Part shown: one piece after another, positions 1-64,000 of the stretch
Position numbering within the stretch: position 1 is the first letter of the stretch
Layout: every line of letters begins with the position of its first letter
Origin: Gorsachius magnificus
Taxonomy: Eukaryota; Chordata; Aves; Pelecaniformes; Ardeidae
DNA length: 64,000 nucleotides
Direction: 5' to 3'
Assembly (NCBI GenBank): GCA_034008185.1
Contig: CM067084.1
Span: 13,473,385 to 13,537,384 of the forward strand
Made by a program: the position numbers and the translations under genes
The notes under the pieces: generated by a model
What the model saw: only the letters and a program-made list of their open reading frames with translations
The model's database searches: none
What the model was told of the DNA's origin: nothing

Positions 1-3000
1 TACCAGCGTCCCCGGTAATGTCTTTTTTTTGAGTGAGAGAGAGGGAGGGGAGGGGCCTTCACACCGGGCAGCTGCCTGCCTTGACCTTTTAATACTTTCA
101 AACTTCACCCTCCCGTTTCTGGGAACAGCACCTCATGATTGCCTGCAAGGGGACTTCAAGCGCAGAAGATTTATGGGGAGCCAAGGTAGTCTGGCACTTC
201 ATGTATTACTTTATCTGCATAAATCTGTCAGGACTGACTTTTCATCAGCCCGCCTCCATTCCATCAGCTCTAAAGGCTCTTCCTACCTTCTCACTGTGCT
301 TCTGGAAACTGTTCTGGAGGTCCCAAGTGCAGCAGCAGAAAGACAACACCTCTCTGCGCTCGCTCTGTCCCTCAAAACGCTGAAGGGACACACACGAATT
401 GCCTAGTGAGTCCTCCTGCAGCCGTCAAACATTACCAGGAGTGACTGGAGGCGAATAAATACTGGTCTAAAAACAGAGAAAACCCAACTGGTTGACTCAT
501 TGTACAGCAACGTCAGGGTTCTGCTCTTTTAATTATTTTGTGGATTGCAAGATTTCTGCCACGCTTAAACTGTTGTGAAGGCGGGGAAGGAGGAATCCCG
601 CTTGGTCTACAGCTTAGCTGTGCTGTAGGTGAAGCAGTCAGCGCTCTCGGGACTCGGCTGCTGCTTTACTCACATCTTGCCTTCATGCAGCTGACCCAAC
701 GGATGTGGAAATCCCCTGTATTTAGGGGAAAGTGATGGGTAAGGATGGGGCTGTTGAGTGCTTCTTGCCATAAGGCTGGTGCTTCCGCGGTAAGCAAGGG
801 CAAGCCCTGGGTTTGTGAGAGCTTTGTCAGGACTTCATAGTGCTTGGTATTTTCACCTGAACTTCTCAAAACCAAGAGCTATTGCTCTGTTCTTCTGAGA
901 GTCCCATGGAGATGTCCTACCAGCCCCCAAGAGCAGGAAGGGCTCTGTTCCCCTGCATACGCCTTGTACGATTTTATCACAAAAATACAAATCTTAAACC
1001 CAGGCACTGCCCATAATGTATTAAATGGCTTTTATTAATTATCCCCTAATTTTTCTTGCAGCTGTCTCTTTCATCTAGAAGCATTTTTACAAAGTTTTAG
1101 GAAAGTGTTGGTCCCTGCCTGTTTATGTCATGCATTTCAAGCTTTTTTTTTTTTCCTCATAGGAGTCGCCAAATGTTCATAATTCTGCATCTCACTTCAC
1201 TTGCCATATCAATAAAAGTCTTAGTGAAATGTAACTGGAAAATACTTTTCATGCATTTGAGCTGGGAAAACAATCTTTGCTTTATTGCAGAGTAAACTGG
1301 TTTGTGCTTTTGAATTCCTATTTTGTCCCTGGATGAGCGTCTTTCCCCCACGTGTCCTTTACCTTCTCTTTAATACCGCAGGACGCTGAGGGTGGAGGAC
1401 GGTTACCCCCTTCAGTGAGATTTTGATGCTCTCTGGCAAAGCTGGGCTGAGACTTCTTTCTACGGCCGTACGCTGTGTGCAGCAGCACCGCAGGCTGTCC
1501 TGTGAGCCACCTCGCCGATCCCAAATCCCCCCCGTGCAACTGTTCAAATGCAGTGGGCCTGGCCCCTACCCTATCGCCTCTTTCCCACATTCCCTGATGC
1601 TCCAAACTAAAATACAGAAAGCAACTGGGAATAGAGAACACGCAATTTTTAGCCCCTGTTTGCCCCTCAGGCAAACAAATTCCATTTTTCATGCAGTCTG
1701 GCTTTGCTTAGATATTTTTCTCCCTGACTAGGTGACCCCAAAGCACTTTCAAACTGGGGAAACCCACTGTGTATCCTTCTGGCTTTTTCGCCAGCCCTGA
1801 GGTGTGACCGTGATTCAAAATCCCACACCAGCTGGTTAGGCTAGCGTGAATCAGGGGGAGAGACAGGGGAGAGCAAGTCTCGTCCAACTCTCTGATTACC
1901 ACTGGTCTTTCCTCATCGTTTTATTCTGTGTTTTCCACTGCAATCAAAGCCACAGAGGGAGAGGGAGCTGGGAACACCATGGAGACCGGGGAAGAGTTTA
2001 GGCAGCCGACTCTCTGCTGCTCGGGTTGCTGGAGATCTGCCAGCCGGGGGGTGATGCCCGTGATGGAGGCGAGGTGGAATCGCTGCACAGGGCAGTGTGT
2101 GTGGGTAAGGGAAAATCTCCACCAGCGGAGAGCAGAGGAGGATGCGAGACACTGGCTTCTGACAAAAACACGAATGAACAACTTGAGAGAGTACCAAGCC
2201 TGCTGGCTCAGTTGCGTTGAAAAGGACAAGCGAGAGCGAAGCCACGCTGCCTTTTATGAGTTACCGACAGGTACACCAAACGCAGGTGAATAACGCGTGG
2301 TGACCCAAATTCACCCTTGCGTAAAACCCTGAAAGGGAAGGGAATGGAGGAAAAGCCTTGCGCCGCAGGCGGGTTAAAACTGAGGAAGCCAAGTGATCTG
2401 AGCGCCAGGCTGGGAGTCCTGCGCCTGGGGGCACGGGCTGTTGCTGAATGTTAAGAAAGGGCAAAAGAAAGACTGACACCACTGGAATAAACACAAGTAG
2501 GATCTCTGAATACAGTAAGAAACTTAAAAATCTGATAGCAGAAGGGACATCTTAGCAAACCACTGGGAAAATACGGCTTTTGCCTCAAACCTATGTTAGC
2601 AATATTATCAGATGCATGGGCTCCTTTTGCTTTGGGTTTTGTTTTTGCTTTTCCTATATAAATTAGAAATTATTCTTCCTTGTAAGATCATAGTATTTCC
2701 AGTAGCAGTAATACATTATAGTGTTTGCTTTCTAATATCCCTTCATCTGTAGCCCTCTTAAAAAGCAGATTCGCATGCCTGACACCTTGAAGACGGATGC
2801 TCTTTCAGAGATGTCCTTGGAGTGGTATTTCAGTGCAGCTGTGGAACCCCAGTACGAGTAAAGAACCAGGTTAGTCACCCCAGCCTGATGGGTCTTCCCA
2901 GCCCCTGCACAGAAATGCTGATGCAATGCTAGTTGCAATGGTTTGGGGGTTTTTTGGGGGGCAGGAGGAGAGCAGAGGAAGGGTTTACTATTTATAACGG

Positions 3001-6000
3001 TAATGCTGATTTCATTGGAACCCCCAGTCTTATTCTTGCTGATGTCAGTGAGATTTTACCAAAAGGAACGGAAGCTGGGATGGTTCCCAGTTTTGTTCAT
3101 AGGTGGGATTTTTTTATTCAATGTTTTAATTAAAACAGGAGTAAGACTATGCCCTTGATAACAAATGAGAGCCTCGGAAAAGGAGGAGGAATGCATATTC
3201 TTGCAGAAATAAGTAACAAAACCACACTCCAACAGCATACTATTTGAAGAAAACCCTGTTGCCAGAAAATAAAATGCACACTGCATCCTCACATCAAACA
3301 AAGTCTCGGGGCTCAAGGTCCTCAATTGGGAGCTTAGACATGCAGGCAAATCGTTGGCAGAACGCAGTACAACTTGATTTGTTTGCTGCCCAGGAATGAT
3401 TTATCGGAGGCCGTGATGCAGACAGGTAAATATAGAAGCTTCATGACATTTGATGACCCTTTCCGCAGCGCTGCTGTGGGACGTGCAGAAAGCCCTTCAG
3501 CACAGCATGTACCACTGCAGGCAGAGAGAAAGCAGGGACGCGGCTTTCGGTTTAACACGCGCTTTGGAGGATCAAAATGCTTCCGAGCAGCTTTGCTGTC
3601 TGCTGACGCTGCCCCACTCTCGAGGTGCTCCCCGTTAGGTTTTCTGATCCCTCTTGGGTGAGGCAGCCCAACGAGGCAGAGGGCGTGCCCGGCGCCGCAG
3701 CGGGGACACGTAGGTTTCGGATGTGCGGAGAGCCCGCGTTCCAGTGGCAAAGCTCTTGACATGGAAGCAATTTGGTTATCACCTCAGCTACCTACACAGG
3801 CCAAGGGGCTCATTGTTTCAGTCACCAGCGCCCAAGAGCTGCGCGACGTCGCCTTTCCAGGCAGATCCGAACGGCCAGGCGGTGTTTCAAGGAGGGAAGA
3901 CGCAACCCCACAGCCGCGCTGGTTCCTCCGAGGAGGGACGCCGGGCGGGTGCTCCTGCTAAATGTCACTCATAAAGCTGCAGATGCTGCCGGCGGCACTC
4001 GGGGCCCCGTTTTGCTCTGTCCGTGTTCAGCAGGGGATTCTCACCGTTCCTGCCAAAGATGATCGTGTTACGTCCAGTGGAGGAGGCCTATTATTACCAT
4101 CATCCAGACAACCTAAAACATACCCTGATCTGGACATTAAAGCCCCAGTCTCTCATCAGGCACGTAATGAGAATAAGATCCAAGCACAAGCCAGAAATGA
4201 GAAAAACTTTTCTTTCTTTTCATTTCCTTAAAGCTTTTAGTTTTATAGCTTTGACAAGAAGAAGGGCACGGAAGTGAATGAGAAAGTCACCTTCCAGCAA
4301 CTGGCAGTAAAAGCAGCTGTGTCAGGACTTCATTTCAATGCAAAGATAGACGAGATGTGGCTTTGTGATGGCAACAGGGTGTGTTAATACTTGCTTTTTC
4401 CAGTCTGCTTTAAGAACCTGACATAGAGGGTCCTTAAATCCTGTCTCCTAAAAAGCCGACTTTTGTTGCTGCAATATTTCTGCCATCTGTATTTTACCAT
4501 AAAGGAGCATGTTAACGGGAGCTCAAACTCTTCTTGGACTTGCAGAGTCGGGCCTCGCAACAGCAGAACTCTTCCTTGCAAAACCACAGGACTTTCCCCT
4601 GCAAAAATGGAGGATATGAGGCCGCACACAAAAGGACAAAGCCCCCAGGGGAATTCAGAGGTCAGAAGTACAGTATCTCTGCAGAAACATCAAAAGCCTT
4701 TTTAAGCCGCCCGTCATTAAACTACCAGGATCAAAAGGACACACCTGGAAATTTTTAATTCCTTCAGAAAGTAACAAGCAACATGAGACAGTCTCAGGCT
4801 CACACTTTTTTCCTAATTTGTTCCTTAACTTAAAACCCAGTAGACATAATTTTTAGATATTGAACAGCCTGCATTTTCATAGGACTGACAAGTTAAAATA
4901 CGTCTTCAAGGGAAGGCAGAAATAACTATTCTTGAAATGCTGAGCAACTCCAGAGACTTGCAACTATTTTCAGAATCCCCTTCCTTAGAAACTTCTACAT
5001 CTGCTAAATAAAAATAACTGTGAACTTAGGCTCCTGTACGTTCATTCACTGAACACATCCGAATGGCATATTAAAAGTACTTGTCCTTGCAAAAGAGGGA
5101 AAACAACAGCTTTTTCAAATGCTTATATAGAAAGAAGCATTTTTCATTTATTCTGGTACTATAAATAAATTCAACTATATTTGCTGGTCTCCAAACGTAT
5201 TAGAAAGGAACATCCAGAAATAGGCTGTGCTGGATGAAATGTAATGATCTAATCAACATCTTTATCCCTACAGATATATCAGAAGCCATGAAATTTCCAG
5301 TACTACACTGAAATAGCTCGTATAAAAGTGACTTAAGCCAAGATTCTCCTGAGATCTCCCTGCATGGGAGTTACTGCATTAGCCATCATTTTTTAACCCA
5401 TCACTCATTAAGAAGATCTGGCCTCGTAGCCTGCTGTTTGATGGCTGAGGACCTCCAAGGAACTGTGTGATCCTCCTTCTCTTTATAGAGGATTTGCAAA
5501 GAAATACTCTACCTCCGAATTTCTTTGGCCGCACCCCTGTTTGCCGGAGTAAGGAGCACTTTGGCTCACGGGGATTTCCAGGAGCGCCGTCCCACCCAGT
5601 GCAGTGCTAACCAGGCGCCTGCAGCCGCCCCAACATGCCCTTAGCAAGGGGGGCACGGGAGAGCCATTGGGAGGCTGTGAACTGACCTCTGGAAAGTGCT
5701 GCTCTGGCTCCTATTTGGAAAGCGTTGTAATCGAGCACATTTTAGTCAGGGCTGGCTTTCTCTGCTGAAAAAGGGCTGCGTACTTCACCTCAGGGCAACC
5801 AAGTGGCATAAAATATCCCAAGGTAGAAAACCATGGTGAAAAGAGAACACCTCAGTTAGTGTGGATCAGAGCTGCCGAGGCACCAGGTATTTACCTTGCT
5901 GTAGCATTAAACGACAGGGCTTTACTGATGACTTTTTTTTTTTAACTTCAGAATAACTCCTGCGCACTTGTTGCTCTCGCCTTTCACAGCGAGCAGCAGC

Positions 6001-8400
6001 CATTACAGAAGATCCATGAATTCCATCCAAATACTACTGTGAATGCTCCCTACAAAGAAAGCTGGAAAGAAATTTTGCCAAGTACCAGCAACTTTTATTG
6101 TTCATTGACTTTTCACTCCTCCTTGGAGTTCAAAGAGTTATTTTTCTTTTTTTACACTTAAAAAGCAAGAGTGACCTAGTTCAGCGTACTTCTGGCTTAA
6201 CCATAGTGACAATTTCTCTGTAAGAGCTGCATGGATTGATCTAAAGATCCTTCAAGCCATTGAGTGTATTTGTAAGCTGCTCTTAGGTAGGCATTGCAAA
6301 ATAATAATCATTCAAAAAGAGAACTGTTGTGATATACTTTAAGTTCAAAAGGTGCTTTAAAAACAAATAGATTTTCTACTTTACAGCTGTCGGTAGAGCA
6401 CTTTACATCAGTTAGAGGATCAACTTTAGAATAAGCTTTAAGATCATTTTTAATTTACAGGTGAAGCATGTCGGGAATATTTGTTCTTATACAAAGGCAG
6501 ACTTTCAACCGAACACTTTTGATGCAATTTCTGTTTGTGAGATACCTCACCGAGGATCAGCAGCAGTCGTGAGGGTGTAAAACCAGGCTCTCTTCTCCCC
6601 TTGTTCCTGCAGTCTTCCCTTAAGCTTCCTCTTCCCGCAGCAGGCAGGAGAGCAGACTAGCTGGACTTTTGCCGAGGCCAAGCCAGAACCCTTCTAATTG
6701 TCCTACCAAAATGGATTTACGCACCCAAAAGTCAGCAGGCCATGAACTCAAAGCAGTCATTTACATGAATCTCTTCCTATGTAACCTCGTTTCACACTGC
6801 TCAGGCCATACCTGATAGAAACACAGCTTGTCCTCCTGCTGAGCTACGCCAGATGGGCTAAATGACGCATGCTGAAGGCCGTTGGGCTGGGAAACGGAAG
6901 GTTTTGACCTTTACCATTAGCAGCTGGGTAGCATACCCAGCATACATGAAGTTTCTGTTCTCCTTCAGCTGAAACATGCCGCTAGCAATTGATTGTGGAT
7001 GGCTGTGGGGCAGGTATCTCTCAGCCTCCACTGGATTTGAAAAGGGCGCATGTTCCGCCTGCGGTTCTGCAGAACGATCTTGGATTTCGATCTTGGAATG
7101 ATCTTGGACGCAGAAGGATCTTGGGATCTCTGGTCCAACTAGCAGAGTGTGCAGAATCAAGCAGTTCGGTGAGGAGGCGGAGGGAGGTCCGTGATAGCTG
7201 CCAGCTGCCCTGCCTGGGGCATTTATCCAGCGTGTGAGACCCTGGGCCCCGTCCCTGGGACGGGACTGAAAACTGAAATCAGTTTTTCTGTATCTGACGC
7301 ATGTTAGCCATTACCTATTCCTACTTTCCTGCTCTGGGTCTGACCAGAAGTGCCATTCTGAATCACAGAACACTCTCCTGGGACAATTTTAGTCACTCAA
7401 AATACTTTCCCATGAAAAAAAATCAATTTTGGAATTTTGTCACGTACACAATTTAGAGATTTAAGCAATCTCTACACAGCTTAGGAATTCTGGCTGAAAC
7501 TATGAAGTCTGCACATGCCTGCCCGTGTAAATCAGCTGACCCCTCCATCTCCATCTCACCACAATTCAGAAGGGCAATGGCACCTGGCCGCCCAGCGCAG
7601 AACAGAGTCAGTGACTGCTGCTCCTCTCGATGGGAAGCCACCTTCCCCCAAAACTCCTGCTCTGGAGGGACAGCTTCACTGGCAAAAGGCAGAGCGGGTG
7701 GGATGGATGAAGTCACCTTGTGTCAAATCACTGATTTCTTACTGATTTGTTAAGGCTGATCAGGAAGTCTCATGACTGGAGTAATAGGGAAGTTCAAAAA
7801 GGGCAGTTAGAACTCCCATGTGAGCACTTTTTTTTTTTTTAGCTCAAGCTAAAGCAAGCTGCTGCACGAAAAGCAGGCAAATAGCAAGTACCACCAAGAA
7901 ACCTTAAGCAAATGAGGAGCTTCGTTAACAGCACTCAGGATTTTATTTTGACCCCTCGAAGAACTGTGTATTCTTTTAAGTAAAGCGTACTTTACTCTTT
8001 TTACTTTATGTACCTGAGCAAAATCTTTACATAGCGTCCACATCCGGGGCAGTATTTAAAACTCCACCCAGCCCATGCCAGTGAAGGGTTTTCAGAAGCT
8101 GGGTTCCCCATGGGCAGTCACTCTCCAATGGGAAGCGTTAGCAGATGGTGAATCTCAGAAGGGATTTTCTTCAAGTCCATTCTTCCAGGGGCCAGCCCCG
8201 CCCCAGAGCATCCCCGTGAAGGGGGCTCTGCCCATCTTACAGCTAACAAAACACAGGCCAGGGTGGCTGCTGACACTATTGAGAGGCAAATTCCTGGGCA
8301 AGGTATTGGGGGTGTCAGTGTAAAATTAACCGAGTATAAAAATCTAATGACTAAGAAAGCCTTCGGCCACTAGATGGGGTATCGATTCTGCCGTTTAAAG
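1..8400. other. Intergenic DNA upstream of RAB33B, no gene seen
   Basis: I see no exon with conserved coding character, no RNA gene and no recognisable transposon in this stretch. Open frames here are short, overlap on both strands and lack plausible splice-site pairing. Short homopolymer tracts (for example around 5,930 and 7,830) and a local cluster of GATCTTGG repeats (7,076-7,124) are the only structure noted. It is probably the spacer before RAB33B; in other vertebrates NAA15 lies on that side, but no NAA15 exon is recognised here. Confidence 0.5.
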
Positions 8401-8812
8401 AATCATAGAATCGTTTAGGTTGGAAAAGACCTTTAAGATCATCAAGTCCAACCGTTAACCTAACTCTGCCATCCCACCGCTAAACCATGTCCCTAAGCAC
8501 CTCGTCTGCCCGGCTTTTAAATACCCCCAGGGATGATGGGGACTCGACCATTCCAGTGCTTGACAACCCTTTCAGTGAAGAAATTTTTCCTAATGTCCAA
8601 CCTAAACCTGCCCTGGCGCAACTTCAGACCATTCCCCCTCGTCCTATCACCCGTTACCAGGGAGAAGAGGCCGACCCCCATTCCCAGAAAAACCCCCGCT
8701 CCCTCAGCCGCTCCCCATCAGCCTTGTGCTCCAGACCCCTCACCAGCTTCCCTGCTCTCCTCTGGACATGTTCCAGCAACGCAATGTCTTTGCTGTAGTG
8801 AGGGGTCTTAGT
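8401..8812 (-). mobile_element. CR1 non-LTR retrotransposon fragment, inverted
   Basis: The + strand begins with AATCATAGAATCGTTTAGG and continues through the TTGGAAAAGACCTTTAAGAT stretch, which is the reverse complement of a common avian CR1 3' end. The match continues into the inverted end of the CR1 reverse-transcriptase frame near 8,760-8,812 (CATGTTCCAGCAACGCAATG region). The element is therefore inserted on the - strand and truncated at its 5' end, as is usual for CR1. It differs from the 3' ends of the long copies at 10 kb, 33 kb and 63 kb, so it belongs to another, older subfamily. Confidence 0.9.
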
Positions 8813-10349
8813 TGTTGAAATAAAGGATGTTCAGAGCTGTTGAAGAGCTCAGATCTAATTATAACTCACTTAGGCCCTCTTGGCATAACCCAGATCAAGC
8901 TCAGTTAAACGAGGTGCTGGCAGACCCTGCCACACAGCTGTTCAAACTCTCCTGTTAGCATGCCAGCCAGAGCTCAGACCAGAGCATCCCCTGCTGCAAT
9001 GAGGATTTCTGCACTTCTTTAACCATTGGGCTAGAGAGACATGCTTGTTTGTGCACCCTCTCCTCAGCCAAAGACATTTTACTGCAAAAAGGAGTAATTC
9101 TGTAGAGGGGACAGTAAGAACTCAAGGGTGGCACAACCTTCTCGCCTTGCTTTAATCTTACTTTCACACCGGAGCAAAATTACTCCTCTTCTTTGACAGA
9201 GTAAGTTATTTGACAGCCTAAATGCAGCCATCATGCCTCTAGAGAGGACCTCCACCCTGCAGGTGCTTCTCTACAGTCTTCATTAGGTTGGTCCAAGGGA
9301 GGGGAAAAGGGGAATTACAATAATTTAAGACCTAAACACTCTCTGGAGTGCTGAAGTTGACTGCACTAGGCGGCTCTGTTCTCAGTGCACAAGGTTTCAA
9401 GGTGGCCTCATATTTTAATTTTTTACATTACACCGAGATGAGCACTGTAACTGAAGTCGTCCTGAACTCAGGGCATTTTTTTTTTCACTCCAGCCTATGG
9501 TTTTTATAGGTGAGCAGCGACAGGCTGCCCAAAGCACGTGACAGTTGCTCTGTAGGGAGTGACGATCCAAGGAGCATTTCTTCTTTGCGCAGGCAGAAGC
9601 CCCGAGGGGTCAGAAGCGTGTGTAACGGGATAAAGAGGAGGGCTCCCAGGGGCTATTAGTAGGTATCTGATCCAAACCTTAGGGATTCTGGCTCGGCTAT
9701 CGGTTTGCAGGCCAGAGAGCCACCGTTAGGGTAACAAGGTCTCTCAATTACTGCCATCTGCATTTGATTCTCCGTGTAGGGGTTAAACTCTTTTAAAAAT
9801 ATTTTCTTGCTGGTGGGCATTTTTAAACTTGATGTCTACATCCCACCTCCCTCCTAGGGCGATGCCCTTGGCGATTTTATTCACAGATCCTTAAGGCAAC
9901 GCCGCATGTCCCTTCTCGTTGTGAAAGATGTCAACCACCTTCGGCCCAAGTATCCCTCTTCCAGGGACGAACTTGCTGCCGCCTCATGACTGTAAATCAC
10001 AGCAGAAGGGTCAGGCTGGAGGGCAGTGATGGCTCAGGGGCTGGCCAAGGTCCGTGTTCCCCTTGCTGCCCCACGGCAGACCGGCGGCCTTGATACAAGG
10101 CCCACCGAGCAACACGGGCAGCCGCCCCACGGCAGCCCTGGGCCTGGGGAACCGAGAAGCCCGGCGGTGCCCGAGCGAGAGGCCTGGGCTGCCAGCACCA
10201 TGGCTCACGCCACAACCTGACTCACAGTGTCATCACAGAAAACCTTCCCCACGCTTGAAAAGAGACCCTCGTGATCTCAGCCTTCCTCTTCTTATTTCGG
10301 GCTCTCCGGCTGGGCCTCCTCTCTTTGTTTATTCATCATCGATGCAAGT
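8813..10349. other. Intergenic spacer, nothing recognised
   Basis: Between two CR1 elements. I find no exon, RNA gene or long repeat. The GC-rich part at 10,010-10,210 is open in several frames on both strands, which is expected from base composition and is not evidence of coding. Confidence 0.4.
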
Positions 10350-11556
10350 GCTGTACAAACAGTGGACAAAGGAAAACCAATGGATGTCATCTATCTGGAC
10401 TTCTGCAAAGCCTTTGACACGGTCCCCCACAACATCCTTCTCTCTAAATTGGAGAGCTATGGATTTGATGGGTGGACTGTTTGGTGGATAAGGAACTGGC
10501 TGGATGGTCACATCCAGAGGGTAGTGGTCAATGGCTCGATGTCCGGATGGAGACTGGTGACGAGTGGTGTCCCTCTAGGGGTCTGTACTGGGACCGGTGC
10601 TGTTTAATATATTCATCAATGACTTAAGACAGCGAGATCGAGTGCACCCTCCGCAAGTTTGCGGATGACACCAAGCTGAGTGGTGCGGTTGACACACCAG
10701 AAGGACGGGATGTCATCCAGAGAGACCTGGACAGGCTGGAGAGGTGGGCCCGTGTGAACCTCATGAGGTTCAACAAGGCCAAGTGCAAGGTCCCGCACCT
10801 GGGTCGGGGTAACCCCCGGTATCAGTACAGGCTGGGGGAAGAAAGGATCGAGAGCAGCCCTGCCGAGAGGGACCTGGGGGTGCTGGTGGATGAAAAGCTG
10901 GACACGAGCCGGCAATGTGCGCTGGCAGCCCAGAAGGCCAACCGTACCCTGGGCTGCATCAGGAGAAGCGTGGCCAGCAGGTCGAGGGAGGGGATTCTGC
11001 CCCTCTGCTCTGCTCTGGTGAGACCTCACCTGGAGCCCTGCGTCCAGCTCTGGAGCCCTCAGCACAAGAAGGACATGGAACTGTTGGAGCGGGGCCAGAG
11101 GAGGGCTACTAAAATGATCCGAGGGCTGGAGCACCTCTCTTATGAGGACAGGCTGAGGGAGTTGGGCTTGTTCAGCCTGGAGAAGAGAAGGCTGCGGGGA
11201 GACCTGATTGCGGCCTTTCAGTACCTAAAGGGGGCCTGTAGGAAAGATGGGGACAATCTTTTTAGTAGGGCCAGCTGTGACAGGACAAGGGGTAATGGCT
11301 TTAAACTAAACCAGGGTGGGTTTAGACTGGATATAAGGAAGAAATTCTTTACAATGAGGGTGGTGAAACACTGGAACGGGTTGCCCAGGGAGGTGGTGGA
11401 GGCCCCATCCCTGGGAACATTCAAGGCCAGGTTGGACGGGGCTCTGAGCAACCTGATCTGGTTAGCGGTGTCCCTGCTCACTGCAGGGGGGTTGGGCTAG
11501 ATGGCCTCTAGGGGTCCCTTCCAACCCAAAACATTCTATGATTCTGTGACTCTATA
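10350..11556 (+). mobile_element. CR1 retrotransposon, 5'-truncated, copy 1
   Basis: A + strand reverse-transcriptase frame starts near 10,362 and shows the motif [15 protein letters not shown] followed by the conserved LVTSGVP block at about 10,550-10,580. The C-terminal part is an open frame at 10,754-11,500. The copy ends with the CR1-type 3' repeat (ATTCTATGATTCTGTGACTC) at about 11,532-11,555. Single-base insertions near 10,576 (CCCTCTAGGGG) and 10,626 (GACTTAAGACAG), judged against the copies at 33 kb and 63 kb, break the reading frame, so this copy cannot make a working protein. The 5' limit is approximate because the element is truncated there. CR1 elements move by target-primed reverse transcription and do not make clean target duplications. 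Confidence 0.92.
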
Positions 11557-11682
11557 AACACAGGCACCCGCCGCCGGCGGGGGTGCTCCTCGGGCACGGG
11601 AGGGTCGGGCAGGCCGCGGGGGGCCCCCCTTCCCCCAGCCCCCGCGGGGCCCGAGTGCGGGCGCACAGGCAGGTGCCGTCCG

Positions 11683-11714
<32 letters not shown>

Positions 11715-12079
11715 CGCGGCCCCGCCGCCCCGGGACCCCAGGCCGGGCGAGCGGCTCCCCCCGGGGGCCGCCCACCGTCGCTCGCGCCCGCAGGGATTGG
11801 CGGAGGGGGAAGGGCGGGGCTCTCGCGAGATCTCCCCGCGCGGCCGCTCCCAGGCGGTGGGCGGGAGCAGCCGGGGCTGGGCCTGCTGTGACGCGGCGCT
11901 GCCGGCGGCGCGCGCAGGGGGCTGTCGTTGCGCCCCGGGGCGGCGGTTAACGGACCGCGGGGCGCGCGCCCGTCCGCCCGCCGCGCCGGAGGGAGGAGGA
12001 GGAGGAGGAGGAGGAGGAGAGCGGGACGGCCGCGCCCCCGTCCCCGTCCCCGAGGCGGTCCGCCCGGGCCCCCGGAGCG
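11557..12079 (+). promoter_or_regulatory. RAB33B: RAB33B CpG-island promoter and 5' UTR
   Basis: This is a very GC- and CpG-rich block immediately upstream of the RAB33B start. Visible elements are an inverted CCAAT box (ATTGG, 11,796-11,800), a GC box (11,811-11,820) and, directly adjoining it, the palindrome TCTCGCGAGA at 11,821-11,830. That palindrome is a known vertebrate core-promoter element reported to be bound by BANP and earlier linked to ZBTB33. No TATA box is seen. A run of 30 C (11,683-11,712) lies upstream, and a GGA-repeat tract (about 11,994-12,019) lies in the probable 5' UTR. The transcription start is inferred to fall shortly after 11,830. Confidence 0.75.
11683..11712. repeat. 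C30 homopolymer tract
   Basis: Thirty consecutive C on the + strand, so 30 consecutive G on the other strand, about 110 bases upstream of the TCTCGCGAGA element. A tract of this length can form i-motif or G-quadruplex structures and is also a typical place for length error in sequencing. Confidence 0.95.
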
Positions 12080-12327
12080 ATGATGGCCGCGTCGGCCGAC
12101 CTGGACTCCTCGCTGGAGCTGAGCCTGACGGGCAGCGGCGCGCTCCCCGGCGGGCTGCCCCCCGCGCGCTCCCGCATCTTCAAGATCATCGTCATCGGGG
12201 ACTCCAACGTGGGGAAGACGTGCCTCACCTACCGCTTCTGCGCCGGCCGCTTCCCCCCGCGCACCGAGGCCACCTCGGCGTGGACTTCCGCGAGCGCGCC
12301 GTCACCATCGACGGCGAGCGCATCAAG
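12080..12327 (+). CDS. RAB33B: RAB33B coding exon 1 (one-base frame break)
   Basis: RAB33B is a Golgi-associated Rab GTPase that acts in retrograde Golgi traffic and binds the autophagy protein ATG16L1. Exon 1 encodes a variable N-terminus, then [20 protein letters not shown]: the first beta strand and the P-loop GDSNVGKT at about residues 40-47, followed by [12 protein letters not shown]. Two ATGs adjoin (12,080 and 12,083); the second has the better context (A at -3, G at +4). The frame is correct to residue 65 (12,274). There one A is missing from the Ile codon of switch I, so the following bases encode the expected GVDFRERA block only in another frame. The exon ends at an AAG|GTACCG donor, the position where the family is split (just before IQLWD). 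Confidence 0.9.
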
Positions 12328-15300
12328 GTACCGGCCCGGCGGGCCCCGGGCGAGGCCTGCTGCTGGCCTCCGGCAGCCGCCGCGGCCCGGCCGCTTTGGG
12401 CCGGCCGGGGGGGGGGGGGGGGCCCCCGGGCTCCGACCCGGCTGCTGCCCCCAGGGAGCCCCGGGCCGGGGGGGGGCCGGCAAGCAGCTGGCGGACCGGG
12501 AACAGCGGGGGGGGGAAGGTGGGGGGGCCCCCCTTTAAAATTTTACCGCCCGGGGGTAGCCGGCCCGCTCCCATGGTGAATTCCGAACCTTTGTGCAGCT
12601 CTTGGCAGGCGTTAATCAACAATTTCTCCCTAAAATGGACTTCTAGGCCGATCTCTTACCAGTATTTTAGCGTTGCCTCTGCCCGGTGCCAGCAGCTTGT
12701 TGCCTCCCAGAAATTCTGCTTCTGGCTTTAGCAAGGCGTCGTGCTTAATTGGCTCAACCTTCAAGTCCACAAAGTGATGCAGATGCTACTGTTAGGAGCA
12801 TTTTGCCTAAAAAATGTCCTGTCAAAAAAATGAAGTTTGTTTGGGAGTGAACTGCTGCATCAGTGATAGCAATGCGTTATAACTTTTAATATTTTTTTTA
12901 GGACTCTGTTAAGCTTGCTGCATGTTTAGGCAAACGTGGTGCAGAACTGGGCAGTGACAGGTTGGCTGTCTAGCTTACATTTGACCATTGGTTTTTGCTC
13001 TGATTATAGGGTTAGCTAAAGCTTAGGCTTACAAAACTAAGTTCAGTGGAAAATTGGATGGGAGGGGGAAAAAACCGCTTTTTTTGCCTTCTTTGCACTG
13101 TAAAGCAAATTTTAAAAGTATATTAGTCTGCCCGGTAGATCCATAAATGCTAGTGGTGATCCTAACAGTCATTTGCAGATTAGACTACTAGCTGCTTACA
13201 AATGCAGGGATTTTTACTAGGAATAACAAGGTTTTAAACAGAATCCCCTTTTGTGTTACAGTTTGTTTCTATGAGCAAAGATTAATAAAGTATAGAAAAA
13301 AGGGAGAAGCAGTAGTCTTGGGATTGAACTTTCATGTTTGTTATCACTAGGCTTTGTAATTACAGCTTACAGTCATGTAGCTGAAAACTACAGTTTTTCC
13401 TTGCTTACTTACTGATTAAAGAAATTGCAGAGGGCATCTAAGTCCATTTGCTTCCTTTCTCTTGCCTTGTTTTCACTTCATATCCTTCCTTTTAACTTAA
13501 AAAGAAAAATGAGTAAGAGTCTTTGTTGTTCTTTTTCTTTATAAAAGCACTGAATAGCATTTCTTTGGCTGATAGTTGAGATTCTGAGCTTCCCAATCTG
13601 TTGCTGTCCGTGATGGAGGAGAGAACCTCCTGAGGGGTATCTTCTTGTCAGCACCATCTTATTGGCATTTTCACCACCTCTGGATCATGCCCGGCCTTTG
13701 TTGGAGAGAAGTGGAGAACAACATAGCATAATCCACAGTTCTGAGATGCTTCACATAGGTTATTGTACCATTTTGTTACATATGTTGTGGTAGGTTGTTT
13801 TGCTGTGTTCTTGAGAATGTACTAGTTCTGGTTGAGGGAGGTGGAGAACTGAAGGGGGCTCTTTTGGGACACGCTGTTTTCTGGGAAGTTCTGTTTCAAC
13901 TTTGAAAGGAATAAACTTTGTTATTATGGCCAGGACTCTAGCTCTTGGGGCGATGCTGTGTGTCATCAAATATGCACAAATTTTGGGGGTTTTGCTGCCT
14001 CTTCTCAATCATTTTCACCTTTCTTGCTTGTAGCAGTGAGCTCCAGCGGTGTCTGTTGAACCAGGAAAGAGAGAAGCTCAGATGAAGCGAAGTATTGCTG
14101 TTCTTGCTGTGCCCTGAGGGCTTGCTGAGCCGGGGAATTTTTCCTCTTGCCTTGAAGGAGGTTATGAAGTAGCATCTTCTCTTTCTCTCTTCTCCCTCCC
14201 CCCAGCCAGCTGGATGGTCATTCTTGTGCTGCTACAGTACCGAGCATTTCCTTTGCAGCTGGAAAATGCTGTGTCACTGGCAGGAACACAAGCACAGTTC
14301 TTCTCGCCGGGGGTCCCACACACAGGAATCGTGTCGAATTCCAAGACACAGGGGGCGAGTGTATTCCTTTGTAGCTTGCACAGTAGGCTAACAGCTTCGT
14401 ATGAAACACCGATGCCTAGATGTGATGAATAAATTAAAATTTTCAACAAATGATTTTTTTGCATTCTAAATTTTCCTCTTCCTAAATTGGTCTAAGCATT
14501 GAAAATTGAAGAAACAATGATGTCACTCTTTACTGACCTACATTAAAAGAGCAAACGATGCAAATGAAATTCAAAGAAGAAAGTCCAAACGTGATGTTCT
14601 ATACCTTTGAGCTTTTCAAGTTGGTTTTTTTTGCCCACATCTTGTAAAAGGAGACATAGTTTACCATTTTATCTTTATTGAAGGTCAGTTATGTTTTTAC
14701 AAGCATGTTATAAACCACGCATGCTAAGGGAGTCCTTGTTGAGAAAACAGCCATTCTGGATCCACAGAAAGGAGTCAGAAAGTGAGAGGTTGATAATTGA
14801 GTCAAATATATTTAAGTATCATTTGTCTTCCCTAGGGAGTGTGACAAAGTGATTCTGTCCACAGTTTCATTAGCTGAATTATGCTGTTAAACCAAATTTT
14901 CAAATCGCACGTTTTAAAGGGCTATTATAAAAAATGTGCTCCCTTGGAGAAGGGTGATACTGAACTAATAATGAAACAGTAATCTTAATGGTAATTCATC
15001 AATGCACATCTCTTAATGTGAACATTTTCAGTGTTGTTTTTCAGTAGAGCAAATATTTGGGGTGGCCAGAAATGCAATGGTCTCCTCAAGTTCATCTGGT
15101 AAGAGGGGAAAAAGAAACTTCTAAAGTGTGAAATTTTCAGTCTTGGGGAAGGATTTGCCTCTCAGTGCAAATGATTCCATGTGAAGAATTAACATTTTTA
15201 ATTTGAGATAACACCCTTCAAGCTTGAAAGCTCCATGTAAATAAAATTGAGGAACTGTAGTTTCAGCTTAACTTGGAAGATATGTAAGCCTTTAATTTAA

Positions 15301-17931
15301 TTTCCCCTTCTCTACCCAAGGCTGGCAAGACACTTGTGGATGTGTGCTTGACTGAAGCATGACTGATTTCTGCTCTGTGAATGAGGTGGGGAGAGAAGTA
15401 CAAGCTTGCAGCTGCCTGTGAAAATGAGCTCCCTCTTTAAATTAATTCGATACAGCATTTTCCAAGATTACAAGCATTCCTTAACATTATGTTGTCTGAA
15501 CATAGGGATTACTTCAGTCTGGGTGTTGCTTTCTTCTCTCTTTAATTTGTCAAAGTCCAAATTAGTGAAAATTTTCATGAGTCTCCTGACTTTATAATGT
15601 TTTGTAAGTGCATGGAACTAGAAGTATCTCTTCATCTGGGTAGGTGACTGATTCTTACCCAAATTTAGGGGCCTGTATTTAATCTGATTGTCTAGACTCC
15701 CTTAACAGACTGTGGAGATGCAGTCAGTTGTGTTTAGAGCATAAGACCATTGGCAAAAAGCAGGTATTTGCTCTAAAATGAGATGGATTGCAAGTGACTA
15801 CCATTTCCTGCAATCAGAAGCTAGGGTGACTTGCCTTGCTTTTCTTAATAATCTTAATGACCCTTTCAGAAGCAGCACATGGATCTTTATAAGTCTGTGG
15901 ATCAGAAGCTGCAGATAACTGGACTAGACCACAGAAGCCAAGCTGTTGTGATGTTCTCATTTAAATTCTCAGTTCCCCCGATGAAACCAGTAACTGCCAT
16001 TTCCACCTGCTCCAGTCTGAGTTTTTGTCAACAGGGTTGCACATAATAATGCAGAAAAAGTCACACCATCCTGAAACATCGCTTACTCTTTTTCCTTCAC
16101 TCCATCACACCAGTGATTCATAACATCCTGTGATCGACTTGTGTATCTGGATTGTCATCTGTTTTAACAATTTCCAAACTGATGAATCCCGCACTTAGAG
16201 GAAAAGTCTTTATTATTAGTCACTGTTACCAAGACTTTGCATCTGCTTCTATTCAGTTTCACCCTATTCCTACTGTTCCATCTTTCAAAAAAAATGTTAT
16301 GTGATGCTGTAATCTTCTTCTCTGATGCATCGTAGCTTCTTGCCATCAGCAAATTTCCCTGGCACTTGAGTTTCCTTTTTTTAAATATCAAAGTCACTGG
16401 TGAAAATGGTAAACAAGGCAACTTTCAAGGCACTTGCAATTTCTAAATAAGTTTTACTGAAAGATTTGGATCAAAGGAATGCATAACTATGGTAATGGGA
16501 GAACAATTTCATCAGGGGAAGATACTGGCTGTACCTTTCATGGCAACAGATTGAATTTTAAATTAACCTTCATTGTTTACAGAACATTTAATATTCCTTG
16601 AATTCTGAGTCTGAAGAAAAAAATCTCCTTTCATTCCCAGGGAGGAAACGTTTCTTCCTGACATTGCCTGCTCAAAGTTAAAAGCTGCAGTACCAATCAA
16701 ACTGCCTCAGCCATCAGGGATCAGCTGTACAGGACAGACAGGAAGCTAGGACTCAGCTTTGACCCAAGAAGTCTAACGTTGTCTGTCAGTGTTAACACCG
16801 TCACTAAGGTGTGTCTGATAGAGCCACACACTAGTTCATTTCTTACAGTGTGCAGTTAATCTAGCATTGTAGGTGACCTGGCTCTGACTGCCGAAGATTG
16901 CAGTCCCGTGTCTCCTGGGGAGCAAATTTGTTAAAATATCACTGTGTCCAGTAAGTGCACAGTTTTGTAGCGTACGCTACGCATCTGAGGACTCCAAGCT
17001 TCCATTGTACCAGGATGACGGATGCATTTAAAATTTTTATTAGTTGTTGCTTACATCTGCTTGCGCATCAAGGCTTACTTTGTTTTAATCTGGACCCGAG
17101 AAGTTTGAAAGCATTTTGGTTCTTCTGAATGTTTTTGGGGTTTTTTTTGTCCATTACACTGACTAGGCTTCAAACAAATATCTTCGGTCTCTTTGGGATA
17201 GAATGATGCGTACCTGGGAACAACAGTAGCATGTTAAACTAACAGGAGGTTTATGTTTTGATGGGGTTTTTGTTTGTTTGTTTGTTTGGGTTTTTTCTCT
17301 TTCATGCATGCTTTGATATTACAAACCACAGTCTGGTCTTAGCTTAAGCATTAAATAAGCTTAAGCTAGAGGTTCATCACAGGAGGGTTTGATTCCAGTA
17401 GATACACGGCAGAGAAAGATTTATTTGTCCTGTTTCTCGTGGTGGTGGTGTTATTCGTGCATGGTTTGATTTCTTCTTACTTTCATACACTACCACAATA
17501 GGCAGTTAGCTTCATGATAAGAACAAAACCTTGGGGAAGATGATGTTATATGGCAATGAAAAAATCATGTCGGCTGAGAGTTGTGCTGTGAAATACCTGT
17601 TGTTTTTTCAAATAAAAGTGTTGCCAAGACTTCAGGATTTGTTTTTGTAAAGACCTTACAAAATACACGCTCCAATGAACCTTAAGAAATACGTATTTGT
17701 GATCAAGTTGCATCAATCATTTCTTCCTGGCTTCAATTGTGAGCAGCTTTGAAAGCAAAAGTTTCTGAAATTGTGTGAAAGCAACAATTTTTTTCAGCAC
17801 AAACTTTTCAGATTAACTCAGAAGAGTGGATTTCTGTGATTGTGTGCCTTCCCTGAGCTACAGGTAATTTGTATTATTTGCCAATATGAGTAATAAACCA
17901 TTTTTTTCTCTCATTGTCTTTCCCCTTTCAG
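12328..17931 (+). other. RAB33B: RAB33B intron 1
   Basis: This 5.6 kb intron runs from GTACCG at 12,328 to a strong pyrimidine tract and CAG at 17,931. The first 250 bases are still CpG island, with G homopolymers (16 G at 12,407-12,422). The rest is AT-rich, with no repeat family or nested gene that I can recognise. Confidence 0.8.
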
Positions 17932-18323
17932 ATCCAGCTATGGGATACGGCTGGCCAGGAGCGCTTCAGAAAGAGCATGGTGCAGCACTATTACAGGAAC
18001 GTACACGCTGTTGTGTTTGTGTATGATATGACAAACATTGCCAGTTTTCACAGTCTGCCATCTTGGATAGAGGAATGCAAACAACACCTTCTTGCCAACG
18101 ATATACCACGGATTCTCGTTGGAAATAAATGTGACCTGAGGAGTGCTATTCAGGTACCTACGGACTTGGCCCAGAAGTTTGCTGATACTCACAGTATGCC
18201 GTTATTTGAAACCTCTGCCAAAAACCCCAATGACAATGACCATGTGGAGGCCAAAATTAATTCCCCCAATCTCATAAACTCATAAAGCCTGAACCAAAAC
18301 CTGCCACGATCTGCTGGTGTTAA
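17932..18323 (+). CDS. RAB33B: RAB33B coding exon 2 (tail rearranged)
   Basis: This exon supplies the rest of the GTPase fold: [15 protein letters not shown] (G3 and switch II), the Rab-type core, NKCD (G4, near 18,123-18,137) and ETSAK (G5, near 18,208-18,223). It matches the known Rab33B sequence almost without change up to DNDHVEA. After that the family's hypervariable tail (about 27 residues before the KPEPKPA block) is replaced by about 31 bases. The open frame then ends at a TAA at 18,283-18,285. The expected KPEPKPA block and the terminal CWC double-cysteine prenylation motif are still present in another frame, ending at TAA 18,321-18,323. As sequenced, the product would lack the geranylgeranyl acceptor cysteines and could not attach to membranes. 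Either the gene is newly broken or the assembly is wrong here. Confidence 0.88.
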
Positions 18324-20400
18324 ATCATATTATTATCAGCTGTCACCTTGTCTCGTTTGCAAATGCTTCAAAATTATGATCTTGGCAAAGTTCCAGGTTT
18401 TGGTAGCAATTATAGCGTAACTCTTTGGCACTTTAATGTGGTTTGTTTGGTTTTTGTTTGGGTTTGGTTTTTTTTTTTTTCTTTCCTGGTGTAGATGTGC
18501 CCATCTCATATTCCTGCACTTTGTAATTGTACTTTCTGAATTACTGAAGTTTCACTATAAATACATGGGAAAGTAAACTTTCAAGTGAAGTTTTGACAAA
18601 GCAATTCTACTTGAGCTCTTGCTGCCTGAGATTGTTTCACTACTTATAAGGTTATAAATAGTAAGCCAGTTTACCAGCATTTTTGGTTGCTACTTGTGTT
18701 GGAATAATGTAGGAGAAAAAGTGTCACATGACAGCCAGATAGCTTGATATTTGGGTCAGTGAGGGGGAGATTTTTGGTATATGAAGGAATATTTGGGGAC
18801 TGCTAGCAAATTGCTAAGTGAGTAACTTTTTTATTTAAAAACAAAAACCAGGGCTGTCAGATGAAGTTTGAACTGCCAGTGTAGGTGCAAACTGCTAGCT
18901 TTTGGCCTGTCATTCCACTGTAAACTTTGTTTCTTCATGGCAATGGTAGAAGAATTGACAAATTTGTCCCTACCTCTAGACAATTATTTGATTCTTAATA
19001 CTTCATTAATTTTTCATAAATAGCATGTAAGCCTAAACTATGCATTCCTTCTTATGGAAAGTACTGTAGCACAGGATTTGGGGTAAATGTGGGACTATAA
19101 CAGTCCATAACTTCTCTGACCTTACTGAAACTTCAGTGAGGACTTATTTCTAAAGATGCTGTATTTGAGTTGAGTGTGCCAGGGTAAGTAGAACCACTTC
19201 AAGTAAATAAAAGATTGAGCAAGGTTGGGAAAAGCTTACTGGTTTTCAAAGACAGGGGTTTCGGAGGAATTTAGTGACGATGAATGCTTTTCAAATACCT
19301 TGAAAAAGCTTTTTGCACCCAACTTGATAACATACTTTAGGGATGGAAATGCTTAGGGCAAAATGTTAGGAATATGGGACTTCCTTAAAATACTTCTGAA
19401 TACAAAATAAATTAGATCTTGAAATATGGAGAAAAACTGGCAAATGCATTGTCTGTTACAGATTTTTGAGCTAAAGCCTGCTTGCGTAATGTCATGGCTG
19501 TATGTGGGGCATCCTTGGCATTTCTGATGTGAGTGCGTGGTGGGTCAGATGAGGGAGATGACTCCTCTAGAACAGGCGTCTTCTGTGTTCTCATAATTGC
19601 AACCATGTTATTTCATTTCTGTCCAACGGTCAAGTTTCATAATAAAAATGGTGCTAGGTTGCATGTAGTTACATAAAGTGACATGTAAGCCATAGAAGGC
19701 AGTCTATGACTTCATTCATATGCCATGTCAAGCAATGTTTTGTGACTTAGTTTTTAAAGGAATTGAAGTAAAAATGAGGATTTTTGATTTGCAATGTGTG
19801 GTGTGTGATGCTGACTGGGAACTAAATGGAAGGGCCAGTTCAGAAGCTGCCACCTTAGTGATCACATTAGAAACAAACTAATGAAACAAGATAACTAACA
19901 TTATTTAAACTTTTACAATTAATAAGATACAATTCTATTGCAAGTTGTACTGACAAAAGAAAAACACATTGACTTTTTTCTGGATTGATTCAAGAGCATT
20001 CAATTTGGCCTAATATGATTAAGATCTTTAAAAAGAATCTAAACAAAAGTAATATTTTTTTCTTCTACTGCTGCTACAATTGTGACAGTAATTTTGTTTA
20101 GGAAACATTCATAAAAGGGAACTTTTATATTCACTCTGAATCTTACATGACTAGAATTTTGTTTACAGTCCTTTCAGAAACAATCAGCTTTTTAACATTG
20201 GTGTCCTTAATGTTTTTTTAAGAAAAAGATTGATCTTAAATTTATGTGTATGCTATTATAAATAAATATGGTTTACAGTCCTCTTGGACAATTTGTTTTT
20301 CCCACATGTCCTTAATCCTTTATCTTGAAAGGATCCATCTTAACCATTTGTATAGTAAGTATTCAGCAAATGTTTTTTTTTTTTTTTTTTTTTAATAAAA
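18324..20400 (+). other. RAB33B: Probable RAB33B 3' UTR
   Basis: AT-rich sequence without coding signal follows the RAB33B stop. Candidate AATAAA polyadenylation signals on the + strand lie at 19,206, 19,406, 19,641 and 20,394, the last after a long T tract (about 20,372-20,393). Which one is used cannot be told from sequence alone. Confidence 0.45.
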
Positions 20401-23400
20401 AAAAAACAGAATGAAGAATTCCAAAGTCAGGTTGGGGGTTGAGGTAAGGAAATTATCTAACTACAGTGTTACTGTTACATTTGATATCAAACATCTGCAA
20501 ATCTGTTAAGCTTTATTTGAGTTATTCACAACCTGTAAATAAGGGCCCTCAAGTCATTAAAATTGTGTGGAAACAACGTTTGAGTCTGTAATTGCGTCTT
20601 CAGCACAAAGCATGTTTTAATGGTTCTGCCATAAAGGTAATGTGGTCATTAACGCAGGATTCAGTATGCTTCCTGGCTTTCAGTGGTAATGTTCTGCCCA
20701 CAAAATTGATGTCAAAAGTACTGAAAACTTTGTATATGTATTTTCACTTTACCAGATTGTGAAGTTGGGTTATTTTGTATGTGTTGGGGGGAGGGCAAGA
20801 CACAATCCCAGAAACCTAATAAACTGGCTTTGCCACAAACTGTTATCACTTGTTTTTAATAATTATACTAGGAATGATGATATAATTTCTTACAGTAAAA
20901 TGCAGAAAAAAACCTGTAAGGGAGGAAAAAGAGTTTCTAGTATGTGTGGGTGACAATTTTGTGAAAGACTGTCACAATACTTGGACTATTGTCAGTGCTT
21001 TCTTGCCATGGCTCTGAGTTGTTTTGGAGCATCTGAAGCACCCATCTGATGATTCAGAGGCATGTTCAGGATTTATTTCAGATTCCAGAAGAATGGGAAG
21101 TGATACAAGAGTTATAAAACTCAGAATTACTGACCCTTGGATGTATGTCAAGGCCCAAAAGGACTCTTCTCTATTACCTTCTGTTAGTCTCACCTTGTGT
21201 TCAGAAATAAAGGCTCTTAACTTCACATACACGTGGGGTGACTTTGTTACCTCAAAAGTGTTCTTGCAGGTTTCTGTATGTGTACGCATGCACACACGTG
21301 TACACTTGCACACACACGGAGCACGGCTTCAGTTCCAATCAAGATGGCTTTTTGGTAAATACCATAGCCCTTTCCCCGCCAAGGAGCTTTCAAATCATTT
21401 GTGTTACAGAATGTTTCACTGCTGTCCCATTTATGCTCCTCTTCTAGTTTCACACTTAGTAGTGTATTAAAAACAGAAGGGTGCTTAGTAGCTGTCCGGG
21501 GTTCAACTACAAGGGTAAAACACCTTTTGGAGATGATTTGCGTTTTTAAATGATTGCAGTCATCACTGCTCTCACAGGCTGTTAATTCTGCAGAATGATT
21601 AAAAGAATGTGTCTATTGAGTGTGTATGCCTTGTGCTTTTGGACCCTAGGAATGACCAGAAGGGACCTTGGTCGACTGCAGTTGTGAGCCCTCGTCCCAG
21701 ATCGATACTAATTGTGTCATCAAGCCGCATCGGAAGGAAGCGCCTTTCAACTTGGGAAGGCAAGAGGCTGACATACAAACTCGAGATGCATCCTCATATT
21801 CATGCGTACACTGGCTGCGCGTTAGTGTTTTCTTGGTGTTTTTCAATGTCTCATGTCTGCATCATGACACTATAGCTAAGAAACATGGGGGATTTTATGT
21901 GTACTGTAACCTCCCCAAAGCAAAAAGCTGCTGATCCAATAAAGGGTCTAAAGTATATAGTCATTAAAGAATTCGAAAGATGAAATAGCTCCAACCTTGT
22001 AATTTTTTCCAGCTTTATAAACCAATCATTTTAAAAGATAGCTTTCCAGATGTAGTGAGAATAGATGAGGACCCTGAATGAAAGTGATATCGTTCACTTT
22101 AATGTTATTTCATCTTGAGAATATGGCTTAATGATCTAAAAATTAGCTAAGCTCTGGTTTTGATGGAAGGGAGTAATGTGGGCGTCCATACACAAATGAA
22201 GGTAGAGTCAGCCCGCCTCCTGCTCCCTCTTTGACCTTCACCACCACCGTTGGTGACTCACGGCGGCTTTCCCACCTGGAATCCAGCAAAACGGGAGCGC
22301 AGGAAAACCATCAGTAACTCCTTTCCCTCAGGCACCGCAGCTTTGCATAAAGATAAAACTGATCACTGTAATGCTTGCCTATGGCTTTGATCACACTTGG
22401 ACCAAAAATTGCTGGTTTTGTCTTTGTCTCCCATACCATTCGATCATGCGCTGGGAGGGCAGTGCCTCTATTTTGCAAGCTGGTCATAAACGCTTCTTAC
22501 CTGTTCATCCTATATGATGTCATCTTTAAAGTGTAACCCTGCAGTAACATTTTCCCTGACCCATCATCTACTAACTTGCTGCTTTTATAAAAATCCATTG
22601 GAAGTCATGTTCCTTGTCCCCTCTTGGTGACCATTTTTGCTTCCACCACAATATATAATTCTAATGGTCTCTTTTTTTTTTTCAGAGTCCTGCTTTCAAG
22701 GCCATTGGCAGATGTTTCATAATATCTCAATTCCCAGGTAAAAAGTAGAGCTCTGTGTCATTTTAACGTAATAGTAATGTTGCTTTTAAAATGGCAGTCT
22801 GGTTTTCTATGCAAATCAAGACAAAACTGACATGTAATCTTAAATCTGAAGTTGCAGATAACATCAGAAATGGGCATTATTCTAGGACTCGCAAAATAAA
22901 TGAAATGCTGTTTTGAGGGTGGACACTGGATACCCGGAGGAGGCCTCTCAGCCGTCCAGCTGAGTGGTGTGACGTGTCAGCAAGGGCTATGAAGTGACAC
23001 TGGGAGGGAAAGAATTGCTGCTGGTTTCCAGTGATGTCCTGGGACTCGCGGGGCTCTGTGCAGCCTCCCAGCTGCAAACTCAGCTTTACAGAGGCTGACT
23101 TGCTTGAAGGCAGCTCCTTGTAGATCAGGGAGGGATTTCCAGCGCCCAAAGGCAGGCATGCAAAATCTGCTAGCCATCCAGGGACAGGCACTGAGGTGGT
23201 CATCGACGTGTCATGCTTTCTGCCTTTGCTGAATCACCTCTGGTTAATGGAAATCTTGAATGAGCTAATCATTTAAACTGAATGAAAAGCAATTTTCCCA
23301 GCAATACCAATGAGCTTTTCAAGAAACTCATCATCCTGCTCTTTTCACCACTGAAAAACAACCTGGAATTGATGCAATGTGACTGAGGCCTGGGGACTGA

Positions 23401-26374
23401 GGTACAGTGGTGGTCGCTGGCCAGAGACGCGGCTTGTGGTTGCCACCAAGAGCGAGTACGTCAGGCCGGGGCTCGGGGTGAGCAGGCTGGGTAGCGCATG
23501 CACTGTCTGACCGTGCCTTAGCACCAGCAGAAGCGGCACGGCCTTGGGCAAAGGCTGTTCCGTGCCTCCAGCCGCGGCAGCTTCGCCTGCTCTCAGCTCA
23601 GAAAGTGACCCGGCAGACAGGCACAGCACTTTTTGAACAAATGTGTGGCCCTCCCCCATCTCCCCCCCCCCCCCTTTTTCTTTTGGTTGGGGTTTTTTGG
23701 GTAGCAGAACTTGTCACTCACTTTACTATCAGGTGCATGAGAGCTGCTATTGCTAGTATCAAACATTCAAAAAGAAGTAGCCTGTTCTTTCTTCCCTGAA
23801 ATTAATTATTGTAAGATTGGCCTTGAATTAAATGGGCCATTTAAAAAAAATGCAAACAGCCGAGGGGTCGCTTGTTTTGGATTCCTGTCTGCTTGCATCT
23901 AATTTTGAAACCTGTAGAGCGCACTTGGGTCTCTCGGTCTGTTTCCATTAAGAGATGGAGTTCAAAAAGAGGCTTTGCTTACACATTTAAAAACGACAGC
24001 AACGAAAAACCCACCAGAATCTCCAGGTAGTTACTTGCTCCCAGAGAATCAAAGCAATGCAGCTACATCTGACAACACCGAGGAGCTCAAGGGAACTCTC
24101 TCTTCTTTTATCTGCCCATCACTGTCCAGCTTTCTGTACAGGCAGTTCACATCAGGTCCTGGCTTAAAACAAGTAACTCTTTATAGCACTGCAAAAAGCT
24201 TGCAGTGCAAGCTGAAGGCAGCAGCCCTGCCTCACTGTTTGAGAGTAAAGCAGTACATTAAGCAGGCAGCTCTTTGTTCCAGAAGATAATGGTGGGGTTT
24301 TTTTTTTTTCTTTCTACTATTCTAATATTTTTCAGTAGGAGGTATACAGTGTCAAATTTTAAAAAAGGATAAGCGCTGTCTTTCTAACAGCTTATAAGCT
24401 CCCTTTTCAATGGACTTTCTGTTTCTGATGCCATCAAACCCCTGAAAAACAGCGAAGCGCTGCGTAGCTATAGCCGTAAGCACGCAAAAGCGCAATGGTA
24501 AAATCACAATGACGTGGCGCCTGCGCGATTACAGCCTATATTTTTCATACACGTATGTGCATGCACACACAGAGGTATTAACTAAAAGGGAAGAGGCAGC
24601 TAGCGTGAATGTGAGCATATGAAAAGAATCATAAGACCATGATCTTGTCTCAGTACTTCCTTTTTTTTTTTTTTTGTACTATTTTTTACTGTTTGCATTG
24701 CCTCTTTGAGAAGGTCACAGGCAGAAAAAAGGCTCTGTTGTGAGGCAATATGGTAAACTCCCTCTCAATGAATATTTTTAGTTGTTTACTTTTAAAAACA
24801 TCACCCTGTGCAGCTAAATCACGCGTCGTAAAGCAGAAGCCGTGCTTGAGGACCCTTTTTCCTCTCCCGTGGCCTATCTGAGTCTCGGCCGTCGTGCTGA
24901 GCGTAGTCCCCTGGAGCTGGAGAGCCTTTCCTTCAGCGCCCTTATCGGAATGTCGGTAACGTGCAGGCTGCCGAACACACTTTAAACTCCCAGCTTCAGC
25001 CTTCATCAAGGGAAAACAAAAAAAAAAGGTCAACCAAAGCTTAGTGCTGCTGAGTGAAGCTGGTGGAAGACAAGTTCAAACAAAATTACGTTGTCTTTTA
25101 CGCGCCACAGTTAAGCGGGAAACCCTGGCCATGGGACGGTGGAACTGCTGGGATTTTTGGAAGGTTTAGGAAAAAAACCCCCTATACATGTTAAGGGAAG
25201 AGAATTTCTTTTTGCCTGTGACTAAATGGGTGGGAGGGGGGCTTCAAGCTACAAGTAGTTGGTGGTGGAGCCGGGGCAACGTGTGGTATGTGCTCACCCT
25301 GCCCTCACACTCATTCCTAAGCATTTTGTTGGGGGTTTTTTTTGGCTTTTGGCCCATAAAACCTGTCTGGCCGTGCTCTCCAGCCCCTGCCCACCAAGGG
25401 GACAGCCCTGCTTCACCTGCCCACACCCCTGCGGGCAAGGCTGATGTCCTCCCCGAGGCTGGGGCAGGCAGGCTTGGCTCTGGGGCCCCCGCAGAAAGGT
25501 GGAGGTACGGGTGGACGTTCTTGGCTGCTCTGAAGTAAAAACATGGACACCCTCACCCCTGTGCAGGAAACCCAAATACTCAGGGGCGTTGAGATGCTGC
25601 TGTTCTTCTCATCCTTTGCAGTCCTCCGTCCCCCTGTGCTTGGTCCGGGAAAGAGCACACGATGAGAAAAAGATTGAACTGACCCTAAAATGCATGCAAC
25701 AGCTTTTCCATTTACTTCAAGATATTTTTAACCCACTCATAAATCAGAGGCAATGAAGGGCTCCCGGCTTCAGCAACTAAAGATTCAGCTGCAGATAAAA
25801 AACCATTTGCTAATCAGAGGGGGTTTTCAAATTCCTGTATGTGATTATTCATCCTCATTACTACCATGAAGTACTAACTTCAATACCGAGCTAATATCTG
25901 AGTCACTGTGATGCTGCTGTTAAAAAGCACAATGCTGGCAGCCCTTGTGATGGGCTTCTAAGGCTTGCAGTAGCTGTGCTTTTCTCAAATTGCAGCTGAA
26001 GCAAAAGAATTAATTTCTAAACTTTCAGCTTTCATTAAATAGATATATTTCATTTTTATGCATGGTGATAGAAGATGGTATATAAATATATATGATATAT
26101 GCTCTATAGATATAAAATGATGACCAGAAAATATGTATATTCACACAGAGATATATATATTTTGACATTATAAGCATGCATACTTTGGCAATGTAACACA
26201 ATGCTTGGGGGGGGGGTTGTACAATTACAAATTTTTGTTATGGCAGTGAGGTGACTGTGTGACAGATGACACTTGTGGGAGTCCAGCGCTCGCATCGGCT
26301 TTAAAACTCCAGCTCTCGGGCTTTGTGGGTGAAGGGCTGTTTGACTTCACCCCATTTATTTAGTGGTGGGATGG
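20401..26374. other. Intergenic, no gene seen
   Basis: I find no convincing exons, RNA genes or long repeats. Short purine and pyrimidine tracts, a C run near 23,664 and AT-rich dinucleotide stretches near 26,080-26,160 are present. Short open frames here overlap on both strands and show no family resemblance. Confidence 0.4.
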
Positions 26375-26450
26375 CAGGGTTAGGTTAACAGTTGGATGTG
26401 ATGATATGAAAGGTCTTTTCCAACCTAAACGATTCTCCAGTTCTATGTAG
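26375..26450 (+). mobile_element. CR1 3'-end scrap
   Basis: The stretch GGTCTTTTCCAACCTAAACG at about 26,412 followed by an ATTCTCCAGTTCTATG-like end is the + strand form of the CR1 3' terminus seen inverted at 8.4 kb. Only the last 70 or so bases of the element remain. Confidence 0.75.
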
Positions 26451-28426
26451 CAAAGGCTTGGGTCAATCAGGGTGGGCAGGCTGCCTGCCCAAGGCAAAGA
26501 GACACAGCAGTGACACCAGTGAGATACAGTAAGGGCAAAGAACTTGGCAAAAAAACCCCCCCACCAGCCATAATCCCAAACCAGTCTCATGGTTAGTGGG
26601 TGGGGGACAAGGGCTTAACAATATTTGCATGTACTGTTTCAGTATAAACACTATGTATACAGCAACTAACACTGATTACAAAAATAGCAATGGGTGTATT
26701 TAAAAACACGGAGCGGGCAGAAGTCAGAAGATGAAACATGAAATATAAAATGAACTAATTTTTTTTTAATTAAGACGACATATAAATGTCACGTCAATTA
26801 AAGAGAACGTACGTGCTTCTGGTAGCACCGAAGCTGTAACTACAAAAAAAAGTGACATTCCTGCAGCAGCTCAGAAATTGCAAGGGAAGGTGTGCAGTTC
26901 CATTGTGTGTTTCAGCTACACCGACCTGAAGAGGTGCAGGACATGGCAGTGGCTGCCTTCACAGAAAAGCTGCTGGGGAAGGCTGGGAAATGCTGTTTGC
27001 TTTGACGGGCTTTCCCTCCTCAAGTTAGAATTAACCCCAAGGACTTTTCCCCGTACTTACACACTGTTAGTGCTGGAGAATCATAGCAAAATCTCAAGTA
27101 GGATGGGTCCCATAAGGATCAAGAACTCTGTCAGGCTGACTCCAAAAAGCATATCCTATGCTCTGTTTTTGTTAGTGTGCTTTCTGCTGACTATAAAAAA
27201 AGGAAAGAAAACTCTCCTTCCTTCCGCTGCAGGCCAATGCCCCCTTCTCTTTTCAGAATGTATCTGTATTTTGATCGATTACTATTGCTCCTGTCCTTTC
27301 CCGAATCTTGTAAGGCTCTTTTTCACCTCGCAGCAGGTCTGCACCTACGGCAGGTCGCTGGGCGGAGGGGAAGCAGCCAGCCAGGGAAGCTGATGCAAGG
27401 AACGGCTCTACCAGAGCCACTGGGCCTGAGCAAAGGCTTCAGGGGGAAACTGGTGATTTATCAAGCCAGGTAATTCTTCTGCTATAAACGAGCACACTTG
27501 TGTAGTAAATGGCTTATATATTTATTTTCTTAAATGAGCAAGAACTATGTATTTCTGCAGTTACTCTCCACACATAATATTTCAGGCCATATCTACCTAT
27601 AGTGAAGTTTGACTTAAAAAATTGAAATATTTCACACTAGAACAGGCAGAGCTACAGGGCACGCAGAGCTGTGATTTATTTATTAATTTATTTTAAATCC
27701 CTGGGCTTCTCAATGCCTTTGGCCAGCAAGGAGGAAAGAGATTTGGGCCCTGAGCAGCCCAGCAGGGAGGAACTGCACCAACCGTATTATATCTGGAGGC
27801 TGCAAACTGCCCTAGAGGTGGGGAGTGGCAAGACCAAACCCGCACATTGGTAGCAAACCCCTTCCAGCACATGCCACATCGGTCTGAAACCATTCGTATT
27901 GCTCACCGAGGCTGAGAAAAAAAGGCAAAATGTTCCTGTCGGAGAGCGCGATGTAAGCGTTGGACTACAAGACTGGAAGTGAAGTTACCAAAAAAAAAAA
28001 AACCTGCAAACAAAACAATCCCAGACGAGCTAGTTGTCAAAAACGGAGCTGAAATGGTCCTCTGATCCTCACCGTGATGAAGACCCCCTCCTCTCCCTCT
28101 CCTCCCCCAGCACCTTCCAGCCCTTTCGGCTTCAGCAAATACTTTGCCCTTGGTTGAACGTTAACTCACAGAACCAGTTTCCCTGCTTAACCTTCTGATT
28201 ATGCCCTGTGATTAACTCTGCCTGCTCCTAATGGAGAGGCTGGCAGCCTTCGCTTTTACAGCCCGGGGATTTTGTGCGCTTTGTTGGGTGCGTCAGGGAA
28301 CAGGGTAACATTTGGCTAAGCTTACTCAAGATAGAAAAATGTTTTGGGACGCAAATGCCTTGTCTTTGACTTAACACAAATAACGCTAACGCAAAGTGAG
28401 CACAAAGTGCTTGGTGTCTGTGTCAT
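26451..28426. other. Intergenic, no gene seen
   Basis: No coding exon or RNA gene is supported. The longest open frame (26,878-27,393) has no recognisable domain, no supporting splice sites and ordinary composition, so I do not call it. Confidence 0.4.
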
Positions 28427-28470
28427 CTTGTTCCAACCTAAATGATTCTATGATTGTATGATTCTAAGGT
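28427..28470 (+). mobile_element. CR1 3'-terminal scrap
   Basis: TTGTTCCAACCTAAATGATT followed by CTATGATTGTATGATTCT is the very end of a CR1 element with its short terminal repeats. The fragment is about 44 bases long. Confidence 0.7.
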
Positions 28471-29225
28471 GCAGCACCCATGTGTGCAGGATGTTTTGTT
28501 GCAGAAGAAGCCCTGGGCTCAGGTGGAGCCTGGAATTTCTATTCTTTTTTTTTTCCCCTTGGGCTTTGCTTACGTTATTCTGCTGGCACGGTGCTGAGGC
28601 TGCCGACCCGCTGCTGCGCCCACCCCTCGGCACAGGCTGTCACTCTGCCGCCGCACCGCCCGCCAGCGGCCACGGGCCTTTGCCCACCCTGGAGGGGAAA
28701 TCCTGCGGTGCTGGGAAGGAACGGGGAAGCCGGCTCAGCTCCTGGGATCTTGCCAACGAGGAAAAGTCTGTGGGGAACAAATGACGAGGCCATTTCTACT
28801 GGAGGTGCTATGGATGCGTGTTTGCAGCATAAATAAAAATCCATCTGACTTCCAGCAGTGAAAGCTGGGGGTGATGCAAACCATGAAATGTCCCTGGAGA
28901 TAGGGGCAGGCTCTGGGAAGGCACTGTAACTTGCATATGGAACGGGCTACCAAATATAGCACTGGAAGCTGCAATCAGGAATGTACTTTCTGCAATGCTA
29001 ACCAATTAGAGGGAGTGACATTAAATCGGTATACAGTTTCCACCAATTTCCATATTGCAGCTGCTTCCTTTCTAGAAACTCTCCTTTTGCAGAAAGAACT
29101 GCTGAAATTCTGTGTCTGTAAGCGCTCTGAGGTGCTGGTATTGCGATAGCGATGCTAGGGTTGCACCACTGGGAGGACTGCAAAGAGAAATATGGCTGTC
29201 AAGGGCTTTAAAGCTGCTGCTGAAT

Positions 29226-29357
29226 CCTAGAATCATAGAACTGTTCAGGTTGGAAAAGACCTTTAAGATCATCGAGTCCAACCATTAACCCAGCACTGCC
29301 AAGTCCACCACTAAACCATGTCCCTAAGCACCACAGCTTTTAAACACCTCCAGGGAT
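29226..29357 (-). mobile_element. CR1 3' fragment, inverted
   Basis: The + strand reads AGAATCATAGAACTGTTCAG, then the TTGGAAAAGACCTTTAAGAT block and ACCATGTCCCTAAGCACC. This is the inverted CR1 3' end of the same subfamily as the fragments at 8.4 kb and 55.5 kb. Confidence 0.88.
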
Positions 29358-31399
29358 GAAATAGCATAGAGCACACTTCTCTGTCACACACTCGTCCTTC
29401 AATACCTGCTGTTAAGGCTTTTCACAGCCACAGGAACACCCGCCACGCTGGCAGGGGTCTGCCTGTCACTAAATGCCACCAATCGGCCGCTTTCCAAGCT
29501 GGTGGGGAGGAACGGGCTGGGTCCTCGGAGCCGTGCCAGGAGGACCTGACCTGCATTGGCTGTGGTTGCATCTGCCCTGCACACCCTCACCTCGGGAGTT
29601 ATCCTTCCCAGCCGATGGAGACAGCCCCGCATTCGAACAGGGACCGGTGACACTTAATCTCGGCGCGCGCCTGCAATAAACCCTAATTGCTCTGTTCGCC
29701 CAGCAGCCCAACGCCGTTGCGTTACACTGGGTACATACCATCACATATGGTAATGACCAGTTACGGAACAGTATTTCTGGATGGGGCCGCATAGCTTCCC
29801 CCCAGAAACGATGCAGTGGCTGAGCAGTGCATTTTACCAACAAACTACTCAGTGCATTTTAGCAACAAACTACTGCCAGCAAGTTTCTCCTTTCAAAGGC
29901 AAAAAACCTGTTCCCAACTAAAGGAGAATCAAAGCCGTACTGCTTTTAGCTATTAGCAGTCACAACAACCTCTCGGGGAGTCCTACTTTCTTTTAATGTT
30001 TGAGAACAGCAGTTTATGTTAATCAAGGAGACAAACCCCAACATTTCATCGCAGACTGTTTGGAGTTATGCCAGAAGCATCTGAGGATGGGGAAAGTAGT
30101 CACGCTCAGCGCTTTGATGCTTGCTGACAAGGTACTATGCCAGAGAAAAAGGCACGGCATCACTTTTTGAATTGTTGAATTGAATGCTTGAATTACTTTA
30201 ATGTAGTAATTCTACTTTATACTATATATAGTACTTTATATACTTTATATGCTTTATATATATACTACTTTAATGTAGTAATTCAAACATTGATACCTTC
30301 AAATGGATGTCTGTAATGACACCAGCTGTGTTTTGGTTGATGTAGGCAAGCATATAAAGGTATTCAGAGCCAAAGCCAGAAAGAATTTGGCTACTCTGGT
30401 GCACAGTCAAACTTCCAATTGCCAGAATAGGACCTGCAGCCCCGAGCGACGCTGCTGGCCTGAGCGCCGAGGGATGGGGACAGTTCCCCCGGCCGAAGCC
30501 GGGCAGCAGGGGAAGCCATGTGTGACAGGAGGAGGGCTGCGGAGGCAGGCCAGTGGTCTGAATATCTTTCTTTATAATCCCAGCCATTAATAATCTTAAT
30601 GGTGAAAGTCAGTAACGGAGCCACTTGGTAAGCACCTTACGTACAAAGGGATGCCAGAGTCCACTGGGACTTCCTCCGTAGGCAGCTTGGGGTGTTTTTC
30701 TGTTTGAGATTACAACAAAACGTGTAAAATATCCTCAAATATAAACTCTTCAAAATGCAAAGATGTTTAGTCCTAGGCATTTTACAACTAATTTAATAGA
30801 AACTAACTGTCCATCTCTGCACTGCACTGACCCCGAGAGACTACGAAGCTGGACAGGATTTGCTAACTTGCGTATGCCAGGATTAATTGCATACCGTAAT
30901 GCTAATTTCTGATGATGCAGCTGTGACAAGCTGGTTTGGAACCAAGGGCATTTCACATGCAAGTGCAATAAGCACAGACTCAGAGGACTGCCTGGCATTT
31001 TGCCTTCACAGTGCTTTCTTTCATCAGGTGAGGGTCTTCATTTAGGTGTTGGAGTCCCCTTACTAGTGTTATGAAAAAGACTCTGGTCTGTAGAAGAAAA
31101 AAATCAAGAACAATTTAATTCCCTCTTCTCTCAGGAAAGGGAAAGGCACATCATATGCTGCAATAAGCTAAACCTTACTTGAGCTCATTCTCGGAGTTAC
31201 ATCCCTCACGGTGGGCATGACTTATCCTACTACTCACAGCACTTGCTCCAGATGGGAACTTATTTTCAAGCCCTGCTCAAAGGAACGTGCTGTGTTCATC
31301 TACTTCGTGGGGTAAGTAATCTACTGCTTCATGCTCAAGGCCTGCAGGCAGGATGATCACTCGATGGACACCTCTAAGCTGACCTAAATCATAAAGGAC
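29358..31399. other. Intergenic, contains an AT-rich repeat patch
   Basis: There is no gene in this stretch. A short AT-rich patch at 30,190-30,290 has a duplicated, partly palindromic unit (listed separately). The rest is unremarkable. Confidence 0.4.
30191..30285. repeat. AT-rich patch with duplicated palindromic unit
   Basis: The unit TACTTTAATGTAGTAATTC occurs twice in direct orientation (near 30,196 and 30,266), separated by TATATA-rich sequence with several ACTTTATA-like repeats. Each unit has inverted arms (GAATTAC and GTAATTC in the first), so it can fold into a small hairpin. It looks like a local duplication within a degenerate AT microsatellite. Confidence 0.7.
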
Positions 31400-31511
31400 T
31401 GTTGTGGTTTAACCCCAGCCAGCAACTAAGCACCACACAGCCGCTGGCTCGCTTACCCCTGCCCGTGGTGGGATGGGCGAGAGAATTGGAAAAGTGAGAA
31501 AACTCCTGGGA
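31400..31511 (+). mobile_element. 5' part of an avian endogenous-retrovirus LTR
   Basis: The stretch starts TGTTGTGGTTTAACCCCAGC and continues through AGCAACTAAGCACCACACAG and GGGATGGGCGAGAGAATTGG. I recognise this as the 5' end of an LTR family common in birds. The match stops after about 110 bases, near AAAACTCCTGGG. No retroviral coding sequence is nearby, so it is a truncated solo-LTR remnant. Confidence 0.7.
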
Positions 31512-32423
31512 ATTTTAGGTGCCTCAGGAGTTGACTGGAAGCTGTATTTCCTTGGGCAAGAGGAAGGACCAAGAGGTTCTCTAGAGAATCTCCAGCAGAG
31601 GACCTTGGTCTGTATCTGTAATAAATTTTAGCAGAATGGGCTCCCAAATAAGCATTATTTTTTTTTAAACCTTCAGTCTCCAAATTTGAAATAGAAAAAG
31701 CAGAACTGAATTCAGAGTATCTAAGTTACTCTGTAAGAGGAGCTACTGCAACCCCGGTTCCCACTACACCCTGGCATTACACTTCAGCACCAAACCCAAT
31801 TGTACCGACCCACGTACGCCCCACAGAATCCACACTTCGACAGAGGTGCCTGGATGGCACTGGCCAGGCTTCGTATCATAAACGTCACCTGCCCCCATCG
31901 TGGCCAAGAAGAAAAGGAAAAGCACTCTGAAGCTCAGTAATGAAGTGGGTCCTTCGTTATCCTTCACCCAGCACCATATTATCCAACTGATTCATTGGGT
32001 AAGGGGGACAAATCGAGACAGCAGCGGGAGAGGGGAAATACTCCACCACCAGTTTCTTTTAAAAATGAATTGTATTTAATATTTGAATGCCTAAGGCTAG
32101 CGCTGCTAGACAAACTGCATGATGAATTGTAGTAGAATAAAACATGATTTAAGTACAAAAGCTGGAGGACAAAGTGCTCACGCTTTCCAGAGGCGATGAG
32201 GTATTTTAGCTATACAAAGGCTGAACGTCCAAAACCATTGGCAGATCTTCTGCTTTGCGCTGTCATCTTTGCTGAACGCTGGGCATTCAATAGTTCTCTC
32301 TTCCCGTGGGTGTTTTTCAAAGGGCCAAGGAAAAGCGCATAACCGTCTTTAAAGATGAAGAACTTCTTACATCTTTCTGGCCATGTTTTTAGACTAGTAG
32401 CTCTAAAATGTTCGACAGCTTTT
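31512..32423 (-). other. Probable 3' UTR and flank of the tetraspan gene
   Basis: This lies directly downstream of the stop codon at 32,424 on the - strand. No coding signal is seen. I could not pick a convincing polyadenylation signal on the - strand, so the transcript end is undetermined. Confidence 0.4.
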
Positions 32424-32527
32424 TCAAGACATTCTGACATACGGTGGAGGTTTGGATGCATCTTCCTCTGCATCTAAATCCTGGGCTGGAAACCGATCTG
32501 GGAAGTTAAAAATTCTGTCTCCAGGGC
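32424..32527 (-). CDS. Tetraspan gene, coding exon 6 (last)
   Basis: The acceptor is a textbook pyrimidine tract ending CCCCACACAG. The two bases GC complete a Ser codon with the last A of exon 5. The frame then reads [16 protein letters not shown], an acidic stretch and KPPPYVRMS before TGA. The agreement of phase across this junction supports the whole gene model. Confidence 0.87.
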
Positions 32528-35500
32528 CTGTGTGGGGAAGGAAAGAGGAAAACACTAAACCTGGTGTAGACACTTGGCACAAAAACCTGAGTTCTTTTTG
32601 GGTCGGAGCATTTTGGTTATCAGGATTTTGGCCTGGGACAGGTCAGGATGTTCCTTCCACATCCCTGGTGAATATCCAAATACACGGGGGGAAAAAGCTA
32701 CTCACTTTGTACAGCGCAAACCATTTCCACAGCCTGATTTTGGTCCTCGCTAGGTTGCAACCATTCCTACGAATGAAACAATGCCATCAAAAACCTCATC
32801 TGTGACTTTGTTCAAGAAGATAGACCTGAACTCACTTTAGAAGTCCATGTAGTCCACTCCTCCTAAAAAGTTTTAGATTGAAAGTTTAAAGCAGCTTCAC
32901 ATTACACACTCAGTATTTTTAGTCAAGAACAGCTGCCTCGTAACCCGTACCCATTCATTCCTTGCCCAACAAGATGGTCAGTTGGCCACATTTAATACAG
33001 CACCAGAATTACCCTAGTGAAGAAGTGGCTGGTATTTACTGAGCTCACTTAGCAGAGAGAGGCAGCCTGTGCCCCATCACTGCAGGTGGAGTCCTCATAA
33101 ATCAGCAGTAAAACGTGGTGTCTCATCTCTCCCGTACGTCACACACGGTACAGGGGGTATTTTTACTACTGAATTTGTAGTTCTAGGGATAAGGCATCTT
33201 GGTGTGTAAGTACCAGTAAGTCTCCGAAATGCTGTGCCAGGAGCAATTGTTGGTTTACAGGTGAGAGAAGGGGTGGGTTGTGAGGAGGGCAGGAGTTCAT
33301 AGGAAATGGGACCACAGTGGCTTGAGCGCAAATGGTTTGGAAAATGGGGATAGCTTATGCTATGTCTTACACAAGTCTGTAAGCAAGAGGAAGGTAGCAA
33401 CAGGAAAAATACAAAAAATATAAAACCCTTCTAACATCCACTTATTTCTTAGAATTAGCCCTGGATAACCAAGGTAGAGCTGAGGTTAGGTTTACAGAAG
33501 AAAACCACATCTTCTCCCCAGTTTCCGGTGACGAGTGGTGTCCCTCAGGGGTCCGTACTGGGACCGGTGCTGTTTAATATATTCATCAATGACTTAGACA
33601 GCGAGATCGAGTGCACCCTCAGCAAGTTTGCAGATGACACCAAGCTGAGTGGTGCGGTTGACACACCAGAAGGACGGGATGTCATCCAGAGAGACCTGGA
33701 GGGCCCGTGTGAACCTCATGAGGTTCAACAAGGCCAAGTGCAAGGTCCTGCACCTGGGTCGGGGTAACCCCCAGTATCAGTACAGGCTGGGGGAAGAAAG
33801 GATCGAGAGCAGCCCTGCCGAGAGGGACCTGGGGGTGCTGGTGGATGAAAAGCTGGACATGAGCCGGCAATGTGCGCTGGCAGCCCAGAAGGCCAACCGT
33901 ACCCTGGGCTGCATCAGGAGAAGCGTGGCCAGCAGGTCGAGGGAGGGGATTCTGCCCCTCTGCTCTGCTGTGCTCTGATGAGACCTCACCTGGAGTACTG
34001 CGTCCAGCTCTGGAGCCCTCAGCACAAGAAGGACATGGAACTGTTGGAGCGGGTCCAGAGGAGGGCTACTAAAATGATCCGAGGGCTGGAGCACCTCTCT
34101 TATGAGGACAGGCTGAGGGAGTTGGGCTTGTTCAGCCTGGAGAAGAGAAGGCTGCGGGGAGACCTGATTGCGGCCTTTCAGTATCTAAAGGGGGCCTATA
34201 GGAAAGATGGGGACAATCTTTTTAGTAGGGCCAGCTGTGACAGGACAAGGGGTAATGGTTTTAAACTAAACCAGGGTAGGTTTAGACTGGATATAAGGAA
34301 GAAATTCTTTACAACGAGGGTGGTGAAACACTGGAACAGGTTGCCCAGAGAGGTGGTGGAGGCCCCATCCCTGGGGACATTCAAGGCCAGGTTGGATGGT
34401 GCTCTGAGCAACCTGATCTAGTTAGTGGTGTCCCTGCTCACTGCAGGGGGGTTGGGCTAGATGACCTCTAGGGGTCCCTTCGAACCCAAAACATTCTATG
34501 ATTCTATGATTCTCCCCCTCCTACCCACACTAGGTACAAATAAATGGGTGCCCTGGGCCCCTCACTCACCATCCCAGTTACGCTATCGTAGCACGAGCAG
34601 CGAGGAAGACTCCGGCATCCCAAGTAAGCCATCACCAGCACGACAAAAGCACTGCAGATGGATGCAGCTAGCATGGTTACGTTAGCGCCCTTGACTACTT
34701 TATTAAGTATGAACTTCTGCAAGCAGAAAAAGAAATGTTAAAGCCATATTCAAAAAGTGAAGCTCTCCACCAAAAAAAAATATTCTAATGACTGCAAGAA
34801 TGCTGTGATCGCATCAGAGGAGATCGATTCAGAGTCAGTGTTATTGAAGGCTTTTCTGCCTGTGCTCTGCAGAACAAGCCAAGTGTGGACCTCAAATAGG
34901 AGAAGAGCAAGCAGTAAAATTAGGCTTCTGATTAAATGTAAGAGACTATGCAATGGCATCAGGTTTGGAAATAGCTTTAACAAAGAGTAGAAACCCAAGG
35001 AATGGCTGCTCCTCTTCACGCTGAGTATGAGAAATGTCTTCTTGCTATACGGCACCTTAGCAGCCTGACATTTCGATTTGCCCTGCAATAAACTAATGAA
35101 CAGCTTCATCCACCTGGAATGTCTTCATCCCCACAGGGAGCCATCGCTTCTACCAGGTTTGGGGTGCAAAGGAGCTAACTCATTCCTTCTTTTCAGCTTT
35201 ACCATGGAGGATACACTTGAAGTAACACCCAGCTTTAACCAGCTGACCTGTAACTTTATCACCTGAGGTGCACGCTGGAGAGGCTTTGAGCTTTGCAACG
35301 GCTGTCTCAAAACCAGGCCGGGGATATGGCCAGCACCTACCCCTTTTCGTCAGCCACACCATGACTTTTTCCTGGCATGACCCAAACCCTTTTGCACTCA
35401 GCAGCAGCAGTTATCCCGCCAGCGGCGTGTTTGGGGACATACCCAGTGCGCACGCCTCCAGGGGCGAGCTGTTGCTCTCAAGCGGCTGCTTCTCAGACGG

Positions 35501-37770
35501 GGGCATCCAGGCCAGCTGGGCATCGGTTCACGTAGCCACCGATGCCAGCCATGCCGCAGCAGCAGCGAGCGGCAGGAGCTAGCTATAAACTGCCCATCTA
35601 GTCCTGCGTGGCTTTTGTGGGTTTCAGGACCCAACTGTAGACTTGGGCAAATGTTCTTAAAGAAGTGCCCTGCTGCAGGCACCACTTCAAACTCTAATTT
35701 AGGCACTCTGGAAGTCTGGTTCCTAGTCATGCCTAGTAACGTTTGTAGATTAAGATGGTCATGTTTCCCAGTAATAAGCATGATATCAGTACTTACGGTA
35801 TGGATAACATGGACTGGGGCAGAACTCAGCTCCTCCTCTTCACCATAGTTCAGCGTGAGGGAGCTATAAACGACTACGATGAGGATGGCAACACAAGAGA
35901 TTATGGAAGCAACTATCAGCACATTCACCTAGAGAGCAAAACCAAAGGAGAAAAAGGGAGCAGGAATTAAAAGTATCCTCTGACAAATCCACGCAATTAA
36001 TAACAGACAAAATGTACGAACAAGCATTGTAGGTACAAGCCTTTGACCTCCCATAATACCAAAAAGTAGCAACAGTCACCGGGAAGCCAAACACAGAGCA
36101 GTAAAGGTTTCCATGATACAGAATTCCTGAGCTACAGTTGAGTCCCAAACCTTACCCACTGGTGCTAGCTGGACCCAAAGACTTTGTTTTTGGAGATCGC
36201 TTACTTATAAACAATACCCCCCCCTTGGACTTTACACGGCTGGAGGGACCTGCCTAGGAAATGAAAGTCAATTAACTTGTTTCCTATTTTAGTGTACACA
36301 ATTCTTAATAACAGGAAGGAACACCAAAAGAAATTCATGCAAAAGCAAGCGTTTTTATAGATTTTTGCTCGTTATTAGAGCCACAGCTCGCCCGCTGCAG
36401 CAGAAAGCGAGGTAACACTGCGTCATTCCTTTTGCTTAGGAACGTAGCAGCTTTTATGAAGGTAACTTGCAGAAATAAGCTCGCAATCCTGCAGAACAAC
36501 CAGCCAGCTCATTCCCCATCAAAACTGTTTTCAGTTGCCCCAACAACATTTCGCTCCCACCCCGTACACACACAGTCCCGTCCAGTTCCCCCCCCCAGGC
36601 TTACGAGAACTGGATTCTTCCTCTGAGAGGAAAACAAAGCCAGGACGCCTGGGACTCCCATCACCTGCAAGAGCACAGAAAGAGTTGGTAATGGGGAGAC
36701 AAAAGTATCGGATTCGGAAGATAAAACTACTACAGAGCAGATGAAAAGCCTTCGTTTTCAAGGCTTGGATCAGAGTAACTGTTGGGTCAGAAACGGAAGG
36801 AGAATTGCTGATCTCTCCTGGTTTCCTCTGCAGCATCTCCTGGGGGCAGGACACTGCGTGAAACGCATCTTGCCCACCCGCTACCCCCCCACGGCAGTAA
36901 CTCTCTGACTGCCTTTACAGCTCTGGCCAAAAAATAAAACTGATTAAATAAGTCCAAATAAAGTGCTAAAAATGTGCACTGCTTTCCCAATTCCTTACGC
37001 ATCTTGCAGATGGAAGGAAGGTATTACTGAGGGGAGACGGGCAGCCTCCGGATGGAAGAGAGAGCTCCAGTACAGCTCCCTTGTGGCGTGGCTCACCGGG
37101 GTACGAACAGAAACATCAGGGTACCGAACGCCGGGGAGCAAGGATGCCCGATGCCCGCTCCTTGGTGCGGCACAGAGAATTAGTGGCACTGTGCTGCAGG
37201 ACACAGATCATCTCCCAGATGTTCACCTACCTGGTATGAGGATGAAGTGTTCCCCTCCTAATCTTCGGTGGCCCCTCTGCGCTTCTTCTGCAAAAAACCC
37301 TGTCACCCTGTCAAGTGCCACCGTGCCCCATTTTCTACACTATCCAGTAGAAATGTATTTTATTCAGCTCCTCCAGGGGGAAGGCTGCTTGCACTCTCCT
37401 GCCTGTACCATGATCAGGACACTTTTGTTATCTGGGTTCAAAGCAGGAAACCAGGGAAGAGCTGGCAAGAAGCCCTGGCCTCCCTCCCACCCCCAAGCTG
37501 AGCACTAGTACTTAGCAGTGGGGTGGGACGGACACACACACACACACACACCCCCATACCCCAAAAACCACAAAACAAAGCATAGAAAATAGAGTGCAAC
37601 TTTACCATCCCAGCCCAAATCGGAGCTCTGGTTTTGCCCAGCTGAGACTCCGTTCTGAAAATGCTGTCTATGAACCCGCTGACGACGCAGACCGTGCTGA
37701 AGGCTATCTGGCACAGGCCCAGCACGACCATCTTCCTCTGGTTGAAGATGAAATACCGATAGCGATCCAT
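32424..37770 (-). CDS. Unnamed four-TM protein with C-terminal PPPY
   Basis: Six coding exons on the - strand splice with canonical GT-AG ends and matching phases into a 222-residue protein: 37,606-37,770; 36,605-36,664; 35,797-35,928; 34,570-34,716; 32,706-32,766; 32,424-32,527. It begins [13 protein letters not shown] at an ATG with A at -3 and G at +4. Predicted membrane segments lie at about residues 14-35, 50-67, 76-100 and 132-155. A longer, acidic loop (GEEEELSS) lies between segments 3 and 4, with an NVT sequon at residue 131. The tail has [17 protein letters not shown] and ends KPPPYVRMS, a PPxY motif of the type bound by WW domains of NEDD4-family ubiquitin ligases. The layout resembles MS4A and ENTREP tetraspan proteins in general form, but I cannot assign it to either. 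Function is unknown; a WW-ligase adaptor in endosomal or plasma membrane is only an inference. A CR1 copy sits in intron 4. Confidence 0.85.
32706..32766 (-). CDS. Tetraspan gene, coding exon 5
   Basis: A 61-base exon between ATTCGTAG and an AAA|GTGAGT donor. It starts in phase 0 and leaves one base for the next exon. It encodes [20 protein letters not shown] (residues 169-188), a soluble part of the tail. Confidence 0.85.
33529..34515 (+). mobile_element. CR1 retrotransposon, 5'-truncated, copy 2
   Basis: It begins TGACGAGTGGTGTCCCTCAG, part of the conserved reverse-transcriptase block, and ends with ATTCTATGATTCTATGATTC. Compared with copies 1 and 3 it has a deletion of about 17 bases near 33,700 and a small insertion at about 33,966-33,976 (GCTGTGCTCTGATG), so the frame is broken. 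It lies in intron 4 of the tetraspan gene, in the opposite orientation to that gene. Confidence 0.93.
34570..34716 (-). CDS. Tetraspan gene, coding exon 4
   Basis: A 147-base, phase 0-0 exon between TGCTTGCAG and an ATG|GTGAGT donor. It encodes residues 120-168: the NVT sequon, the fourth membrane segment and the juxtamembrane [14 protein letters not shown]. The cysteines there are possible palmitoylation sites by position only. Confidence 0.9.
35797..35928 (-). CDS. Tetraspan gene, coding exon 3
   Basis: A 132-base, phase 0-0 exon between CTCTCTAG and an ACC|GTAAGT donor. It encodes residues 76-119: the third membrane segment, starting [12 protein letters not shown], then the acidic loop [10 protein letters not shown]. 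Confidence 0.9.
36605..36664 (-). CDS. Tetraspan gene, coding exon 2
   Basis: A 60-base, phase 0-0 exon between CTTGCAG and a CTC|GTAAGC donor. It encodes [20 protein letters not shown] (residues 56-75), the rest of the second membrane segment and a basic turn. It is too short to stand out as an open frame and was found by splice-site reading. Confidence 0.87.
37532..37551. repeat. (CA)n microsatellite
   Basis: An AC dinucleotide run on the + strand, followed by a C run. In the transcript of the tetraspan gene it reads as a UG repeat about 55 bases downstream of the exon 1 donor. Confidence 0.95.
37606..37770 (-). CDS. Tetraspan gene, coding exon 1
   Basis: Encodes residues 1-55, from [13 protein letters not shown] through the first membrane segment to APIWAGM. 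It ends in phase 0 at a GGGATG|GTAAAG donor. A likely acceptor (TTTATGCAG, exon start 37,783) lies 13 bases upstream of the ATG, so an untranslated first exon probably exists. The frame is also open upstream of this ATG, but that extension is only GC-rich sequence. Confidence 0.88.
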
Positions 37771-37782
37771 TCTGCTTGGGAT

Positions 37783-38769
37783 CCTGCATAAACCCCCCGC
37801 CACCTGCGGAGGCCGGGGAGCTGCGTGGCGGCCCTCCGGCGAGGGGGAGAAGGGCTTTCCCTGGACAGGAGGCAGAAGGGTTGGGGGCATCAGCACTCGG
37901 GGAGCAGCGGCTGGCGCCAGCGGTGCGCGCGGCTGGACCAACGCGTTCACCGGGAGTACAGAGTTCGTACAGACGGGCAGCGGTGACAGCGAGCAAAGGT
38001 GAGCGGCCTTTTGGGAAATCCCTCGGGCCGCAGGGAGGCAGGTGCCCGGGCCACCTTTTCCGAGGTTTCCAGACAGAGATGCCCGACCTTCACTTCAGAC
38101 CTTTTTTTTCCTTCGGGGTTTCTGCTGCCCCAGAAAGGCACGGGGGGCTGCGTGGGTTTTGTTGCTTTGAGATGAGCTGGGTGCCCGGCTGGGAAGCAGC
38201 CGATTCCCCCCCCCGCCCCGCCCCGCGGGCAAGCCTCGGGCAGGGGGCGTCCCGGGGCGGTGGGACCGGCTGCCCGGGGGTGCCGGCACCCGAAACCCCA
38301 CTTCTCCTCCCCTCCCTGACCCCGCTGCTGCTTTTACCAAGCCCGGAGCAGCCCCGGCGGCTGCTACAGCCGTGCGGGCCGAGCCCGCCGCCCCCGCCCG
38401 GCGGAGGCACCGAGGGGACCGGACCGACCCGCCCCGACCCCCGGGGGGGGGGCGCCGCGCCGGCGCCGCCCGGAGCCCCCGCTGCTCCTCACCTTGCGGG
38501 GCGGGGAGGGGGAGAGCTCCGGCGGAAAAAAGTTCCGGGTCGGTGCGAGAAGAAACCGAAGAGGCTGGGAGAGCCGCGCCGGGAGCGGCGCAGGGAAGGC
38601 GGCTGCCCCGCCCGCCTCCGGGAGCGGCTCCGCGGGGAGAGGGCCGGCCCCGGCCCCCCCGGCCCCCCCCCCGGCGCCGCCTCTCGGGGCGAGGAGGGCT
38701 CGGCCGGGCCAAAGCCCCTGTGCAGCCCCGCAGGGAGGGGAGGGCCCCGCCTGCTGCCCCCCGGCCGCG
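37783..38769 (-). promoter_or_regulatory. CpG-island promoter of the tetraspan gene
   Basis: GC- and CpG-rich sequence lies upstream of coding exon 1 on the - strand, with many GC boxes and no TATA box. A candidate donor (GCAAG|GTGAGG) ends a possible untranslated first exon at 38,493; the matching acceptor would be at 37,784. Long open frames in this island on both strands reflect base composition and are not called as genes. Confidence 0.65.
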
Positions 38770-39211
38770 GTAAGAACAGTTCAATAATTGAAATAAAATA
38801 AACTAAAAGAGTAGCAGTAGTAACAATACTAATAATGATAATAATATACAAAGCAAGTGATGCACGATGCAGTTGCTCACCACCTGCTCACTGATGCCCA
38901 GCCCGGCCCCGAGCAGCGATCACTGCCTCCCAGCCAAGTCCCCCCAGTTTCTATACTGAGCAGGACGTCCTATGGTCTGGCATAGCCCCGTGGCCAGTTG
39001 GGGTCAGCTGTCCTGGCTGTGCCCCCTCCCAGCTACTTGTGCACCTGGCAGAGCAGGGGAAGTGGAACAGCCCTTGACTGGTGTAAGCACTGCTCAGCAA
39101 CAACTAAACCATCCGGGTGTTATCAACATGATTCTCATACTAAATCCAAAACACAGCCCTATGCCAGCTACTAGGAAGAAAGTTCACTCTATCCCAGCCA
39201 GAACCAGCACA
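38770..39211 (+). mobile_element. 3' part of an avian endogenous-retrovirus LTR
   Basis: It starts at GTAAGAACAGTTCAATAATT and continues through the AATAATGATAATAATATAC and GATGCACGATGCAGTTGCTC stretches. It ends CTCTATCCCAGCCAGAACCA plus GCACA, the 3' end of the same LTR family as the 31.4 kb fragment. An AATAAA at about 38,800 is part of the LTR. It abuts the CpG island of the tetraspan gene directly. No retroviral genes are present. Confidence 0.75.
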
Positions 39212-42200
39212 GAGGCAGGAGAGGCCGTGAGTTACGGCAGCAGCTGGGGAGGTGGCAGAGGAGGGCAGGGCCGGCCCCCACGCGCTGCCCCTTTCCTCAC
39301 CGCTCACCCAGCAGGATGCATACAGGGAAGTAGGAGACCGAGCAGCAGGTTACCTGCCTGGAAGGCACCACTGCTGCTCGCTGCCATGCCCTCCTACTGC
39401 CTCACAGTCAGCAACGGGGAGAGAAAGACACACCGGTGCATGCTCGCATGTCTTAAAATACACCCGTTGAAGACGCCTGGGCAGGCAGGATGCTCTTCCA
39501 TACCACAGCACAACTAAAGCCCACTTTATGTGCGTTGAAAGAAGTGAATAACGGAAGTGGCAGAGGTGCCAGAAAAAGAACCCCAAGGCAGCAGTGCCCC
39601 AAGTGTTCTGCTGCTCGTTCACTATTAATATAATGTGGCCTGGAAGCGCATTAACCGTGCGCCAAATCCGGCTCCCGGGCATCGGCACTAACCGTGGCTG
39701 CAAAGCAACCGCACAGTGCACAAGCGAGGGGGAGAGATCAGAGGATGCCCAAAACTGCGACACACAAATAACACTGAGACATGACAGTTCTGTTGAATAT
39801 TTTAATATCTGCATTGCCTTCATAGCGCAATTAAAGCGATCTTTAAAATTCACTTATTACAAATGTTTGTCAAGTCTATTTTTCCCCAGAAACATTTTTC
39901 TTGCTTCCCTGCACATACACCCAAACACACTATAAAAACCTCATTCATAACATCAAAGGAAGGGCAATCATCATTCATGTAAACATCTTTCTTAGAGTTA
40001 TCCATTTTTTAAAAGTCATGAATAAACCTACAGATGTTCGGTAAGGCTCATAGTTCGAGTACAAATGTCATAAAACACCTATCAAGTACTGTATACAAGT
40101 TAAATACTCCGGGGTTAACTGTTAGCACACGTAGAAGCTTACCCCAAGGATTATTCTTTAGCACTTAGTTCTTCAGAACAGAGACACCCAGTAATTATGG
40201 GCTGAAGAGTATTAAAATAGCAGAAGGCCCAGCAGAAACTGTTAAGTAATACACAATTTTAGTCTGGATCTTAGCTCAAGAGTTAAATTCAGTACAGTTA
40301 CAGTAGGAAAAGTTGTCTAGGAGGAAATCTGCAGAAAGGAGGGATGGGTCCGTTTGTACAGTATCACAGAGGGACAAGCTGAGAGGTATGTCCTGAAGAT
40401 GTGACTGGCCTTGCTATTGCAGTTATTTATGACAGCTGTGTGTAATGCTGCATAAATACTTTTCCAAATAGCAGAAATGACCATTTGTAATTGTAAAGAT
40501 CATTTGTTTCATCTCCCCTTTAAAAGAAAAAAAAAAAAATCTACTTATTGGTAATCAATTACACTTGCATCTTACAAAAAGACATCCTTTTAAATTTGGT
40601 TTAGATCTTACCGGAACTTTTTTTTTTAAATATTCATTCTACCATGAAAATATTTCATACAAACATCATTTTACATACAAATATGTTAAAACTTGTGAAG
40701 AGGGTCTTCCCACACTCTGATCTTATGGCTTGAACATTTAATTGCTTAGAACTTTTGTATATATATTTCTCCTGGAAAAAAAGAAAAAAAGAAAAAGAGT
40801 AGTTACAGTAAAACTGGTAGAGAAAGAGGGCAGGAGCTTCAATTGCCTGAAGACAGAGGAGGGTCCATTCAACAGATAGCGACCTTAGTGTTCAAAACCT
40901 TTGATCTGGGGCAAGTAAACATGCACTCAATCTTGCACCTTTTTTTTTTTTTAAAAAAAAATATCCCTTATAAGACTGCTTAGAAATGCTTTGTCCAAAA
41001 ATAATAGTTCTCACGTTTCCAGTGCACACAGCAAAAGGAGCGAGTTCTCCCCGGGGTGCAGGTGAGCAAAGCCCACTTATGCCCACAGGTACAGCTGCTC
41101 CCAGGCCTGCCTTCCTCGCCCAAACGCGCTCGGCATACGACAGTGCGGTGTCAGTGAGGAAGAAGCGTCTAACGCAGCACCCCAGCATGTAAGGAGACAC
41201 TTCAGCAACATAGTTTTCAAAGCAATTGGGGTTTTTTTTGGTTTGTTTTGGTTTTTTTTTTTTTCTTTTAAGTGCTTGGAGGTGAATTCCTCAGGCACCC
41301 ACAGCTCCAGCAATTCTGCTGTGCCAGAGGAAAACAAAGCAGCAGATAACCGGCTCTGTGCAACTCGTTACCTCATCGCAACGGCAGCGTTTTCCAAAAA
41401 GACTATGAAATCGAGTGGAAGGATAGAAGTCAGAGGTCTCTGAGACAGAATCCCTTCTGTACAGTCCCTGGCACAACCAAAGTGGTGAGCACCAGTTCTG
41501 ACTGAAGGACAAGGGCAGCCAACTGGGAAGGAAACCGAAAAGTGGCAATTTCCACCACCTCTCCATTTCTCATACCAGATGGGATGTGTTGGCCGCTCTG
41601 CTCCTCCTGTGCCTGACAGAGGGTGAGAAATCCCTGATGGTGCTCTTGCTTCCACGCCAGCAGCACGCTACAACAGCCCCGGGAAAGAAACCGCAGCCAC
41701 TGCCATCTGTCTGCAACAGCGAAAGCTCCGCATCCAAAAAGGCCCAGCTAAGGAGAAGGCTACCTAGTCGCTCCCGAAACACGCGGCCTCGCAAGGCCGA
41801 GCAGCCAGCCTCCCAAAGGTCTCGAAACCCGCAGGAGCCACCCAAGAACTGCACCTAGGAAAAGTCACGGGCCGTCCTAGCGGGTAGTGTTGCAACTGTG
41901 GAAAAAGTCAAAAAGCTATCACAGCTCTCACTCCTCACTGAAGAGCCATACCCATGTATTTCCTTTGACTTTTTCAACAGTTAAGGCTTGTATGTATTTA
42001 CGTAGGTTAAATTTTTTTTTTTTTTTTAATTACTACCAAAAAAAGGCCCAAGCCCTTTTCCCTCTCATCTGGAGGAGTGACCCAGCAGCAGGCAGCTCTC
42101 AGCTGTAACTTCTCATGCTCTCCTGTCACCAAGATTAACCGCTTCTTCAGAAAACTGAGCTTCTGTATTCTTGGTGACAAAACACAGCGCTGCCATAGCA

Positions 42201-45200
42201 GGAAGATAAAGATTTTTTTTTAAGACAGACAATCAGCAGCCTCTAATACAGGATGATAGAGGCTCCTCTTCATAACAGAGCCCCGGTAACAACCCCCCCG
42301 CCACGTGCAGCGCTGCAGACTAAAGACAGATGTCGGGAACTGATCCGTACCTGAAAAACGCAGCTATTCCAGGTTGTCTTAGGCCATTCTTTAGTCACAA
42401 GGGGTACTCCGAGAGCCAGCTGTTCACCCAGGCTCAGCTGACAGGCATCAGCTCCTCTTCCAGTTTCTGTGCCAGCTGGACAGGTCTTTGGCCAGACTCT
42501 GAGAAGTGGAGCTGCTTTACTTATTGCATATTCACCAATAGTCAGCTGCATTCAACAGGCTCAAATGGATTGCTTTGCAAAATGACTGCTTCCTCTGCTC
42601 CAAATTAAAACCGTGTTTTGATGTGGGTCTCGTGTTACTACTGAGAAATAGTTTTGCTAAGCTGGTCTTGCTATCTAGTGAGCCCCAGAAGCTGAGCTGC
42701 AATACGTTGACCGAGTTAAGGCATTATTTGGAGTTCTGTAACTAAGCTGTGTTTGAACCTGTGGTTGCCAACGCACACCTCTCAAAAACCTCTGAAGGAC
42801 ACACTGAGCCCTGAAGCCCTTTTGCTACCCAGTGGTAGAAACCATCCCAACTGTCTCCACCCTAACAGACCACAAAGAAAAAGAAAACAAAGAAGAATTA
42901 AGAGGCTTGGTCCTGAATCAAGCCAAAGCAGCTTTACAATCACAACTTTTATAGAAGGTTGGTCACTGAAGAAGGGATCTATAGGAGGACCAATAGATTT
43001 TAACAGAGCAGAGAGAAAAAGGACGGTAGAGCTGACAGAGACAACAGCCATAACCGTGGCATACTACCAGGCTACAAGCATATGCCACAGCAAGAGAATC
43101 TGCTTGACTGTCACTGAATTAACAGCTTTTGAGAACGCACAGAGGATACCTCAGTGCCTTTTTCTTCTTCCTAGAATTTCCCTATTTTAGGAAGCAACCT
43201 TCAAACCCGATGCGCAAGGAGCACCTATCTTGTATTTATCTTAAAAATCAGGCAACGTGAAGACTGACAAGTCTATTAAAACATAAGCAACTCCACACAA
43301 AGAGGAGATAGCAGAGGAGTCGGAGACTGATCAGGAATGATGCCAGAGAAGCTCTAGGGGTCAGAACATTTTAAGCATGATTCTCTAGCGGGCACAAAGA
43401 GGCCAGCAGTGCAAAGCAGGTTATCAAGACTGTGGAAGGAGTTACCATTCATTCGCAGCAGGGTTCATCATGTATCTTCCCTCTCCTCTTCCCTGCACTT
43501 AACCACAAGCCTCAACTTTGCAAACTTCATCGTCCTGGCAGAATAATCCACAAGATGCACGCAACAGCTTCCTACCAGAGAGGCACGCTTTTCTGCAAAC
43601 GGCTGAAACAGCAATGATCTAAAATAATGACCTGTGGGTAGGCAAGGGAAGATCAAGACATGCATATTTCTTTTTGAGGTTAATTTGCTGAAGCTGCGCT
43701 GCCAATCGGCCTTTGATGACTCTTCCTCACCTGCGAGGCTCAGTTCTGTCTCTGCACACTCAGCCGAGTCCCTGAGCTGTCACCTCTGCCATGGACAAGA
43801 AGTGAAGCTGTGGCCTGAGTCTAAAGCGCAAGGAGATGGGTGGTATCAAAGCTCACATTCCGATCACTGCTGGAAGAGCATCAAAAAGCCCTGAGCCTAC
43901 TTCCCCCCCGCCCCAGCACATGCACAGAGTAGCTTTTGTGCAAGCTTAAATGGTGATGTGCTGGAAAAGGTTTGGGATCCGTCACAGGGACTAAAGACAG
44001 CCCCAGGTGAGTTTAGGAATTAATGATTCCTAACTTTTTACAGGTACCAAAGTAAGGATTCTCAGACTGCACAAAACAGCAACCTCATCCTTCCACTTGC
44101 AGGTACCAACCCAACACATTCTCCATGCCTAGCTCCCCAGCCAGCCAGACACCTCCAACCGTTCAAGCAACCAACCGAAATGTGTTGCAATAGAAAGGCA
44201 GGTCTGATTTCCAAGTTGTTTATGTTACATATATACAAGCTTTTTTTTTTTTAAACTACAAACATCTAAAGAAAGTGTTGCAAATGCATTTGAGCTTTTC
44301 CTAAGCTGCTAAACCCAAAAAGAGAGCATTGGAGTCCCAGAAGGGCTCCAGTATCCAGACCGAGATGATACATTATTTCTCTCTTATACAGCATTAGGCA
44401 AGACCAGTACAGTATCAGAAAAAACGCATGACTGCTTCCCTACCCCTGAAAAACCCCAGAACACAGCCCTGCAGGTGAATAGTCACAAGTCCCCACTGTT
44501 GGCTGCAACAAAGCTATGAGCTATGGATTGACGGCTGTTTCTAAATATGAGCAGTGAGCGATGTTTTTACATTCATTGTTTGTCTTTCAAAAACAATCTT
44601 TTCACATCTTTTTTTTTTTTAAATCTTATTTTGATATCTCATACTATATTAATTTACTGTGTCTTAAACCAGTACTACTAAAAGACGGCTATAAGGCTAT
44701 ATTCCTTGTCAACTGAACACGTACAAAAGATAGAGCTCTCCTTCACCAAGTACTAGAGCCTGCCCTCAAATACATATACCTCCTTCAAGAGAATTCACGT
44801 GAGGTGCAAGCATCTCATTGCTAGAACTTTTGCCTTGAGAACTGGCCGCTTTAACAGGCGAAATACACAAACCAACTCATGGACACTAATGCAAGTAAGG
44901 TGCTTGCCTTCCAGAACACGTACTTCTGAAAGTCCTTCCAAAAGCGAATCCGTTTTCTCCTTTCAGAAAATCTTCATGCAAAGGACAGCTTCATTTGCGT
45001 GTCATAACCATAAATTAAATAATATAAGCCAGCCATAAAGGCTAGATAAATATTAGGTTTGGACATGTTGCTATACTATTTAGAGAGCCACAGAGACCAA
45101 CACACAGCACTCTCACGTACACACACAAGCCTTTCCACTAGTTAGAAAGGATTTTCTCCTGCAAAAGAGGATTTGTAGAAAGAACAACGTTCAGACAAGA

Positions 45201-45744
45201 GGAAAGGGGAGTTAAAACCCAGCCTCCTATATGCTAATAAATAAACTGCTCTATTGCAAGATTCAGATCAAAGGTTTAAAAAGGCAAAATTATGCTACTA
45301 TTAGAGAATATCAAAATATTACTGTTATCATCACAAGTGGCATATATGCAAAATGCAGTTGCACAATAATGCCTAGGCAGATAGAGCGCAACACTAAGTC
45401 TGCCGACTAAAAGTGAACGATATACCCATTTTAGTTTTCTGTCTAGTCTTTTGGCATCTTTGCATATGGTGCAAAAGCAGAAGCTACCAAAGAATATCAC
45501 GTCTCGTATAGAATATTAAATAATTTCTCCAGATAAGACTAGTGCAACACTAGCTAATTTTAAATCTGCTATGAGTAACACAGTCAAACCTAGTTAGTAT
45601 GCAAGAAACTTATCTCTTAACACAGAATGCAAAGTTATGATGCAACGACATGAACAATCCCTGGTTGTCCAGTTTTCAGTATAAAGGTAGTGCATAGATC
45701 CAAGTTTCTATTTCAGTTTGCTGAATGGAGAAAGAGCTCCCGTT
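39212..45744 (-). other. SETD7: Probable SETD7 3' UTR and downstream flank
   Basis: No coding exons are seen between the LTR and the SETD7 stop. SETD7 has a long 3' UTR in other vertebrates, and most of this AT-rich stretch may be that UTR. Weak - strand polyadenylation candidates of ATTAAA type are near 40,737 and 39,799. The true end cannot be set from sequence alone. Open frames here, such as 41,586-41,858 on the + strand, have no family resemblance. Confidence 0.45.
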
Positions 45745-45925
45745 TCACTTTTGCTGGGCAGCCTGGAAAGCTTTCAGTTCCAGCTGGTACCACTCCGGTG
45801 CTTCTGGCCCGTTTTGCCCAACGGGGTTGTGGTCGTATCCGTAAGCCACTGTTAATTCTTCATCCTTCTCCACAGCCCTGATGGTACGGATACACTTGAT
45901 AGGCCCAAAACGAGGATGAACAAAC
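45745..45925 (-). CDS. SETD7: SETD7 coding exon 8 (last)
   Basis: 181 bases from a TTTGTCTAG acceptor to TGA. It encodes [18 protein letters not shown], the catalytic VAYGYDH (Tyr335, Tyr337) and the C-terminal helix ending KAFQAAQQK. Confidence 0.98.
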
Positions 45926-48900
45926 CTAGACAAAGAATAAACACCTTTGCTAGGCTTAGCTGTCATTTCACAGACTCTGTTAGCCCCTGGTATAGCTTCA
46001 GAAGTCACTCACAGCTCAGAGTAATATCACATAATCTGATATCAGATGAGTAGACTGCTTTGAGTCAATCTTACGAAGACTTAAGGTAATAAGGGCAAAA
46101 ACATCGATATAGTAAAACAGCTTTGTGTAGCTCTATTACTTGACGTTTTTCAACAGTCCTGCAACACTGCTTGTTTGTAAAAAAATAAATAAAACAAAGG
46201 TAACCACTGCCACATGCCTTGGGCTTGCAGAGGTAAACATCTGCACGACAGGAAAACAGTGTAGAGTATGAGAGACTGAAGAGCATGGAAAATTGCTCAT
46301 CTTTATTTCCTCGGTACAGGTTGCTGACCAAACATACTTCCGTAGGCCTTCTCCCAGGGCCCCACAGTAAAGGGAATTGGCTTATTTAACCAAGGAAAAC
46401 TATTTTCTACATCTCTCTCTCCACAGGTCTGTTTGGTTATACACTGGTATGAAAGTATTTACACCCTTGAGCGTATGTACACATCAGAAGTTTCCTAGTG
46501 CTCTGCACCAACTGCGGAGCAGCAAGATGCTTATTTTTTGAGTTTCAGAAACGAAAGCACATTTGATGGTGCTGTAGTTCAGCAAATACGGTGCAGTCCT
46601 AGCCAAGCTAGGATTTAGAGCTGTGCTTATGCGTTTTAGAATCAAAAGGCACCTCCTGAAGTTCATGACAAAATTAACACAGCTGCAAACTTCAGGATAC
46701 TCCGATGGTGTTAAGTCCCAAGAGACATCAAGCACCCGCAATGCCTGCCTGGACCCCTTTCTCCCAGCCCCACCAGCTGCTCCTCACTCAGCTGCCCAGA
46801 AACACCCTGTGAGCCCGGACCACCAGGCTACAGCTTCCCCTCCGAAACCCGGGACTCTACTTACGGGTCGTAGATGCAGTTCGGAGTGAAAGAATGGTTG
46901 GCCTTATGCCCCAGCGAGGCACAATACTTGGCGGCGTGGTTGTAGGGCTCTGGCACGTCTATAACTGTTTCGTCATCCAGGGATATTGTATTTCCATTGA
47001 GGGCCCAGTCTCTGCTGTCTACCTAGTTTGCAAGGCAGAAATCCAGTGTGTGTGTGTGTGTGTGTGGAGGGGTCAACTCTGCCAGCAGTTTGAAAGCAAA
47101 CATTCAAATACATGCAACTAAAGCTTTTCCTGTAAGTCATTAAAAAACCCCAAACAATCACCACTTTTTCATATATATATATATATACACACACATAGGT
47201 GAACATGCACTTTCTTTCAATTAAATCTTAACGGTGGGAAGGGGGTAAAATCCTACTATAAGGAGATTTCAGAAGGAGCAATGAAAATTCAGACTGACTT
47301 TTTTCTCTCCTTTACCTCCTGGTGTGTAATTCGCACTCCATTGTAAAAGGACATAACTGTACTGGCTTCTGCTGCTATTTTCGAAAATAATCCTTCTCCA
47401 GCACTGGAAATGAGAGAGACATCAACATACACCCTACAAAGGGAAAAGGGCATGGAATTAGCGATTGGCTACAGTTTTCATTGACTACTGCAATGTAATA
47501 ATAAAACTAATAATAATTTAAACCCTCCAAATGCAACTCCTTCTCCTTCCTCCCCTCCATATGTTCTCTCTATTTTGGCGAAATGGAGATTTGGTGGGAA
47601 GTGGAGGCTGATTTAGTTTTATTAGTTTTAAAAGTGCCAATCTAGTATTACTCCTCAGCAATGGCTTCAACTCAGGAACACCCTCCATAACATACCAGAA
47701 TCCCAGAGGTCCCCGCTAAGCTGAGGTTGCTGGTGTAAACATGCACAGATTATTACTCCACTGAGCAAGAGTTTTCAAGGTGAAGCCCTAGATCTTCAAG
47801 CACGTGATGCAAATTAATGCCAGCAATTTACTAATCAGGTATTTCAGAGTATCAGAAAAGAACTACAATGAAGATATCTAGAGAGCAAAGCCTCTTGAAA
47901 GTCTAGGTAAAAAGTGTAATTGTGGAATAGCCACAGAAGAGACATCACCGACTGACTACAATAAGACAACTGCTGAGGAACGTGTTTTGACATTACAGGG
48001 TTGTCACAGACAGTATCTCACTTTCCTCCGCTTGACGATTTACTCCTGCCACTTTGCTACATCTGTGGGGAGAGGAGAAAACTTTGTACAACACACACCA
48101 TTCAGTGAGAGACACTGAATGCAGCCCACTGCAGCCTGAACCTAGTTACACATCTAGAAAATAGGGAACAGCTTACTTTTTTGCTCAGAATATTGTAGAT
48201 GTGGACTGTTAGTGCAGTCTAGGACTTGACTGAACATGTCTTTGAAACGCTAAGAAATTATCCTAGTTTAATCTCTTAAAAAGTATTACTGTGTTCTATC
48301 CACTAGAGTGCAATTTTGTTGTGCGGATTAGAAAGGAATTCGATTAAGTCAAACTCTGACTGATGTGCAGTAACGGGTTCCATTTTGCAAACCCTTGCAC
48401 ACTTTAAAAATATTGAAATGAGAAAAGGTTTGCAAAATTCGGCCCTAAATATGTAACAGCAAAGAAATATGGACAATACCGAAAGAGGGCAGAAGAAAAA
48501 AAAAGCCTACCTCTCTGACTCATAAGGATCAGGAAGAAGTGCATTTGTAGAAATACAGGATGAAGTAGATTTGTCAAAACTGTACACTGGGCCTAAAAAA
48601 AACCAGAAATCGACAAATGAAATAAACTAAATGGCAGTACTGAAAGCATGCAACCCTTAACTTAATCAAGGCATTAAAAAATTAAATTTTAATGACTGGA
48701 AGAAATAAATGCTATGCTTCCAAAACAAGGTATTAAACAGAACTGCACCTGTAAAAGGTCTTCAGTGAGATACTGTTTCTTGATTATTTTTCCCCTCAGC
48801 ATTATCACAAAATGGTGATATATACGTTCTTCAAATTACCAACTTTTAAAGGAAGACTGGACAGTCTTTCAAAACTGACTCTTCCAGAGTCTCTGATTAA

Positions 48901-51900
48901 AATTAAGAAGTAAAGCAAAATTTAAAAGGATATATTCAATAACGCATCCATTATAAAAAAAATAATCATAGAATCATAGAATGTTTTGGGTTGAAGGGAC
49001 CTCTAGAGGTCATCTAGTCCAACCCCCCTGCAGTGAGCGACTAGATTGGACTATTTCAAATACAGAAAGTTTTCTAGTCCAAATCCTGAAGAGACTTTGG
49101 CCAGAAGATAATGTTCAGTAATCACAAAGTACACTTGCCACAGCCATTTATTTCCCTCCATTAACAACAAGCAACTCAGCGGTACAGCTCTAATTTTATC
49201 CTCACATCCCTCTACAATCAACTGCCAGAGGACTACCTGGGAGATGAGTTATGATGCAGGTGGAAATAAGATGGGGGTGGGGGGAGGTGGGGAAATACCC
49301 CAAACCCACAATATTACAAAGTTTGACAAAGGGCCATTGTCCCTAGTGACCAAGATCTGTTCAGGCTGAAGGCAGCTTCCTCCAGAGCGTAATTCAATCC
49401 TATTTACAAAGCACAACTGTACCCTCACAGAAGCTATCTTTTAAGTTAAATTTTGATTTGCTATCACAACTGAAAGATTTAACTCACTCACCTCCAAAAC
49501 ATCACATACACCTCAGAGCAACAAAGCTACTCCAGAACTACAGTCCCAAGCCACCACTGCCCGGGAGAAGCACTGGCTACACAGGTCAAAGGCACCACCC
49601 TGACCCTAACCATTTCAGAGCCACTTTCCACCAGTAGGACTGGACAGACTGAAGGGTGCCAGCAAATCAGACTGTTATACAACAGCTGAACCTAGTTCAC
49701 CAATTCCAATCCCTGTGTTTCCTCTCAGCCCTGTAACGCAGGTACCAGAATACTCAGTGCTGACGTTCACTTGCACAAAGCCAACCGACAGAGCTACAAC
49801 CAAACCACAGCCTCCCTTCTCCACTTCTAGTTATTTTACTAACAAAACAAAGCCTGTAACTTGTGCCAGCATTAACACCATAAAGCAGGTTTTCACACTG
49901 GCAGAGGTGGCAACGGTGTGTGCAACAAGCAGGACTGCACCCATGCAGCTGCACCACTGCATGGGTCACTTCCAGTTTGTTCCCAGAGCAAGCTCCACAC
50001 GTCTTTCTGTCCAACTTTAAAATATAGAAAAAGGGCTTCTCACTAATAGACATTATCTCATCACAGCTAGCCTTTAGAGTCTCTAATGGGGAACACGAAA
50101 CGAAGGGCTGGGAGCGAGAATAATAGTTTCTGTGTTAGCTGAACTTACTGCCTGGTACTACTTCAAACTGAGGTTTCCCATCCTCCACAGACGTCAGAGT
50201 TGCCAGTTTTGCTTCTATCATTTCTCCATCTATGAACCTTCCGGAATATGCAGTCTTTCCATCAGGGTACACGTAGGCTATTTTCTCTCCAGTCATCTCC
50301 CCTTCTTCATTCACTTCTCCCACAAGGCTGCCCCCATCCTGAAAGCATGGGCAAGAAAGAAAAGGCAGAGCATTTAATTATACTTTACTATCTTCAGTAA
50401 ATGAAAAAGATTTTTCCTAACTTGTTAAAGAGTTGCAAAGCTATAGCAAGTTCAGATCAGGAAAATGAGTGAGAAACAGACACATGAAGAAGCTGGGTGA
50501 AGTCATTGCAGTCAGGATAAAACTGGTAAAAAAAAAAAATTAACAGGGCTTTCTACGTTGTTTGAAATAGGCAAAACCCAAGATCTTTCCTTCCATGCGA
50601 CACAAATACAGGGTTTCAACTGGCAACTCTTTTTTTCTGTGAACAGCCTGCAAACCAAGGCCCAAAGCCACACATGAACTTTGCCTCCATTTTCTTAGTA
50701 CAATACTGTGGTGGAAGAAAGAAAAAAAATAAAATGCTGCCTTGCTCACTGCTAATTCACGGTACATCGAAAGACTTGAGCTTATTAAAAAAAAGAAGAA
50801 AAATATTTGCTGGACAACTGGAGAGTTTCTCTGTCCCAGCATCCCCTATGATGTCAGATGGTACTTGAGGAGAACAATTGTTTGCTGAAAGCCATCATCA
50901 GCAACACTTTTCCTCTCTAAGCACCGCACGTTTTAGCTGTGGGCTCTGCCATCTGTGATTTGGCTGCAGCTCTGGTAAGGTCTGTTTACAGAATTAGACA
51001 CAGGTCTAACAACTTTAGGTGTTTATTTCAAAAAGGACAAGGAAACATCTTCAAATAATGCCCTGGAAAAAACAGCAGGGGTGATGTGGAAACAGACTGA
51101 TTTAGATCAAGATCACCGCACACAGACTCTGTTTCAGAGTGGCACCATTTTGTTCAAGGATGAAAGAGCTTCCGACATACAGCAGTAAGTCACAGTGAAC
51201 CTCAAGTTTGGGTAAAAATTTGTGCACATAGCATCATGCAGAGAACCATGCATAAACAATTGCTTCCATAGCAAAGGGGTTTTTGAAACACCTTGCAACC
51301 TTTAGTCTGGCAAGATGCTAATGATAAACAACCTCTAAATATCCACATTTCCAGAAAGTACAGCAATTCTTTGTCAGTTGGAAGATGAAACAGGAGACAT
51401 ACGACCTGAAGGGTCAGCTTTGTGTCTTTTATTTATTTAGTACTGAAAAACTGCTACTTGTTTGGCAGCATACACCAAGCATGTGTTGATTCTAACACAC
51501 ATGCTTAATGGCAAAAGTGAAAAACAGTAAATAAAATGAACAGCCAATGGTGAGCATTTGAAATTAATCTGCAACTCAAGCATGTGCAATATGTAGCACA
51601 GAAATAGACTGGGTTTTGACCAGCAGCTTAGTTACATGCAGATGTTTCCCTCTCCTCAGCACAAGGTAAAGATTGAAAGGTTCAAGTCTAGAGTGTTGTG
51701 TAAGGCTGAATAGGAATTAAAATTAAAAAAAAAAAATTACATCTGATTTGTTGGGGAAAGCCAGACTTCACGACATCCCTGCAGAAGTGTACAAAGTCTC
51801 CCCTCCTAGTTAAATAAGAGCAGCAGGTTGCAATAGCTTGCATGGTTCCCATGCTCCTCACCTGCAGTCAGCACTACAAGGCAACAAAACCCACCAGCCC

Positions 51901-54900
51901 AGCCTTCCCAAGGGTATATCCTTGGGAAGATAAATAAATAAATGCACATAAATGCACTTCTAAGGGGCTGGGTTCCCTGGAAGATGAAAATAGTGGAGGC
52001 ATTGCTAAACCCTGTCTTACCGGGCAAACATTCAACACTGAAAATGGTTACCTGTATGTTGGATTATCCAAAATCAGAATGCACAGAAATTCCACCCTGA
52101 TTTTCACCTGTTGACTTTTGGGTAGCTGGGTCATGGTGGATATTGGTTTCAGCTGTGTAAAGAGAGCAGGTGGTCAGACTTACCGGGTAATAAATCCAAC
52201 AAACTCCATGTCGAATGTTGTCTTTATACTGCCCTTTGAATATCAGCCGCCCATCACTGTCATACTCCTGGGCTGGTCCGTTCAGCTCTCCATCCACATA
52301 TGTGCCATGAAGGACCACTCCATCCTCGTAAGTGTAGATTCCTTGGCCTTGCAGGGCATCATCAACATAGTACCCTTCCAGGGTGCTGGTAAAGAGAGAA
52401 AGAAAACAGCAGTGGAAGACTGTTCGCCTCTCTAAGAGGTGAACCCAAAGCCTCGACACGAGGCACTACTGGTACAGAGAGGCTGGGGGGAAACCTTCAA
52501 GAAAGTCAGGTCCTAGGAGGAGGTGACTGTTCATGCTTGGTTTGCTGTTGCTGAGTACCCTCCCCAAAATGCACATCACCATGGCAACAATCAGCTTTTC
52601 TTCATTTTCTCAGTGGCCTCTCCCCGAGAGCCCAGGCTGTCGCAAGGCAGAGCTGTGTGCAAGCGGGCTGAAAGCTATGCCAAAAGGCCTGGCGGCGGTG
52701 GCTGCCGGGGATCTCTCTTGCTGGGACACCACTTCCAGCACCTCTCCTCTGTCCCCTGCCAGGCATTGCTACCCCCCACCTCTGAAACTCTGATGCGTTT
52801 GCTAGTTTCAACCAAATTTGAGGGGGATGAGTGGAAGGGGAGTAGGAAGGTAAACCTGGCTTCTCTGGAAAGCCAAGATGAAAACCAACCACCTTTTTCT
52901 ACGGACCCTCAAAGGCAGAGAACAACTTGCGCTGTCCTTTCACCAGGGTGGGCTGCATGGGCACAGCGTTATTCATCTGAATTGCATTGCTGAGCTTTTT
53001 TAATAGGCTGGGGGTTGCAAATTACAGCAGCGAATGGATGCTCATGGTCAAAGAAGAAATTATTGCTCAAGGAGGCTACTCTCACGTTAGGATTTTCTAC
53101 CTCCTACGTTTGGATCTTTACTGACATCACTCTGGCAAGATGGAATTGAACTGCTGTACAGGCAGATGGCAAAAGGGCACAAATGGCAACCTGCTACTGG
53201 TTCGGTGTTAGCTCCCTAGAGACACGCTTAGCAGCAATCTGTACCGGATTTGCTAAAAGCACCGTCAGTTTTCACGTACTCCTATTAAAACGGAACACAG
53301 CCTGTCAAACAGAACTCGGGTTTGCACTTGGATTTGAACAAAGAAATATTTCACTTCAGTTTTGTCTTGCAAACCCTTTAGAAGGGGAGCAATCGTACCT
53401 TGCAGTCTGCTTCCTTTCTTAAAAAAAAGACTACTGAGAGAAACTACAAAAATCGACAGCATAACTGTAAAAGAGGATCTGCTCAGTTATTCCTGCCTCA
53501 GGTTAGAGCTAGCACAAAGAAATACAAACTGTTTAGCTTTTACCCCAGCCATATTTAGCTAACGGCCAGCTGCAGTACACATACTTGCACTGCATAATTC
53601 TTCTGATGCAATCATCTAAGGTATCCAAACAGCATCTGGGAGCATATGACTCTACACGTTCTACAAAACTTTACAAACAGATTTTCAAGAGTTGCAGAAG
53701 GAATGTTTTCTCAGAATTAACCTTCTGGTTTCCAAAGCTTCACTTTCTGTTTTTACATAATTTTGGCAAGCTGGCTGAGCTTTCCATGGGAAAATACACT
53801 ACAGTAAAAGCTTCAATGCAAACCAGATGCAGAGCAGGAAGGGGCAGGAAAGCCACTTTACTTTTCAGTTGGATGAATTCCTTGATCCAGGTTGCTACAG
53901 AGCTGCACAGACAGCTACAGCACCACAGCACAAGGAAGGAGCAGAGCAGATGAGGGAACCACCAGAAATCTGTGCACTTACTCCACTATAAGTGACACCA
54001 CTTTCCCCTCTGGTTTAAGAGATCACCAGGTTTGAATTTCATTGCAGATGGCAACACACACAGTCCACATGTAGGATTACTCTTTAAAAGCAGCAGCCAC
54101 TTGTATAATGATCCAGACCAAAAAGCCTTCTTATTAGCTTTGATGATATTAGTTGAAGTTAACAAGTTGCTGAATTACAACAGTGCTTCATCACTGGAAA
54201 AAACATCTTTTTTACTCTAACTCAAATCTCCAAGTTTTCTTCCATTGTATTAAGCTGCAAAAGTGTCCAAAAATCTACCTCTTTCTGCTCTCAAATAATC
54301 TTAAGGAAATCAAAAGAAAAATACCTAAAGAAAAAATTCCATGTCTTTCAACCTTGCCTAAAAAGTCAGGTTCTCTAAAGCTTTTATACTTGTCACAGTT
54401 TGAGTTATTCCCACCCTACTTCCCCCTCCTCTCTCTCTCTTTTTAAGCTCTCAAAGTATGGTCTCTGCAGCCAGACACAATACTTGCAACCAAGACCCAA
54501 GCAGCACGAGGAGGAATAAATAGCATCTGATCTGTCTCTTGCATAAACAAAACCTTGTTAATACAAACCCTGAGCTAGCCTGTATTTCTCCAGTTTGCTT
54601 CTCAGATTATCATGTTTGTGATAATGTAAAGTTTTACTGAAGTCAAGATGTGCTGTCTTGCCATTTTCCGACAAGCCCAGCTAGAGGGGATCTAGGACAC
54701 CCACTGCCTAAAAAATAAACCAATGCTAAGAGCTGGGGGGGGGGGGGGAAATACTTACTATAATACCTTCCAGGTATCAAGTTACATTGATAGACCCCGA
54801 TCCATTAATCCCTCGCTGCCTGTTTTCCCACCTTTCCCTCTGTATGGGAGCATTGAAAACTTTTTCTTAAAGAGAATACCGTTCTCTACCGTGTTCTGGG

Positions 54901-57900
54901 AGATGTCAGTTTACCAGAGCTCCTGGTTAAGGGAGAAGAGCAGCTGCAGCTCTGTGCCAAACTCTGCTCTCACACTCGCAGTTATTGCGCAAAGTGTTTT
55001 GTACAGGGCGCTCCAGCAAGCCTTAGCACCAAAGAAAGCTCAAGAACGCGATCCAAAACAGGGAGTATGCCAGAGGCGAAACTTCTCTCTCTGAAAGAAT
55101 ACGCTGGGTTTTGTTGCATTTTTGAAGGGGGAGGAAAAAACAACTGATACGTCATTCCAGGTTTTCCACTCCCTTAAATAATCAACAGGAAGGGGACAGC
55201 TATTCCAGTAAAGGGAAAAGTTTTCACTGAGGCAAACAAGGCAGCCAATCCTATTTCCCAGCACTCAAAAAATGAGAATGCTTACACTGCTGCCAGTCCA
55301 ACACCCGACAGGACTCAGCTACTCCCAAAGAACAGACCTACAGCAGTTTAGCTGTCAGCCTTTACCAGCAGCCTGTGAGGGAAACAGATGTGGAAACGCC
55401 AAAACCAGCTAACTTACTGCACTGAAGCACACAGGCTTGCAAGGGGAGAGGTGTTTTCATAGAATCACCTCGGTTGGAAAAGACCTTTAAGATCATCGAG
55501 TCCAACCATTAACCTAGCACTGCCATCCCACCACTAAACCATGTCCCCCCCATTGAGAAATTTTGGGCATTCATTTCTCTTCTTCATAAATCCTGAGCCT
55601 TGCCCGTGGCACAGTTAATGGAAACAGCACATCCTGTTTTGTGCCAGGTCATTCTTCCTGCAACATGTCACGATACCTGAACCATCCTCTTCAGAGAGCA
55701 ACTTACTCTTACTAGCTGGGTGTAGCTAGGAAAATCACAACATCTTTAGTAACTAGTCACTGGTTCAGTTAAGGCTGCTTTAGCTAAATTAAAAACAAGC
55801 TTAGGGTAGTTTATAAAAATAACCTATTTTCCAAAACCACATTACAGACTATTTTTGTATATTTTCATTCTGCTAGCTCCTGAAGTCATACAGTAGCCAA
55901 CTGTTCCATTTTTTTAAGGGTTATGAAAATTAAAAAAAAAAAGTTGGCAACACTGAAGCTGTACAGAAAAGGCTCAGCAGCAGCCTGAGTTTTCCCACAG
56001 AGCACTGCCTGTACCCTGGATTACTTGGAGGAGCAGCCCTACAAACAAAATAGAGGGTCAGTTTCCCTGGCTGTACAATCAGCCACTGCCCTGCTGAGAT
56101 CATCAACAAGCACAGAAGCGTTATGTACGTGTGTCCAGAGAGATGCTGTCTGCCAACTTAAAAAAAGAAGAAAAAAAAGGCTATTTTAGAGAGGTCAGCT
56201 GCTGGGCAGTACCGATTTTCAGTTACTCATACAAGATTTAATAAGCCCATTACCAACAACAGTGGGGATTTTTCTTCATCCAAACTTGGAGGCTTGACCA
56301 GTTTCTGCATAACTGAATAAATATATTATCTTTCTCATAAAAAAACGCCCCACAATCCTCAGTACGAGGCAATTGCAAAGGCAAGTACAGACAAGGAGCT
56401 GACTCACTGAGCCGGCACAGTACCTCCGCTCCTGCTCAGAAGTTCGCTGAGCGGGAGGAGAGTAGCCCCGGCACGACTGTCAGTTTAACGGCTGCTATTC
56501 ATAGTGCCACCGACAGCTGCAAAACCATGAAGAATCGTGTCATTTTATACATCTGCTGCTCCTTTGGAGGAAGTTCTGAGTAACTGCAACTGCAGAGAGA
56601 AATGCTGCATTTGGGGGAAGATGTACAAGGTGTTCATAATGAAGGCCTGAGAAGAAAACATAAAATGCATAGCCACAGACTAGCCCAATTTCACTGCCAC
56701 AGTTCCCAGGGAAGAGAGGGGAAATTATAGGGGCTTTTCTGGAAATAAATCAGGCCACAAGCAACTTGCAGAGGATTAGGTAGAGTTGGGAACAAAACCA
56801 TATTTAACTCAGTCCTTTAACCTCTAAACCACTTCCAAGACCAAGCAGAGGGTAAGCTTCTCTGTCAAGGTCCTATGTCTTGTGCGTGAGGTCTGGCACA
56901 GGGAGCTCCCAGTCCAGCTGCAGCCTCTGTATAGGGCTATAAGACAAAAAAAAGAGTTCTACCCGCAGTTACCGACTTGAACTTTATAGTTCAGGTCACT
57001 GTCAGCATGATTCCCAATAGCTCCGACCACCTCCCAGTTCTTACGGTCTCTAATTAGTTCATATCGTTACAGTGCTAAAAGAGCTCACACGGTGGCATTC
57101 GCCCACCAGGAAACAACTCCAGGCATCACGTTACATACGAAGCCCCCAAGCCCACAGCAGCAGCAGAGAAAACTTTCCAGCTCCAGTTTTTAATGAGAAA
57201 GGTTATCCAGAAACTCCACAGCATACGATCAATGTAGATTAGTTTTGTATCACTGCAAGCAGGAGGCAGAATATAGAAGAAAAATCAAAGAGTCAGTGTC
57301 TACCTTCCATCAAAAAAGAAGAACTTGCCGCGGCCATTCTTTTCTCCATGCACAAAGTTTCCCTCAAATCTGTCTGTTGATGAATAGGTGACTGTACAGA
57401 ATCCATGTGGCAACCCATCATCATCTAGATGCCCTGAAATAAAGTCCAGACAAAGAGCAAAAGAACACATTAAACATCATATAAAATTGCAAACCTGTTC
57501 TGATTACATAGATGCTTGAAATGCAGTAGCTCCCTAGCACAAAACCAGTAAACTGCACCAGAACATTTCTGTTAGGAACAGCGATCGGAGATTCAGTACA
57601 ACTGAAGTCTGTACTTATGGAATACACCCTCCTTAAAATAAAAAAATAAAAAGGGTCAGGATAAAAGAAAAGGGATGAGAGACAGGAGAAAGAAGAGAAG
57701 AATAAGCAAACAGACATGTTTATAAAAGAAACAAGGTTCATATTACTCTAACTTGTGTTAATATATGTCTTCAAAAACATAATAATTCTTTATCTAAAAT
57801 ACGTATTCCCTGGTGAGAACGGAATAGATTTAGACTTCAGTCCACTGAGTAAGAAAAGGTTTGGGTTTTTTTGTTTTAATAAATATAAGTCTTACAACAA

Positions 57901-60900
57901 TGTGGGTGTGCCACCTCGTAGCTGTATCCACAGGAATTTAAAGAAATAAAAGCGTGTAGTATCCAGAATACTATGCCCTTGCAATATGTCAGTCAACTTG
58001 CTATTTCATATTTTAAATGCTGCTCTCCAGTGCCTTTCTGATATGTTCACATTACATCCCCCCCACCCCATTCCCTTTCCTAGCCATATCAGTATTCCTC
58101 ATTGTATTCCCTGTTGCACATGGGGAAAGCGGAGGGGATCCTCACCTGCATGGGTCTGTATTTTACAGACTACAACTGGCCAACTCTGATAAAGTTAAAG
58201 CGTAATAAGGCTCCTATTGCATCTCTGTCTGCCTCTTCAAAGCCAAAAGAAAATGGAAGAAGAGCATTTTAAACAACTGTTATTGTCTTGTTTACCTGTG
58301 TGAACTCTGGAGTCCTTAGCACTGCGTTAGCAGAACATCGCTCCGACTGCAGGATGAAGATGCTGAAGCTCAGCAGGGCTGCTTTCGGCACAGCCATACA
58401 CCAGGCACAGGGCTAACAAGTTCCCATCATGACATTTTATCAGGTATAAATTTTGCATGAAAACTGACAACTAATTAAAAGCTAGCGTATATTTACGTTC
58501 TTCCACTTTTCTAAAAAAAAAAAAAACTGGCCTCTGATCCCCCAAGTCTCTTGGTGAGGCACGCAAAGCATACGAGATGAAAGACAGCTCGTGCATCCAC
58601 TTCTACAGGCTTTGGGTCAAGCCCCTCCCTGACCGAATTTGCCCTGAACTGAAAAGGTTCAACACACATATGGAAAGGCAGAAACAAACTCCAGTGTGAG
58701 GAGCGGTGACTACAGCCCAGGCTGAGGCAGGCAACAAGAGGCACTTCAGTATTACCAAACCTCAATCCCTATGCCTGGTAAGAAAAACAAGCTGTGCAGA
58801 CAGCAGTGGGAAAAGCCAGCCACGTGGATGGCTTCCGAAATCCATCTACTCATGCCACAGCTGCACGAGGTCTGCCAGGTTCTGCAGGGACAAGGGTACC
58901 CAGAGGGCTCACGTGTGCCCACGTGTTCTTTTCGCACCAACATAAGCTACCGCTTCCCTGGGATGCTTCACAGCCCATCAGGGGCATCACAGACAGGGCA
59001 TGGTAAGGATGTGGGGCAGCACCTGGTTGAGAAGTCCTCACCTACAAGAGACATGACCTGCCCTAGCCTTGTAATACCGGAGTGACTGCCAGAAGAATGC
59101 TATACAGCTCAGGATGCTTTGTCGGGATGTATTTCCAAACTTTTGTCTATCTCAAAGTAGAATTTCATTTAAAAAAACCCCCAAAACCACACACACAGGA
59201 GAGACAAAGATAGAAGAAATGAAAAAAGAAAAGAGCTAAGTGTACGCTCCTCAAAGTAACCAAGTAAGGCTGTGCAGGTTTATTACCGATCTCCTGCACT
59301 TGTTACATTGAGGATGGAAATGCACCTGGAAAGAAGGTGCACAGGAGAAAACAACGGCGAGATACCCGAACTCATCCAAGAGCCAAGATTCCCTCCTTCA
59401 TCCTTCCCACGTGCGCTCCCTAAAGTTTCTCTTGCACCTGCACTGGCACTTGCCTAGCACCCTCTGCAAGTAGTGCAACTCCCCAGGCTGGCAGAAAATC
59501 CTTCCCGTTGCCGTGTTGTTGGCGGTTCGGGAAGCTGACCCTGCACCCCACCGGGCTTCTCCTTCAGCCACCTCACAAAACGTCACTGAGCTCTTAAGTT
59601 CCCAGTCCAAGCTGGACTGAAAACAGTTAAAAGTTTAAAGAGTTAATAAAACCAACCAGACACTGCTCACTCCCCAAGCTGAGAAAATGAACAGAGTAAA
59701 AAAGAGTAACAGCACAAAAGCGGGGGGGAGTACATCACTAAAGGCTGTTAATAACTTTGAAGAGGAACCCTTTAAAACAGAAAGGGCAGCCTGCTGCCCT
59801 TCCCAAACAGAAGAAATGCTTTGTTTCCCCTCCCATTCAGCTGGGACCCCCCTTTTTGTAGAAGGGAAAAATGTTAGCAGTTATGTCAATTTAACTAAAA
59901 GGCCAGTGAAATTTCTGATGTGGACATCTCTTTTAGAACAAAACCAACTATGTCAACAGTTACGGTTTTAATTAGAGGCTTCAGTTTTATCAATACGGGA
60001 AGGGTGTACGGGTGTAAGTTAACCAACCCTGAACAATACAGTACCAGTTTTCCCCTCACTATAGGAGCAAAGCTTTTATAAAACACTTGGATTAAAAAAA
60101 AAAATACTGTCAGTATTGGTACATTATACTATTAAAAAAAAAAAAAACAAACCCCAAAACCAACAAACGTGCAACTGTGACTATTCAGTTTTGTCAAGAT
60201 TTTGCTGGAATGCAAAGCCCAACACAAAAGCTGCCATGCTTATACACAGCACGCATGTCAGGACTTTTGCACGGTAGGATGCAGACTATCCCAGAGATTT
60301 AAATGGCCAGCTTTGATCCGACGGCCTCTATACAGAGTCTTAATCTCAGCCACAGTACAAAGAATCCAATTCTTCTAATGTGCTAGAGACTTTCCCCTAT
60401 TGAGAAAAAAATTATATCCCCCACCCCAACAAAACAAGAGACATTCAGTCTCTCTTAGTCAATAGCGGGGGGAAAAAAAAGCAATTTCAAGTTTAATTAC
60501 ATAGATGCAACTTTTCCAGCATGGGTGAGGCCTGAGGCTCTAGTTCTGTTTCAGATGAAGTCAATGGAGAAAATCCTCATGATTTCAGCAGGAGCAAAGC
60601 AGAGCGTTCCGCTTCCCTTTCTCACCTCTCTCCTCCATTAGCGAAAAAACCACCCCAAAATGTCTAAACATATTTTTAAATTATTGTAAAACCTCACCTT
60701 TGTTACTTCTTTAAGGGTCTCTCAAGATCCCCTCTTAAGCTCAGACCCTGAACTATTCAAGAAAAGGAATTACACTAATAGGGGCTAGTTCACAATGCAG
60801 CACGATGGGGCCACTTACCAAAACCACTGATGTATACAACCCCAAAGCCCTTTACTGTCAGTATTACTATTATTTAACAGAAGACATACAGCGTGAGCGT

Positions 60901-62649
60901 GCATCATCAGTAAGATTCTGGCCGCAAAGATGCCAGATGGATGTTTTAGGAATAACAACAATAAACCAACACACACACGCACACTCCCCCCCCCCCCAAT
61001 ATATGTGATTTCCACCATATTTCTAACTTCCTTAGGTAAGTGCAAAACCACCCAGCCATCCTATTCACCCCCCGAACAGCTCCCTGCTTCTGCGTCACTC
61101 AGAAAAGCACATACTTTCATACGCGCTGCTGAACAACCTATGCTTTAAAAACTCGTTTCCTTAGCCCACAGAAACGCTAAGCAAATCCACAATACAGCAG
61201 AACGCTTTACCTGCGACACGAGGATCAAAACTGCGACTCTCTGCCCCAAGACACAACTGTGATCCGTAGATTTGAGGAGTGGGGAGGAAAGGGAGGGGGA
61301 AAAGACCCATCTATTCGGGCACAGGGCACTCCCCATCCATAGCACCCTGCGTTTGAAGAACCGCGCTCCCCTCACAACCCCCTTTTATGCCGCAAAGCTT
61401 CCCTTCGGCTCTGTTACCGCATACCCAGACAGTAAATCCAGATCCTGGCAGCAGCTGCTCAGCTCGCATCTGTTGTTCGACTAAGCCGCCGCGCTCCACG
61501 TCTTCTTCGGAGAGACGCGCTGTGCGGCCTAATCCTCCCGCCACAGGGCACAAACAGCCCACCGCCGCCCGGCGAGAATTACCGGCGTCTTCCCACAGGC
61601 AGCCCCTCGCTTTTCCGTGCTTAATCCCAACAGCTGAAAATCCAGGATTGCTCTTTCCGGCGGGGCTACGGCGCCCTTCGCGCGCAGCCGGGCACGCTTT
61701 TGCCCGGGCGCCGTGGGAGGCAAACCCGTGCCGCGGCTCCCAGGATGGCAGCGGGCGCGCCGAGCGGCACCGCCGCGTGCCAGGGCCGCTTCCATCAGCG
61801 ATGGCGATGCCTTCCAGAGGCGCGTGCCTCCTCTGGTTTAAAACTCCTCAAGGGTTTCGTTCCCTGCTCACCAAAAAGGCTCGTGCAAGGCGGGGTGTAC
61901 ATCGCCTACGAGACGGGCGACTCGACTCCAGCCCTGCTGCCCCTCTACGCGACCGGTGGGCGCTTCCTCCAGCTCCCCTTCCCCCTTCGCACCAAGGCCA
62001 GCTGCAGCCTTCGGTACGGGTGCGCCTCCACCCGCCTCCAAAGGAGCCCGCCAGGCTCCGGGAGGAAGGGTTCCTCTCACACGCCCCGCCGCCGCGCTGA
62101 GGTACACGGCTTCCCAGGGGAGGCGGCCCGCAGCCCGCACCCGGCCCCGGCCCGGGGCGGGCGGTCCCGGGGAGAAGGGCCCGCACGGCCCCGGCCCCGT
62201 GCCGCGGGGAAGCGACGGCGGTCCCGGGGAGAAGGGCCCGCACGGCCCCCGTACCGTGCGGGGGGGGGGCCCCCCGGAAAGGGCACCGGCTGCCCAGGGC
62301 GGGCCCGCGGGCCGAGTGCCGCCCCGGCACGGGGGCCGCAGCAGCCAACCCGGGGGGCGGCCGCCCCCACCACCGGGCCCGGCTGCCGGGGGCCGCGGGC
62401 GGCAGCCGAGGGACGCCGACAGCGCGGGGCCGGGGCCGGCTGCGGCATGCCCCACGCCAGACCCGCCCGGCCCGCCCGCTGCCGGAACACGCCCCGCCCG
62501 GCCCGCCGGCGCCCCCCGCCCCCCGCCGGCCGCGCCCCCCCCCACCGCACCGCCCGGCGCCCGTGTGGCCGCCGCCGCCTCCCCGCCGCCCCCCGCCCGG
62601 GGCAGGTACCTTCCACGGTCTCCTCCAGCGTCTCCTCGTCGCTGTCCAT
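45745..62649 (-). CDS. SETD7: SETD7, histone-lysine methyltransferase (SET7/9)
   Basis: SETD7 monomethylates H3 Lys4 and non-histone substrates such as p53 and TAF10, in nucleus and cytoplasm, using S-adenosylmethionine. Eight coding exons join without a frame error into 366 residues, the same length as the human protein. The N-terminal half carries MORN-type repeats (for example [20 protein letters not shown], then [10 protein letters not shown] and [19 protein letters not shown]). The SET domain holds Tyr245 (SFYNG), the NHSFTPNC motif with Lys294, Asn296 and His297, Tyr305 (CIYD), and Tyr335/Tyr337 (VAYGYDH), all at the family's numbering. The C-terminus ends KAFQAAQQK. The ATG lies in a CpG island and opens [14 protein letters not shown], very like the known N-terminus. 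I see nothing broken. Confidence 0.98.
46865..47022 (-). CDS. SETD7: SETD7 coding exon 7
   Basis: 158 bases between AAACTAG and a GACCC|GTAAGT donor. It encodes [20 protein letters not shown] to [18 protein letters not shown], with Asn296 and His297 that hold S-adenosylmethionine. A (CA)n tract in the transcript lies only about 25 bases before the acceptor. Confidence 0.97.
47046..47066. repeat. (TG)n microsatellite in SETD7 intron 6
   Basis: GT dinucleotide run on the + strand, read as CA repeats in the SETD7 transcript just upstream of exon 7. Confidence 0.95.
47171..47196. repeat. (AT)n(AC)n compound microsatellite
   Basis: An AT run passes directly into an AC run in SETD7 intron 6, about 105 bases from the first microsatellite. 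Confidence 0.9.
47316..47433 (-). CDS. SETD7: SETD7 coding exon 6
   Basis: 118 bases between CCTTTGTAG and a CAGGAG|GTAAAG donor. It encodes [18 protein letters not shown] and [13 protein letters not shown], with the GEGL cofactor-binding turn and Tyr245. Ends in phase 0. Confidence 0.97.
47434..48510 (-). other. SETD7: SETD7 intron 5
   Basis: Ordinary intron sequence with no nested gene or recognised repeat. Confidence 0.8.
48511..48592 (-). CDS. SETD7: SETD7 coding exon 5
   Basis: 82 bases between TTTTTTAG and a GAGAG|GTAGGC donor. It encodes [19 protein letters not shown] to DPYESE, the link into the SET domain. Confidence 0.96.
48593..50148 (-). other. SETD7: SETD7 intron 4
   Basis: Holds one inverted CR1 fragment (listed separately); otherwise nothing recognised. 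Confidence 0.8.
48964..49042 (-). mobile_element. CR1 3' fragment, inverted
   Basis: The + strand reads AATCATAGAATCATAGAATG, then TTTTGGGTTGAAGGGACCTC and ends at CCCCCCTGCAGTGAGC. This is the inverted 3' end of the same subfamily as the three long copies (their + strand end reads CTCTAGGGGTCCCTTC). It lies inside SETD7 intron 4 in the sense orientation of SETD7. Confidence 0.92.
50149..50338 (-). CDS. SETD7: SETD7 coding exon 4
   Basis: 190 bases between TGCTTTCAG and a GGCA|GTAAGT donor. It encodes [19 protein letters not shown] through [14 protein letters not shown] to FEVVPG, the end of the N-terminal beta-sheet region. Confidence 0.97.
50339..52183 (-). other. SETD7: SETD7 intron 3
   Basis: No repeat family or nested gene recognised. 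Confidence 0.8.
52184..52385 (-). CDS. SETD7: SETD7 coding exon 3
   Basis: 202 bases between TTTACCAG and a CCCG|GTAAGT donor. It carries MORN-type repeats with [39 protein letters not shown] and the stretch to CWIYYP. Ends in phase 0. Confidence 0.97.
52386..57303 (-). other. SETD7: SETD7 intron 2
   Basis: A 4.9 kb intron containing one inverted CR1 fragment at 55.5 kb and a short G tract near 54,737. No exon or RNA gene recognised. Confidence 0.8.
55458..55547 (-). mobile_element. CR1 3' fragment, inverted
   Basis: The + strand reads CATAGAATCACCTCGGTTGG, then AAAAGACCTTTAAGATCATC and ends near CACTAAACCATGTCCC. It is the same CR1 subfamily end as at 8.4 kb and 29.2 kb, within SETD7 intron 2. 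Confidence 0.9.
57304..57433 (-). CDS. SETD7: SETD7 coding exon 2
   Basis: 130 bases between TATTTCAG and a GGAAG|GTAGAC donor. It encodes [17 protein letters not shown] and the first MORN-type repeat, to FFFFDGS. Confidence 0.96.
57434..62609 (-). other. SETD7: SETD7 intron 1
   Basis: A 5.2 kb intron. The part from about 61,500 to 62,609 is CpG island continuing from the promoter and includes a 32-base direct duplication (listed separately). The remainder is AT-rich with no recognised repeats. Confidence 0.8.
62161..62249. repeat. 32-base direct duplication, period 57
   Basis: A unit starting GCGGTCCCGGGGAGAAGGGC occurs at 62,161-62,192 and again at 62,218-62,249 with no difference that I can see. 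It lies in the CpG island part of SETD7 intron 1. Confidence 0.88.
62610..62649 (-). CDS. SETD7: SETD7 coding exon 1
   Basis: Forty coding bases encoding the acidic start [13 protein letters not shown] plus one base, then a GAAG|GTACCTG donor. Confidence 0.95.
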
Positions 62650-63012
62650 GGCGGCGGCGGAGGCGGCGGGCGGGGCGCAGCCGCGGTAACCCGAGCGGGC
62701 GCGCGCGCGCCGCCCCGCCCCTCCCCGCCCCGCGGGAGGGGTCGCCCCGTAGCCCCGCCCCCCTCCGAGAGGGGCGTGGCCGGTGCGCGCGGCGCCCGCC
62801 CCGCGGCCGGCGGTGGAAGGGGAAAGGGGGGGTCGGGGGTTGGAGGCAGAGGCGGCCCGCCCCGCCGCAAAATGGCGGCCGGCGAGGGCGGGGCGGGAGC
62901 GGGGTGGCTCGGCCGGGTGTGGGGCCCCCACGGCCACCTCCCGTGGGAGCGGCGGCGCGCGGGTGCCCGCCGTGCACGAGCGAACGCACGAGGAAGTCGT
63001 TAAGTTCCGCGG
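62650..63012 (-). promoter_or_regulatory. SETD7: SETD7 CpG-island promoter
   Basis: A dense run of GC boxes (for example GCCCCGCCCCCCTCCGAGAG at about 62,752-62,771 and neighbours at 62,710-62,740) lies upstream of the SETD7 ATG, without a TATA box. A match to the YY1 initiator-type motif, AAAATGGCGGC, lies at 62,869-62,879 in + orientation. A CR1 insertion cuts into the upstream flank at about 63,013. Confidence 0.75.
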
Positions 63013-63947
63013 CTTAGACTTAGAGAGCGAGATCGAGTGCACCCTCAGCAAGTTTGCGGATGACACCAAGCTGAGTGGTGCGGTTGACACACCAGAAGGA
63101 CGGGATGTCATCCAGAGAGACCTGGACAGGCTGGAGAGGTGGGCCCGTGTGAACCTCATGAGGTTCAACAAGGCCAAGTGCAAGGTCCCGCACCTGGGTC
63201 GGGGTAACCCCCAGTATCAGTACAGGCTGGGGGAAGAAAGGATCGAGAGCAGCCCTGCCGAGAGGGACCTGGGGGTGCTGGTGGATGAAAAGCTGGACAC
63301 GAGCCGGCAATGTGCGCTGGCAGCCCAGAAGGCCAACCGTACCCTGGGCTGCATCAGGAGAAGCGTGGCCAGCAGGTCGAGGGAGGTGATTCTGCCCCTC
63401 TGCTCTGCTCTGGTGAGACCTCACCTGGAGTACTGCATCCAGCTCTGGAGCCCTCAGCACAAGAAGGACATGGAACTGTTGGAGCGGGTCCAGAGGAGAG
63501 CTACTAAAATGATCCGAGGGCCGGAGCACCTCTCCTGTGAGGCCAGGCTGAGGGAGTTGGGCTTGTTCAGCCTGGAGAAGAGAAGGCTGCGGGGAGACCT
63601 GATTGCGGCCTTTCAGTACCTAAAGGGGGCCTGTAGGAAAGATGGGGACAATCTCTTTAGTAGGGCCAGCTGTGACAGGACAAGGGGTAATGGCTTTAAA
63701 CTAAACCAGGGTGGGTTTAGACTGGATATAAGGAAGAAATTCTTTACAATGCGGGTGGTGAAACACTGGAATGGGTTGCCCAGAGAGGTGGTGGAGGCCC
63801 CATCCCTGGGAACATTCAAGGCCAGGTTGGATGGGGCTCTGAGCAACCTGATCTGGTTAGCGGTGTCCCTGCTCCCTGCAGGGGGGTTGGGCTAGATGGC
63901 CTCTAGGGGTCCCTTCCAACCCAAAACATTCTATGATTCTATGATTC
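63013..63947 (+). mobile_element. CR1 retrotransposon, 5'-truncated, copy 3
   Basis: It begins near GACTTAGAGAGCGAGATCGA, in the middle of the reverse-transcriptase frame, and is open without a stop to 63,895. It ends with the ATTCTATGATTCTATGATTC terminal repeat. The encoded part runs from [20 protein letters not shown] through [17 protein letters not shown] to [14 protein letters not shown]. It differs from copy 1 at about twenty positions by eye. It sits less than 400 bases upstream of the SETD7 start codon, pointing away from the gene. Confidence 0.94.
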
Positions 63948-64000
63948 CTGGGGAAGAATGTTCTTCAGGTGCCAGACGCAAAGCAGCACAGCGCCAGGCC

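Follow-up and report, generated by a model that had tools for sequence, protein, structure and literature searches.

The window, the 64,000-nucleotide stretch of Gorsachius magnificus DNA analysed here, contains a six-exon gene on the minus strand (Table 1). Joined, the exons give 669 nt, encoding 222 residues and a stop codon. All five introns begin with GT and end with AG, and the frame contains no disabled codon. Exons 1 to 4 comprise whole codons, and the 61 nt of exon 5 put the last intron in phase 1; the five phases are 0, 0, 0, 0 and 1. The original prediction of a six-exon, canonically spliced gene with two exons of only 60 and 61 bases, located between RAB33B and SETD7, was thus correct in each particular: exons of both neighbours flank the gene within the window. 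The RAB33B exon was identified from its best PDB matches, to Rab-33B, and the SETD7 exon from PDB matches to that protein. The tetraspan gene shares its strand with SETD7 and is tail-to-tail with RAB33B. One frog ortholog, P0112, is filed under the name SETD7, which suggests that the two genes are also adjacent in frog; the ortholog of another frog, P0167, bears the name USP38.

Table 1. Features of the tetraspan gene and its surroundings, in window coordinates
Feature	Position	Strand	Content
Rab-type exon	within 11951-12535		ATG and P-loop
RAB33B exon	within 17890-18282	+	
ATTAAA	32080		past the stop codon; read from the sequence
Exon 6	32527-32424	-	104 nt; tail end and stop codon
PPPYVRM codons	32430-32450	-	PY motif overlapping YxxPhi; tyrosine five residues from the C-terminus
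Exon 5	32766-32706	-	61 nt; residues 169-188; first part of the tail
Intron 4 stretch	33459-34510		antisense ORF pieces and repeated end
Exon 4	34716-34570	-	147 nt; residues 120-168; TM4 and juxtamembrane Cys motif GCRSLPxCxCYD
Exon 3	35928-35797	-	132 nt; residues 76-119; TM3 and acidic loop 2
Exon 2	36664-36605	-	60 nt, in-frame; residues 56-75; most of TM2 and the TM2-TM3 turn
Exon 1	37770-37606	-	165 nt; residues 1-55; ATG, N-terminus, TM1, short loop 1 and TM2 start
GC- and CpG-rich stretch	~37801-38800	-	directly upstream of exon 1; probable promoter and 5' UTR
SETD7 exon	within 46864-47022	-	SET domain

The GC content of 200-base bins upstream of exon 1 was 0.61-0.80, with a CpG observed/expected ratio of 0.54-0.94. 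The position of this stretch suggests that the tetraspan gene has its own promoter. A bacterial promoter scan of the upstream region, which is not informative for a vertebrate, returned nothing. The start codon context, as read from the sequence, is AGAATGG. Within intron 4, pieces of antisense ORF occur, as does a recurring ATTCTATG end; together they resemble a CR1-type LINE in its 3' portion. No Pfam family was found in the 190-aa antisense ORF of this intron.

Coding status, transcripts and orthologs

As an independent check, the whole 1.18-Gb assembly was queried with P0040, a softshell-turtle protein of 223 residues whose annotation comes from a different genome. The six exons were its top six matches, all on contig C4 and with order and orientation kept (window positions 37573-37770, 36599-36664, 35770-35937, 34567-34719, 32704-32769 and 32430-32525). 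Taken singly, exons 1, 3, 4 and 6 reached significance (E 5.7e-20 to 1.6e-6), whereas the 60- and 61-base exons did not (E 0.11 and 0.26) yet were correctly placed. Two further rows lay elsewhere in the assembly (E 1.45 and 2.49). No second copy of the gene was present among the 10 candidates scored in this search, and a DNA search with exon 3 found no match besides exon 3 itself.

Annotated proteins of ibis, stork and eagle share 94% identity with the encoded protein along its entire length, which excludes chance. Moreover, alignment A2, comprising 95 sequences, nearly all full-length, chosen from 175 proteins listed, contains 17 invariant columns, in keeping with the constraint originally predicted. 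Some bird gene models of the locus begin in intron 1 or skip exons, and these are all that speaks for a pseudogene or a chance joining of exons. Against this stand the intact frame, the uniformly GT-AG splice sites, the identity to other birds and the invariant columns. These, with the six-exon match of P0040, refute such an origin, to which we assign a negligible probability. We conclude, with near certainty, that this is a genuine protein-coding gene and the bird ortholog of fish zgc:113425.

Orthologs were collected with three queries: the bird protein, the coelacanth protein and a profile (A3) built from 18 sequences of tetrapods and lobe-finned fish, for which the best 120 of 273, 278 and 333 matches, respectively, were listed. 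Pooled, the lists contain 188 different proteins, 182 with names, as shown for a 90% cluster, and 6 without a source name. Among the matches listed, identity to the bird query was 77-94% in full-length birds, 71-72% in turtles (65% in an exon-2-less turtle form), 69% in crocodile, 57-63% in amphibians, 58-63% in lepidosaurs and 57% in coelacanth. The coelacanth query added chimaera, sharks, rays, gar, bowfin, sturgeon, paddlefish, reedfish, many teleosts and lungfish, and many of its matches are named zgc:113425. The gene, which had been suspected to persist in birds and perhaps fish or reptiles, is therefore old: orthologs occur in birds, crocodile, turtles, tuatara, squamates, amphibians, lungfish, coelacanth, ray-finned fish, sharks, rays and chimaera.

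Because a single copy was found in the assembly, and the best matches are full-length, we read fish zgc:113425 as the one-to-one ortholog. The names zgc:113425 in fish, XB5734924 in Xenopus and "uncharacterized LOC..." in birds and reptiles are placeholders for the same gene with the same domain. The 12 fish and chimaera members of alignment A1 are 222-229 aa long and 49-58% identical in the alignment. They share the N- and C-terminal ends of the bird protein apart from a change in the teleost tail, which usually reads LPPY or a weaker form rather than PPPY; no structural difference was seen. The gene does lack an informative name, as had been claimed. The accompanying suggestion that it is undescribed holds for its function, for which no published account was found in literature searched by name and identifiers, but not for the gene models or the superfamily, which are already known from these annotations and from the domain PF04103.

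No mammal name occurred among the 182 named proteins listed. The coelacanth list extended to 255 bits, where full-length birds, lizards and snakes still occur, so a mammalian ortholog evolving at such rates should have appeared, although one could lie below the listed matches. Of the loss or oversight in mammals originally proposed, the absence from the lists stands; loss itself, judged from these sequences, is the most likely explanation but not proven.

Five assembled proteins (P0126, P0139, P0140, P0156 and P0163) derive from contigs of which the longest are 1.0-1.9 kb. Contigs of this length could not hold a gene whose introns resemble those seen here, so these proteins probably represent spliced transcripts, by similarity those of fish, lungfish and squamates. 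In a bird-like assembled protein, P0105 (1008 bases), an exon encoding a MamL-1 domain, presumably MAML3 exon 1, is joined precisely and in phase to tetraspan exons 3-6. In the assembly, this exon (L016) lies on the same strand ~316 kb upstream of the tetraspan gene and, at precisely the residue of the joining, ends with a GTGAGG donor. The joining possibly reflects long-range read-through splicing, trans-splicing or a rearrangement.

Exons 2-4 are those that can be skipped without a frame shift. Among the 188 proteins listed, 17 models lack exactly exon 2, with WAGM, WAGV or WTGT running straight into the first residues of exon 3; their sources are twelve birds, one turtle, two squamates, one frog and one basking shark. 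Exon 3 is missing from four models and exon 4 from three. All these forms were seen as gene models in databases; those of RefSeq are often supported by RNA reads. The exon-2-less form of pigeon still passes the PF04103 threshold, with residues 16-58 matched. In other bird models, such as P0054 and P0029, exon 2 is extended in-frame into intron 1. The counterpart of this extension in the window falls in two different frames, which makes a general first exon improbable.

Family, predicted fold and conserved residues

The whole protein scored 69.6 bits against PF04103 (CD20-like), whose gathering score is 27.9, and the coelacanth and elephant shark orthologs scored 70.3 and 75.8 bits, respectively. 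In an exon-wise genome search with the same family, exon 1 alone was listed, at 24.3 bits, under the cut-off. On these scores, membership of the CD20-like family is very probable. Claudin/PMP22 (E 3.2), TgpA_N (0.51) and BROMI (0.026) all fell under the Pfam cut-offs, and every NCBIfam row was far under its cut-off. Comparison of an ortholog profile with the bird's other CD20-like exons yielded 5-9 bits, too weak to rank ENTREP, sarcospan or other members by their closeness to the protein.

Consistent with the four-transmembrane protein originally predicted, the sequence contains four hydrophobic stretches, and the AlphaFold2 model of the ibis ortholog has four helix regions in the CD20 arrangement. 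The predicted structure is thus a four-helix CD20-like fold. In the model, the two loops outside the cytosol have about ten residues each, the second being acidic, and the ortholog alignment contains no conserved cysteines in them. From the family, both termini, including the N-terminus encoded by exon 1, would be cytosolic.

Conservation is strong from sharks to birds at the N-terminus and in the membrane core. Among the exons, conservation in A2 peaks in exon 2 (mean majority frequency 0.84) and is lowest in exons 5 and 6, which encode the tail (0.62 and 0.60). The N-terminal motif YRYF occurs in 90 of the 95 sequences. Three cysteines that follow TM4, C153, C159 and C161, are at least 90% conserved and may conceivably be palmitoylated.

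The otherwise variable tail of about 60 residues ends in PPPY[IV]R[LMF] in most sequences, with frequencies in A2 of 0.91 for P216, 0.96 for P217, 0.99 for Y218 and 0.91 for R220. A YxxPhi signal is present in 94 of 95 tails; in the exception, P0021, cysteine replaces the tyrosine. By contrast, PPxY is present in 73 tails ([PL]PxY in 80) and is unevenly distributed: 1/13 teleosts, 1/8 elasmobranchs, 1/1 chimaera and 70/73 others, the groups having been sorted from names and one teleost placed by similarity. On these counts, the tyrosine signal is the more general constraint and the PY motif depends on lineage.

Related tetraspans and the candidate function

The closest parallel to the tail is found in ENTREP1-3 (FAM189A2, FAM189A1 and FAM189B), which likewise combine a CD20-like region with one or more cytosolic PY motifs. 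The cytoplasmic region of ENTREP1 spans 343 residues and carries two PPxY motifs, PPSY and PPPY (PMC8811627). According to the same report, the PPxY motifs of ENTREP/FAM189A2 bind the WW domains of ITCH, and the protein is located at the plasma membrane and endosomes and helps CXCR4 to associate with ITCH (PMC8811627). Exon structure is also shared: exon 1 ends in phase 0 near the conserved W-A-G of TM2 in both groups, after WAGM in the tetraspan gene (window 37606), one codon earlier than after WAGFS in the ENTREP-like gene. We assume that the bird loci compared are ENTREP-like and sarcospan genes. The tetraspan differs in having one PY motif in about 60 residues, and sequence similarity between the groups is near noise. 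As it has neither two or more PPxY motifs nor a long cytoplasmic region, we did not file it as an ENTREP. At another locus (L007, C9:37410235-37413375), in what is presumably an ENTREP-like sequence, the reading frame apparently crosses the exon-1/exon-2 junction with no intron between and meets a stop soon afterwards; the sequence is possibly a processed pseudocopy.

Taken as a whole, the data are best explained, tentatively, by a CD20-like tetraspan with the role of a sorted adaptor. The mechanism we propose, an adaptor at endosomes and the plasma membrane acting with AP complexes and NEDD4-family ligases, is somewhat more tentative still. The YxxPhi signal at the tail end would be bound by mu subunits of AP complexes, leading to endocytosis or endolysosomal sorting, and the overlapping PY motif, in most lineages sampled, by WW domains of NEDD4-family ligases. 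Inside the bilayer, a partner membrane protein would be bound by the conserved transmembrane helices. The tetraspan would thereby be a small adaptor, keeping this partner and the ligase/AP machinery together on their way through endosomes, in the manner of ENTREP/FAM189A2 with ITCH and CXCR4. Skipping of exon 2 would remove TM2 and could turn this activity off. With almost no ectodomain, the protein is unlikely to act in a ligand-receptor pair.

The tail motifs might instead control only turnover, the protein being an oligomeric subunit that, like CD20 or FceRI-beta, joins another receptor and tunes Ca2+ or other signalling at the plasma membrane. MS4A proteins share its Pfam domain; the nearest solved sequences are those of FceRI-beta (phmmer E 0.0094; profile E 0.0021), the best-matching folds include FceRI-beta and CD20, and the lizard ortholog P0157 carries the automatic name "Membrane-spanning 4-domains". 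However, the sequence link is weak, and the very short, cysteine-free outer loops are unlike CD20, which has a long disulfide-bonded second loop. FceRI-beta has a signalling ITAM, and none of that type was noticed in the tail. We regard this role as rather unlikely. Some non-mammalian "MS4A" sequence of the MS4A phylogeny paper could be the zgc:113425 gene; the main text of that paper contains no occurrence of zgc, SETD7, FAM189 or TMEM255 (PMC2826416). A structural tetraspan that, like sarcospan (SSPN), stabilises a multi-protein membrane complex is improbable. Sarcospan shares the CD20-like fold and an intron at a nearly equal site (after WAGII) in the same phase, but a common fold is no proof of common function. 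Its tail and loop 2 differ, loop 2 of the tetraspan being short and without cysteines, and the tail motifs of the tetraspan point to traffic; no PY/YxxPhi end was seen in the translated sarcospan exon that ends the open frame.

A bolder form of the adaptor reading, which we consider more improbable again, is that of a trafficking adaptor of jawed vertebrates, lost in mammals, with a topology switch conserved from sharks to birds. Deletion of TM2 by skipping exon 2 would yield a three-pass form whose PY/YxxPhi tail lies, silent, on the opposite side of the membrane. Such a pathway would be known in no mammalian model.

The gene would add to the CD20-like superfamily a small member nearly devoid of an ectodomain. 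Of the two overlapping tail signals, teleosts and elasmobranchs have often retained one and weakened the other, so they offer a natural comparison of which one is essential. If our reading is true, a protein that mammals can apparently do without, though it is conserved from sharks to birds, would have been invisible to a biology centred on human and mouse.
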